From positions 310,001 to 374,000 of the forward strand of contig JAMPIT010000180.1 of NCBI GenBank assembly GCA_026261815.1: a stretch of DNA of 64,000 nt, given 5' to 3'. The DNA comes from Monarcha castaneiventris obscurior (Eukaryota > Chordata > Aves > Passeriformes > Monarchidae). The notes beneath the pieces are model-generated. The model saw only the letters and a program-made list of their open reading frames with translations. It was not told where the DNA came from and made no database searches. How positions within the stretch are numbered: position 1 is the stretch's first letter; each line of letters begins with the position of its first letter. The translations under genes and the position numbers were made by a program. This document shows, piece after piece, positions 1 to 64,000 of this stretch.

Positions 1-244
1 TCCACCCTTGTTTCTCTCCTCTTCCATCAGGAATTCCCCTTTCCATTATTTTATTCCTTCACAATGGAGAGCCCAGTTATACCAGTTTGCTCTTTTCCAG
101 TGTTGGGAAAGTATGGAAATAACTAGGAAAAAAAGATGGAATGTAATTGTGGTCCTGGAAGAGGGGATGGAGGGATGAGGGTTGAACTTGGGGGGTTTAG
201 GATGGGAAAAGCCCTCTGGGATCATGGAAGCCTCGTAATCAACA

Positions 245-700
245 CTTTCCACCATCCCAGGGGGATCCAAGCCCCAATATCCAACCCGGCCTTGGACATT
301 CCCAGGGATCCAGGGGCAGCCACAGCTGCTCTGGGAATTCCAGCCCAGCCCCTCCCCACCCTCCCAGCCCCAGCAATTCCTTCCCAAGATCCCAGCCCAA
401 GCTCCCCTTTCCCAGTGGGAAGCCATTCCCTGGCTCCTGTCCCTCCAGCCCTTGTCCCCAGTCCCTCTCCAGCTCTCCTGGAGCCCCTTTAGGCCCTGCC
501 AGGGGCTCGCAGCTCTCCCTGGAGCCTTCCCTTCTCCAGGGGAACATTCCCAGCTCTCCCAGCCTGGCTCCAGAGGGAAGATGCTCCACTCTTCATGACC
601 CTTCTCTGGATTTTCTCCAGCAGCTCCATGCCCTTCCTGTGTCGGGGACACCAGACCTGGACACGGAATTCCAGGTGGGATCTCAGGAGAGCGGGATAAT
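245..700 (-). mobile_element. CR1 LINE fragment, antisense
   Basis: Reverse complement of the passerine CR1 3' region: cagggatccaggggcagccac, the cctggctcctgtccctccag block and the gacacggaattccaggtggg block. No reverse transcriptase or complete ORF remains. Confidence 0.85.
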
Positions 701-1317
701 CCCACCCTGGTAGGAGTTTTCCAGCAGACACGGTGGGCTGGTGCCACTGCTCATGGACTTCCTTCCCAACCCCATTCCAGTGGCAGATACCCAAAATCCA
801 GCTGGGAACACCACATCCCCCCCAGCTTCCAAACTTCATCCTCGGCCCCACGCCAAGCCTGGCAGTTTTAAGGAATTTCGGTGGCTCCTGAAAACCCAAC
901 CCCCTTTCCTGGGCCGTGCTCTTGGAAGGTAATTCCAGGGAAGATTGCTGGGCTCCGTGGGCTCTGCGTGCTGGTAGCTCTGTTGTGATGGAATGCACTG
1001 AACCGAAACGCTCGGTGTTCTTGGAGCCTTTTCTTGTGGTCAGCGCCAGAGATTTCTGATTAATAAGGAAAACAGGACGGCTTCCTCCCTCCGAGGGGCA
1101 GGGATTAGAAAAATTAAGCAACAGGGCTGAGGAAAAGCCTGGAGGGAGAGAGAAGAGTGATAACAAAGGAGAGGAGAGGAAGAATAATAAGTGTGGATCC
1201 CAAAAAACAGTAGGGAGGGAAGCGGTTTCCAAGAGGCAGAGGGAGCCGGATTGGAGAAGGGTTGGATTGTTGAAGATGCACAGCGGAGTTGCTGAGCATC
1301 TTTCTCAATGTGTTTTC
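700..1317 (+). other. EXOC6B intron, unique sequence, nothing recognised
   Basis: No coding exon, RNA gene or repeat was recognised. Short frames have no family resemblance. Confidence 0.6.
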
Positions 1318-1556
1318 CAAAATTTTTCAATATTTTTCAATGCTTTTCAATATTTTAAAATGTTTTAATTATTTTCCAATCTTTTTTTCAATTCTTTCAA
1401 TTTTTCCAATATTTTTGACTATTTTTTCATTTTTTAAAAGCTTTTCAATATTTTAAAGTATTTTAATTTTTTCCCAGTATTTTTTCCTTTTTTAAAAATA
1501 TTTTCTAATATTTTTCGATATTTTTTCAATATTTTTCCGATATTTTAAAATATCAG
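1318..1556. repeat. AT-rich degenerate repeat (TTTTTCAATATTTT-like)
   Basis: Imperfect 10-14 bp units built on TTTTCAATATTTT, just upstream of the CCCTT array. Confidence 0.8.
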
Positions 1557-1613
1557 AAGTGGGAAACGTCACTGTCCTGGGAGTGACATCCATAGGGAGT
1601 CTGGTCTCATCAG

Positions 1614-1905
1614 CCCTTCCCTTCCCTTCCCTTCCCTTCCCTTCCCTTCCCTTCCCTTCCCTTCCCTTCCCTTCCCTTCCCTTCCCTTCCCTTCCCTGCC
1701 CTTCCCTTCCCTTCCCTTCCCTTCCCTTCCCTTCCCTTCCCTTCCCTTCCCTTCCCTTCCCTTCCCTTCCCTTCCCTTCCCTTCCCTTCCCTTCCCTTCC
1801 CTTCCCTCCCTTCCCTTCCCTTCCCTTCCCTTCCCTTCCCTTCCCTTCCCTTCCCTTCCCTTCCCTTCCCTTCCCTTCCCTTCCCTTCCCTTCCCTTCCC
1901 TTCCC
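1614..1905. repeat. (CCCTT)n pentanucleotide microsatellite
   Basis: About 58 copies of a 5-base unit with two interruptions (near 1696 and 1806). The opposite strand is pure purine, so a triplex-forming tract is possible. The 127- and 138-codon frames here are artefacts. Confidence 0.98.
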
Positions 1906-2084
1906 CACCTCTGAGGTCTCTCCTTGCCCGTTTGGATTTTAGGGAAAATATTGACCCTTTTTAGGTGTTAAGCCAAATTAAAAATACCCAGGAAAGCCTC
2001 ATTTTCCTGAGGAATTAACCCAAAAAGGAAGGAGCTGGGAAGGCAGGAGAGCAGCTTATCCACCAGACCCACATTCCATTTCAA

Positions 2085-2140
2085 AACCATGGAATCACTA
2101 GGTTGGAAAAGCCCTCCAAGACCATCAAATCCACCTTTGG
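2085..2140 (-). mobile_element. CR1 3' tail remnant, antisense
   Basis: catggaatcactaggttgga and following matches the reverse complement of the CR1 3' end. Only about 55 bp remain. Confidence 0.6.
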
Positions 2141-3089
2141 GACGGCGAGGGCTCGGGATCGGCAGCCGGGAGCCAGGGGGATGAGGGAGGGATGGATGCA
2201 GGAGCAGCCCGGAGTCACGGACGGAGTTTATGAACTCTGTGAAGAACAAAGTCGTTCCCAGAGGAATTCTGATGCTGAGCAGCCGTTTGTGGCAGCAGAT
2301 CCCTGTTTCCCGACTGTCCTGCGGCCCTGCCAGCGAAACCCCATCGCCCTCCCCGAGTGTTTTTCCCTTTCCAAATGTCCTTCCCTAATGAACCAGAAAC
2401 ACATGGAGGGTTTTTTTTTTTTTTTGCCCGAATTCCAGGTTAATTTGAAAAAGGCCGTTTCCATCAGACGTTCTGTACACAAAGGGCTCCGCGTTACAAC
2501 TGCAGAAAATTCAATTGTAAACTCCCAACTGAGGCCTTGGGGGGGAAAGAAACGAGAGCCGGGAGCCGGCCCCCTCTTCCCAGCTCCACCAGGAGCCTGG
2601 CAGCGAGCAGGGAAGATTCCTTCCCTTCAACTTCCATAAACCTCAAAGGATGGCTCAGATCCTTGTCCTTATCCATAACTCCGGCCTTGCTCAGATTCCC
2701 AGAGTTCAGTGACTTCTTTGAGGTGAATCAGGGATTTTGCCTTTTGTTTCCTTCTGATTTCAAGGAAGTTGTTCCTAAAAAAATACATTAAAAATGGGAT
2801 TTGTGCCGTTTCTGATCCTAGATCTTAATTACTGCTAATTATTGCAATAAATCTGTCTCAGTGGCTGACACTGCAGCTGTGGCAACAAGTCCAGGTGGAG
2901 CAGCACCTTCTCAGTTCCCTGAATAAGCTGGATTCTGTTTCCGTAAACCTGCAGGGATCTGTGTGGGAAGGGATGGAGAGCAGGCCTGGGAGAAGGATTT
3001 GGGATGTGGATGGGGCTGGAATGGCCCAGCCCAGAACCCCCCAGCCCAGGGCTGATCCCAGTGTGGGCAGCAGGAAAGGTGGGAATTCT

Positions 3090-3648
3090 GTCCCTAGGGC
3101 CCCTCAGGTGAGACCCCACCTGCAGAGCTGCCCCAGCCCCGGGGCCAACAGCAGCAGGACGTGGAGCTGCTGGAGAGAGCCCAGAGGAGGCCCCGGAGCT
3201 GCTCCAGGGCTGGAGCCCCTCTGCTCTGGAGCCAGGCTGGGAGAGCTGGGAATGTTCCCCTGGAGAAGGGAAGGCTCCAGGGAGAGCTGCGAGCCCCTGG
3301 CAGGGCCTAAAGGGGCTCCAGGAGAGCTGGAGAGGGACTGGGGACAAGGGCTGGAGGGACAGGAGCCAGGGAATGGCTTCCCACTGGGAAAGGGGAGCTT
3401 GGGCTGGGATCTTGGGAAGGAATTGCTGGCTGGGAGGGTGGGGAGGGGCTGGGCTGGAATTGCCAGAGCAGCTGTGGCTGCCCCTGGATCCCTGGGAATG
3501 TCCAAGGCCAGGTTGGATATTGGGGCTTGGAGCAGCCTGGGATGGTGGGAGCTGTCCCTGCCCATGGATGGGGTGAGATTGGATGGGATTTAAGGTCCCT
3601 GCCAACCCCACCCATTCCATGATTCCATCATTCCATGATTCCATGTAA
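3090..3648 (+). mobile_element. CR1 LINE, 5'-truncated, sense
   Basis: One of the longest CR1 pieces here. It runs from the caggtgagaccccacctgca block through the ggatccctgggaatgtccaa block to the terminal repeats attccatgattccat at about 3618-3645. An AT-rich stretch follows directly at 3649. Confidence 0.92.
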
Positions 3649-3795
3649 TATAACATACAATGTATAATAAGTTTATAAGATAATAAACCCCATAAACAAC
3701 ATTATCTAATATTATCTATAACCATATTATGTTCTATATAATTTTTATATATAACACAGTGTAATCAATCCAATTTAATCCGATATCCAGCCTAA
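3645..3795. repeat. AT-rich low-complexity stretch after a CR1 tail
   Basis: About 150 bp of TATA/AATA-rich sequence that begins where the CR1 3' octamers end. Confidence 0.75.
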
Positions 3796-4114
3796 TCCTT
3801 TCCAAAGGAAATGGAGACCCTGGTTCACAGGGCTTGGGAGTTTTGCCCCTGCTTTTCCCTCTCGGCTCCTCCCAGAACTCCTGGAGTTCACTGCAATCCC
3901 ACCAAGGGTGGAGGGTTCTTAAATTTCTCCCAGTTTCATGGAAATTGGAGAAGAGGGGAAGTCCAGCGTTATCCCTGGAGAGGGGCTCACGCTTCGTTAC
4001 TCCCTAGAATCCAGCAGGAAGGGAGTTCCACAGATGGGATGAGGTTCAGATGGGATAAGGTTGGCCCATCCCTGGATCAGGGTTCGATCACAAGATACAA
4101 ATCCAGATAAAACC

Positions 4115-4345
4115 ATAATTGTTTAAATTGGTGTTCACTGAACACTTCTTTATCTCAGGACTTGGTGGTTTTCAGCAGCCGTAGGATGACTCTGGAAATT
4201 ACTTAACCCTTAATTCCCATGGGCTCTAATTAATTTACTTCTTAATGAAGCTGCTGATTTTCAGCGTCTCTGAAATCAGATCTGGCTTTATTTGCTCATC
4301 TTTTATTTCCTCCTCTTTATTTCCTGGGCTTTATTTGCTCCTCTT
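4115..4345 (+). promoter_or_regulatory. Candidate noncoding island, AT-rich (EXOC6B intron)
   Basis: Unique, with several TTAAT/TAATTA words (aattaatttacttcttaatg near 4228). Texture only. Confidence 0.28.
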
Positions 4346-4434
4346 TATTTCCCAGAGCATTTCTGGGCTCGGCTCATCCAGGGCAGCTCCATCCCTGGGT
4401 CTCAGAGGTTCTCTGGGATGCCAGGGAGGTGAAT

Positions 4435-4735
4435 CCAGGCGGGAATCAGGCTCTGCTCCTGGGGAACAAAGACAGAACAAGGAGAAACAGCCTCAACTTC
4501 TGCCAGGGGAGGTTTAGGTTGGAATTTGGGAAGATTTCTTCCCAGAAAGGGTGGTCAGGCATTGGAACTGCTCATGGAAGTGATGGAATCCTCATCCCTG
4601 GAGGGATTTAAAGCCCTGTGGATGTGGCACTCGGGGACATGTGGCAGTGGTGGCCTTGGCAGTGCTGGGAATTGTTGGACTCCAGGGTCTGAAGGATCTT
4701 TTCCAACCTGAACAATTCCGTGTTTCTGTGATTCT
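4435..4735 (+). mobile_element. CR1 LINE fragment, sense
   Basis: Contains the tctgctcctggggaacaaag block, the atcctcatccctggagggat block, the aagccctgtggatgtggcac block, and a diverged 3' end (gtgtttctgtgattc). It belongs to a different CR1 subfamily from 3090-3648. Confidence 0.85.
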
Positions 4736-5904
4736 AAAGCAGCTTTGCTTTTCCTTCTTGCCCATCCCATCTTTTCCCTCCTGCTTTCGGAATCAGACCA
4801 AGCAGAGGATTAAAAACCCATTGGATTCCCACTTCCACTGACACTCCTTCTGCATCTTCTCCATCCACGAGGATTTTCCTTTTTCCTTCGCATTTTTCCT
4901 AAACTCAGCATTCCCGTTGATCAGTCATCCAATCAATTCCTTAAATATTCTTTATTCCCTGGCTTTCCTGTAGGCTTTTTTTGCCCATCCCAGGGCTGGG
5001 CTGGGCTGGGATTTAGATGGGCAGAGGAGCTGCTGATCCCTCGTTGGAATGCAGGGAAATGCAGGAGGTCACGGAGCCACAGCCTAAATAAGTGATGGGA
5101 TGTCATGAAAAATTCCTCTTGGAGCACAAGGGGAGCTCGGCACCTGCCAGGAGCTTGCTTGGCTTTTATTTATTTTTAATTTTCCCTCTCTTTTTGAATT
5201 CCCTCTGTATTTTATTCATGTTTCTGTCTGGGCAGGCTCAGGGGGTTTTGGGGCCGTGCAGAAAACAGGGATTTTTTTTTAAGGAAAAAAGAGGATCAGA
5301 CACAGAGAGGGGAGGCACAAAGCCAGAAGGAAAATGGGAGAAAGCAGGAATGAGAAATGAGGCTGGGAGAGAGCCTCGTTAGCAACAAGGAGGGATGAGC
5401 AGCAGCATAAAACAGGAATTTCTCCACTCCATGGAGTTTTCAGGGGTGCAGGAAGCTCCGTGCATCCAACTTCGCCTGGGTTGGATATTTGGGATGCCCC
5501 AGCTGGATCTGCTGGAGGTGGGAAGTGGATTCCCGTCCTTCCTGGGATCACAGCAGAGCTCTGGGATCTCTGAAGCTCCCAGGCTCACCCAGGGGTGGGA
5601 GCAATCCTGCCCAGGGGGAATCGTGGTGCCCGTGGCATTGGAAATGGAACCGATGGAGCCATTGCCTCTGGGATGGATGGAATTCCGTCCCACATGGATC
5701 AGGAGATGGGAGGGGGCTGGGGTAGAGGCAGCCAGGCAGGTTCTTCCTTCTGACGGTGAATTCGTGGGATAAGAGGCCTCTCTCCTTTGCTTTTCCAACA
5801 TGCTCAGATCCCACTCCTTCCCCGTGCCTGAATTTATGGATATCCAGGTGTTGTGTCCGTGTATTTTGATAGGGTCACTCTGGCATCTGCCAGCTTTGAT
5901 GGAT

Positions 5905-6033
5905 CCTTCCTTTCCCTTTCCCTTTCCCTTTCCCTTTCCCTTTCCCTTTCCCTTTCCCTTTCCCTTTCCCTTTCCCTTTCCCTTTCCCTTTCCCTTTCCC
6001 TTCCCCTTCCCCTCCCCTTCCCCTTCCCCTTCC
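5905..6033. repeat. (CCCTTT)n hexanucleotide microsatellite
   Basis: About 16 copies of a 6-base unit, changing into CCCCTT units at the right end. Open frames of FPFPFP or SLSLSL type are artefacts. Confidence 0.97.
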
Positions 6034-6394
6034 ATCATTGGAAGTCTGGAATTGCTCCTGTCCAGTGGCATCACATCAGGAGGTTGGAAGGCCACCAAAA
6101 ATCACCACCAAAAGTTCCTCTTCCCTGGACAATGATCCTTGAACTTGGGGTTGGGATCTCTGACTCTGAGTCCCGAGGGAAGGATTTGATGAGGATTTGA
6201 CATCTTAAAAACATGGAGGGAGTGGCTTGGAATGGCAGCTGGAAAACCAGTGCCAGGCTCGTGGTTCCTTGATGGTTTTGTCCCAGATTTTGCTGTCCCC
6301 TGTCCCACTCCTTTCTCTGGGAGCAGCTTCTGGCTTCTGCTTTAATCCTGCTTTTTTTTTATTTCCTGAAATAATTCCTTTTTTTTTTTGTGTG

Positions 6395-6640
6395 TGTGTG
6401 ACTAACAATGACCTCAGCTGTTTGTTTAAGGAGTTCATAACCCCTCAGAAACGTTCCAACAACCCCAAGGAAGTTTCCAAGGAACCCTCGGGTTGGGAGC
6501 CTCTGGCATCGATCGGGGCTTCTGCTTTATGTTCCTATCAAACAATAACGAAATTAGAAGGGAAGGAGAAAATAAACACGTTTGGGGTAAATAAAGACAA
6601 ATTTATTTGTCTCCAACGCCGCTGTTGGAGCTCAGGGAAG
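6395..6640 (+). promoter_or_regulatory. Candidate conserved noncoding island (EXOC6B intron)
   Basis: Unique sequence with AT-rich words (atcaaacaataacgaaatta; gtaaataaagacaaatttat) between CR1-poor flanks. Conservation is not tested. Confidence 0.3.
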
Positions 6641-6824
6641 GGCCAGCAGACGGCTTGGCCTGGCTGCTGCTCCTTCCTGCCAGGAAAACGTGCTGGGAAG
6701 GGGGGAATGAGGCAACAAAACCACGATGGAAACACACAGGTCTCAGTTTGGGTGGAAAATGCCCTGAAAAGGGGGTTTGGTTTAGCGAGGCTGCTTAGGC
6801 TGGGCTTAAAGCTGAGCTGGGCTT

Positions 6825-6850
6825 AGTTGAGGCTGAGTTCACTGAGGTCA
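6825..6850 (+). promoter_or_regulatory. Isolated DR5/DR3 nuclear receptor half-site match
   Basis: AGTTGA-ggctg-AGTTCA (DR5) followed by ctg and AGGTCA (so AGTTCA-N3-AGGTCA, DR3). The surrounding sequence (6790-6835) is made of imperfect gctgagctgggctta-like repeats, so chance origin is plausible. Confidence 0.25.
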
Positions 6851-6984
6851 CGTGAGTTGGACAAATTCTGGAGGGGCTTTGCTGGGTTGGGAGCGTTTTA
6901 TCCATTGGTGGCCATCCCCAAAGAGGGGGGAGTTGGTGGCTCCAGCAGCCCTGGAACCGAGATTCAGCGCCCAAGTGCCGGTGG

Positions 6985-7835
6985 CACATCCCTGATTCCA
7001 GGGAGTCCAGGTGGCACATCCCTGACTCTGGTGCCCAGATCCAGGTGGCAGATCCCAGACTCTGGTGCCCAGATCCCAGTGACAGATCCCAGACTCTGGT
7101 GCCCAGATCCTGGTGGCAGATCCCTGATTCCAGTGCCCAAATCCTGGTGGCAGATCCCTGATTCCAGTGCCCAAATCTTGGTGGCAGATCCTTGACTCTG
7201 GTGCCCAAATCCTGGTGGCAGATCCCTGATTCCAGTGCCCAAATCTTGGTGGCAGATCCCTGATTCCAGTGCCCAAATCCTGGTGGCAGATCCTTGACTC
7301 TGGTGCCCAAATCCCAGTGACAGATCCCTGATTCCAGTGCCCATATCCCAGTGACAGATCCCAGACTCTGGTGCCCAAATCCCAGTGGCAGATCCTGACT
7401 TGATGCCCATATCCCAGTGACAGATCCCAGACTCTGGTGCCCAGATCCAGGTGGCAGATCCCAGACTCTGGTGCCCAAATCCCAGTGGCAGATCCCTGAC
7501 TTGATGCCCAGATCCCAGTGACAGATCCCAGACTCTGGTGCTCATATCCCAGTGACAGATCCCTGACTTGGTGCCCAAATCCTGGTGGCAGATCCCAGAC
7601 TCTGGTGCCCAAATCCTGGTGTCAGATCCCTGATTCCAGTGCCCAAATCCTGGTGGCAGATCCTTGACTTGGTGCCCAAATCCTGGTGGTAGATCCCAGA
7701 CTCTGGTGCCCAAATCCAGGTGGCAGATCCCTGACTTGGTGCCCAGATCCCGGTGGCAGGTCCCTGATTCCAGTGCCCAAATCCAGGTGGCAGATCCTTG
7801 GCTCTGGTTCCCAAATCCAGGTGGCAGATGAGGGC
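6985..7835. repeat. 34-bp minisatellite, about 25 copies
   Basis: Unit of the form ggtggcagatcccagactct plus ggtgcccagatcca. Measured spacing between tctggtg words is 34 bp (7027, 7061, 7095). Units with cagactctgg and with gattccagtg are interspersed. Because 34 is not a multiple of 3 and the unit has no stop in the - frames, three overlapping - strand open frames of 227, 254 and 300 codons arise. They look like repeats and not like a known family. Confidence 0.95.
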
Positions 7836-7904
7836 TCCATGGATGAGTTTGGATCTGCTTTGGCAAATCCTCCTCCTCTGAAAATCCGTCTGCATTAAAT
7901 TCCT

Positions 7905-8335
7905 TTGGATTTTTTCATTGCTCTTATTTTTATTTCCTGTCTTCTCTTTTTCCTTTTTTTTTCTTCTCTTCCTAATTTTTAATTTCTATTCCCTGTTTTC
8001 CCTCTTTACTTTTTTCCTTTCGTTTTTGTTTCTTCATTTTTCTTTCATTTCCTTGCTGCTTTTTTCTTTTTCTGTTTTTTCATTTTTCATTTTTGTTTTT
8101 CCTTCTTTTTTTCCTTCCACCTTTTCCTTCTTGCTTTCCTTCTTCCTTTTTCCTTCCTTTTTCTTTCTTTTCTCTTCTTTCCTTTTCCCTTCCTTTTTCT
8201 TTCTTTCCTTTTTCTTTATTTTCTTTCTTTTCACTTTCTTTTTTCTTTATTTATTTTTCCTTTTCAGCTTGATTTTAATTTTTTCTCCCTTTTCCTCCCT
8301 TCCATATTTACTCCAACCTCCCCAGAGCAGTTTTT
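7905..8335. repeat. Polypyrimidine tract (T-rich with C)
   Basis: Over 400 bp of nearly pure C/T on the + strand with TTTTTCCTTCC-like words. The opposite strand is a purine tract, and the frames here are K/E- or F/S-rich artefacts. Confidence 0.9.
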
Positions 8336-9344
8336 TTCCATTTCAAAATTTTCTTCATTCCCCAACATTCTGGAAAACACCTTCCTTGGAGATGCTGCTG
8401 ATCTTTGGGACAGGAGGATCATCAGATTTAGGGAACAGCTGTGGACTTTATCCTTAACCAGGACTTTTTTGGGATCCATCCCATCCTTTGGGAACCACTC
8501 CGACCCCAAACCCCCAGATTTCCAGCCCCAAAAATGTTCTTAAAAGGGCATTTTTAACCCCAAAAGGGACTTTTTATTCTTCCTCCATCACCGCCCTGGT
8601 GTCAAATTCCCCAGTCCTGGGGGTCTCCACCCTCCTCACTTATCACCTTTTCCCCCTGGGAATCGCTTTGGAATGGGGTGAGAACTCCTCGTGCACATCC
8701 CAAACCGTTTCTTCCCGGGATTTCTGCCCTGGAAGTGGCCGCAAAGGGAATTTCGAGGCTGCTGGGGCTCTCCTCTCCCTCCTGCTCCAGCTCTTGGCAC
8801 CCAGAGTTCCCTTTGTTTGTACCTTTCCAGGGCTGTGACAATGAGCGCGGGGCCATCCAGGGGTTACTGTGACACTCCAAGGAAAAAGCCTCGGCTTTTG
8901 TTTTCCAGAGGTTCTTGGGTTGCTTTTATCTCCAACAAATATCCATAAATCCTGCCGGGGCTCCCCGTGCCCGGGGCTGTCTGGCGGGTGCAGCCACGGG
9001 ATCAAATCCTGCCCTCAGCTCCTGCTCAGCATCATTTCAATCCCAGGAATGTGTGTCCTGCAGGATTGGGGGCTTTTAATTAATTAGGAGCCGGACTTGG
9101 GTCATCCAGGAGTTTTTTCCAGGTTGCCAGAAGTGTGGCACGTTCTCCACTGGAGTTTCTAACTCCAGGCTTTCGTTCCTTGCGAATTCCAAGTTCCTGA
9201 AACGGTCTGGATCCACCAAAAAGGGAACAGGTTCAAATAAACTCGGGATTTTCTCCGGAGGAGGAGGTTCATGGAGGGGGAGAGGGGCTGGCCATGCTCC
9301 CAGGCAGACCTGGCGTGAGTGGGAACGTTAAATCCTCCTCTTTT

Positions 9345-9470
9345 ACCATGGAATCGTGGAATGGGTTGGGTGGGATGGGACCTTAAAGGACCTGGTTCCA
9401 CCCCCTTCCTCACCTTCCTTATCCCAGGATGCTCCAAGCCACGTCCAGCCTGGTCTGGGACACTCCCAGG
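9345..9470 (-). mobile_element. CR1 3' end, antisense
   Basis: atggaatcgtggaatgggtt begins the reverse complement of a CR1 tail, followed by the aggatgctccaagccacgtc block. Confidence 0.85.
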
Positions 9471-9494
9471 GATGGGGCACTTCTTTGGGAAACC

Positions 9495-9812
9495 TCTTCC
9501 AGGAGCTGGGAAAGGGGCTCAGCCTGGATAAAAGGAGGATCCAGAGGGATCTTTTCCCTCTCTCTGGAATTCCCTGACAGGAGGGGGCATCAGGGGCAGG
9601 TTGGGCTCTGCTCCCAGGGAACAGGGACAGGAGGAGAGGGAACGGCCTCAGGCTGGGCCAGGGGAGCCTCAGGGTGGACACTGAGGAAATTCCTTCCTGG
9701 AAAGGGCTGTCCAGGCCTGGCACTCACCAAAGGTGGAATCCCCATCCCTGGAGGGATTTAAAGGCTGTGTGGATGTGGCACTTGGGGACATGGGGCAGTG
9801 GTGGCCTCATCA
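9495..9812 (+). mobile_element. CR1 LINE fragment, sense
   Basis: Contains aggagggggcatcaggggca, the ccatccctggagggatttaa block and the gtggcacttggggacatggg block. It belongs to the same subfamily as 4435-4735 and lies back to back with the antisense piece at 9345. Confidence 0.85.
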
Positions 9813-10019
9813 CCTGCCCTTCCCAAATCCCCATCTCCTGGTGTGTCCCTGGAACCATCCCAGGTGCTCTCCCCTCTTCCAAGGATTTATTTTTTATTTT
9901 AGTTTATATTTGTCCCTCCGTGCCCTCCCAGGCGACACTCTGGTAGCTTCTCCTTCACCCCGAGCACCCCAAGGACCTTCAGACCACCTCCAGAGGGTCC
10001 TGCTGCCTCAGCCCTTGCC

Positions 10020-10428
10020 CCTAATGAGCAACCAAGAAGTCTTTAATTAGCCGAGCCACGTTTCTGGAAGCAGAAAAGGGTCACGGAGCCGCCGGACCAC
10101 CCGCGGGTTCCTGCATCCCGCAGGTGTTTGACTCCTTGGAGCAAGGAGACCCAATCCTTTTGTTTCCAATAAAAAAACCCCACGGAGAAGCAGTTCCAGA
10201 GCCGAGGCTGCCTCCTGCAAAGCCGGGCCAGGGCTCTGCCGTGCGCTTTGTGTTTACAGTGGAGCTTAAAGAAATAAGCATCGGTTACATAGGGGGAAAA
10301 ATGAGAACGCTCTCAAATTGGACCCCAGGGCAAGGCTGGCCGAGAACAATGGATCTGCTAAACAAAACCTCCGAGGGAAAGGAGGAAGTTATCAGGAAAA
10401 GCAGGGATGTATTAGTTTAGTTTCTTCA

Positions 10429-10430
<2 letters not shown>
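10020..10430 (+). promoter_or_regulatory. Candidate conserved noncoding island next to the DR5 cluster
   Basis: Unique sequence starting ctaatgagcaaccaagaagt and ending at a poly-A run. It includes a SOX-type AACAATGG at 10345-10352. With 11085-11280 it may form one larger regulatory region, separated by a GGA repeat and GC-rich sequence. Confidence 0.42.
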
Positions 10431-10460
<30 letters not shown>

Positions 10461-10463
10461 AAG
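10428..10463. repeat. Poly-A tract
   Basis: A run of A with single G interruptions between the two candidate regulatory islands. Confidence 0.95.
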
Positions 10464-10597
10464 AGGGAAGCATTCCAAGCACTTGAACTTGAGCGGATCC
10501 ATTTCGCCGCCCAGACGTTCTCCCCTGGCGCGGCCGAGTGACCCTGGCCGGCGTCGGCGAGCGTGGAGCTCTCCCGTTCCCTCCGTGGCAGCTGGGA

Positions 10598-10652
10598 CAG
10601 GAGGAGGAGGAGGAGGAGGAGGAGGAGGAGGAGGAGGAGGAGGAGGAGGAGA
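10598..10652. repeat. (GGA)n trinucleotide microsatellite
   Basis: About 18 copies of GGA in an otherwise unique GC-rich stretch. A similar array is in the CYP26B1 promoter (58481-58515). Confidence 0.97.
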
Positions 10653-11172
10653 AAGCCACCGCTGCCTCCCGTCACGCGTCCGTCCTGGAAAAGAGACGGG
10701 AGGACGGCGCTGGGATGCGGCGCTCGGTGGGAAGAGGGCAGCCAGAGTTTAGGAGGCCACGGCCTGCGGATGGTTTCCTGCTGGGCGAAGGGACCCACGG
10801 GCTCCCAGAGCACCGTGTCCCACAACGTTTTTGCTTTTTCCTGGCGTTTTTGGGTGGAAAAGTGGCGCAAGCCCTCCACGGGTTGTTCCGTGCTTGCTCC
10901 TGTGGGATTTGCCACGGGTTCCGTACGCAGCTCATGGCAGGGAACAGAGCAGGAGCTGCTTCATCTCCCTCTTGTTCCCAGCTTTTCCATGTCCAGCCCG
11001 TGCTGGTGAGCGCTTCCCAGCGTTCCCATTGCTTCCCAGTGCTTCCATCACTCCCCAGCCTGAGGAGGGCGGGAGGAAGCGCCGCTAATCCTCATTAAAT
11101 GTATAAATTTATGGCCCCGTGGTGCTGCAATGTTTAATCAGGGCTCCGTGACTGTGCCGTGCTCCGGGTACA

Positions 11173-11189
11173 AGTTCAGTGCAAGGTGA
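11173..11189 (+). promoter_or_regulatory. DR5 retinoic acid response element match 1
   Basis: AGTTCA-gtgca-AGGTGA. The first half-site fits strict RGKTCA and the second fits relaxed RGKTSA. Confidence 0.55.
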
Positions 11190-11211
11190 ATCTTGGCTGA
11201 GATAATCTGGA

Positions 11212-11228
11212 AGTTCAGCCGGAGGTGA
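11212..11228 (+). promoter_or_regulatory. DR5 retinoic acid response element match 2
   Basis: AGTTCA-gccgg-AGGTGA. It has the same half-sites as match 1, starting 39 bp downstream, with an unrelated spacer. This argues for selection on half-sites rather than a simple recent duplication. Confidence 0.55.
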
Positions 11229-11258
11229 AGGCAGCGGCGGCTCCTCACAGCCCGCCCG

Positions 11259-11275
11259 GGGTGAGCAAGAGGTCA
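11259..11275 (+). promoter_or_regulatory. DR5 retinoic acid response element match 3
   Basis: GGGTGA-gcaag-AGGTCA, starting 47 bp after match 2. Here the second half-site is the strict consensus. Confidence 0.55.
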
Positions 11276-11280
11276 CCTCC

Positions 11281-11321
11281 TTTTTTTTTTTTTTCTTTTT
11301 CCTTTTTTTTTTTTTTTTAGC
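11281..11321. repeat. Poly-T run
   Basis: Two T runs separated by a few C, directly after the DR5 island. Confidence 0.95.
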
Positions 11322-12949
11322 CCCTTTTTTAACGTGTAAACACGAGAAAAATGCAACTTCGCAGAGGATTTGGCATCAGCTGAGCAGCAACAGGAAAGAG
11401 AAGCGTGGAGTGCTTTGGCCCCGTGGGGCTCGGGGAGGTGACGCCGGTGGTTTTTTTTGGGGTATCAAGAGAGGTTTGGTTCAAATGTCACGGTGGAAAG
11501 GAGGAACCCTCAGGATTTCTTGGCTCGCCCGTCCCTGCTCCCTGCTGCTGGTGGGATCCCTCGAAGGGAAAATGCCCCTGGCTGCGGGGTCTGGGTGTCC
11601 CAGGCCGGTGCTGGTGGCACTCTCCGGGCTCCGTCTGTCCCAGGACGTGGCTCGGTGTCACCTGCACCCTGCAGGCTCCGGGGTTTGCTGCTGATGGGCA
11701 GCGCTGACCCCTCCCGGCCCCAAAGCTCTTGGGCTGCTCCGATGATGAGCTGGGAATGCTTCCTCCAGGAAAAGTGGCATTCGAGTGATTTTTTTCCCTT
11801 TTTGGGATGATTTTTTTCCCCAGTTGGGATGATGCTGGAGGTGGTTTCCCATAGGTTAGTTTGGGCAACTTCTGATTTCTCCCCTCTGAAGCCCCTTTCC
11901 TGTGTGTGGAGGGGTTTTGGGCTTTTTTTGTGCTCGTGGTTGCTCTTCCCTGACTAAAGGATCGTTTGCCACTGAAATACTGGGATTTTCCACATTATTT
12001 CCTAATGTTTTCTTTGGGACCACTGATTTGGACGTGTGGGTCAGGCAGGGAAACCCAGGAGGCCGTGGACACCTGGAATGCAGCACTGGAAAAGGAATTC
12101 TGTATGATGAGGTACCCTGAGCACAGAGCCATCCTCTCCCAGCTGCGGAGCTTTTCCAAAATTCACCTTCTCCTCCCTGAAACACCTTCAAAAACACCTC
12201 CAAGGATAATTATCTACACCCTGAGCGCTTTCCAAGCATCACATCCTGAATTTCTCCCCTATAGCACTGGATCTGATCCTGGAGGATTTATCCAGCTCCA
12301 TCCTCGCTGGGTGCAGCTCCAGCAGAACCCGATCCGGAGGATGCTGCTACAGGAGACATCTTTGCCTTGGGAATGAATCCCTCTTTGTGGCGGTTCAATG
12401 GAAAAGCCAAGTGTTATTCAATAGCGGAATTCCCTGCGGAACGCTCTTCCGAGGCTCTTTCATTCCTCCTGGCTCCAGCCCAGTATTGTCCCCGTGTGTC
12501 ATCGGAGGGTCTGGAGGGTGGAAATCCGCCCATCTCCGGGCCCAGCCTTCCCTGCAAACTTGTGAACCTGCCCGGAGAATGGGATGAGTCCAAGGGATTA
12601 TTTTTAGGAGTGCAAATTGGCCACTAAACCCAGCAGCTCCGATTCCTTTTGTTCCCGTGGCCATTCATAAAATCCCCCTGTCCGGGTGTTATCGCTGGGA
12701 ACGACTGATTCCATCCCGAAACATTGAAATCTCAGGGGTTTTGCACCAAATCATTTTCAGGCCTTGTTTCTTTTATTTCCCGAGGGCTGTGCCATGGTGA
12801 GAGAAACTCGGGATTTCCCTAGAATTTAGCAGAGCTTTCCCTGCGGGCAAAGATCCAGTGGGTGACTAAATCCAGGCTGTGAGCGTGGCTTGGGGGGACT
12901 TTCCAGGGCTGTCACCCCACACGTGGTGATGCTGATCCTCAGCGTCCCC
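11322..12949 (+). other. EXOC6B intron, unique GC-rich sequence, nothing recognised
   Basis: No CR1 and no exon. Frames of 100-140 codons have no recognisable motif, no splice support and no family resemblance. Confidence 0.6.
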
Positions 12950-13160
12950 ACTGCACAGCCCCTTCCAGGAAGGAATTTTCCCAGTATCCAACCTTGCACA
13001 ACTTGAGGCCATTCCCTCTCCTCCTGTCCCTGTTCCCTGGGATAAGATCCCAAATTCCCCCCCGGCTGCCCCCTCCTGTCAGGGACTTGTGCAGAGCCAC
13101 AGGAACCCCCCTGAGCCTCCTTTTCTCCAGGCTCCCTCAGCAGCTTCCTGGTGCTCAGAA
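12950..13160 (-). mobile_element. CR1 LINE fragment, antisense
   Basis: Contains ctgccccctcctgtcaggga and gtgcagagccacaggaaccc, the reverse complement of the internal block seen at 9570-9650. The 3' tail is missing. Confidence 0.8.
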
Positions 13161-15264
13161 ACACAAATTTTCTGAGGTAAAATCCTGCGAAGGTTTTAAC
13201 GAGACCCTCGGAAGAAATTCCTTTGGGAAGAGGAGAAAAGTCAACCCCGTGTAATTCCAGCGTGGCTTCAAAGCAGGTGGAAAGGCAGAGGTGGAAAGCC
13301 AGAGGTTTTCCTCCTAATAAACGATGAATGTTTGCAGCTGGAAAATCGGGAGATCTCTCTGTGCAAAAAGCTTTGTGGAGCCCTTTCCCTGGAAATCTGA
13401 GCTATCAGGAACACAAGAACCTATAAACAGGCAATAATGTGAAGCTGAAAATAATCCAGACTGGACAGATTTGGGTTTTGTTGGTCTCAAACCTCTCTCC
13501 ATTACAAACTTTCCTGGCTGCCATAAATCCTTCCAGATTCCTCTCCTGGATTTTTTTTTTTTTTTTCCCCAGGAACTGTTTGACTTTTGCAGATATAAAG
13601 AGAAAAAAAAAAAATTAAATTGCTGCTTTTAACTTGCAAGATCAACCCAGTTAAATGTGAGGTGAGGAGCTTGGAATTGGTTCTCCTGTCTCCAGGAGGA
13701 CATCCCTGGGTGGGACATCCCAGGAGACCTGGAGGTGTGACTTGTTGCATCTCATGGAGAGGTCCAAGCAGGACTCTTGGATCTGTAGTAATTCCCAGAA
13801 ATCCAGGTCTGGGGAACACCTAAATTAAGATTTACCTTCCCTGCACTCCATGTGTGGATCCCGTTCCTTGTCCATCACCAATTCCCTGCGGGTGCTCTCC
13901 AGCCCCTCACCCCAAGGACACCCAATTCCCAGAGGAAATCCTCTGGGAATTGCAGTGAAACCAGTGACAAATCCGCTCCTGTTTTCACTTAGGCCACGAT
14001 TTCCCCCTCCGTGCCTTTCACAATTAAACAACAAACATCGTGTTCCAATTCCCGGTGCCTTTTCTCTTTGGGAACTCTATTGTCCAAACCCCACGTCTTC
14101 CCAGGGGTCGGAATATTTCTTTCTCTTTCAGTATTCCTTTCCCACGAGGCGTAATTGAAACCTCCCCAAAATAAATTATTTGGGCTGCTCTTGTCCGTGG
14201 CTGCTGCTGTTGGAAGCTCCTTGGGTTTTTGTAATCCGTAACAATTCCCTGCTGGCGGGTGGAAGGGGCTGCTCCACCAGTGGTGGGATGGGTTAGGGAC
14301 ATGGACAAACTGGGAATTGCCACTGGTTTTCCACAGTTTTGTGTCTCTTATGGAAGTCCCCAGCAGGATTGGGTCCGACCACTGTTTTCTGTCCCACTGG
14401 AGCATCTTGTCCTGTTCTCCAGGTGGACAGTGGTGGGACACAAGTGCAGCCTCCCGTTGTCACCTTTCCTGAGGAGCTGTGGTGTTCCATCAGGGAAAGG
14501 AGCTGTTTAAAGGAAATTTCTCCCAAGCTTTAGAAGTTCAAGGTGTGATCTTGTACAAGTCGAAGCGGGGCCGGTTTGTGGAAGGTGTTGGGTCAAAGTT
14601 TGTTCATTCCAGGTACCAAAAACACTGGGAGGAGGAACATCAGACTGTGGCTGTGAGGATAAGGAGGGATAATGGAGCTTTTGAGAGCTGTTTTCACCTT
14701 GGTTCTGAAAACATTCCCTCCTTCTTCCCTGGAAAACCGGATCGGGCGCTCAGGGACGTGACCCAGCTCATGGACGTGGCCCTCAGCAGGGTTCGGGGCA
14801 GGAGTGCTGCTTCCAGCTGGGAAATCACCAAACTGACTGAATTCATGCTTTTCTTTGCCCCGGGGACATAAAAACTCATCACGAACACTTGGCCATAACC
14901 ACGTGGCATCGCCGTCCCTCCCGTGGGGATCTGAGTGTCCCCAGGATCCCACCGCAAGGAAAACCTCGCCCCAGCTGGGTGTGCTTGGAAAAACAAGGAC
15001 TGAAATTGTTCTAAACATCCTCAGGGACACGAGAATTCCCTAATTTAGGCTTTTGTTGAAGGAAAGGTTTAGCTCTTTATGGAATGTTTCCCACCCACCC
15101 TGGCACCACCTCATCTGCTGGGATGGTACCGGCAGAGGAAAGTCCTCTCCAATCCATCTTGGTGGAATCCAAATCCATCCAGTCCCACCAAATCCATCTT
15201 GGTGCTCTGCCTTGTCCCTGGGAGGAAACCTGATGGTGGATCAGAGGGAAGGGGTGGATTTTTC
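13160..15264 (+). other. EXOC6B intron, unique sequence, nothing recognised
   Basis: A few poly-T/poly-A runs (13550-13620). No exon or repeat was recognised, and the frames here look like chance frames. Confidence 0.55.
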
Positions 15265-15600
15265 TGGGATGGAATCACAGAACCACCCTGGTTAGAAGGG
15301 ACCTTGAGGGCTCATCTGGTCCAGCCTGGCGTGGGGAAGGAATGGATGGAAGGAACCCTGTCCCATGCATCCTGGAAACCTCCAGCAGTGGGGTCTCCAC
15401 CCCATCCGCAGGGAAGTTGTCCCAGTGGGAGATGGGTCTCACTCCAAGGAATTTCTTTCTTGTGTGGAGATCGAACCTTTCCTGTGGCACCTTGGAGCCT
15501 TTGCTCCTTGTCTTCTCCATGTGGCTCCTTGAGAAGAGAGATCTTCCTCCTCTTCCTCCTCCTCCTCCTGGTAGCCACCCCTAAAGCACTGGAAAACCAC
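15265..15600 (-). mobile_element. CR1 LINE fragment, antisense (distinct subfamily)
   Basis: Begins gatggaatcacagaaccacc, followed by aaacctccagcagtggggtc and gatgggtctcactccaagga. The CTC-rich part near 15548-15568 belongs to it. It lies back to back with a sense CR1 tail at 15705. Confidence 0.75.
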
Positions 15601-15704
15601 GATGAGGCGACGTCTCTTACGCAACCGAATCCCTTTCCTTCTCCTGGGAAAATCGGTGCATTCCCATGGGAATTTCTTGCAGGTCAGGAGCTTGTGGTGC
15701 AATT

Positions 15705-15868
15705 CCCTGCTGGGGGATGTTGGGTCACAGCCCCATCCCTGGAAGTGCCCAAGGCCAGGCTGGACGGGGCTTGGAGCACCCTGGGATAGTGGATCTGGGG
15801 GGTTGGATCTGGGTGGGCTTTAAGGTCCCTTCCCACCCAAGCCATTCCATGATTCCATGATTCCATGA
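15705..15868 (+). mobile_element. CR1 3' end, sense
   Basis: Runs from aagtgcccaaggccaggctg to the terminal repeated attccatg at about 15842-15868. Confidence 0.9.
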
Positions 15869-16227
15869 CTGTGACACGGGCGCCAGCGTGCAAACGCCGG
15901 TGGTGGCTTTGATCTGGTTCCAGGAGCTCTGGCAGGGCTCGCAAACTGTGTTTGGAATCAGTTTGGATTCACATTCCAGCACTCCTGGCTTGGCTGGGAG
16001 GATTTGATCAGACAGAGGTTCGTCAGACAGAACAAACTGTCCCTGCTCTCCTTCGCATCCGGAGGGGGATGCGGAGTCAAACCGTGGCCTGGTTTCCTCC
16101 TGCAGGGACCTTCCAGCCATCCTCGCTCTGTGCTCGAGGTGAGGGGCCTAAAAATTTGTCTGCTCGGATAAAAAGGGCACTTTTGAAGGGTCTGAGGTGG
16201 CAACATTGCAAGGAGGGGTGAAAAGGA

Positions 16228-16304
16228 AGTGGTTTGGAGGTAGAACTGATGGCTGGACTTGATGATGTGAAAGGTCTTTTCCAGTTTAAATGATTCCATG
16301 AAAT
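16228..16304 (+). mobile_element. CR1 3' tail, sense, short
   Basis: ggtagaactgatggctggac and gaaaggtcttttccagttta followed by atgattccatga match the CR1 3' end of the galliform-type consensus. Confidence 0.8.
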
Positions 16305-16724
16305 GGGGGGAAAGTTCTTCCTAGGGGAGCCGGGGGCAGGGCTGGGAACTGGCTCCCAGTTTAATTCTTTCATTCCAGCATTTCCTTCTCCTGAATTCTA
16401 CATTTCAATTTGAATACAAGCTCCTATATGTGTATAAAACCAATTTTAATTTCTTTTTAGCTCCTTTCTTTCAGCATTTGATTCAAACCATTCTCCACTT
16501 CCCATTTTTATAAAACTCCACCTGCACCTCTCCCTGCTCCTGCTCAAGGTGTTCCTGGAACCCCGGGAAGCTGCAGGTCCCCAGCCCTGACCACATCTGC
16601 AGCTTCCTCACCTTATCCCACTCCCACATCGTGGTGGTGAAAGCTCCTCTTTATTTTCCCCTCCTCTTTTTTCCCTTTCCCTCCTCTCCTTTTCCTTCCC
16701 CCCTACCCCACAGTGGATGTGCTG

Positions 16725-17130
16725 TCGAGTTTGATTTATGGCCTTGAAAGGGAGACTCCAGTTTAAAGAATTAATGGTATTTGCATATTTGATTTGGAAA
16801 CTCCCCCGGCAGACCCGCGGCAGCCCCGCGCCGCCGGCTTTTTTCCTTTCCCTTTCTTTTCTTTCCCCCTCGGCCCGTTCAGATTTAGCAGCAGAGGTGA
16901 AAAGTTGAAGCAGTAAAACCAATAAAACCACATTTATGTGACAGATAAATCGTCTGGAGGCAGCTCTCCCTGAGCCTTCGGGCTTCCTCCTGCAGGACCT
17001 CTCCCCTCCGGAGCGCGACCGGCAGCCGAGGCCAAAGGTGCCAGCCCCGGCCGTCCTCGGACCTGCCGAGCCAAAAAAGATGGATGTGGGCAAACAGTTG
17101 GAAAATACACAGCCCATCCGTCACTGTCGG
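16725..17130 (+). promoter_or_regulatory. Candidate conserved noncoding island with octamer and DR2 motif (EXOC6B intron)
   Basis: Unique island with two AT-rich parts. It has a perfect POU octamer ATTTGCAT at 16779-16786 and, at 16895-16908, AGGTGA-aa-AGTTGA, a DR2 match to RGKTSA half-sites. It also contains AT-rich words such as ataaaaccacatttatgtga. The regulatory role is inferred from texture and motifs. Confidence 0.45.
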
Positions 17131-17204
17131 GAGCCACCCGGGGGGAGTCTGGCTCTGGGAGAGCTCCGGGAAGGTCCAGGCCGAGGTGGGAGCGTTGGGA
17201 GTCG

Positions 17205-17819
17205 TGGAATCAATGAGGTTGGGAAAGCGCTCAGAGATGGAGCCCAGCCTTTCCTCAGCTCTGCCGGGGCCACCACTGCCCCACGTCCTAGTGCCACATC
17301 CACAGGGCTTTTAAATCCTTCCAGGCATGGGGACTCCATCAGGCTGGACAGCCCTTTCCAGAAAGAAACTTTCTCCAAATCCAACCTGAGCCTCCCCTGA
17401 GGCCGTTCCCTCTGCTCCTGTCCCTGTTCCCTGGGAGCAGAGCCCGACCCCCCCCGGCTGCCCCCTCCTGTCAGGGACTTGTGCAGAGCCACAAGGTCCC
17501 CCCGGAGCCTCCTTTTCTCCAGCCTGAGCCCCTTTCCCAGCTCCCTCAGGAATTCTCCAGCCCCTTCCCAGCCCCGTTCCCTTCCCCGGACACGCTCCAG
17601 CCCCTCAGGGTCTCTCTTGTTGGGAGAGGCCCAAATCTGACCCCAGGATTCGAGGTGTGGCCTCACCAGTGCCAGCACAGTCGGGCACTGCCCTGGTCCT
17701 GCTGCCACTCCGGTGCTGGCCCAGCCCAGGGGCCCTTGGCCTTCTTGGCCACCTGGGCACCACCTGGGCTTGTGTAGAGCCGCTGTTGATTGTTCCAGGT
17801 CACTGGAGTTTCTCTGGCA
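17205..17819 (-). mobile_element. CR1 LINE, antisense, long fragment
   Basis: Antisense CR1 starting with the tail at gtggaatcaatgaggttggg. It contains gtgccacatccacagggctt, the ctgccccctcctgtcaggga block and a longer 5' part (caccagtgccagcacagtcg) than other copies here. It ends where another CR1 begins at 17820. Confidence 0.88.
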
Positions 17820-17992
17820 GTGGGAAGCCATTCCCTGGCTCCTGTCCCTCCAGCCCTTGTCCCCAGCCCCTCTCCAGCTCTCCTGGAGCCCCTTTAGGCC
17901 CTGCCAGGGGCTCGCAGCTCTCCCTGGAGCCTTCCCTTCTCCAGGGGAACATTCCCAGCTCTCCCAGCCTGGCTCCAGAGCAGAGGGGCTCC
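17820..17992 (-). mobile_element. CR1 internal fragment, antisense
   Basis: gggaagccattccctggctc to ccagcctggctccagagcag. Nearly identical to 400-575 and to the reverse of 3215-3395. It abuts the other antisense CR1, so the two pieces are joined or nested. Confidence 0.85.
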
Positions 17993-18359
17993 AGAATCCT
18001 GGAGCAGCTCTGTGTCCCTCTGAGCTCCTGCGCTGCTCCCAAGCCTCTGCCAGAACAATTCCCAACGTTTTAATTTCATCTCCTTCAAACTCCTTCCTAA
18101 TCCTCACCTTTTTGTATCCTTTCTTCCTTCATCCCTTTCCTCCTGGCTCTTTCTTCCCCCTCCCCACAAAGGGCTACCTGGCCCCTGGGACCCTCCATGC
18201 ACTTTCCATGGCAAGAACTCGTTCGTCTTTGTTTGGGATTTGCCCGAGGCACGTTCAGCCTCCCGGGGCCACCAGCAAGAGGCCTTTGGTGCGTTGTGGG
18301 GGTTCCCTTTGAGCCTGTACAACCATGCAACTCCTCCCAGCAGCCGCCAAACCCCGCGG

Positions 18360-18930
18360 AAGCGTTTTGGCCCCGGCGCTCGGCCTGAAAAGCGCCTGTG
18401 AAATCATATTTAAGGTTGTCTCTCTCGAAGGTGCCCCTTGGAAAACCCTCCCGCCAATGATGTTCAGCTCGGGTTTGTAGTTTAACACAAAGGCCCCGCC
18501 GGACAAAGCCGAGCGGGACCCGGGCTGGAAAAGCCCTCTTAGGTCCCGGCTAATCCGTCCCCCCCGCCAGCCCGGGTGATTGTTCCCGACAGCTTGTTTT
18601 CCTTGCCCTGACCTACATAGTCAAAAAGAATCTTGTTGCACATTTTTGTTTTGTATCTGGAGGTCTCGGAGGAGCTAAATCCCCTTCTTGGCGGGGCAGG
18701 ATGCGTTGTTAAACAGCGCCGGGGCCTCCAGGAAAACCATGGAGACGCGGGGACAATGAGGCCTCTATGGGCCCCGCTTGGCGGCGGGATGGGCCCGGCC
18801 TCTCCCGGCTCCGGCGGTGGGCGCCGGGACGCGCCGAGCGGGCGATGAAGACGTCCACGCGCTTGGCAGCCCGTCCCCAAATAGAGTGGTCACAGCAGCG
18901 CTCCAAGACAAGGATCTTTGGGAGGGGGGG
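18360..18930 (+). promoter_or_regulatory. Candidate conserved noncoding island (EXOC6B intron)
   Basis: About 570 bp with no recognisable repeat and a mixed composition unlike the CR1-rich flanks. Examples are aatcatatttaaggttgtct near 18402 and the T/A-rich stretch around 18615-18660. Short frames here have no family resemblance. Confidence 0.45.
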
Positions 18931-18999
18931 AAAGGCAGGAGCTCTTAATTAACCTGCCGTGGATGGTGCAGAGGTGAAGGCGGCGTCCCGGGAATCCTG

Positions 19000-19288
19000 G
19001 GCCGTGGCCCTGTGGGTGGGTGGAGAAGCCGAGACCTCGTTGAGGTGAGGAGATCCCCCTGTGGGGAAGGCATGGGAGCACCTGGTTTTTAAGGAAAATA
19101 AGGGTGGGAATGGTGTGGGAAGAGGGCATTTAGGGAATTTGGACTGTGCCCTCATCGACGGGTGGAGAAGCCAAGTCCTCCTTGAGGTGAGGAGATCCAC
19201 GTGTGGGGAGGGCATGAGAGCTCTTGGTTTTTAAGGAAAATAAGGATGGGAGTGATGTGGGAAGAGGGCGTTTAGGCAACCTGGGCTG
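19000..19288 (+). repeat. 141-bp tandem duplication (two copies)
   Basis: Units start at gggtggagaagcc, 19018 and 19159. Shared blocks are ttgaggtgaggagatcc, tggtttttaaggaaaataag and gtgggaagagggc. Confidence 0.9.
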
Positions 19289-19794
19289 TCGTTTGCCCAT
19301 CCCTCTCCTGGCTGGGAGGAGCGGGGTCATTTGTGGAGATGAAGGGCTGCAGGTGGGAATTTTGGCGGTCTGGAGCAGGGACTGTCACGGATGGCTGAGT
19401 TAATCCCTTTCCCTTCCCCTGCTGCCAAGGCCTGGTGGTTTCTCTTACCCATGTCTGGAAAGCACCTGGGACTCCCAGGCTCCGGGAGCTGCACTCACCC
19501 AGAATAACCCCCGGAGCTCCTCGGGGAGCTCTGGGCACTGGAGACGCTTCCAAAGCACTTGGAGGGTGTTGGGATGGACCGAGAGTGATGAGAAATCCAT
19601 GGGGAGTGCTTAGAATGACCCTGGGGGTTATTTGGGGACAGAAGAAGTTTGTGGTGACTTCGACCCCGAAAGTTTCCTCCTGTCAAAGCTGGGAATGTCA
19701 GGGTGCTGGGTTTGTTTGTCACCCGCGTCCTCGAGGCTTCTCAGACCTCAAATCCCTTGAAAATAGGGATCACAGAGCAGGAATGCTCAATGGC

Positions 19795-19940
19795 TAAATG
19801 AATACAGCCCTGCATTAATTAACTCTAAATATTCCTAAATTAATAATGGACTATTATCAAGTTAACGATTAAATGCTAACAGAATAATATTAGGGAAATT
19901 AATAAAGCCTGCAAACCATTTTTTATTGATAACACCACCT
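19795..19940 (+). other. AT-rich island just upstream of the EXOC6B penultimate exon
   Basis: Rich in TTAATTAA, TAATAAT and ATTAAT words and repeat-free. It lies 80-230 bp before the exon at 20023, so it may help splicing or be a conserved element. Nothing decisive is seen. Confidence 0.3.
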
Positions 19941-20022
19941 GCCCAGGACCTCTGTCAGCTCCTAGGGAAACACCTGCTCCCTTTTCCAGCTTTTTCAAAT
20001 CCCGTTTGTTTTTCCTTTCCAG

Positions 20023-20135
20023 CTCTTGGATCTGTTCATCCAGTGGGATTGGTCGACGTATTTGGCCGACTATGGACAGCCCACGTGCAAGTACCTTCGT
20101 GTGAACCCCACCACAGCCCTCATCCTGCTGGAAAA
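20023..20135 (+). CDS. EXOC6B: EXOC6B penultimate coding exon (exocyst Sec15B C-terminal region)
   Basis: EXOC6B is one of two vertebrate Sec15 paralogues. Sec15 is a subunit of the octameric exocyst, which tethers secretory vesicles to the plasma membrane, and its C-terminal helical region binds Rab GTPases. The exon follows a pyrimidine-rich acceptor ending in CAG at 20022 and starts in frame with LLDLFIQWDW, STYLADYGQP. It encodes 37 whole codons and two bases of a lysine codon, and ends at a strong donor (gtgagtg) at 20136. From memory, the peptide matches human EXOC6B at nearly every position, with a few substitutions (for example N to T after GQP). It matches EXOC6B better than the paralogue EXOC6. 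The split AA|G codon joins exactly to the exon at 27074. Confidence is high because splice sites, phase and homology all agree. Confidence 0.96.
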
Positions 20136-20554
20136 GTGAGTGTGGCTCCCCAATCCCGGGATAATTTTCCCTCCCGTCTTGCTTTAGGAGCTCGTTCCAT
20201 CCTTGTGAGCAAAGATTTCAGCCCTGGGTGGACAGAGGGAGCTCAAATAGAAAAAATCCCATTTTATCCCATTGACCCGAGTCCCAGATTATCCAAATTC
20301 AATGGCTTGGCTGCGGGTCCCTCTTTTTATTGGCTCTCAAGCAGCGTTTTCCTTGTCCTACCAGAAAATTTCACTGTAAAGAGGAATCTCCAGCTCCAAA
20401 ATCCTTTGAAATGTGCTGGGCTGCAGGCAGGAGTGGCTATCCCGAATTTTTCAGTGTTTGGGAGGCATTTGGGCAATGCCATGGACAACTTCTGGTTGTG
20501 AAGTGGTCGGGCAGTTGGACCACAGAGTTGTAGGCTCCCTTCTGCCTGAGAATA

Positions 20555-21710
20555 TTGTATTTTATTTCATTCTATTTCTATATTTCTATTTTTTTTTTTT
20601 TATTTTTATTTCTACATTTCTATTTCTACTTCTAAATTTTAGTTTTATTCATTTATGTATTTCTGTATTTCTGTATTTCTACTTCTACTTATTTCTATTT
20701 TTATTTCTATTGCTGTATTTTTTATTTTCTATTTATTTCTGTTATTATTTATTTCTATTTCTGTATTTTTATTGCTATTTATTTCTATTTATTTCTATAT
20801 TTCTTTATTTCTATTTATTTCTACTTCTGTATTTTTGCTTCTGTTTATTTCTAAATTTCTGTATTTCTATTTATTTCTATATTTCCATATTTCTATTTCT
20901 ATTTATTTCTATATTTCTATTTCTATATTTTTTATCTCTATTTATTTCTATTTTTCTATATTTCTATTTCTATTTATTTCTATATTTCTATTTCTATTTA
21001 TTTCTATATTTCTATTTCTATTTATTTCTGTATTTCTATTTCTATATTTTTTACCTCTATTTATTTCTATTTTTCTATATTTCTATTTCTATTTATTTCT
21101 ATATTTCTATTTCTATTTATTTCTATATTTCTATTTCTATTTATTTCTGTATTTCTATTTCTATATTTTTTACCTCTATTTATTTCTATTTTTCTATATT
21201 TCTATTTCTATTTATTTCTATATTTCTATTTCTATTTATTTCTATATTTCTATTTCTATTTATTTCTGTATTTCTATTTCTATATTTTTTACCTCTATTT
21301 ATTTCTATTTTTCTATATTTCTATTTCTATTTATTTCTATATTTCTATTTCTATTTATTTCTATATTTCTATTTCTATTTATTTCTGTATTTCTATTTCT
21401 ATTTATTTCAATATTTCTATTTCTATTTATTTCTATATTTCTATTTCTATTTATGTCTATTTCTGTATTTTTTATTTCTATATATTTCTATTTCTATTTC
21501 TATTTCTATTTCTATTTCTATTTCTATTTCCATATTTTTTTATTTCTATTTCTTTCTATATATTTCCATATTTTCATTTCTACTTCCATATTTTTTTATT
21601 TCTATTTCTTTCTATATATTTCCATATTTTTATTTCTACTTCCATATTTTTTTATTTCTATTCCTTTCTATATATTTCCACATTTTTTATTTCTCTTTCT
21701 ATTCTTATCT
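20555..21710. repeat. T-rich (TATTTC)-type array with a 119-bp higher-order repeat
   Basis: Low-complexity TTTCTATTTCTA sequence over 1.1 kb directly after the EXOC6B penultimate exon. It has a higher-order period of 119 bp: the marker (a)(c/t)ctctattta recurs at 20934, 21053, 21172 and 21291. The 590- and 385-codon + frames that cross it (F, L, Y, I and S rich) are artefacts. Confidence 0.95.
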
Positions 21711-22269
21711 TCATTTCTGTCCCTCTTTCTTCCACCTCCCTCCCGCGGGATGCGCCGAGATTCCCGAATCCCGAAGCCTGTGGGGTCGGGAGGTGTCTCC
21801 GGGTGCCCTTAGCAAGGACGAGCTGGGGCTGAATCCATCCTTTGAGGGCCGTAGTTCATATGCTCTGCACAGCTCCATCCCAAATCCTGGAGCCGTGCCG
21901 GGAACAGCGCCCGGGGCTCTGCGGGGGCTCCGGGATCCCTCCCGGGGGTTCCTGCCAGTCCTCCAGGCCAACGGCGAGGAGGGAACGCTCCGGGATTTGC
22001 TGCAGGTCCGAGGAAAAGTAGGATTTGCTTTGCCTGTCACCCCCGCGGCCTGCCCGTGGTGGGTCTCCCAGATGATCTCCCCTGGTAGAGCTCCAAGCTG
22101 GCTCGGGAAGGATCCACTCTGCTCCTGCCCCTTGGCTCCCAGCAGACCTCCCAGGTCGTTTTCCAGCTGGTGGGACAGAGAATGAACCAAAAAACGGGGA
22201 ATTTATCGTTTTCTGAGCGGCTCCTGCAGTGCTGAGTCCTGCATGGAGGAGCAGGCAGGAGGGAATCCT

Positions 22270-22445
22270 CATGGGATCGTGGAATGGTTTGGGTGGGAAG
22301 GGGCCTTAAAGCCCGTCCAGTTCCATGGGCAGGGACACCTTCCACTGTGTCCCAGGGTGCTCCAGCCCAGCCTTGGACACTCCCAGGGATCCAGGGGCAT
22401 TGAACGTTCCTCTGGAAGTGTGGCCCCAGCTCTGAACACGTCACC
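22270..22445 (-). mobile_element. CR1 3' end, antisense (left arm of an inverted pair)
   Basis: atcgtggaatggtttgggtg begins the tail, then the gtgctccagcccagccttgg block. It forms an inverted pair with 22520-22665, tails outward. Confidence 0.88.
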
Positions 22446-22519
22446 TCCTCCTCGAGGAGAAACAGAGAGACCCCAAACCCAACCCAAACTGCTCCTCATG
22501 GTCTGATTCCATGGTGCAT

Positions 22520-22665
22520 CCAACCAAACCCAGCTGCATCCCGGGAAGTGTCCAAGGCCGGGTGGGACGGGGCTTGGAGCAACCTGGGATAGTGGGAGGT
22601 GTCCCTGGCAGGGGGTGGCACTGGGTGGGCGTTAAAGGTCCTTCCAACCCGGATTGCTCTCTGAA
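22520..22665 (+). mobile_element. CR1 3' end, sense (right arm of an inverted pair)
   Basis: gaagtgtccaaggccgggtg to gcgttaaaggtccttccaac. Complementary in layout to 22270-22445. Confidence 0.88.
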
Positions 22666-22959
22666 TCTCTGGTTCCCTGAGCGACCTTGGGGTGTTTGGG
22701 GGCTTTGGGGTTGCCTCTGTGGTGCAGAGAGGGTCGGGAGGTCGCCTGGTGTCATCTGTGGTCCAGGGAACCTCCAGCTCCTCTCCAGCAGAGGAATGGA
22801 AGGGATATCCCAGCACCTCGGGACATCCGGAGGGCACCAGTGAGGGACACGGGGAGCAAACTGGGTGTGAAGCAGCTGTAAACCTCGTGGCATTGTTTTT
22901 ATACTGGGATTTTATGGGTTGTGTTATCCCTGGGTTATTCATGGCCACGGGTGAGGGAT

Positions 22960-23035
22960 GGGTGCGGAAAGGCTGGGGGATGGTTGGGTTTGGTGACCTT
23001 GGAGGGCTTTTCCCATCTGGAATAGCTCTGTGATC
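22960..23035 (+). mobile_element. CR1 3' tail, sense, short
   Basis: gatggttgggtttggtgacc, then agggcttttcccatctggaa and tagctctgtgatcc resemble a CR1 3' end. Confidence 0.65.
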
Positions 23036-23304
23036 CACAGTGAATTCCTGACCCAACATCCAAGATAAAAAATTGACAGGTTTATTCAGAGTTATCAGGA
23101 AAATGATAAAGAAAAAAATATCAGAACTCATCAAACATCTGGGATCTTGGCCATGCAGCAGCTGGAAGAGGCAGGGAATTGAGGCAGGCAGTGAGCTGGG
23201 ATGGAGGCAGAGGCTGGGAATGCGGTGGGACAGCAGGAGAGCAGCTCCACACTCGGTGGTGGTGTTAAAACGTCACCAAACCAGAGCCTTACTCATTTCA
23301 TAAA

Positions 23305-23592
23305 GTCATAAAATCATGGAATGGTTTAGGTTGGAAGGAACCTTAGGGATCATCCCATTCCACCCCTGCCATGGCAGGGACACCTCCCACTGTCCCAGGT
23401 GGATCCAAGCCCCAATGTCCAACCTGGCCTTGGGCACTGCCAGGGATCCAGGGGCAGCCACAGCTGCTCTGGCAATTCCAGCCCAGCCCCTCCCCACCCT
23501 CCCAGCCAGCAATTCCTTCCCAAGATCCCAGCCCAAGCTCCCCTTTCCCAGTGGGAAGCCATTCCCTGGCTCCTGTCCCTCCAAGCCCGTGG
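23305..23592 (-). mobile_element. CR1 LINE, antisense
   Basis: Starts with the tail aaaatcatggaatggtttag and runs through caggtggatccaagccccaa and cagggatccaggggcagcca to the cctggctcctgtccctcc block. Confidence 0.9.
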
Positions 23593-23854
23593 GAGGAGGA
23601 ATCTGCAGGACAATCTCCAGGGATTTCTGGAGGCAATCCCTGGGCTGGCACTGGCATGTCCCACATCCCTGTGGCTCCATCAGCACACTCCGGAGGCTCT
23701 GCCCTCATCCCGCTCGGCCTCCAGCCCCTCTGAGGGGTCTCTGCCCACCACCCCAGGAGCTCTCCCGAGGCTCCTCACTCCAGGCACATCCGCTGCCTCC
23801 AGCGCTCCCATCCCGCCGGGAATTCCGCCGGGCCGGTTCAGTCTGTAACCTGTT

Positions 23855-24130
23855 CTCCTCCTTATCTCTCCCGCTTATCACCCCTCTCTCCCAGGATATC
23901 CCGGGTGTAAGTATGCGCTCGCTCGGGCTTTCACCCTCACCTCGATTGTCTGCTTTCAATGGAGCCCTAAACGCTGGAAAGGCAAAGTGCCTCTGGAGCG
24001 GGGCCCTGCGGAACCCGATCCTCCCAAATGCACTAATTAGAGCTAAAAGAGGAGCTTTTACCCCGCTGCTTTTTTCCCCTCCCGGATTAATTGAAACAAA
24101 GCCCGGCTCTCTCCGAGGTGGTGTTTGTTG
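23855..24130 (+). promoter_or_regulatory. Candidate conserved noncoding island in the last EXOC6B intron
   Basis: Unique sequence with mixed composition (tcgattgtctgctttcaatg; aatgcactaattagagctaa) placed between a CR1 element and the ~200-bp tandem array. Conservation is suspected only. Confidence 0.38.
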
Positions 24131-24194
24131 ACAGGGGTGGGGACAGTGCCGAGCTCTCCTTTCCCTTCCTTTCACTCCTAATCCTGGGATCGGC

Positions 24195-25020
24195 TTCCAA
24201 GCCCTGGGTTATCCCGAGGCTCCGCTCGGAGAAATGAAACTGGGGAGCTGCGCAGCCCAACCCAAATCCTGCAGGATTTTCTGTCCTGTAGCTGAATTCA
24301 TTGATAATATTTAATGGCTTCCACCTTCACGTGGCGTCTGGAGATTCCAGATGCTCCCAGACTTTCCCAGACCTTGCCTCTGTGGGTTGTTCAATGGTGT
24401 TCCCAGTTATCCCGAGGCTCCGCTCCGAGAAATAAAACTGGGAATCTGCACAGCCCAACCCGAATCCTGCAGGGTTTTGAGTCCTGTAGGCAACTTGATT
24501 AATTAATAATGTTTAATAGCTCAGTGCTTGCACCTTCACGTGGTGTCTGGAGATTCCAGCAGCTCCCGTCCTTCCCAGACTTCACCTCTGTGGGTTTGTT
24601 AATGGTGCTCCCAGTTATCCCAAGGCTGTGCTCAGGGAAAAAACCCATGGATCTGCACAGCCCAACCTGAATCCTGCAGGATTTTGTGTCCTGTATCTTA
24701 ATTAATTAATAATGTTTAATAGCTCAGTGCTTGCACCTTCACGTGGTGTCTGGAGATTCCAGACGCTCCCGTCCCTCCCAGACTTCACCTCCATGGGTTT
24801 GTTAATGGTGTTCCCAGTTATCCCAAGGCTCTGCTCCGAGAAATAAAACTGGGAATCTGCACAGCCCAACCCGAATCCTGCAGGATTTTGTGTCCTGTAT
24901 CTTAATTAATTAATAATGTTTAATAGCTCAGTGCTTGCACCTTCACGTGGTGTCTGGAGATTCCAGCAGCTCCCAGATGCTCCCAGATTTACCAGGTCCA
25001 CCCCTGTGGGTTTGTTGTGG
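24195..25020 (+). repeat. ~200-bp tandem repeat, four copies, in the last EXOC6B intron
   Basis: Units begin with gttatccc(g/a)aggct at 24208, 24406, 24614 and 24817 (spacing 198, 208 and 203 bp). Shared blocks: ctgcacagcccaacc, taatgtttaatagctcagtg and accttcacgtggtgtctgga. Each unit keeps a CACGTG core. Confidence 0.93.
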
Positions 25021-26300
25021 GATCAGGGCTCCAGCTGCGATCCCTTTCCGTCCTGATCCAGAGGTTTATCCATCCAACTCCTCCCCAGTCATCCAAACGC
25101 ATCCCAAGGTTTTCTTGCACGGAATGTGCGTTGCTCCCGAAACATTCCGTGGACCCGAGGAGGTCCCATGGGATGGGAGATGGAAAAGCTTTTAGGGCAG
25201 GAGATGTTCTGCTCTGAATTCCCGGTGTGTGGAAGGGCTGGAGAGGGGCGGGAAGAGCTTTCCAGAGGCACAGGGTGACTTCCAGCACCTCTGATGTCCT
25301 TCTGGAACCTGGGAGAGATCCCGGCTCTCCTGGGGAAGGGCTTGGAGACCTCCTGGAGCTGTTTGGAGCTGTGGAGGTGGCCCAGGAGAGGACCATTATC
25401 CCAAAATCCACGATAGCAGGACCTGGGTGACTCCAAACTCTGCTTCCCATTGGCACAATCACGCCCTGGTTCTCCAGGAGGAGCAGCTGCCAACCTGCTC
25501 TGGCTGAAAAATAGGGAAAACCAGAAAAATCCCAATTTTGATGACTGGAAATGCTCCAAGCTCTCCTGTTCCTGTTGGGAGAGCAGCTCCGTCGTGATCC
25601 CGAGTCTCTGGGCACTGGTAACTCTGGTAAATTCCCCTTTGGGATAAAGTTGTTATCCTGGATTCCAGTTCCAAGCTGGATGTTTTTGGGAACATTTCAG
25701 ATTCCCCATGGCTCTTTCTAGGAGGGTTGGAGCCTGGAAAACCTTGGATTTTTTTTTGATTGTGTTCAATAAGTTTGGAGAGGTTTGGGTTGTGCTCAGT
25801 TGACTCCAGAGCCTCAGGATGATCCAGTGCCAGCTTCCCAGGGATTATCAGCGCTGTGTCCCTGTCACTTCAACGCCTGGTTTAGGTCCCCAAAGCCAAA
25901 AACTGGGATTATGGGATGCATCCAAAACCCTCAGCCCCTGCCAGGTCTGATTTACCCAGAAAGTCATTTAAAAACTGGGATAATTTGGAAGGGCTGAGCC
26001 CTTGCAGGTTGGATTTTGGGAGGCTGCGCCTTCAGGAGCTGAGGGAAGGTTGATCCTGGTGGGAATTTTTTCCCTTCCCAGCACCCTTGGAGCGTGTCCC
26101 AAGCCCTCTTCCCCCCAAAATATGGATCTGGGAATGCAGGAGTGCATGAACCACCCCCCCCTGCCCCCCAGCTTTGCATGTGGGGTCCCCTCCCACCTCC
26201 TGCTCTGCTGGGCTCTGGATTTATGGAGACCTCCTGGAGACGCCGTGCTCCTTCCAAACAGCCGGGTTCCTTCCTGGAACAGAAATTATTCCGTGTTCTG
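25020..26300 (+). other. Last EXOC6B intron, unique sequence, nothing recognised
   Basis: Between the ~200-bp tandem array and the AT stretch before the exon duplication. No gene or CR1 was recognised. Confidence 0.55.
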
Positions 26301-26345
26301 TTTAATATAAATTATATATGTATTTATATAATTTATATATTGTAT
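26300..26345. repeat. AT-rich stretch (TATA-type) before a CR1 tail
   Basis: aattatatatgtatttatat and following, in 45 bp. It precedes the CR1 piece at 26350. Confidence 0.75.
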
Positions 26346-26349
26346 TCAG

Positions 26350-26470
26350 TAGGAAAAATGGGATGGCAGATGGTGGTGTCCCTGCCCACAGCAGGGGGCT
26401 GGAAATGGATGGGATTTCAGGTCCCTTCCAACCCAAACGTTCCGAGATTCCCTGGAATATTTTACAGTGT
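26350..26470 (+). mobile_element. CR1 3' end, sense
   Basis: gatggtggtgtccctgccca, then gatttcaggtcccttccaac and a diverged tail. It lies in the last EXOC6B intron, just before the exon duplication. Confidence 0.82.
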
Positions 26471-26680
26471 TTGAAATTCACAACTCCAGACCTTCCCAGC
26501 CTCTCCCAAAGCTTCATCTCGTGCATGCGAGGCACCGTTTTAAATAAAACCCCTTAATTCTATGGATTCCGTGCTAATTTTTAAGTTTCCTCCTCAAATT
26601 CTATCATCACTGCAGAGGGTGACGTGGGGACGGAGAAATCCCTGTTTGGAAGGGGGAGGATTTAGGATTTCCTGCATTTG

Positions 26681-27130
26681 GGAATTAGGGAGAGACCCCA
26701 AAGTGGCATTGATTGGGATCGGAGAAGTTTAAAGCCTGAAAAATGCCCCAAAAATTGGTGTAGAGCTGTGAAATCCCATGTCCTCCTCTGTGAGCACTGG
26801 ACATTCCCAATCCCTGTTCCATAACCTGTTTGTGCTCCGTGCAGGATGCGGGACACCAGCAGGAAAAACAACGTTTTCACCCAATTCCAGAAAAAAGAGT
26901 GGGAATTAGGGAGAGATCCCAAAGTGGCATTGATTGGGATCGGAGTGGTTTAGAGCAAAAATGCTTAAAAAATTCCCCAAAAATTGATGTAGAGCTGTGA
27001 AATCCCATGTCCTCCTCACTGAGCACTGGACATTCCCAGTCCCTGTTCCATGACCTGTTTGTGCTCCGTGCAGGATGCGGGACACCAGCAGGAAAAACAA
27101 CGTTTTTGCCCAATTCCGGAAAAACGAGCG
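26681..27130 (+). repeat. Tandem duplication (~221-229 bp, two copies) covering the intron end and terminal exon of EXOC6B
   Basis: The first unit is about 26681-26901 and the second about 26902-27130. Both contain the sequence starting ggaattaggg, the segment gtagagctgtgaaatcccat, the run up to the acceptor, and the first part of the exon. The breakpoint lies inside the exon, so the proximal exon copy is cut after about 18 codons. Small insertions and deletions change the period from 221 bp at the unit start to 229 bp at the acceptor. Confidence 0.9.
26845..26953 (+). pseudogene. Partial tandem duplicate of the EXOC6B terminal exon (alternative terminal exon or relic)
   Basis: The 14 bases up to and including the CAG acceptor and the first ~50 exon bases are nearly identical to the real terminal exon at 27074. 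The copy reads MRDTSRKNNV then FTQFQKKE. After that it runs into the start of the second repeat unit and meets a stop at 26951-26953, giving a 35-residue C-terminus that ends GIGVV instead of the conserved SHHS end. The copies differ at about five bases in the shared exon stretch, so this is a real old duplication rather than a simple assembly repeat. If used as a last exon it would replace the conserved tail. If a weak donor (gtggga) at 26899 were used, its 54 bp would keep the reading frame into the real exon. No expression evidence is available here. Confidence 0.7.
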
Positions 27131-27200
27131 GGACAAGCAGAAGTTGATCGACACCGTGGCCAAGCAGCTGCGTGGCCTCATCAACAGCCACCACTCCTGA
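27074..27200 (+). CDS. EXOC6B: EXOC6B terminal coding exon with stop codon
   Basis: This exon completes the Sec15B C-terminus. The acceptor is CAG at 27071-27073. The first base completes the split lysine codon, then 41 residues follow, beginning MRDTSRKNNV, passing through FAQFRKNERD and ending LINSHHS, with TGA at 27198-27200. The human protein ends LISSHHS, so the length matches the family exactly. The segment is very basic and helix-like. About 229 bp upstream is a second, partial copy of this exon with its own acceptor (26845), so this is the distal member of a tandem pair. It is the functional copy, because only this one keeps the full family C-terminus. The 3' UTR begins at 27201. Confidence 0.96.
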
Positions 27201-29300
27201 GGGACTCGGGATCTCCTTCCCGCAGCCTGGACTTCGGGAATCTCGTTCAGAGAGAAGATTTGTATTTTTTTATTCACCCGGAAAGTCTCCGCGGAGCCTC
27301 CCCCCGACGGCAAAACGCTCCCGGTGGAACGGTCCCGGGAAGAGAGGTGGTGGCAGGAGTCTCCTGGATAAACTCCTATTTTCAGGGGTTTAGAGAGTGA
27401 TGGGAATTCTTGGAGCCTGGGAGAGAAGTTCACACCCGGACTGGGGTTTTTTTGTCGAAGCCAAATTGAAGGGATCATCCTGCCTTCCTTCCGTTAATTT
27501 ATTCCCTTGGAAAACAGAACAAAAAAATCTGGGAAGAGCCGTAGGTTTGGGTTCTTCTCCTGGGCAGGGGGAAGGAGATCACCCTGAGTGTGTCCTGTGG
27601 TTTGGATTTAGGTAGGAAAAAGGGATTTCCCAGGGTTTTTCCTCCTCTTTTTCCCTTTCCGTGGGCTGATTTCCATGTTAGGCTGCAAATCCCTGGAATC
27701 ACAACCCTTTCCCACATAACCATAACCATCCCTGAGCTCCACTCCATGACCTTCCAGGGGGTGTGGGATCATGGAGAAGGGTTTGGAGCTGCCTCCTTGA
27801 TTAGATTTGGGAAGGGAGAGCCGAAGGATAATCTGGGAATGTGTCCTGTGGCGCTGCTCCGGGGCTGGGATGCTGCTGGACACATCCATGGAAGGAGGAG
27901 CGGGAGGGGACGGACACTCCACAGGGATGGGGGGAAGGCAGACTGGGATCTCCCGGTGTCCAGGAGGGGTTTCTTCCTCTCTTTTCCATGCTGGTGTCCC
28001 ATTTTCCCTCTCCTCCTGATGTTTCCATGGGGAAAACTTCCCTCGCTCACCCTGCTTGGAGCTGGGCCAGTGGGAATCTCCTGGAGGCAGTGGGAGGTTC
28101 CCCATGGAGCAGCGCTGCTCCAAAGTGCCTGTGGACAAAATTCCCGCTGTCCTGAAGGTGCCCAGAGATCCTCTGCTCAAACCAGGCAGTTTTGGGGAGG
28201 AGGGAATTGCCACCACTGGGATTTAATCCCAGGATTCAGGTTCCAAAGGGGGATTTTCGCCCTCCTCATCTTGTTAACCCGTCTGGCTCTAATTCCCGGC
28301 ATTATCCAGCCACATTCCCAAACCCTTGAAGGGAATTCGGATCTCCCTGGTGGTTGTTGCAGCCCTGGAAGTGCTGCTCCTGCTCTCATTCCCGACCCTC
28401 TGGATGCACCAAGGGAATGAGGTTTGACCTTCCCTCCTTGTTCCTCAGCGCCATTTTGTGTTTGGTTTCCATTTGGAGAAGGTTCGTGTGGCTCCATCCC
28501 AAAATTAAACGGGAACACGATCGGGAATGACCCCCTGGAGCTCTTGGCCTCTGCCGACCGTCTCCAGCTACAGGGACCAAGGGATTGTTTTCATTAATAA
28601 GAGGGAAAATTTATAATTCCTTGGTTTTGGAGAGGGATCGGAGGTGAATTCCTTGTGACCTCCTCTTTGAGGGATGTGGAAGAGGAATGAAGGGAAAAGC
28701 AGCAGGTGAAGGAAAGTTGGAGTCAGTGTGGCCAGAAAGGGATTGGCTTTGGAGACACCTCTGGACATGACCCAGAGGGACAAGGGATGGGAATTCAGGG
28801 AGTGGGATGAAGGGAGAAGGAGCAGAAACCCTGGGACACAGGGAAGGGATTTTGTGCCACCATCCTGAAATTCCAGTTTTCACTCCATGAGTTATTCCCA
28901 GTAAAACCCTCAACAGAGCCGAGGCAAGGCCTCGTTTCAGATGCTCCAGGCAGCTCCCACCTTTCCGAAATCCACGCTGGGCTCCCCTTCCCATCTCCCA
29001 GAGCTGCAATCCCAAGAGCAGCGACCTGGGATGGGTTTCCTCGCTCCTTCAGGCTCTTCTTGGAGAAGCCAGGATTGGGATCCTGCAAAGCGGCTCCTGG
29101 AGCTCGGGATTTGCTGCTGGGGAAGTCAAATCTGGCCAAGGGAGAGATTCAGGGAGTTCCTGATCTCGGGAGGTCAAGAGCCGGAACCGCAAGTCAGAGC
29201 CTGGGATGAAAAATGGGATTTTGGGACTCTGGTCCCAATTAACTTTTTGTTCCGAGGGATGTGGCTCCATCCCTTCCAAATAAAATTAATCTTTTAAACA
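27201..29300 (+). other. EXOC6B: Probable EXOC6B 3' UTR
   Basis: Sequence after the EXOC6B stop. No splice-supported coding exon and no recognisable CR1 element is seen across about 2 kb, which is unusual for this repeat-rich window and fits a transcribed UTR. The first AATAAA-type signal I noted is near 29279. The right end is inferred. Confidence 0.5.
29279..29284 (+). terminator. Candidate polyadenylation signal AATAAA for EXOC6B
   Basis: A canonical AATAAA lies about 2.1 kb after the EXOC6B stop codon. A T-rich and GT-containing stretch (tagtgtgttttatttttt) follows only about 250 bp later, so the cleavage site is not settled. Confidence 0.4.
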
Positions 29301-31370
29301 GATTGCCCAAAAAGCCCCTGGAAGACATCCCAAATCCCCTCTCAGTCTCTTCCTAATGATGGGTGTCCTCCGACACGGATGGAATTGCTTAGGAGGGGAA
29401 AGTCGCTGCTGGGAATTTAAAAGTGGGGGTGGGAAACAGGGGCAGGACCCGAATCCGAGATTTCCAACTCCCCAAAATTAATAATGCTGCTCTAACACCT
29501 CGCTCCACATCCACTGAACATTCCTTAGTGTGTTTTATTTTTTAAGGAAAAAGGTAAATTGGATTATCCCGTAGTTTTTCCACGATCCAGCAAATATTTT
29601 CCAGCACCAGTGGGAAGAAAAACCATATTAACCCAAAAAAAGAGACAAATTTGGCTTCCCAAGAAGCTTCTTTCCTTCTTCATCATCTTCAGGCATTCCA
29701 GGAGTTGGGAATAATCCTGTATGAGGTGTCCAAAGTGGGAATGCGCAGCCCAGCTCATCCATAGGGTGTTCTCCCTGAGCCATCAGCACCTGTGGGGTGG
29801 GAAAGGAGGCGTTTTCCTGGGATTTTTGGGGTATTCCTGGGGCTGGAGCTCAATCTGGATGCTCCCAGTGATTTTTTGCACTTTGTTCCGGATCCAATCC
29901 CAGGTCCTGCTCAGATGGGGACGGGAGGAGTTGGGATGCTGCTGGTTTGGGGTTGTTTTCTCCCAAATTGAGGAAGGTTGAGGAATTTCTCCCAGATTTT
30001 GGGCAGGAGCTGTGGGAAGGGTCGTGGTGGCCCCAAATTCCTTGGAAGGTGCTGGGGCGGAGCCAGGGCCATCGCTGCTGTCACATCCCTTGTGCTGAAG
30101 TTTTGGGATCAAATTCCAACCAGAATCCAAATCCCAGGCGGAGATTCCTTGCCCTTGGGTGTTTCCTGCCTCCCTTGGGTTTTTCCCGTTAGTTCTGGGT
30201 TGGGTTTGGTGCTTTTTTGGACCATGGAAGGGTTTGGAGCCTCCAAACCCCGTCCCACGCTCCGGTTGGATTTGTGTCCCATCCCTGGGGCTTTCGGGAT
30301 CTCTGTCCCATTTTTCCTACAATTCCATGGGGCCTGGAGACCCCTCGTATCCCCCCCAGCACGATTCCGTGTTTATCCCACTGCTGGCAGCTCCCGGGGA
30401 GCACAACTCCCATAAATCCCATCCCCAAATGATCCAGGATGGCCCCAGCTCTGCTGTCCACTGGGAATGCTGTGGATCAGAGGGAATCAACCCCAACACA
30501 CCGGGATTGGCCGGGATTCGCCCCAAAAACACCGGGATGGAGGAGGGGGAGCTCAAGGGGGTTTTGCTTCACCCCAAAGCTGCTGCTTCAATCTCCAGCC
30601 CCTCTCTTGCCCCCTGGGCTGGGTTTGGGAAGCTTTTCCCAGAGCCGGGATCCATCCCCACCTGCAGCTCCCCAAAAATTCCATGGGCAGCTCATTCTGG
30701 AATCCTGGCTGTGCCCAGCTGCTCCCTGCCTTGGCTCATCCCTCGGAATTTGTTTTGCCAGGAAAACCCCCACATTCCCATCTCATATCCCATCCCTCCC
30801 TGTCCACCGGCTGCCGGGGTTGCCTTTTCCCATTTATTTTGGGGCGGAAGGACCTGATTTTGGGAACTGAGTTGGTGAAAACAGCTTTTTTTGCACAAGT
30901 CGTTGCACAATAAGGGGAAAATTTAGCAATTAGGTTTAACTTTAAAGGGAATTTTGTTGATTTTTTTTTTCCTTAAAACTCACTAGCAGAGCTACTGATT
31001 CCGAGAGGAAAAAGAGCTGGAATGGTCGGAGAAAGGACTGCATGGTTTACAGGTTCTATTCTGTTAGAAATTAGCATGTTGGACATTTATCCTGGTGTAA
31101 TTCCAATTAAACAAATACAGCATTTAACTGTTTCATCAATGCCTCCTGCGGCTCTGTGCGTCCCTGCGGAAAAACCTGACCCCTAAATCCCACAAATGAT
31201 AAAATCCAACACCTCCTTTGGACACCTGGCTGCTGGAACACCCGGATATGTGGGGGATCCAAGGGGATGAAAATCCCTGGATGAGAGTTGGATCCCACCC
31301 TCCCTCATTGCCCTGAGCAGAAGCCAAGTTTTGACCAAATTTTGGGGGATTTAAATTGGTTTCTATCAAA
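29300..31370 (+). other. Intergenic sequence after EXOC6B, nothing recognised
   Basis: No exon with splice sites, no CR1. It may still be transcribed if EXOC6B uses a more distal poly(A) site. Confidence 0.55.
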
Positions 31371-31374
31371 AAGT

Positions 31375-31567
31375 TCCTCCCCGTGAGGGTGGAGAAGGGC
31401 TGGAATGGAATTCCCAGAGCAGCTGTGGCTGCCCCTGGATCCCTGGCAGTGTCCAAGGCCAGGCTGGACATTGGGGCTTGGATCCACCTGGGACTGTGGG
31501 AGGTGTCCCTGAACATGGAATGGGGATGGGATTTAAGGTCCCTTCCCACCCAAACCATTCCAGGATC
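31375..31567 (+). mobile_element. CR1 3' end, sense
   Basis: From ttcccagagcagctgtggct through gtgtccaaggccaggctgga to ccacccaaaccattcc. Confidence 0.9.
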
Positions 31568-32224
31568 CTGGAGATGCTGGGAACATGGGGATGGGGGGAA
31601 TTTGGGGGTCCTGCCCCACCTGGGAGGGGCGATGGGGAGGTTCCATGGAAGGGTTCAGGCAGATGATTTGGGTTTTGTGTAGGATGAAGGATTTAGGGAA
31701 TATCCGTGGGCTGGGATAGCAAAGATTCCTGGATGGTTTATAGCTCACGAATGCCTCTAAATCCCATTTTTAAGCCGTTTATCCCTTCTGGTTCCTGGCA
31801 GATCCTGGGCCAGGGATTCCCAGGTGTTCCTTTGGAGCAGTGGGAAGGAAAATGTTCCCTGGAGTTGTTGGTGACTCCACCCCTCCAGGGGCCTTTCCCC
31901 ACAAGAGAGGGAAAAAGAAGGGTGGGAACCCTCTGGATTGAACCGGGATATTCCTGGTGTTTCTTGGTAATGGCCACCATGGACCAAAGGGAAAATTCCA
32001 TCTCCTCCCACAGCAGGTCCAGGGAGGACCCAAAAATCCAGGAAACCCCCCAGTGCCTGCGCTAAAAACCTGTTACCCCATCCCCTTTTCCTGGTGGATT
32101 TTGGGAGCTGGGCCGTGCCAGGAACAACCCGGATGCTCCAGGTGCTCTCCAGGTGGAAAGTGGAGATGTCCTGCAGTGGGGTGGGATGTGGTCCGTGGGA
32201 CCCTGGTGGGAGATGGTGGGAAGG

Positions 32225-32500
32225 GATCCGGGATCATCCTGGATCAGTGGATCTCGGATCATCTGGGATCAGTGGATTTGAGATCATCCTGGATCAGTGG
32301 ATCTGAGATCACCCTGGTCAGTGGATCTCAGACCTTCCTGGATCAGTGGATCTGAGATCATCCTGGTCAGTGGATCTGAGATCATCCTGGATCAGCAGAT
32401 CTGAGATCACCCTGGTCAGTGGATCTCAGACCTTCCTGGATCAGTGGATCTGAGATCATCCTGGTCAGTGGATCCTGGACCTTGCTGGATCAGGGATCAG
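32225..32500 (+). repeat. 24/25-bp minisatellite with a 98-bp higher-order unit
   Basis: Units such as gagatcatcctggatcagtg(gatct) alternate 25/24/25/24 bp and differ by type. A four-unit block starts at 32280 and repeats at 32378, so the higher-order period is 98 bp. Every unit is rich in GATC. Confidence 0.93.
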
Positions 32501-32749
32501 GGAGTGCAGCACGGGTGGGTTTTGGGGCAGGGATTTGGGATGCTGCAGTGGCACCGATGTCACCCTGGCTGTGGCCAGGCCCGGAATCAGTGCCCAGAGC
32601 GGGGCCAAACCTCCCCAGGGCCCTGCGGCTCCCTGGGGCCCTTTGTCCGGCTCGGCCACCGGCGCTGTCACCCCTCGTGTCCTCGGGACAGCCCCAGCCC
32701 GGCACCGAGCCCTCGTTCCAGCCCCGGGATGCGTTGCCAGCCCGGTTTT

Positions 32750-32870
32750 CATCAAATCACAGAATCAGGGAATATCCTGGTTGGGAGGGACCCACAGGGA
32801 TCACCCAGTCCAGCTCCTGGCCCTGCCCAGGACACCCCAAGCGCCCCACAAGCCACCCCGAGCAGGGAGG
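32750..32870 (-). mobile_element. CR1 3' end, antisense (subfamily with caggatcatc)
   Basis: cacagaatcagggaatatcc, then ggttgggagggacccacagg and cctggccctgcccaggacac. Confidence 0.82.
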
Positions 32871-32971
32871 TTTTCCTTTCCTCCTGATTTTCTCCGAGCC
32901 AGGTGAGACAAACGTTTTCCAGCAGCTGCTGCCGAGCGTTCGCTTCCTGGTGCCTCTGTCCCTTCTTGCCC

Positions 32972-32995
32972 TCACCTCGGTTCACCTCCTCACCT
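32972..32995 (-). promoter_or_regulatory. Three AGGTGA half-sites (DR2 and DR4 spacing)
   Basis: On the - strand AGGTGA-gg-AGGTGA-accg-AGGTGA. All three fit RGKTSA. The flanks are not clearly conserved-looking and lie between CR1 copies, so chance is possible. Confidence 0.25.
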
Positions 32996-33184
32996 CCTTC
33001 CTGATGGGATCGGCTGAGGCTGCAGGGAAGCAGAGCTGTCAGGTGAGGCTGAATCCATGGGATTTACCTCCTCCAGGGAGCCCCAGGAACGGGGCAGGAG
33101 AAGGTTTGGGACCGGGAGATGCCCGTGGGGTCACTTTCCCATCGTGTCCCATGGACAGGGCTGTCCTGGACTGAAACAGGGCAG

Positions 33185-33397
33185 GGATAGGTGGGATCTT
33201 GGGAAGGAATTGCTGCCTGGGAGGGGCTGGGCTAGAATTCCCAGAGCAGCTGTGGCTGCCCCTGGATCCCTGGCAGTGCCCAAGGCCAGGCTGGACATTG
33301 GGGCTTGGATCCACCTGGGATAATGGGAGGTGTCCCTGCCCATGGATGGGATGGAATGGGATTTAAATTCCCTTCCAAACCATTCTGTGGCTCCACG
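33185..33397 (+). mobile_element. CR1 3' end, sense
   Basis: From tcttgggaaggaattgctgc to ttcccttccaaaccattctg. Close to the copy at 31375. Confidence 0.9.
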
Positions 33398-33929
33398 ATT
33401 TCTTCTGCCGTGGCTCCAAAAAACACTCCTGCAATGAACCTCCCAGCCCCGAGAGCCGGGAAGGAGTGGGCAGGTGGATGCTGGACCAGGACCACCGGAG
33501 TTCCCAGGAGTGAGGAGTTTGAGGGAAAGGTGGCAGCAGGAAGCTGATAAGACCCGGTTGTCACCACTTGCCCGCAGAGCGCAGGCGAAGGAGGCGGTGG
33601 GAGCAGATAAATGTGAGAAGGGAGAGGAGCAGATCGGAGATAGGCGGGTTTGCGATAAGGAGGGAGATAAGGCAGGGAGGTTGGAGGGTGTCCAGGAGGA
33701 TGCATGACGCGCAGGGTGAGAAATGCGGGCACGGGAGGTGGAGCCGCCGCATCCGGGATGGGAAACTGGGTCACGGGAATGCCAGGAGAGGCTGAGGATG
33801 GTCCAGCCAGGCGGCACCGAAGATGAGGGCGGTGGGGGGCAAAATCAGGATGGGACCGCTCGGGATAAACAGGACTTTTCCTCCTCCCCTCCCCAGTGCT
33901 TCCCGGTGCATCCCAGGTGGGAATGCGCC

Positions 33930-34450
33930 GCATTCCTGCCGAGGAGCCCCTCCATCCCGCGCCCCACGTGGCTCCAGCCGCGCTAATTGCATTCCGTGGG
34001 GCACTAATTGGATGAGCGCTCCCGAGCGCCATGGATCAAAGGCGGGAGCCCATCCATATCTGCCCGGCCCTGGATCCGATTAGCCGGGAGAACGCATCCA
34101 TCACCGCCGCCCCTCCCTGACCCAGCGGGGCCCGGCGCAGGTACCGAGCCCGCGCTGGTGGCGGCCAAATGGGATTTGCTTCCCCGAAAGGTTCGGGAAT
34201 GACAAATGATGGCGGTGCCGCGTCTGCCGGGCGCTCATTCATCTCCCGGGATGGAGGCGCTGCCCCGGGATGCGGGAGCTGCCCGCGGGGATGATCGCTC
34301 ACTGTCACCGGGACGTGTGAAGTGTTAAAGACCCCCCGGCGGGGCACGGGGCGCTCGTTTGTATTCATTAGCCACCGGCTGCAGATGTCGGCTCCGGCTC
34401 CGAGGGGCTCCGAGCCGCTCCTCCGCTCCCTCACGGATCTCAGGGAAGCG
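33930..34450 (+). promoter_or_regulatory. Candidate intergenic regulatory island, CpG-rich
   Basis: Unique CpG-rich sequence with homeobox-like ctaattgcattcc and cactaattggatgag, and cgaaaggttcgggaatgaca. No repeat and no coding exon is recognised. Confidence 0.38.
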
Positions 34451-36110
34451 GTGGCGACCTCGTCTCTCCTCCCGCGGTGGCCCCGGGCACTTGTTGCTGC
34501 CACGGGAGGAGCGTGGCCCTGTTTGTCCTCCATCCACGCCCCTGGAGAAGCCATCCCGAGGGGCCAGGCAGCTGCTGGGAGATCCTGGGGACACCTGGAG
34601 AGAGCCTGGACTTCCCTTTTCCCTCTCTTTGGGCTCGAGATGTGCAGGACTGTGCAGAGCTCGGGATGTTCCGTCCCCATCCCGTCCCCATCCCACCACC
34701 ACCATTTGCTCCTCTGGGAATGTTTCCCTGTGCCAAAACCCCCCGGCTGAGGGCAGCGTTTGGCTCCTCTCCTCCCCAAATCCTCCTCAAAATCCTCGGC
34801 TCTGACCTTTCCCTCGGCCCCACCAGGCTCTCCCAAGCCCGAGCCGCGGGTTTTCCAGGGCAGGGCCGGTGTGTGAGTGGATCTCCAGGCACGTTCCTGT
34901 TCCCGATGCAGGACGGGCAGCAGCCTCTGGCTGTCCTGTTGGGACAGGTCTTCCCTCTTTCCCTGCCTCTGGCTCTTCCCCTTCTCCACAGGATCGTGAT
35001 TCAGGCCAGAAAGGAACGCACAGAAAAGGGGAAAATTGGCTTTTGGGTGAATATCCTTAATATTGCCCACTCTGAGGGATGGAGCCTCTGCCAAGGAATG
35101 GCTGCTCCTCCCTCAGCATTCCCAACCCCACACAAAGCTGATTTTTCCCAACCCCACACAAAGCCGGGATTTTTCCTTGTTGGGGGCACAGCTTTGGGGC
35201 TTTGTGAGGCAGTGGGGTTCAATCTTTAGGGAGTGATCATGGGAACCTCGGATTTATCAGCCAGATTGGCTTTTGGTGGGAATCAGACACCCGCCATGGG
35301 CTGGAAAGAGGAAAATCCTGGCTGAGGTTCCCCGGGATTGAGATGTGAGAGAACTTTATCCCGGTCTTCTCCTGCCCTTGGCTCCGCTGGAATAGGAGGC
35401 AGCAGAAAGTTGTGGGAAGAACCTGAGCAGAGGCTGACTCCGTGCCCCCGGATTGGAACTGTGGCTGTTGGAGGTGGAAATTCCCAGCTGGAATTCTCTA
35501 GGTGGAAATTTCCTTGCTTCTGGCCCCGGCATCGCAGCCTGGGCTCTGAAACCTCTCCAGTGCCTCTTTCTGGGAACAGACTGGGATAAGTCTGGGATAA
35601 GTCCCCTTAAATCCATCTGCTCCAAGGGTAGGATACAGGGAGAGGCCGGAAAAATGGGATTTTGGGACAGAGCATGATCCAGGAGCCCGAGCCCCTGAGC
35701 TGAGCATTCCCTGGGTGTCCGTGATGCCCAAACCCATCCCATTCCCTGCTCAGAGAGATCCTGCTCCAAGGAATCCTCCTTTCCATGGAAAGGCAACGGC
35801 TTGAGGGATGTAAAACTCCAGTTGGGAATTCAATCCTTGGTGGGATTGGTTGGGAATGTTGTTGCTCCATGAGCCAAACCCCAGGCCCGGCTGGGGGCTG
35901 GGGAGGTGATCCATGTGTCCTGGCACCCGGAGTTTGGATCCTGGTGGATTCTCCATGGCTGGGCTGAGGGAGAAGGTTCATCTCGGGGCGGGTGGTGGAT
36001 GGAGGGATCCCGGCAGCATTCCCAGGAGTGTGAGCTGTGGGAAGCACAGGAATTCCCAGGTGGAAGTGGGGCTGCAGCCAGCCGGGGTGAAAAATCCACC
36101 TTTAATGTCT
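34450..36110 (+). other. Intergenic unique sequence, nothing recognised
   Basis: GC-rich with several long but unsupported frames (352 codons on - across 34036-35094). These have no known domain or splice support. Confidence 0.5.
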
Positions 36111-36112
36111 CT

Positions 36113-36232
36113 GTGGAATCGTGGAATGGTTTGGGTTGGAAAGAACCTTGAAGCCCATCTCATCCCAACCCCCTACCAGGGACAACTTCCCCTATCCCAG
36201 GCTGCTCCAAGCCTCGTCCAACCTTTGGTTTC
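36113..36232 (-). mobile_element. CR1 3' end, antisense (left arm of an inverted pair)
   Basis: tggaatcgtggaatggtttg to the aggctgctccaagcctcgtc block. Pairs with 36262-36405. Confidence 0.88.
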
Positions 36233-36261
36233 CAAGGGCCTGGACTCACCTCATCCATCTC

Positions 36262-36405
36262 CAGCATCCCTGGAAGTGCCCAAGGCCAGGCTGGATGGGG
36301 CTTGGAGCACCCTGGGATAGGGGAAGGTGTCCCTGTCTATGGCAGGGGGCGGAATGGGATGGGATTTAAGATCCCTTCCATCCCCAAAAATTCCACGATT
36401 CCGTG
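36262..36405 (+). mobile_element. CR1 3' end, sense (right arm of an inverted pair)
   Basis: ccctggaagtgcccaaggcc to ttccacgattccgtgg. Confidence 0.88.
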
Positions 36406-36754
36406 GTTGATTGCTTGGGAAAACTCCAGATAGAAGGGATGCAGATGCAGCTCATCCCTAAGGGAATTCTGGGCACACGTGGATTTCAAGGTCATGCCCT
36501 GGACGCTCTGGCATCAAAGCTCCACTGTGGCCACCAGCACAGACAGAAAATCCCCAGGAACAAACAACCCTGGGCACGATCCCGCCCATCCAGACCCCAG
36601 GAGCGGTGGAGTCGCAGCTTTCCCGCCCGGCTCCGGTGTTCCCTGGGATCGGGAGCGCTTTGGGAGCTCTGCCTCAGGAGGCCAGAGCAGCCCGGGGCCT
36701 GTGGGGACAGGCAGGGGTCGATAGGATCTGGCTGGGGTCTGGCTCCCAGGTGCT

Positions 36755-36822
36755 GGAAGCAGGCTTGGGATGAGAAGATCTTTCAGGTCCTTTCCAACCC
36801 AAACCCGAATTCCGTGACTCAT
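36755..36822 (+). mobile_element. CR1 3' tail, sense, short
   Basis: ttcaggtcctttccaaccca followed by aacccgaattccgtgactc. Confidence 0.7.
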
Positions 36823-37589
36823 CCTGCGCCGGTTTCGTTGGAAACCCATCCCGGGGTTGGACACGGAGCAGGGAATTTGTCAGGGCTGGCCTTGTGGGGT
36901 TACCAGGGCGAGATTTCCCCACCCCCGGCTTCAGCTGGAGACCAAACCCTCAGGCCTGACCCCGTTTCACACCTGCTCCGATAATTCCCAGCCTTGGGAT
37001 GCTTTCCTGGGGATGGGCTGGGGCGAAAGCCCTGGGGCTGTGTCTATCCCAGCAAATTAAGCAGTTCCAGGGTTCAGACACCAATTATCGTCACGGTTTA
37101 ATTAAATTATTAAATCATTGCCCAGGTGATTCTCGGGCACGGCTCGGGACTGTGCCCGGAGCATTCCCAAGGGGCAGGATGGATTTGGCTCCCTGTTTTC
37201 GTGGAGGTCATCCAGTGGGTGAAGGTTTGGCCTCGCCAGGTGTCCTCGGGGCTGGAGGATGATCCCAGACTCCTCCATGATCCCAGACACCTCCATGATC
37301 CTGGTGAAGATGTGCCATGGCCAACCAGGCCCAGCTTTCCCAAACTCAGGTCTTGCCAGCTTGGATCGTTTCCAAAAGCGCAGCCCTGAATTCCTAAGGG
37401 AGAGTCATTAGTTCCCATTGCAAAAATTCACATTAGTCTGCATGATTTTATTTTTAATTTAAGTTTTTTTAATTTCCAGAAGGCTCGTTTTTTGCTGATT
37501 TAAGCTGAGATTGTCACCAGGGAAGGCTCAGTTCCTGGAGCAAAGACAGGGAGAATCCCTGGGTTTTCCAGCTGATTCCCACCTGGGAA

Positions 37590-37688
37590 TGGGGGGCTTG
37601 GAGCAGCCTGGTCTAGGGGAAGGAGTCCCATGGGGCTGGAAGTGGATGGTCTGTGAGGTCCTTCCAGCACAAACCATTCCATGAAAAC
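37590..37688 (+). mobile_element. CR1 3' tail, sense
   Basis: gggggcttggagcagcctgg, then aggtccttccagcacaaacc and attccatga. Confidence 0.82.
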
Positions 37689-37689
37689 G

Positions 37690-39260
37690 GATTCCTTCCC
37701 AAAACCGGGATCCCACAGTGCCTGTGGCAGCTGGCACTGGAAAAATCTCCATCAGGATCCCATCCTCTCCTCCCCTCCCAACGCCCTCCCGCTTCCCTGG
37801 CACTTTTGATCCGCCCCGTCTGCCCGGGAGTGGGATGGGCGGGGGAGATTTGCATGCTGGAATTCCAACCAGGAAGTTCCCCGGCACGGGAGGGGACGAC
37901 GGATTCCTCCCTCGCTTTTGGGTTCGTTATGATTTTATTTGTTTTTCCGGTCATCTGGGGGACAGCCTTGGATGGTTTCCCCTTCCCAAAGCGCTGCTGG
38001 AAAGCAGGTGAATGTGAGGTGGGACATCCGTGACCCCGGAGTGACCCTGCCCTCATTCCCAGATGGATAAGCCGATGACTAAAGCACATCCTGGCCTTCC
38101 TGAGACACACCCAGTTGCTTGGCTCCCTCCTAAATATTATTTTCCAGCCTCTCTCTCCCCACCCTCTTGGGGAAATCGCTCCCGAGGAAAGCTGAGGGTG
38201 TTTGCTCGGGGGTGATGGACGAGGGATGCTCAGGGATACCCCAAAAATCATGGAAGAGGGAAGGTGTGAGCTGGGAATTGTCCAACCATCCCATTTAGTT
38301 GGTGCCAGTGATCCCAAATTTTGGGCTGCGGTGCTGGAAGGGCACGGAGGGGCTGGAGCCAGTCTGGAATTGGGCTGCTGAGAAACCAGAGGGGCCTGGG
38401 AAGGAAAATCCGAAAGTTTGCAGTTGTTTGGTTGAGGAAAACATTTTCCAACTTCCAAACGTTTCCCAGTCCATCACTAGACTCTGCAAGCAGGGAGGGG
38501 ATGGAATGGTCTCCGTGTTCACTGGGAATTGGCTGGAATTGGATCCAGAGAGGCTGGAATTGAGGAGGAGGGTGGGGATGGGGTGGGGGTGTTGGGGCTG
38601 CAGCATCTCCAAGGTTGGAGAACCGACGGGAGGGGACTGGGCTGGAGCAGGGCAGGAATGGGCTGGAAGCTCCTCCAAAATCCATCCAAAGGCATCCCAG
38701 TCCTGCTCAGCACGGGCAGGAGGCAGCTCAGATCCCTCAGTTTTGGGGTCAGGAGGTGGTGGGAGCTCCTGCCCGGTGGGAAGTCAGGATTCCAACCGGA
38801 TTGTCAAAACAAACCGGGAACAAGGGGGTTTAAATGCCCCTTTTGGGGTTTTCCCTCTAGTTGGATCAAACCCAGCTCTTCCCAAGAACCCCGTGCCTGG
38901 GAACAGCTCTTGAAGCATCTCTCATTCCCACCTCTACCCTAAGGTCTCTCCCAAGAGGAATTTTTCCTTCCCAAAAATCAGGAGCTGAGCAGTTTTCTGA
39001 GCCTCTCATGAGCCCTGAGGGTCCCTGACTGGGATTGGCTGTGAGGCCCTGCCAGTCTTACCTCAGGGACACGAGTGAGGGTCCTTCTGTCCCCCGTGAG
39101 GGGGTTCCAGCTGGACTCCGGCCAGGATTCAGCTCCCAGATTTTCCCACCTAAAGGTGGAGGTGCAATTCGGACACCTCGGTGGCCTGGGAGCCCACCTG
39201 GCCTCCAGCTGTTATTCCAGGAGGATGGAATTCTCCCAGAGGTGCTGAGTTCTTACACTC
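37690..39260 (+). other. Intergenic unique sequence, nothing recognised
   Basis: No CR1 piece or exon was recognised. Frames such as 281 codons on - (37613-38458) are composition-driven. Confidence 0.5.
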
Positions 39261-39261
39261 A

Positions 39262-39530
39262 TGGACAATCCTGGGATCACTGAGGTTGGAGAAGCCCTCC
39301 AGGATCAGCGAGTCCAAGCTGTGCCAAATCCCCACCTCGTCACCCACACCACATCCAGGAATTCCTTGGACACCCCCAGGGATGGGGGCTCCAAACCTCC
39401 CTGGGCACTTCCAAGGCCTGAGCACCCTTTCCATGAGGAAATTCCTGCTGATGTCCAACCTGGGCCTCCCCAGCTCAGTTAAAACAATGTCCCCTTGTCT
39501 ATCCCGGGTTCCCTGGGAGCAGAGTCTGAC
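39262..39530 (-). mobile_element. CR1 LINE fragment, antisense
   Basis: gatcactgaggttggagaag, then ccctccaggatcagcgagtc and aatgtccccttgtct, ending with tccctgggagcagagtctga. Confidence 0.78.
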
Positions 39531-39729
39531 CCCCAGGTGTGGGGATGCTGCCGGGGTGGCCCCCATGGCCTGGGGCTGAAGGTCACTCGTGGTCAGGGAG
39601 CTGCTCCCAGCTCTTTGTGTGGTCAGCAAAGCAAATTCCTTGTTCAAACAGGCTCCTCCATGGGCAAACAGGGAAAAAGGGAAGGAACAAACTCGTGGAG
39701 AGAGCTGAGCCGGGTGGGAGGGCAGGGAG

Positions 39730-39842
39730 GGAGCAGGAGTGAAGCCTTCAGGGGGATGTGGTGGCCTTGGCCTTGCTGGGTCGATGGCTGGGCTCCATGA
39801 TTTGGGAGGTGCTTCCACCTAAATTATTCCGTGATTCCATCG
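39730..39842 (+). mobile_element. CR1 3' end, sense, diverged
   Basis: gggtcgatggctgggctcca, then aattattccgtgattccat. Confidence 0.72.
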
Positions 39843-39934
39843 CTGAGGGGTGGGGTGGAAGCTCTGTCCAGCCTTGTATCCCTCATCCATCCCTCCTTCC
39901 TTGTGTCCTGCACAGGCACAAAACTCCTCGTTTC

Positions 39935-40197
39935 CATGAATCCTGGAATTGCAGAATATCCCAAGTTGGAAAGGGACCCACAGGGATCATCCAGTCCCAC
40001 CCTGGCCCTGCCCAGACCCCCCAACAACCCCACCCTGGGCATCCCTGGCAGCGCTGCCCAAACGCTCCTGGAGCTCTGGCAGCCTCGGGGCCGGGACCAT
40101 TCCCTGGGGAGCCTGGGCAGTGCCCAGCACCCTCCGGATGAGGAACCTTTCCCTAAAATCCAACCTGACCCTCCCAGACCCAGCTCCAGGCCATGAA
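39935..40197 (-). mobile_element. CR1 LINE fragment, antisense
   Basis: tggaattgcagaatatccca, then aagggacccacagggatcat and ctggcagcgctgcccaaacg to ccagacccagctccaggcca. Confidence 0.85.
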
Positions 40198-40199
40198 AA

Positions 40200-41920
40200 G
40201 TCTGTGGTGTCCTCGTGTATTTTGCAGGGCAAAAGGGCAGGTGGGAGAAAAAGGAGGTTTTTTGTCTGTGCTTTCCCATTTCTCAGATCCTGAGGTGGGA
40301 CTTTAGGTAAAAGAAGGACTTTTTGCAAGTATCCGCTGTGATTTGGACATTTTCAGACCTTTTGTGAGTCCAGAGCAGAGCCCAGATCTGGCCAAGGATG
40401 GCTGAGTGAGACTTTAACGATGTCGCTTGGGTAATTAGACAAAAAAAGCTCCTTACCAGGCACGGGGAGGGCTGGGAAGGGCAGAGCTGATGTGGTTGTT
40501 AATCCCATAAACCAGGGAAAATCCAGGCAATAACTCCTGTGGGAGCAGCCTGTAAAACGCTGGGAGAGCAGCTCTGCTCCCAATCCGTCATTTTTAGTGC
40601 CAGAATTCCCTGCTGGATTCGTTTGCTCCTCTCCAGGGGGAATTTGCTGCTGGGGACAGGGCTGAGGGGTCACCCCTGGCCCCACACTTTTGCCACCTCA
40701 GCTGGGGCTGGAGCCTGGAGTGTGGCTGAGGATCCCCAAAGGAAATCGAGGGGGAAAAACACCGGAGAAAAATGATCCCAAAATTACGGTAAGAAGAAAA
40801 GAACACTGAATTCCCTCATTCTTGGGAAGTTGGTGCTCTGAGGACTCCAAATCCTGCTTCCTCCTCTACTTGTGGGTGAGGGATTCATCTCACCCAGCTT
40901 TAGATCCCTGGAATCTTCCCAGAGCTGGAAGAGCAGAGGTGACTCTCCCACCTGGGATTCATCCGTGGGATTTTAGGTAGCCAAGTCAGGGTGAGGTGGC
41001 TGAGGAAGCCTGGATGGGTGAAATGTCAGTATCCAGCCAGGAGAAATGTTTGGGAATCTTGGTGTCTTCCCAGTGAATGTCCTGTCTCAGTCAGGGATTT
41101 TTCCAGTCTCCCTTTTCCCAGGTCAGAGTGGATCAGCCAAGTTCATCCCTCCTCATCTTTTCTATCAGCACGGAATTGGGCCGTGCCAGGCCATGAGGCA
41201 CTTCCAGGAGATTCCTCCCATCCCAAGGCGTGGTCACTTCCATGGGAGGACAGATCCTGCCCCTCTGAGCCCTCGATCTCAGGAGAAGATTCCTCCGTCT
41301 CCAAGAGTCCCAGGGAATCCCAAAAAAGCCATCCTGGAGCAGATGCCTTCTTTAGGGATCCCCACATGTGGGATGGACCCATCCCCTGGCAGCAGCGGGG
41401 TCCCAGCATCACTTTTCCATTGGGATTCCCCAAAGATGTTGTCCCATTCCATGTGACGTCATTCAGATGCCAAGAGAACTCCTCTGGCAGACACTGGAAG
41501 AACTTTCAGGGAGCTGCCGACGGATTTCAGAAGGAATTTGGAAACCAATCCTGAGGTCTCTGGTCGTTCCATGACCCCAGGAACATCTCCCAGGAATATC
41601 CTTCATGGGAAGAGGTGGGACAGTGTCCAGGGAGGATGTGAGACATCCCTGAGGGCAGCAGCACCTGGATCTGTCCCTCAGCATCCCAGCAAGGTTTGAA
41701 GAGGGCTTTGGAGGGGATTTGAGGGGACTTTCCATGTGTCCATGGGAGGAAACCTTGGGAAGGGCAGGGAGGGTGCCGTGCTTTTCCCAAAATTATCCCC
41801 CTTATCCAAAATGGGACCTCTGAACAGGCAATGCAAGCTGGAAATGAGGGGATTTGGGATGGGGGTTGAGCTTTGGGGCCAGAGCGTTTTTTTTATCCCT
41901 TTGAGATCCTCGAGCTGCAG
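40200..41920 (+). other. Intergenic unique sequence, nothing recognised
   Basis: Many short + frames but no family resemblance and no repeat. Confidence 0.5.
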
Positions 41921-41924
41921 ATCA

Positions 41925-42040
41925 CGGAATCATGGAATGTGCTGAGTGGGAAGGGACCCCAGGGATCATCGAGTCCAGCTCCTGGCCGTGCACAGGATCA
42001 TTCCCAAGTCTCCCATTCCACCTTCTGCCTGTCTAACAGG
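41925..42040 (-). mobile_element. CR1 3' end, antisense
   Basis: cacggaatcatggaatgtgc, then cagggatcatcgagtccagc and tggccgtgcacaggatca. Confidence 0.83.
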
Positions 42041-42269
42041 GCTCCTCCTCCTTAATCTCCCTCCCTGGTGGGAACTCCTGGCATTAATTTGCTTTTCCCT
42101 TGTCTCTCCCCACTGCTCTCCTGGAGTTCTGCTTCCGTGAAGGAGCAGAGAGAAGGGAAATCCCCCCAAAATCCCATTTCTCCCTCGGCCCAGGGCAGGT
42201 GCTGAGTGGGATCCCAGCCCTTTGCTCGGGTGTGTGGGCCAGGGGAATCCAGGGGAAAAAAGGAACAGT

Positions 42270-42650
42270 AGCTTTTTCTCTCCCCAGCGATGCCGACGTG
42301 GTGATCAGAGGAGCTGGCCAGAGTCCTAATGAAGATAAATGAGTATTCCCACTCCTCCGGCTCTTCCAGCTTTTATTGATGGGCTGCGGGGTGAAAGGCG
42401 AGGGCCGGAATGTTCATTTCAGCCGACGTCACGGGCTGGGGTGGAGGGGAAGGTGTAGGGAAAACCGCCTGGTGCCGGGAAGTTCCTGCACCGCGAGCAC
42501 GCTCGGCTTTACAAGGCTTTCTCCATTCCTTCCCCATCCATCACTTCCCGGGATCCCTTTGTAAATGCAAATTGCACTTTGATAGGAATAATGCACTGAG
42601 CCCCATTAGTGTCGGGTAATGGGGAGGGTGATTTTAATGCCATCCTTCTT
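42270..42650 (+). promoter_or_regulatory. Candidate intergenic regulatory island with perfect octamer
   Basis: Unique sequence that includes ATGCAAAT at 42565-42572 (POU octamer) and TAATG/ATTAG words around it. Some of the clearest non-repeat sequence in the intergenic region. Confidence 0.42.
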
Positions 42651-42964
42651 CAAACAAGGCACCCAGGAGCTTCTCTGGGGCTGTGTATCAAAAACCCATC
42701 TGAAACCGGGCTCCTCCCATTCCCGGCCTTGGCAGGAGCTGGGATATTTTTTATTTTGGGGCTCAGGATTCTGGGATTTTTTTATCTGGGCTCGAGATTC
42801 CGGGATATTTGGTATTTGGGGCTCGGGATTCTTTTGGTTTGGGGTTGGGGATTTGTGGGGCAGCCCGAGGGTTTGTCCCCATTAGTGAGAGCTCAGAGCT
42901 CACCCGCTTCGACCCAGTCCCGGGACAAGGGGTGATGGCTTTAAACTGGAACAGGGGAGATTTA

Positions 42965-43190
42965 GATTGGATTTAGAAAGAAATTCCTGGCTGGGAGGGT
43001 GGGGAGGGGCTGGGATGGAATTCCCAGAGAAGCCGTGGCTGCCCCTGGATCCCTGGAAGTGTCCAAGGCCAGGCTGGATGGAGCTTGGATCCCCCTGGGA
43101 CAGTGGGAGGTGTCCCTGCCCATGGTAGGTGGGGAACTGGATCATCTTTTAAGTCCCTTCCCACCCAAACCATTCCATGATTTTATGGCG
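42965..43190 (+). mobile_element. CR1 3' end, sense
   Basis: From ttcctggctgggagggtggg to cccaaaccattccatgattt. Confidence 0.9.
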
Positions 43191-43494
43191 AGACTTGTCC
43201 CAGACTGGAATGCCTGGATCATGGGCTGGTGGGATAACCTGCCTCCTTCCCAGTTTTCCATGTGGGGAAGCACCAGCTGGGATTTTTGGGGGCTGAGATC
43301 CCTCATTCCCTGGAGCTGTTCCTTCCCGGGCTCTCCCATGTGCTCCCAGCAGGAGGGAGCCGGTTCAATCCCGCCATAACCATCTCCCATGGGATGGAGC
43401 GTTGGGATGTGCAGAGCAGCCCCTCAGATCCCTGGGGTGTTCCTGCATCACCAGATGGATTTTCCTCATATCCCAGCCTGAGCTCTCCCTCCTA

Positions 43495-43830
43495 GGGTGA
43501 GCAGCAGCAGCTCCGGCACTGAGATCGTTTAAAGCTGCTGTAAAATTCCAGAAATAAGGAACATTTGAAGGCACTGAGATCCCCCTCCACACTCACACTT
43601 TGGGAGGTCAGAAAAAAACCCGGCTTTGAAGTGTTTAAAAACAAATCTGGGGCCTCGTTCATCTTCATTAATGAGATATTTAACCAGGCCCTTTTAATAA
43701 CTTTTTGATGCCTGTGCCAAGTGAAAAAATAAAAAGACATTTTCTGCTTAAAAGACCTTGAGTTTGGTCTCTTTGCTGATTAAAAGACCATTATGCTCCA
43801 TGCCTTTTCCCAAGTTAATCCCTAAATCCT
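43495..43830 (+). promoter_or_regulatory. Candidate intergenic regulatory island, AT-rich
   Basis: Unique, with cttcattaatgagatattta at 43662 on and several TTTAAA/TTAAAAGACC words, the last occurring twice near 43750 and 43780. It follows a CR1 tail by about 300 bp. Confidence 0.38.
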
Positions 43831-44639
43831 TGCTTTTTTTTCTCCAAGTATCATCATCACGTTCCCTCGGAGCAGCTTCTCAACCCCCACCACCGGGATT
43901 TGTGCCAGTGAGATCAGGGAAAGGAGGTGACTTCCATCATCTCTCCCAGTTTTTCCGCAGGGCTTCCCTGCAGGATTGAATCCCCTGGAGAAATCAATCC
44001 CTCTGGATCCCTCTTCCTACCTGTTTGGGAGTGAATTATCCCAGAGCTGGAGTGGATTTTCTCCAGGAAGAACTGGAAATCAAAACCATCCGGGAGCATC
44101 CATGGGCAGCTCCTTCCCAAAGGATGGCTCCAAAGGTGTGGCCCTCCGGCACCTTCCCAGAGGATTTGGAATATTTAGAGCCAGTCGGGAACATCTGAGC
44201 GAGCCCCAGCACGGCTCTTCTGAACTCTGGGGTGGGAACCACCGATTTTGGGGGTCCTTGACTCCCAAAATGAAGGATCTGGGGAGGGAAAAGTCCTTTC
44301 ATAAATCAACCGTGGAGAACAAAGGGAGGGAACATGGAAAGCGGAGGGGACTGGATCTGCTCCTGCTTCTCAAGGAGCAGAAGGAGAGGGATGGGGAAGG
44401 CAGCGTCGTTAAAGTGAAATCCCGACTGGAACGACAAAAGGAAAAGAAATTAAAGCCAGATTTGTTCCCCTGGGCCGGAGGAAGGAGGATCCCGTTGGAT
44501 TTGTTCCTCCTTTCTTGTTTCCTTCAAAGCCAGGAGATCAATTGCGGGCCTTAATGAGAACCGTCTCGTGCCAGAGGTGGACAATGGAGCGGGACAGGGA
44601 CATCCCGGGGATTTTACGGCAGCTCGGAGCATTGGGATC

Positions 44640-44728
44640 CATCCCTGGAAGTGCCAGCCCATCCTTGGAAGTGCCAGCCCATCCCTGGCAGTGCCAGCCC
44701 ATCCCTGGAAGTGCCAGCCCATCCTCTC
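44640..44728 (+). repeat. 23-bp tandem repeat, about four copies
   Basis: Units of the form catccctggaagtgccagcc(c), with small substitutions. Confidence 0.9.
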
Positions 44729-44734
44729 CGGCCT

Positions 44735-45060
44735 TTGTGAGTATCCCGGCACTGAATCCGAGCGGGGAGCACCGGTGGCAATTCCCATCCCTGATCGCGG
44801 AGGATGAGTGTCCGTGGGTCCATCCTCAGTTCCCCACCCGTGTTGGGATCTGGAAATGCAGGATTTGGATCTGGTTTTAAATCCCCCATCCCTGGGCAGT
44901 TGTGCTTTGTGATTATCCCGGCGCTGAGCCTGAGCGGGGAGCACCGGTGGCAATTCCCATCCTGATCCCGGGGGCTGAGTGTCCAAGGGTCCATCCCTGG
45001 TCCCACACCCACGCTGGGATCTGGAAATTCAGGATCAGGATCCAGCTTTAAACCCAGGTG
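44735..45060 (+). repeat. ~180-bp tandem duplication, two copies
   Basis: Both copies contain gcggggagcaccggtggcaa, followed by gtccatcc and gggatctggaaat. They start near 44735 and 44907. Confidence 0.85.
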
Positions 45061-45669
45061 TGGGATTTAAAGCCAGGGGAGGTTGAAGGTTAGTTTGAGT
45101 TGAGCATCCAAAGAGCGTCTGCTCCCATGGGCATTCCCTGTCTCCCTTGGCAGTCTCCAGGAATTCCGAGATGTTCTTTGGGACACTCTCCCAGCGAGGT
45201 TTCCCAAGGAGGAGCTCTCCTCTCCCTTCCAGGAGACACCCCAGCGTTGGATGCTCCTGGGAGCCGAGTTCTGGCAGTCAGATATTTATGGAATATCCAT
45301 AATTCCATGGATCCCCTCAGGTTTGGGCTCCAAATCCCTCCAAAAGCCACCAGCAGCTCCGAAAATTCCAGCATCCGTCAGAGCAGATCTCTTGGCATGT
45401 AATGGATGCCCTCTGGAATGGGAGGGAGCCCACGGGATGGCCAGCAGGTCCCCCTGAGGGCCTGCCCATGATCCCTCATCGGGATTTTCCTCATCCTCAG
45501 GCTGTGTCCAACTGGGATCCAGGTGCAGGAGGTTTTGGGACACTGATCTCACGTTCAGGGTGACTTTGGGGTGCAGAGTTTAGACCAAAATCCAAGGAGC
45601 AATTCCTGAGGTGACCCTTGGAGAGACAGGATTGGGAAACATCTCTAGGAGAGCATCTTGGATCTCTTG

Positions 45670-46385
45670 GAGATCCTCATGGAGACGGGAATGGCCTCAG
45701 GGGGATGGGAATGGCCTCATGGAGATGGGAATGGCCTGAGGGGGACGGGAATGGCCTCAAGGAGATGGGAGTGGACTCAGGGAGATGGGAATGGCCTCAA
45801 GGAGTCATGAGTGCCCTCAGGGGGACGGGAATGGCCTCATGGAGATGGGAATGGCTTCAGGGGGACGGGAATGGCCTCATGGAGATGGGAATGGCCTCAG
45901 GGGGACGGGAATGCCGTCAAGGAGATGGGAATGGCCTCATAGAGACGGGAATGCCCTCAAGGAGTCAGGAGTGCCCTCAGGGGGACAGGAATGGCCTCAA
46001 GGAGATGGGAATGGCCTCAGGGGGACGGGAATGGCCTCAGGGAGATAGGAATGGCCTCAGGGGGACGGGAATGGCCTCAGGGAGATAGGAATGGCCTCAA
46101 GGAGATGGGAATGGCCTGAGGGGGACAGGAATGGCCTCATAGAGATGGGAATGGCCTCAGGGGGACGGGAATGGCCTCAGGGAGATGGGAATGGCTTCAA
46201 GGAGATGGGAATGCCCTCATGAAGATGGGAATGCCCTCAAGGAGATGGGAATGGCCTCAAGGAGATGGGAATGGCCTCAAGGAGATGGGAATGGCCTCAG
46301 GGGGACAGGTATGGCCTCAGGGAGATGGGAATGGCCTCAAGGAGATGGGAATGGCCTGAGGGGGACAGGAATGGCCTCAGGAAGT
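45670..46385 (+). repeat. 20-bp minisatellite, about 36 copies
   Basis: Unit gggaatggcctcaaggagat, with variants caggggga(c/t) and cctcatggagat. Measured spacing is 20 bp (45687 and 45707). It lacks stops in several frames and gives 156- and 111-codon artefacts of type MGMASRRWEWPQGDGNG. Confidence 0.96.
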
Positions 46386-46689
46386 GGACACTCAACTCAT
46401 GCCATCATCAGTGCCCCATCTCCCACGCCAAGGCAGGAAGGGCGGAACACGAGGGATAAAATTCCTGATCGTGCTGGGAATCATCCCCATCTCCCACTCC
46501 GTGGGCAGGAACTGGGATAACCCGGACTCATCCCGGCAGAGCGGAGCCTCCCAAATCCGCACGGAGCCGCCTCTTCCGAGGCCTCCGCGCCGGACCCTGG
46601 GGATGAATCTTCTTTCAGAGCGAATTCTTTGCTCTGTCACCCGATCGGCCTCGATCCCTGGAGCTCCGGCGGGAGACAGGGACCTTTCA

Positions 46690-46870
46690 CGGGCAGCTGA
46701 GGGGGGAGGGCTGTGCTAATCACCCCGGGCTCTTAATGAATGCAAATGAGCTTTGGCCGAGGGGGTTCTGTGCGAGGAGGAGCAGGTACCTCCTCGTTCC
46801 CAAATATTAACGACTTCCTGCCCGGATCCCGGATCCCAGAGCCCTGGAAATCGCTGGGCAAAGGATTCGT
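46690..46870 (+). promoter_or_regulatory. Candidate intergenic regulatory island with perfect octamer
   Basis: Contains gctaatcaccccgggctctt, then ATGCAAAT at 46740-46747. It follows the 20-bp minisatellite by 300 bp and is repeat-free. Confidence 0.38.
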
Positions 46871-46994
46871 CTTGGGGTCTCCTTGTCTGGGTTGTTTGAG
46901 GCTCAGCTGGGGATTGATTCGGATTGAGGATGCTCAAAGGGGGCAACACCTCCTGGTTTTCCCACTCCAGAACCCCACTTATCCCTTAAAATCC

Positions 46995-47282
46995 TGATTT
47001 CCCTTCCTGCCCTCAATCCAGGATATTTCATGCAGGAAAATGGGGTTTTGCCTCCTAAAAAAACCTGCTGATTTCTCTTCCATAACAAATCTGGGACATT
47101 CTGTGACGGTAAATGGGGTTTGCCTTCTAGAAAACTCCCAATTTCCCTTCCCATCTTCAATCCAGGATATTCCATGCAGGAAAATGGGGGTTTGCCTCCT
47201 AAAAAACCTGCTGATTTCTCTTCCCATTGCCAATCTGGGATATTCCATGTAGGAAAATGAGTTTTGCCTTGTAGACATCCTG
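46995..47282 (+). repeat. ~73-bp tandem repeat in an A-B-A-B order
   Basis: Units start at gatttccc (46995), gatttctc (47070), aatttccc (47140) and gatttctc (47213). Units 1 and 3 share atgcaggaaaatgggg, and units 2 and 4 share tctggga, so two-unit higher-order organisation is present. Confidence 0.88.
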
Positions 47283-47284
47283 AA

Positions 47285-49975
47285 AATGACTCAAACAAAA
47301 TATGAATTTATTTCCCTGATTTTTAACTAGGAGCCTGCATTGATTTTGATTTTAAGGCAGTTTTCCTAAAAAAGAAGGGAAATTTCAGTAATTTTTCCTT
47401 GAAGGAAAACTAAACTCTGTGAGAGGAATGGGAAAACCTCCCTGGAAGTCAGTGATCCTAAGGATGAGCTGGAGAAACCTTCCCCATGTATTTTGGGACA
47501 TGGAGGAACACTCGGAGCCAGCATCACCCAGGAGTGACATCCCGATTTATTCCGTGGATTTCCGTGGGGCCGTCGAGTTTCCTTGGAACCACGAGGTCCC
47601 GTGAGCAGTTTGGGAGATCCAGAGTGGTTCTGTTGGAAAGGGGATTTTGGGAAGGAACGGAGCCATGGCGCTTTCTGCTTCATTCCACATCCTTAAGGGA
47701 AGTGGAAAACTTCCCCCAAACTTCCCAAACCTTCCCAAAACAAGAGGAAAAATGCTCCTGAAAACTGCAGTTTTCTTCCTCTTCCCCAAATCCTCCCTCG
47801 CTCACAAACTTCCCTCTCTTTTTCTGGGAATGGAGAGGAAAATCCCTTCTTGCTTTGGTAAAAATCCCACATATTCCTCATGGAACAGGCTCCCACCCCT
47901 TCCCAATCCTGATTTTCTGGGCCACCTCAGGGTGATATCCTTGGTCCAGGGCCTCATCCCAGAGGTTTTTCCCTGGTTTTAAGGCTCCTTGGGCTGTGGG
48001 ATGGAGGTGCTGGAGGCTGGGATGGGATCCCTCACTCAGGGTGGGCTCTGGGGGGGGGGCTGGAAATTTTGGCTGCTTGAGCCAAAAAAAATTGGAATTT
48101 TAAAAAGATCCTGAAGGGAAAAGGGGAATTTTGGGAGTCCTTGAGGAAAGGGGAGCCCCAAGGGCACCCAGCCCTTCGCTTCAGCAGCAAATCCCACATG
48201 GAATTTCCTCTGGATGCGGTTGGCATTTGGGGCTTGGTTTGGTTCCTTCCTTTCCTTTTCTCGCCCCTTTTCCCTGTTTTCCCAGTGGGTTCAGTAAGGA
48301 AAAGTGCAGGAATTCAGGGATGAGAGCGGAGCCATGGGCAGGTGAAATGTGCTCGACTCCAGCTCTTGGGCTCCACTTGGATTTAAAACCCCTTTTTCCA
48401 AGGATTTTGGGATGAGCTGGGAAGAGGGGCAGGAGCAGAGAGGTGGAAAGGGAGCAGGTGGGAATCTTCAGCACGGGCAGAAGGATGAAAATTCGGGATA
48501 AGGGGATAAATCCCAGCCCCCTTTGCAGAGAGGAAATCCTGGTCTGGGAGAGAGCAAACATCGGGATATTCCCATTCTGTGGGTCCTTGGAGTTGCCTCC
48601 TTATCCAGGTTTTATGTTTGCATATTTGGGTTGTAAATAATGTTTTAACAACTCCAAATTCCCATTTTTAAAAATATCCATGGGTCCCTCGCTCCCTCCT
48701 TCCCTCCCGGTCCCACATTCCCTGGAATTTTGTGTTGGGAATGAAGGGAGAAACCTCCCTGGGGTTTCTTTTCCTTCCTTTCCTTCTTCTTGTTGTTCCT
48801 TCGGAATTTTCTCCATGGCCTGGAGAAAACCAGAGGCTGGAATCTTGCAAGGATGCACAAACCCCTCACATCCCACCCTTTCTTGGGGAATTATTGGGAG
48901 ATCCAGGCCAGGGAAAAGCCGGATGGGTTGGAAAAATCTCTGGAATTTGGGAGTGTGGCTTTGCTGGTAGCAGGATTTATTAGAAATAAGGAAGTTTGTT
49001 TGGAAAACCAGGATAAATCCCAGGCTGTGCTGGCGGGTTGGGATTTAAAAGAGATTTTTTTTTTTTTGGGAATGTCTGGCAGAGGAAGGGAGATAAAATG
49101 AATGATCTGAAAGAAATAAATTTAAAAATAAAATTTAAAAAAAAAAGAGGATACTCAGGAAAAGGATCTCTTCTTCCTGAGGAGAATTCCAAACTAAGAG
49201 ACCTTAAGGAAAAACTCTGGATACCTGGGATCATTCACAGAAAACATTCCCAGTTCCATCCCCTTTTATCCGACCCAGAAGTGAGGAGAAAATCCTGCAA
49301 AATTCTCCTGATTGGGGAAAAAAAAAGGGGATCAGAAGCCCAAAACTTTCTCTGTGCAGCTCCCATGGGGATTTTTGCCGGGAATTTGGGATTTGGGATG
49401 CTCCGAGGGGCTTTTGGCCACTGGATTATTGCCCTGGGATTGGGTTTGGAGGAGAAATTGAGGGATTTTGGGCAGGAGAGGGGCTGAGAGTGGCCACAAA
49501 ATGCAGGAAAAGGGGATGGGAATGGGGATGAATTGGATTGGGATAACCCCGAGGATGAACCTGGAGCACCTTCCGAGGGCCCATCCTGAGCTCGGCATCG
49601 GAGCAGCCCCAACCCGGCCGCTTTGGGCTTTTTGAGAGATAAAAATCTGAGATTTGGGGGTTTATTGGGATTTCATCGGGGCTTTTTTGGGGTTTTCTCC
49701 GTGGCTCCGGAGGCATCCCCCCTTCTCCCGGCGCCTGGAGCGGGCCCAAGGCGCGTCCCAGCTCCTGGGGAAAAGGCGGATGCACAAAAAGGGGGAATAT
49801 CAAAATGATCTCGTTTCTGTCTCTCCTCGGTCTCCTACGGAACAAAGGACAGATGGGAACAAGAAAGGAAGGAAAAAAACATCACCTGTTCCCATCCAGT
49901 CCTGGAGCGATCCGGTCATTATCTCGGAGCTTCACATTTCCAAAGGGGCTTCATTTTCCTTTGAAACACTGGCAT
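47285..49975 (+). other. Intergenic unique sequence, nothing recognised
   Basis: Only short poly-T and A-rich patches (49050-49145). No exon or CR1 was recognised. Confidence 0.5.
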
Positions 49976-49979
49976 TTTG

Positions 49980-50045
49980 TTAAAAAAAAAAAAAAAAAAA
50001 AACACCAAAAAAACCCAAAACAAACCACAAAAAAAAAAAAACCAC
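49980..50045. repeat. A-rich tract with CCA/CAAA interruptions
   Basis: Poly-A of about 21 bases then acaccaaaaaaacccaaaac-like sequence. Confidence 0.9.
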
Positions 50046-50199
50046 CAGGAAAAAAACCTCAATTTCAGCATTTAACACCCCCACCACACCCCCCCAATCC
50101 AAAGGGATTTTTCCGTGCTTTTCCCACAGCCCCGAGTTTAACACCTGGGAAAAGAAAGTGGGAAGGAAATCCAAGGAAAAGAGAAAGAAAAGGGCCCCC

Positions 50200-50385
50200 C
50201 AAGGGCGGCTTTTTCCCGATCTGCATCCGACAAAAGCCTTTGGTTTTCTGTCATTCTTTTCATTTCCTTGCTGGCTCCCCCAATTGTCAAAGCCCTCAAG
50301 AAAATGCACTTTAGCTCTTTGTCCCCAAATGTAATTTGATAAACTCCGGGCAGAAACATTCGGGTTTCGGAGGCTTTTCAGAAAA
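50200..50385 (+). promoter_or_regulatory. Candidate intergenic regulatory island
   Basis: About 185 bp of unique, balanced sequence (caccaattgtcaaag-like words, acaaaagcctttggttttct) squeezed between A-rich and purine-rich low-complexity tracts. Such an intact island between degenerate tracts suggests constraint. Confidence 0.42.
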
Positions 50386-51035
50386 AAAAAAAAAAAAAAT
50401 AAAAAAAAAAAGGGAGAAAAAGAGGTGGGGGAAGAAGGGGGAAAAAAGGGAGAAATAAGAGGGGGGGAAAAGGGGAAAAAAAGAGGGGAAAAAAGGGGAA
50501 AATAAGGGGGAAAAAAGGGGAAAATAGAGGGGGGAAAATGAGAGAAAATGGGGAAAAAGGAAGAAAAATGAGGGAGGGAAGAAGGAAAAAAAAAGAAGGG
50601 GAAAATGATAAAATAATGAAGGGAAAAGAAGATAAAGGATAAAAAGAAGAAGCAAAAGAAGGGAGAGGTGAGGGGGAAATAAGAAAAAAGATGAAGGAGA
50701 AAAAGAAGGGAGAAAATGAAGGAGAAATAAGGAAAAAAGGAAAAAAAGAGAAAAGGAGGAAAAGAAGGGAGAAAATGAGGGTGGAAAAGAAGCAAGAAAA
50801 GGGGAAATAAGGAAAAAAGGAATAAAGAAAAATAAGGAAAAGGAGGGACAAAATAAGGGGGAAAAGAAAGGGAAAATAATAATAGAAGATAAAGATGGAA
50901 AAGAAGATGGGAAAGAAGAAGGAAAAGAAGAGGGAGAAAAGGAGGAAAAGAAGAGGGAAAAAAGAAGCAAAAGAAGAGGGAAAAAAGAAGGAAAAGAAGA
51001 GGAAAAAAAGGGAAAAGGAAAGGAAAAAGAGGGAA
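50385..51035. repeat. Polypurine tract (GGGGAAAA/GGAAAAG), about 650 bp
   Basis: Almost pure A/G on the + strand, with occasional ATA. The opposite strand is pyrimidine. Frames of 200-389 codons, F/S/P-rich on the - strand, are artefacts. Confidence 0.93.
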
Positions 51036-51184
51036 AACCCCCAGGAGCTGCTCCTGCAGGGGGTAAAAGTGGGGGAGCCCCTGCTGAAGAATCCCTTGGA
51101 GCATTTGGAATTTCGGAAGCGGGATTTTAGGAGCGGGGTGATGGAGCCGAGGCAGGACCGGGCCCGGAGGCTCCAGGGGGGAAG

Positions 51185-51345
51185 CTTGACGTTGTCATCA
51201 TCCCTAAATCCTTCGGAATCCTCATTTTCCAGCGGCACTTTCCCCCCTGTGGGCGGGGACCACGGCGGCTCCCACGCTATAAAACGCTCCGAGTTTTCCC
51301 GGGAGTGGGAAGCGGCCGCCGGGGCCAACTTGGACTTGGAGGTTG
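51185..51345 (+). promoter_or_regulatory. Candidate intergenic regulatory island with TATA-like word
   Basis: Unique sequence directly after the purine tract. It includes ctataaaacgctccgag near 51278, which could be a minor promoter. No transcript can be inferred. Confidence 0.28.
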
Positions 51346-51774
51346 GGTGAGTGGCGAAAATAATCCGGATTTTTCTTCCCAGGGATTTTGTTCCAGGTGG
51401 GGTTTGGAGAAGAGGGAGCTGCGGCCTCCAATGGCTCCCAAAATCCCGGAATCTCCGTGCCCCATCCTGCGGGGTTTCTGCTGCCCAAGGGGGTGGTGAT
51501 GGTTTGTTCATCCAGAGGGTGGAAAAAGCAGTGATGACAATTCCCAAATTTCAGTGCAGGGCTGGAAAGGCGCCGGGTTGGAAAAATATTTTGGGAAGCA
51601 AAGCCCCAAACCAGGAACGAGGGCCTATTCCCAGCTGGGGGAAGTGGTGGAATTCTGCTCCCGGTGGGAGAAGCGGCTCCCGAGATCCTGGCAGGGTTTG
51701 GGGTGAGGGGAAAAGAGCAAAATGGAGGAAGGAGTAAAAAAAATTAATTGGGATGTTTTGGGGATAAGGAAAAG

Positions 51775-51945
51775 AAATTGGGATCTGGCTGCAAAAAATT
51801 CCAGTTGGGGGCTTGGATGCAAAAAAAATTCCAGCTGGAAGTTTGGCTGCAAAAAAAATTCAGGTTGAAAGTTTGGATGCAAAAATTCCAGATGAGGGCT
51901 TGGATGAAAAAAAAAATTCCAGTTGGAGATTTGGGAGCAAAAATC
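51775..51945 (+). repeat. ~30-bp tandem repeat, about six copies
   Basis: Units of type gggcttggatgcaaaaaaaa plus ttccagttg, with varied A-run length. Confidence 0.87.
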
Positions 51946-51999
51946 CAATTAAATTGCAGGATTAGTTGTCAAACTGAAATATTTTTGGATATAAATCCC

Positions 52000-52085
52000 T
52001 GGAGTTGTGGAAGTTGTCCTTGCCCATGGCACGGGCTTGGAATGGGATATTTAAGGTCACTTCCAATGTGGAATTCCCTGATTTT
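52000..52085 (+). mobile_element. CR1 3' tail, sense, diverged
   Basis: tgtggaagttgtccttgccc, then gatatttaaggtcacttcca and an eroded end. Confidence 0.72.
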
Positions 52086-52234
52086 CATGTCAGGATTGGG
52101 GTGGGTTTTCCCCCCCTCCTCATTATGGGCCTGGAAGGGGCAGGGATTCCATTAAAAGGGGGCTGGGATTCCTCTGGAATGCAGAATTCCATGGATTCTG
52201 CCATCCTGAGCTTCACCTGTGCAGGCGGATGAGG

Positions 52235-52460
52235 GCGGGAAAGGAGCTCGTGGTGCATCCCAATTATTAAATCAGCCATAAAAGTGTGATCAGTGTTAAT
52301 TAATATTAATTCATGGGAATAAACCCCGCAATCAGACTGAAAAAAAACGGGATCAACGTTCCTAATGGATCACTAGCAGGGAATCCCGGCTGGAAAATTA
52401 AAGGTATTTGGATGAATTGGGGTTGTTTTTAATTAAATATTTTCAATTAAAAATGAGATG
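52235..52460 (+). promoter_or_regulatory. Candidate intergenic regulatory island, AT-rich
   Basis: Unique, with cccaattattaaatcagcca, then gttaattaatattaattcat. Homeobox-like words are dense. Conservation is not tested. Confidence 0.35.
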
Positions 52461-52464
52461 AGGT

Positions 52465-53910
52465 AAAAAAAAAAACAGTCATTGAGTGAGACAGGAAAGT
52501 TGAAAATTCCACCTGTGCATTCCAAGTTCTTCCAAATTCGGGAATATTTTGCCTGGATAAGAAAAGGGGGATCAGGGTATTAAAAAAAAAAAAAGGAAGG
52601 GATGTGAGGAAGCCTCGGACAGGGAGAAAAACAAACGTTGGTTTTAGAAGGGATTTTTCCTTTGGGATTAAAAAAACAAACAAACAAAAAAAATAGGAAT
52701 TCAAATGAAATATTACCTGGGAGCGCCTCTGGAATTTTCTCAGGGAATCCAATCCCTCCGTGCGGCCGAGGGGGTGCAGCTGCCTCTGCCAGGGAGCGGA
52801 AAACAGGGAAGGAAAATTCCCACAGGGAATTCCTGCGTGCAGGGAGCAACCCCAGCACCTCTCTGGGGGTGACCCGGGAAGGCAGAGCCCCCACACGTTC
52901 CCTGGGAATGAGGATATCCCGGGAATGCTGCTCCCGGAGGAACCTCCCGGACTCTCTGCTGCTCTCTCCAGCTGGAATTGAACAGCACTGGAATTTTTAG
53001 GAGCTGCAGGGAGAGAGCGTTGCCCACTCCGGGCACGGCAAATCCCAGGGAATTTGGGAAGCAAAGGGAATTTTGGAGCTGTAGGGCCCAGGCAGAGGGG
53101 CAGCTTTTCCTGTGGGAATGTTGATCCCTCCTGGTGCTGAAATTCCCAGTTTTTCCCAAGGTAGGAATTCAGGATCCCGTTTGAGTTGCAAAATTGGACT
53201 CTGGGGATCCAACCCCGTGGGAAAAGCGGGATTGAAGCCCAGGATTTGGGAACTGGCTGAGCCCCAAACCCACTGCAGCATCCTGGGGGTGGGGGATGAG
53301 ATCCCGGCATTCCCATTCCCGGTGGGAATTCCCGTGGTGCCCTCGCCCCTCTCCCTTCGGGAATTGTCGCTGCCCCGGTGCTTTCCCCACCCCATTTGTG
53401 ATTTCACGGCCCCTTGGCTTTGTTTGTGGACGGTGACAGAATTCCCCAGGCTCCATGAAAAGTTGGGAATGCCGTGGCTGCATCCCACTGACCTGGCCTG
53501 AGCTCCACCCCCGACCTTGGGAAATCCTGGATTTACCTCCAGAGGGTGGGAATCTCCTCCAAGAGAAACCCTTAAAAACCCCACAAATATTTTTTTAGGC
53601 TCTTCCTCCTTCCCCTTGAATTTCCAGCAGTGGGAAAAGAAACACGAAACATTTCCATAAAATTCTTATGGAATTCTGTGCTGGTGGCTCCCTCCTGCCC
53701 CTTTCCCTGCCCTTCAGGGAGGCTTTTCCACACATTTGGGAAGAAGTGGGAGATTTTGGGATGGGAATTCTGCTGCTTTGGGGCAGCCAAGAGCATCCCA
53801 GGGGTGGGGATTTCCATGGAAAAGGAAGGAGGAGGGAAGGGCCTCCTGGCTGGGAATTCCAGGGGGTGTTTTCCATGGCAGGCACTGGGCTCAGGGATGG
53901 TTTGGGGAGG
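52465..53910 (+). other. Intergenic unique sequence, nothing recognised
   Basis: A short unique patch at 53385-53460 (atttgtgatttcacggcccc) may be conserved. The rest shows no exon or repeat. Confidence 0.5.
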
Positions 53911-53914
53911 TATT

Positions 53915-54550
53915 TAGGGAAGGATTTTTGGGAAGGAGCTTCCGGAAGGTGTGAGGTGCTTTGAGCAGGATTTTTGGGAAGGTGCTTTGGGAAGGGGCTT
54001 CAGGAAGCTTTGGGAAGGTATTTTGGGAAAGTTTTTGGGGAAGGCAATTTTGGGAAAGTTTTTGGGGAAGGCAATTTTGGGAAGGTGTGAGGTGCCCGGA
54101 GCAGGTGTTTTGGGAAGATCTTTGGGGAAGATGCTTTGGGAAGGGGCTTTGGGGTGGTGTTTTGGGAAAATCCTTTTGGGAGTCACTTTGGGCAAGAATT
54201 TCGGGAAAATGCTTTGGGAAGGGGCTTCAGGAAGGGGATTTGGGAAGGGGCTTCAGGAAGGGGATTTGGGAAGGGGCTTCAGGAAGATGCCTCGGGAAGG
54301 GGTTTTGGGAAGCTCTTTAGGGAAGGGGACTTGGGACAGCCCGAGGCGCTTTGGGAAGGGGCTTTGGGAGCCACTTTGGGGCAAATATTTTGGGAAGGGG
54401 CCTCTGGAAAGGTATTTAGGGCAGGATTTTTTGGGATGGTGCTTCGGGAAGGGGTTTTTTTTTTGGGATGGGATGAGGCGCTTTGGGGGCCAGAGACTGA
54501 GGAAGAATCCTTGGGATGGTGCTTTGGGATGGAGTTTGGAGAAGACGCTT
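53915..54550 (+). repeat. Degenerate G-rich minisatellite (tttgggaaggggcttcagga-like)
   Basis: Units of 12-30 bp built on TTTGGGAAGG with GGGCTTCAGGA and GCAATTTT variants. The frames through it (GKGLQEGDLG type) are artefacts. Confidence 0.88.
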
Positions 54551-54599
54551 GGGAGACGCGAACGGGACCAAGCGCAGGGACACCCTGGGGGGAGGAGGG

Positions 54600-55138
54600 G
54601 GTGGGATCGGGATGGGATTGGGATGAGATCGGGGTGGGATTGGGATGGGATCGAGGTGGGATTAGGGCAGGATCGGGACGGGATTGGGGCAGGATTGGGA
54701 TGGGATTGGGATGGGATCGGGGTGGGATTGGGATGGGATTGGGATGGGGATGGGACCGGGATGGGATTAGGATGAGATCGGAATGGGATTGGGACGGGAT
54801 CAGGATGGGATTGGGATGGGATCAGGACGGGATTGGGACAGGATCGGGACGGGATCGTGATGGGATTGGGATGGGACTGGGATGAGATCGGGATGGGATC
54901 GGGACAGGATCGGGATGGGATCGGGGCGGGATCGGGGCGGGATCGCGATGGGATCGGGGCGGGATCGGGGCAGGATCGGGACGGGATCGGGGCAGGATCG
55001 GGACGGGATCGGGGCAGGATCGGGACGGGATCGGGATGGGATCGGGATGGGATCGGGGCAGGATCGGGGCAGGATCGGGGCAGGATCGGGGCAGGATCGG
55101 GGCGGGATCGGGATGGGATCGGGGTGGGATCGGGGCCA
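54600..55138 (+). repeat. GGGATCGGGA(T/C)-type 10-11-bp array, about 540 bp
   Basis: Runs of GGG every 5-6 bases (gggatcgggacgggatcggg). It can form G-quadruplexes, and all + frames read as WDRDGIG-like repeats while - frames read PIPSRSHPD-like. No gene is supported. Confidence 0.95.
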
Positions 55139-55644
55139 GCGCCTCCTGCAGTTCCCGCGGCCGCCACCGGGAGGGGCCCGAGGGCCGGGAGAGAGCGCGG
55201 CCGCGGCCGGGGGGGGCGCGGGGGGCGCGGGGGGCTCCAGCCCCGGGATGCTCCAACCTCGGGATGCGACCCCCGCTCCAGAGGGGGATCCCACCCCGGG
55301 AGGGGCACAGGAGGGGTCCGTGGCCGTGATGGGAATTCCCATGGGATGCTCTGAGCGAGGGGGGGGGGTCTCTCCGGGCTGGGATCCAGCGGGAAAAGGG
55401 AGCGGGGTTGGATATCCCAAGGATGAGGGAATGGGGGGATCCCGCTCCGGGGGTGGGGGGGACGCAGGGAAAAGGCTCCAGCCTGGCTCCTCCCCCCCTT
55501 GGGATCACCCCAAAAACAGGGATGAGGGGACACCCGCGAGTCCTCAGGGGGGGCTCATTCCCCTTTTCCCTGCGATCCCACCGGGATCAGGCTCGGCCCA
55601 GGCTCGGAGGGGGCGAAGGAAAAGCGAGGAGCGGGGGGGAACTC

Positions 55645-55740
55645 AAAGAACTTTTGTTTTTCCTGTAATCTGAAGCAAATGCTCGGCCCAAGTGGCTGCG
55701 AGCGGGCGGCCCCGGTACCTGCTGCCATCCTGGGGACGGG
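55645..55740 (+). promoter_or_regulatory. Candidate upstream element of CYP26B1
   Basis: Unique stretch (aacttttgtttttcctgtaa and following) about 3 kb upstream of the candidate TATA box, between G-rich repeats. Texture only. Confidence 0.28.
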
Positions 55741-56394
55741 GGGGGGAAAAAGAGGGAATCTGGGAGGGGGTTTGGAGCCTCCTGGATAATGGGAACAGCC
55801 CTGGAAAAAGCGGGGTCACGCAGCTCGGCCCGGGGAGCAGCGGGGAGGGGGCAGCAGGAAAATTCCCTCCTCCCTCCATCCATAAAATAAAATAGAGCAA
55901 ACCCCCCCAAAATGCCGTGGGGGCAGCGAGGAAATCGTCGCGGGGTTAATTGTCTCTGGTAATTAGGGGAGGGTGTTTAGGGAGGGAATTAATTGGGGTG
56001 GGGGGGTCATTGCAAGGGGCCAAATCCTTGTGGGGTGGGGGGAAAAATCCCTGCAGGGAAAATCCTGGGACAAAAATGGGGGAAATCAGCAGGGAAATAA
56101 TGGCAGGGGAAAAGGGAGGGGGGGGTCAGGATCGTCCAGGGAGGGGGGAAATCATTCCCAAGGAGGGAATTGTGGAAGGGGAATATCCATAGAGAGGGAG
56201 AAATTATTGGGAAAGGGGGAAAAAAACCCCACAATCGATGTTTGGGGTGAATGAATGTGAGGTTTGGGGGTAAATCTGTGCCTGGGTGGGGGCAGAGAGG
56301 TGAATTCCTGCCAGGGGAAAATAATTAGGGGGTAAATTGGGGGGAGGGTGATTGGAAAGGGGGGGATTAATTAGGGGAATTCTGCAGGGGAGGA

Positions 56395-58200
56395 GATTTT
56401 TGCTGGGGGAAAGGGTTAAGGGTTAAATATTGGGGAGGGGGATGATTGGAAGAGGGAATCCTCTCAAGGGAGGGGGGGTTGGGGGTTAAATATCGGGGGG
56501 TTGGTGGGAGGGAGAGCCGTGAAGGGTTAAATATTGGGGGGGAAATCATTATGGGGGGAAATATCAGGGATTAAACATTGGGGGGAAATGGCTGGGGGTT
56601 AAATTTGGGGGGACCGGGATTAAATATTGGGGGGGGTTTGTGGCGAGGGGGGAGTGATCGAGGGTTAAGTATTGGGGGGGATAAACGAGAATTAAATCTT
56701 GGGGGGGATATCAAGGATTAAATATTGGGGAAATAATCGAGGATTAAATATCGGGGGGGTTGTGACCCAGGGAAACCAATCACGGATCAAAAATTCAAAA
56801 ATCAAAAATTGGGGGGGACAATGGAGGATTAAATATTGGGGCGGTTTTGGAGAGGGGAAACAATCGTGGATCAGAAACTGGGGGGACAATCAAGGACTGA
56901 ATATCAGGGAGGGGGCGAGAGGAAACAATCACGGATTGAATATTGGGGGGACAATCGAGGATTAAATTTGGGGGGGTTTTGGAGAGGGGAAACAATCAGG
57001 GATCAAACATTGGGGGGACACTCGAGGATTAAATTTGGGGGGGTTGTAGCGAGGGGAAAACAATCACGGATTGAATATTGGGGGGATAATCGAGGATTAA
57101 ATACTGGGGAGGTTGTAGCGAGGGGAAACAATCAGGGATCAGAAATTGGGGGAGACACTCGAGGATTAAATATCGGGAGGGGTTTGGTGAGGGGAAACAA
57201 TCATGTATCAAAAATTGGGGGGACACTCGAGGATTAAATTTTGGGGGGGTTGTGGCGAGGGGAAAACGATGAAGGATCAGAAATTGGGGGACAATCGAGG
57301 ATTAAATATTGGGGGGGGGGGGGGTTGTAGCCAGGGGAAAACGATGAAGGATCAGAAATTGGGGGGACACTCGAGTATTAAATATTGGGGGGAGTTCTGT
57401 CGAGGGGAAACAATCAGGGATCAGAAATTGGGGGGACACTCGAGGATTAAATATGGGGGGGTTTTGGAGAGGGGAAACAATCACGGATTGAACATTGGGG
57501 GACAATCGAGGATTAAATATTGGGGGGGGGGTGTAGCCAGGGTAAAATGATCACGGATCAGAAACTGGGGGGGACAAGGATTAAATATCGGGGGGGGGTT
57601 GTGGTGAGGAGAAAATGATCACGGATTGAACATTGGGGGGGACACTCGAGGATTAAATTTGGGGGGGTTTTGGAGAGGGGAAACAATCAGGGATCAAACA
57701 TTGGGGGGACAACCGAGGATTAAATTTTGGGGGGGGGGGGGGGTTTGGAGAGGAGAAACAATCACGGATCAGAAATCGGGGGGGGACAATTGACGATTAA
57801 ATACCGGGGGGAGTTCTGTCGAGGGGAAACAATCAGGGATCAAAAATTGGGGGGACAATCGAGGATTAAATTTGGGGGGGTTTTGGAGAGGGGAAACAAT
57901 CAGGGATCAGAAATTGGGGGCGCACTCGAGTATTAAATATTGGGGGGGGGGGTTGGAGAGAAGAAACAATCACGGATCAGAAATTGGGGGGACACTCGAG
58001 GATTAGATTTGGGGGGGTTGTGGTGAGGGGAAACAATCGCGGATCAGAAATCGGGGGGGGGACAATTGACGATTAAATACCGGGGGGGGGGGGTTCTCTC
58101 GAGGTGAAACAATCACGGATCAGAAATCGGGGGGGAGACAATTGATGATTAAATACCGGGGGGGGGGTTCTCTCGAGGTGAAACCACCAGGGATCAGAAA
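56395..58200 (+). repeat. G-rich ~68-bp minisatellite upstream of CYP26B1, about 21 copies
   Basis: Units carry aaacaatcacggatcagaaa, then a G run, (a/c)aatcgaggattaaatat and a second G run plus ggagaggg. Measured spacing of the caatc marker is 65, 67, 68, 68 and 69 bp from 56861. The array is ordered from about 56760 and looser from 56395. G runs of 5 to 17 make it a dense G-quadruplex region. It ends within 130 bp of the GAGCC array. Confidence 0.95.
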
Positions 58201-58325
58201 TCGGGGCGCACTCCAGGGTCAAACACCGGGGGTGCCTCTCCTGGGGGATCCCTCGGGGGGCAGCGCCCCGAGGAGCGGCCCCGGGGGGGGCCGGGGAAGG
58301 GTTAACCCGGGCCGGGGGCGGCGGG

Positions 58326-58424
58326 GCCGAGCCGAGCCGAGCCGAGCCGAGCCGAGCCGAGCCGAGCCGAGCCGAGCCGAGCCGAGCCGAGCCGAGCCGA
58401 GCCGAGCCGAGCCGAGCCGAGCCG
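58326..58424 (+). repeat. (GCCGA)n pentanucleotide array in the CYP26B1 promoter
   Basis: About 20 perfect copies of GAGCC/GCCGA, 270 bp upstream of the candidate TATA box. The same pentamer occurs reversed as GGCTC in intron 1 (60442-60495 and 60685-60727). Confidence 0.97.
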
Positions 58425-58480
58425 CGCTCGTCTCTCCGCAGGCCGGCGGCGGGCACGGAGCAGCGGCGGCGGCAGCGAGA

Positions 58481-58515
58481 GGAGGAGGAGGAGGAGGAGG
58501 AGGAGGAGGAGAAGA
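58481..58515 (+). repeat. (GAG)n microsatellite
   Basis: About 11 copies of GAG/GGA, then a mixed purine-rich continuation to about 58535. Confidence 0.95.
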
Positions 58516-58695
58516 GGAGGAGAAAGAGGAGGAGGATGAGGCCGAGCAGAGCGGCGTGACCGAGCCGCGGGCTCCTGGCCAGGGCTCGCACGCTCCAGCG
58601 CCGCGTCCCCGGGGCCGGCCCGGCCCCCCCGAGCCTCTGAAGTGCGGGGGGAGCAGCGGCGCTGGCGGCCGGCCCAGCCCCGGCTTCCCCGCCTC

Positions 58696-58703
58696 TATAT
58701 AAA
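58696..58703 (+). promoter_or_regulatory. Candidate TATA box of CYP26B1 (TATATAAA)
   Basis: A good TATA match sits at the right edge of a GC-rich segment with GAGCC and GAG repeats and is followed by a 1.2-kb T-rich and CT-rich stretch up to the CYP26B1 start codon. If it is used, transcription would start near 58725-58735. A second, weaker TATAAA is at 58995-59000. Confidence 0.5.
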
Positions 58704-60202
<1,499 letters not shown>

Positions 60203-60441
60203 TAATTATTATTTTTTAGAGCTTTTTTTAAGGCTTTTTTTTAAAAGGCTTTTTTTAAGGCTTCTTCTCGCCTTTTTCTTTTTGTTTTTGAGTTCCCCCG
60301 TCTCCTTTTCCTCGCCGATTGCATCATGCGGCTTCTGGGCGAGCTGGGGAGGCAGAGCAGGAGCCCGGGCGAGCGCCGGTGGCTGCGGGGGAGCCGAGGC
60401 AGCGCTGCGGGATCGGGATCGGGATCGGGCTCGCTCCGCGC

Positions 60442-60495
60442 CGCGCTCCCGGCCCGGCCCGGCCCGGCTCGGCTCGGCTCGGCTCGGCTCGGCTC
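60442..60495 (-). repeat. GGCTC/CGGCC array in CYP26B1 intron 1 (first)
   Basis: Pentamers cggcc then cggct. On the - strand the ends read GAGCC, opposite to the promoter array. Confidence 0.9.
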
Positions 60496-60616
60496 CCCCG
60501 CCGGGGGCTGCCCGGGCTTGGCATCACCTCCCCAGGGCTGCCAACCCCCTCCTCTTCCTCCCCTCCTCAGCCTCAATTCTTGCCAAAAAAACCTGAAATC
60601 GGGGAGCGCCGCCGGT

Positions 60617-60640
60617 CCCCCCCCCCCCCCCCCCCCCCCC
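60617..60640. repeat. Poly-C run of 24 bases
   Basis: A single uninterrupted C run in intron 1 followed by an A and more C; a possible i-motif or G-quadruplex on the opposite strand. Confidence 0.95.
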
Positions 60641-60684
60641 ACCCCCGGTCCCGTCCCATCCCCGCTCCCGGGGGCTGCTCCCGG

Positions 60685-60727
60685 CCCGGCCCGGCCCGGC
60701 TCGGCCCGGCTCGGCTCGGCTCGGCTC
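60685..60727 (-). repeat. GGCTC/CGGCC array in CYP26B1 intron 1 (second)
   Basis: Same pentamers as 60442-60495, about 240 bp further on. Confidence 0.9.
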
Positions 60728-61261
60728 CCGCGGCGGGGGAAACCCGCCGAGGTAATCGGGAGATTAACCCGGGATTAACCTCGCTCAACGCCCAACGAGC
60801 GGCGGGCGGAGCGGGATCCCCCCCGCGCCGCGGCTGCCAAAAAACCAAAAAAAAAATAAAATAAAAAAAAATCGGGGGAAAAGGGGGGAAAATCCCCGAG
60901 CAGGGGAGAGGCAGGAGGCGGCTCGGGGTGGAAGGGGGGAGGTTCCCGGCTCTGCTGGGAGCTCCGTGCCGGGCTCGGGGCGCCCCGGGGCTCGCAGCAT
61001 CCCGGGAGGGAACCCCCGAGGCGAAGCAGCGCCAGGGTTTCCCCCTCTCTCCTCCCAGCCGAAATAAATAAATAAATAAATTAATTATAATGATCAAAAG
61101 GAGGATGCTCCCGCCCTTCACTGCCGCAGCCGGCCGCGGGGCAGGACAGCCCCGGTCCCGGCGGGGACAGCGGCGGAGTCCCCCGGTGTCCCCCCACGGC
61201 CGCCACCGCCGGGGAAGCCCCGGCACCGCGGCCCCGCTCCGCCGCCCGGCGCCGAAGGGGT

Positions 61262-61605
61262 TAACGGCACGCTCTCAATAGGGCTTTATTTTTTAAAGAA
61301 ATTTATCAGATTTTTACAGGGGGACCAGAAAAGGGTTCTCGCTTTTCCACAGGCTCCGTCCAAACAGAGTCCAGGGCTAAAAATACAAAAAATTTTGTAT
61401 AAATTGGACTCGGCTCGCAACTCGCGCCGCATAAAGGTGCTCTTTGTGCTGCCCTGGAAATGGTGTACAAATAACTCTTTATTAATGCCACAAAAAGGAC
61501 TTTTAATTATATTTACGCAGATCAAGAAACAGGGTCACCTGAACATCTGAACCTCACAACCGCGCTTTTGTTTCAAAATAAACACCCGCGCTCCCGGCCC
61601 GGCGG
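61262..61605 (+). promoter_or_regulatory. Candidate conserved noncoding island in CYP26B1 intron 1 (first)
   Basis: Unique AT-rich sequence between GC-rich flanks, with no repeat structure, T/A-rich words such as ttattttttaaag and aattatatttacg, and the half-site cluster at 61532-61553. It looks like a conserved element by texture only; no alignment was made. Confidence 0.45.
61532..61553 (-). promoter_or_regulatory. Candidate nuclear receptor half-site cluster in CYP26B1 intron 1
   Basis: On the - strand the order is GGTTCA-ga-TGTTCA-gg-TGACCC. This gives a DR2 with one mismatch (GGTTCA-N2-TGTTCA) overlapping an inverted repeat with a 2-base spacer. RAR/RXR can bind DR2. It lies in a unique island inside the retinoic-acid-inducible gene itself. 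Confidence 0.4.
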
Positions 61606-61684
61606 CGCGGCTGCGGCGCTCGCAGCGCCTCTCCCCGCTCGCCAGGGGGGTTTTTTTTTTTGGGGGGACCCCTCCCTCTGTCGG

Positions 61685-61815
61685 TGCGGCTCCGGCCGCC
61701 TCTTCGCCGACAAAAGCCCCTGGAGCATGTGGGAAAGTTATTAAAGTCCCCTGAAAAATCTGGAGATTTACTTAGGCAAAGCGCTGCCTTTCGAGTAAAA
61801 TCAGCCTTGAGCGAG
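61685..61815 (+). promoter_or_regulatory. Candidate conserved noncoding island in CYP26B1 intron 1 (second)
   Basis: About 130 bp of unique, balanced sequence (gtgggaaagttattaaagtc and following) between a poly-T/poly-G run and a (GGGA)n tract. Conservation is suspected, not shown. Confidence 0.35.
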
Positions 61816-62035
61816 GAGGGGAGGGAGGGAGGGAGGGAGGGGGGAAAAATAAAAAAAAAAAAAAGAGACAAAAAGTGAAGTGGGGGGGAAAAAGGGGGGA
61901 GGGTGTGAAGGAGGGGGAAAAAACAAAAAAGAGGGAAAAACGAGGGGAAAAAGAGAAATGAGTTAAAAAGTGACAGGGGAGGTAAAGGGAGAAGTGAAAG
62001 AGAGGAGGAGGAGGAGGAGGAGGAGGAGGAAGGGA
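61815..62035. repeat. Purine-rich simple sequence in intron 1
   Basis: (GGGA)n near 61820, A-runs at 61850-61935, and (GAG)n at 62003-62030. Low complexity only. Confidence 0.85.
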
Positions 62036-62132
62036 GGGGTGAAGGGCACCGACCCCCTACAGGGACACGGGGTGAGCCCCAAATTCCGCCCCCTCGAGAC
62101 CCCCATCCCAAACTCCCGGATCCCAAACCTAA

Positions 62133-63544
<1,412 letters not shown>

Positions 63545-63545
<1 letters not shown>

Positions 63546-64000
63546 GGGGGTGCTGGGACCCTTTTGTGTCACCCTGAGGTGAGACCCCCCCTAAAATCCC
63601 CAAGGCAGCCTGGTTTGGGGTGCTGAGACCCTTTTGTGCCACCCTGAGGTGAGACCCCCCCTAAAAACCCTTTTGTGTCACCCTTATTTGGGATGCTGAG
63701 ACCTTTCTGTGTCACCCTGAGGAGAGACCTCTCCCCCTTAAAACCCTTTTGTGCCACCCTTGTTTGGGATGCTGGGACCCTTTTTTGTCACCCTGAGGTG
63801 AAACCCCCCTTAAAGCCCCTGGGGCAGCCTGGTTTGGGGGTGCTGGGACCCTTTGGTGCCACCCTGAGGTGAAACCCCCCTAAAATCCCCAGGGCACCCC
63901 GGTTTGGGGGTGCTGGGACCCTTTTGTGCCACCCTGAGGTGAGGTTTTGGGGTTCTGATCCCCTTCTGTGCCACCCTGAGGTGAGGTTTGGGGGTGCTGA
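63545..64000 (+). repeat. ~70-bp minisatellite in CYP26B1 intron 2, runs off the window
   Basis: Units start with tgctgggaccctttt(g) at 63551, 63621, 63694, 63770, 63841 and 63911 (spacing 70-76 bp). Each carries ccaccctgaggtgagac, so each carries a sequence that resembles a 5' splice site. Confidence 0.93.

What the first reader, a model, noticed from the sequence alone, without database searches (positions are those of the whole stretch)
11085..11280. Triple DR5 retinoic acid response element cluster inside an EXOC6B intron, likely acting on CYP26B1
Three matches to RGKTSA-N5-RGKTSA on one strand within 103 bp (11173-11189, 11212-11228, 11259-11275), each with one strict and one relaxed half-site. 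The first two share both half-sites but have different spacers. One such match is expected about 0.5 times in 64 kb on both strands, so a cluster of three is very unlikely by chance. It lies in a repeat-free island. DR5 is the known preferred RAR/RXR site and CYP26 genes are known to be induced by retinoic acid. CYP26B1 is on the same strand about 48.6 kb downstream with no other gene recognised between except the host EXOC6B, so this could be a distal retinoic-acid sensor that drives the enzyme that degrades retinoic acid.
Basis: partly seen in the sequence, partly recalled or inferred. Interest (0 to 1): 0.88.

Follow-up and report, generated by a model that had tools for sequence, protein, structure and literature searches.

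The report
Candidate retinoic-acid switch upstream of CYP26B1
Three same-direction repeats that look like binding sites for the retinoic acid receptor sit together inside a gene next to CYP26B1, the gene for a retinoic-acid-destroying enzyme; the cluster is well beyond chance in this sequence, but whether it is conserved, bound or active is not known.

Summary
Three same-strand RGKTSA-N5-RGKTSA repeats lie at 11173-11189, 11212-11228 and 11259-11275. No shuffle (0 of 2267) and no random motif of equal information content (0 of 6000) clustered this way; of spacings 0-20 only 5 clusters. A matrix from published conserved DR5 elements ranks the sites 5th, 4th and 1st of 127,968 positions, or 7th, 6th and 2nd without the most similar published element. 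Each site is one mismatch from strict consensus, so moderate.

The cluster is 8.7 kb upstream of the penultimate EXOC6B coding exon and 48.6 kb upstream of the CYP26B1 start codon, same strand.

Best reading: a multi-site retinoic acid response enhancer, most likely feeding back on CYP26B1. Binding, activity and target are inferred. Conservation was not testable: no vertebrate comparator, and the own-genome search did not complete. The nearest published DR5 to sites 1 and 2 is a mouse element conserved to frog (chr6:84976840, PMC7259794), by recalled coordinates in Exoc6b; probably not the same element. New member of a known kind.

The parts
11173..11189 (+). DR5 site 1: AGTTCA GTGCA AGGTGA
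   Evidence: one mismatch to RGKTCA x2, in the 3' half-site
11212..11228 (+). DR5 site 2: AGTTCA GCCGG AGGTGA; 14 of 17 bases as in the published mouse chr6:84976840 element
11259..11275 (+). DR5 site 3: GGGTGA GCAAG AGGTCA; the only one of the three that fits the amphioxus signature confirmed by gel shift in PMC5247814
11478..11490 (+). DR1-like GGTTCA A ATGTCA, one mismatch, about 200 bp after site 3; possible extra receptor site (noticed after the fact)
   Evidence: one of only two DR1 with at most one mismatch in the window
11085..11280 (.). Proposed enhancer core holding the DR5 trio; also one AGATAA at 11200 and one TTTATGG at 11108
20023..20135 (+). Penultimate coding exon of EXOC6B (first exon recognised downstream of the cluster)
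27074..27200 (+). Last coding exon of EXOC6B with stop codon
59912..60115 (+). CYP26B1 coding exon 1 (start codon at 59912), proposed target gene
62241..62465 (+). CYP26B1 exon 2; best solved-structure match is CYP120 (E 5.4e-13)

Best explanation
A multi-site retinoic acid response element: RAR/RXR dimers occupy up to three DR5 sites within about 100 bp of a late EXOC6B intron, hold the enhancer closed without ligand and activate it when retinoic acid rises. The most likely target is CYP26B1, 48.6 kb downstream on the same strand, giving negative feedback on retinoic acid; several moderate sites in place of one strong site would make the response depend on higher receptor and ligand levels. 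Shown: the sites, their strand, spacing, excess over chance, and the gene order. Inferred: receptor binding, ligand response, cooperativity, target.
For: Cluster beyond chance by shuffles and by random motifs in the real sequence; only spacing 5 is enriched, the spacing of the top motif in zebrafish RAR peaks (39% of peaks; PMC8608873 passage). A half-site matrix from 11 distinct published conserved DR5 elements ranks the sites 1, 4 and 5 of 127,968, and the 200-bp bin starting at 11101 has the highest summed affinity in the window with and without the most similar training element; 0 of 600 shuffles had even two such matrix hits within 103 bp on one strand. Half-sites AGGTGA (3') and GGGTGA (5') each occur in one of 12 conserved DR5 of PMC7259794 Table 2. 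Half-sites agree while spacer and following bases differ between sites 1 and 2. Paired precedent: two conserved DR5 37 bp apart at mouse Dhrs3. CYP26B1 is RA-induced in human cells, mouse stem cells and zebrafish; chicken keeps EXOC6B and CYP26B1 close together on chromosome 4.
Against: No site is a strict DR5; sites 1 and 2 carry AGGTGA as the 3' half-site and fail the amphioxus gel-shift signature. Without the Zfp638-assigned element in training, sites 1 and 2 score 12.4 bits and fall behind the single sites at 6825, 38031, 14590 and 28645, and the cluster's summed affinity is only about 17% above that of the single site at 6825. No conservation, binding or expression data for this locus. 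PMC5247814 describes RA control of CYP26B1 as apparently indirect. The published mouse element of this chromosome region was assigned to Zfp638, not Cyp26b1.
Confidence: 0.5

Rival explanations
1. A real RAR/RXR-bound element whose main target is not CYP26B1: it acts on EXOC6B itself, on an unannotated non-coding RNA, or on a more distant gene of the domain.
For: The cluster lies inside EXOC6B; the published mouse element in this chromosome region was assigned to Zfp638 (PMC7259794); the chicken region is reported to hold several lncRNAs (PMC13064311 passage).
Against: CYP26B1 is a known RA-induced gene. No passage that I read reports EXOC6B as RA-induced, but I made no search for that as such.
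Confidence: 0.15
2. A chance or species-specific set of weak sites in GC-rich intron sequence with no receptor occupancy.
Against: 0 of 2267 shuffles and 0 of 6000 alternative motifs; excess limited to spacing 5.
Confidence: 0.25
3. The sites are part of an interspersed repeat or lineage-specific insertion spread through this genome.
For: The surrounding window is rich in tandem arrays; the own-genome search could not be run (none answered).
Against: No second copy in 64 kb (best off-target match 24 bp, E 0.023); no tandem array over the sites.
Confidence: 0.06
4. The AGGTG cores serve a CACCT-binding repressor of the ZEB type or another factor, and the DR5 spacing is incidental.
For: AGGTG at 11184 and 11223 and CACCT at 11274. 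The ZEB preference for paired CACCT is recalled, not tested.
Against: Does not explain a second half-site at exactly 5 bp in all three sites; no CAGGTG or CACCTG in 11001-11500.
Confidence: 0.04

Closest known systems
Mouse chr6:84976840-84976856 DR5 RARE, GGTTCA GCCAA AGGTGA, marked conserved to rodent, human, bird, reptile and frog, in an RA-regulated H3K27ac or H3K27me3 peak (PMC7259794 Table 2; section 11 read in full)
   Same: Same DR5 form with RGTTCA first and AGGTGA second; 14 of 17 bases as site 2, 13 of 17 as site 1; these two are the only places in the window with 4 or fewer mismatches to it. By recalled mm10 coordinates it lies in Exoc6b, next to Cyp26b1.
   Different: A single site in the table, assigned to Zfp638 by the authors. 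By recalled coordinates it is in the 5' part of Exoc6b, whereas the trio is 16 kb from the EXOC6B stop codon, so it is probably a different element. Spacer identity is only 3 of 5 (site 2) and 2 of 5 (site 1).
Cyp26a1 upstream RAREs (three and a half sites within 2.2 kb, acting together; PMC7151129 passage)
   Same: Several RARE sites tied to a CYP26 gene, feedback logic.
   Different: Promoter-proximal, with a canonical AGTTCA-N5-AGTTCA site (PMC5247814 Table 1 passage); here distal, intronic, relaxed.
Dhrs3 paired DR5 elements (mouse chr4:145034810 and 145034847; PMC7259794 Table 2)
   Same: Two DR5 at 37 bp start to start near an RA-feedback gene; here 39 and 47 bp.
   Different: Two sites, marked conserved to frog and in RA-regulated chromatin; none of that is shown here.
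skap1 intron 4 RAR enhancer, proposed to act on hoxb (PMC8608873 passage)
   Same: DR5-like element in an intron of a neighbour gene, proposed to act on the adjacent RA-target locus.
   Different: Conserved fish to human and tested in transgenic zebrafish.

Membership tests
DR5 retinoic acid response element (RAR/RXR) | Two direct half-sites spaced 5 bp, relaxed consensus RGKTSA | tested here: met
   3 of 3 sites; 10 of 12 published conserved DR5 also meet it
DR5 retinoic acid response element (RAR/RXR) | Strict consensus RGKTCA in both half-sites (the classical form, but not required: see evidence) | tested here: not met
   0 of 3 sites; one mismatch each. 4 of 12 published conserved DR5 in PMC7259794 Table 2 also fail it, so it does not exclude membership.
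DR5 retinoic acid response element (RAR/RXR) | Fits the amphioxus gel-shift DR5 signature of PMC5247814 | tested here: inconclusive
   1 of 3 sites (site 3); only 5 of 12 published conserved DR5 fit, so the signature is too narrow to decide
DR5 retinoic acid response element (RAR/RXR) | Binding by RAR/RXR | not testable with these tools
   No binding data for this species
DR5 retinoic acid response element (RAR/RXR) | RA-dependent activity | not testable with these tools
   Needs reporter or deletion
Conserved non-coding enhancer | Sequence constraint across birds or vertebrates | not testable with these tools
   The collections open to me hold microbes and viruses by their descriptions; exact-match scans of viral (2 patterns) and prokaryote (1 pattern) contigs found nothing
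CYP26B1 feedback element | Same-strand CYP26B1 downstream with EXOC6B as host | tested here: met
   48,637 bp from the end of site 3 to the start codon
CYP26B1 feedback element | Contact with or effect on CYP26B1 | not testable with these tools
   Needs chromatin contact data or deletion

The most novel reading that the evidence does not exclude
The trio is the missing direct RA sensor of CYP26B1 in birds: a distal, cooperative three-site element in EXOC6B that makes RA degradation switch on steeply. A further step: the mouse DR5 at chr6:84976840, assigned in print to Zfp638 and marked conserved to frog, is a sister element of the same EXOC6B regulatory block and really serves Cyp26b1.
Probability: 0.2. 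Interest if true: 0.7.

Novelty: new member of a known kind. Interest (0 to 1): 0.45.

Why it matters
How retinoic acid directly controls CYP26B1 is unsettled in the passages read: one paper calls it apparently indirect (PMC5247814), another notes no consensus RARE in the promoter and unvalidated in silico DR5 sites (PMC7151129). CYP26B1 helps set RA landscapes that shape feather vanes (PMC5263876 passage) and is held to restrain meiosis in the fetal testis, in a model now disputed (PMC11893106 passage). A compact distal element would give a single interval to delete and a clear prediction, and would suggest looking again at the target of a published conserved mouse RARE.

Tried and rejected
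Simple tandem duplication of a 39-bp unit: not supported, 6 of 22 bases identical after the motif. Copy of an interspersed repeat in the window: none. RNA family: none in 64 kb at gathering thresholds. Generic half-site density: spacings other than 5 do not cluster. Strict DR5: none in the trio. Orthology of the trio with the mouse chr6:84976840 element: not established, judged unlikely from recalled coordinates. As a control, four other published RAREs searched with up to 4 mismatches gave 0, 1, 3 and 1 places in the window, none of them in the trio. Searching print for the exact 17-mers, both strands: 0 papers. EXOC6 with CYP26 and microsynteny: 0 papers. Six phrases naming a Cyp26b1 enhancer or locus: 3 papers listed, all for 'cyp26b1 locus', none opened. 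Whole-frame Pfam scans for exons were uninformative: they listed only three families with E between 0.1 and 0.43, below cut-off (Med8, CCD97-like, DUF1003), and missed the CYP26B1 exons already seen. A first splice-site scan was too strict and gave no candidate. Solved-structure searches with CYP26B1 exon 1 and the EXOC6B tail found nothing.

Full report
What is there. The window holds 133 + and 108 - RGKTSA half-sites; 6 of the + half-sites fall in this 103 bp, all in DR5 pairs, with one further - half-site overlapping the end, and among 115-bp windows this is the densest place on one strand and on both. Each pair has one mismatch to RGKTCA twice.

Chance. Dinucleotide shuffles of the window give 0.73 matches on average and never three on one strand within 103 bp (0 of 2267). 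Local shuffles give none either (0 of 20000 twice, 0 of 4000). Because a reader free to choose motifs could find some cluster, I also scanned the real, tandem-repeat-masked window with 6000 random half-site pairs of the same information content and the same spacer length; none clustered three times and 31 clustered twice, though 847 of the 6000 had three or more sites overall. For RGKTSA itself, of spacings 0 to 20 only spacing 5 clusters. I take the cluster as real and specific to the DR5 arrangement. Sites 1 and 2 look alike only within the motif (6 of 22 following bases identical).

Strength. I built a half-site matrix from the 12 conserved DR5 elements printed in PMC7259794 Table 2 (11 distinct; section read). 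Sites 3, 2 and 1 rank 1, 4 and 5 of 127,968 positions, with scores of 15.0-16.2 against 13.6-20.2 for the published elements. With the most similar training element removed, sites 1 and 2 fall to 12.4 bits and ranks 7 and 6, site 3 is 2nd, and the 200-bp bin over the cluster still has the highest summed affinity, but only about 17% above that of the single site at 6825. So the case rests on number and arrangement rather than on strong single sites. Only site 3 fits the signature of amphioxus DR5 elements confirmed by gel shift (PMC5247814 passage), but 7 of 12 published conserved elements fail that signature too.

Setting. The EXOC6B tail: LLDLFIQWDWSTYLADYGQPTCKYLRVNPTTALILLEK from 20023-20135 and MRDTSRKNNVFAQFRKNERDKQKLIDTVAKQLRGLINSHHS-stop from 27074-27200. 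The first came top of a splice-site scan (with a longer 5' end), the second from a search with recalled peptide motifs; they join in frame across AG and GT sites. Pfam gives Sec15_C at E 1.4e-5, below that model's curated cut-off of 28.3 bits (25.1). The name EXOC6B rather than EXOC6 rests on recall and on its neighbour. CYP26B1 exon 1 starts at 59912 and exon 2 at 62241; exon 2 matches CYP120 at E 5.4e-13 in solved structures, and the two joined give p450 at E 0.0026, below cut-off. The B1 assignment is from recall of the protein plus the EXOC6B neighbour. No EXOC6B exon was recognised upstream of 20023 in the window, so the exact intron number is unknown. No gene in between was recognised, but the scans were weak: plus strand only, 50000-54000 not scanned, and CYP26B1 itself was missed.

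Mechanism. RAR/RXR bound to RAREs, with co-repressors released and transactivators recruited on ligand binding, is the established mode (PMC7151129 passage). Several moderate sites could give a steeper response; that is inference. CYP26B1 is the likeliest target because it is RA-induced in human squamous carcinoma cells and listed with RAR-gamma peaks (PMC12774775; its passages differ on whether the induction needs RAR-gamma), in mouse embryonic stem cells (PMC3905905) and in zebrafish (PMC8608873), where RA-opened chromatin with RAR sites and DR5 motifs is reported at cyp26a1/b1. PMC7151129 cites induction by RA beads in chick embryos; the passage shown starts mid-sentence and its subject appears to be Cyp26b1. 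Against this, PMC5247814 calls RA control of CYP26B1 apparently indirect, and PMC7151129 knows no consensus RARE in its promoter. A distal element would reconcile these, but that is an inference.

The nearest published element. PMC7259794 lists a DR5, GGTTCA GCCAA AGGTGA, at mouse chr6:84976840-84976856, marked conserved to rodent, human, bird, reptile and frog, in an RA-regulated histone-mark peak, assigned to Zfp638. Searched against the window with up to 4 mismatches, it matches only site 2 (3 mismatches) and site 1 (4 mismatches). 9 of 60 permuted queries also found a match with 3 or fewer mismatches, and shared half-sites explain most of the likeness, so this alone does not show homology. 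By mm10 coordinates that I recall and could not check, the element lies inside Exoc6b, in its 5' part, while the trio is 16 kb from the EXOC6B stop codon. I judge them separate elements of one neighbourhood, with orthology possible but unlikely.

What could not be done. Exact scans of viral contigs (two patterns) and prokaryote genomes (one pattern) found nothing. The own-genome search was asked nine times and never answered.

Verdict. It is a strong candidate of a well-known kind, not a new kind.

Noticed in passing
26679-27133: A 229-bp tandem duplication covers the end of the last EXOC6B intron and the first part of the last exon; the upstream copy, exon-like from 26845, has altered residues and then runs into other sequence, so a second acceptor and a partial exon sit before the true last exon at 27074.
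   Followed up: partly
38031-38047: The only strict DR5 in the window, GGGTCA CTCCG GGGTCA on the - strand, between EXOC6B and CYP26B1; 17 of 100 shuffles have at least one.
   Followed up: partly
61540-61553: DR2-like GGTTCA GA TGTTCA on the - strand in CYP26B1 intron 1, in a stretch with a high CpG ratio (windows from 61201 to 61501 are among the top 40 of 636).
   Followed up: no
11478-11490: DR1-like GGTTCA A ATGTCA about 200 bp after the DR5 trio, one of two such sites in the window.
   Followed up: partly
56400-58220: Long degenerate array of short G-rich units with GATTAAAT-like words just upstream of the CYP26B1 5' region, read by eye.
   Followed up: no
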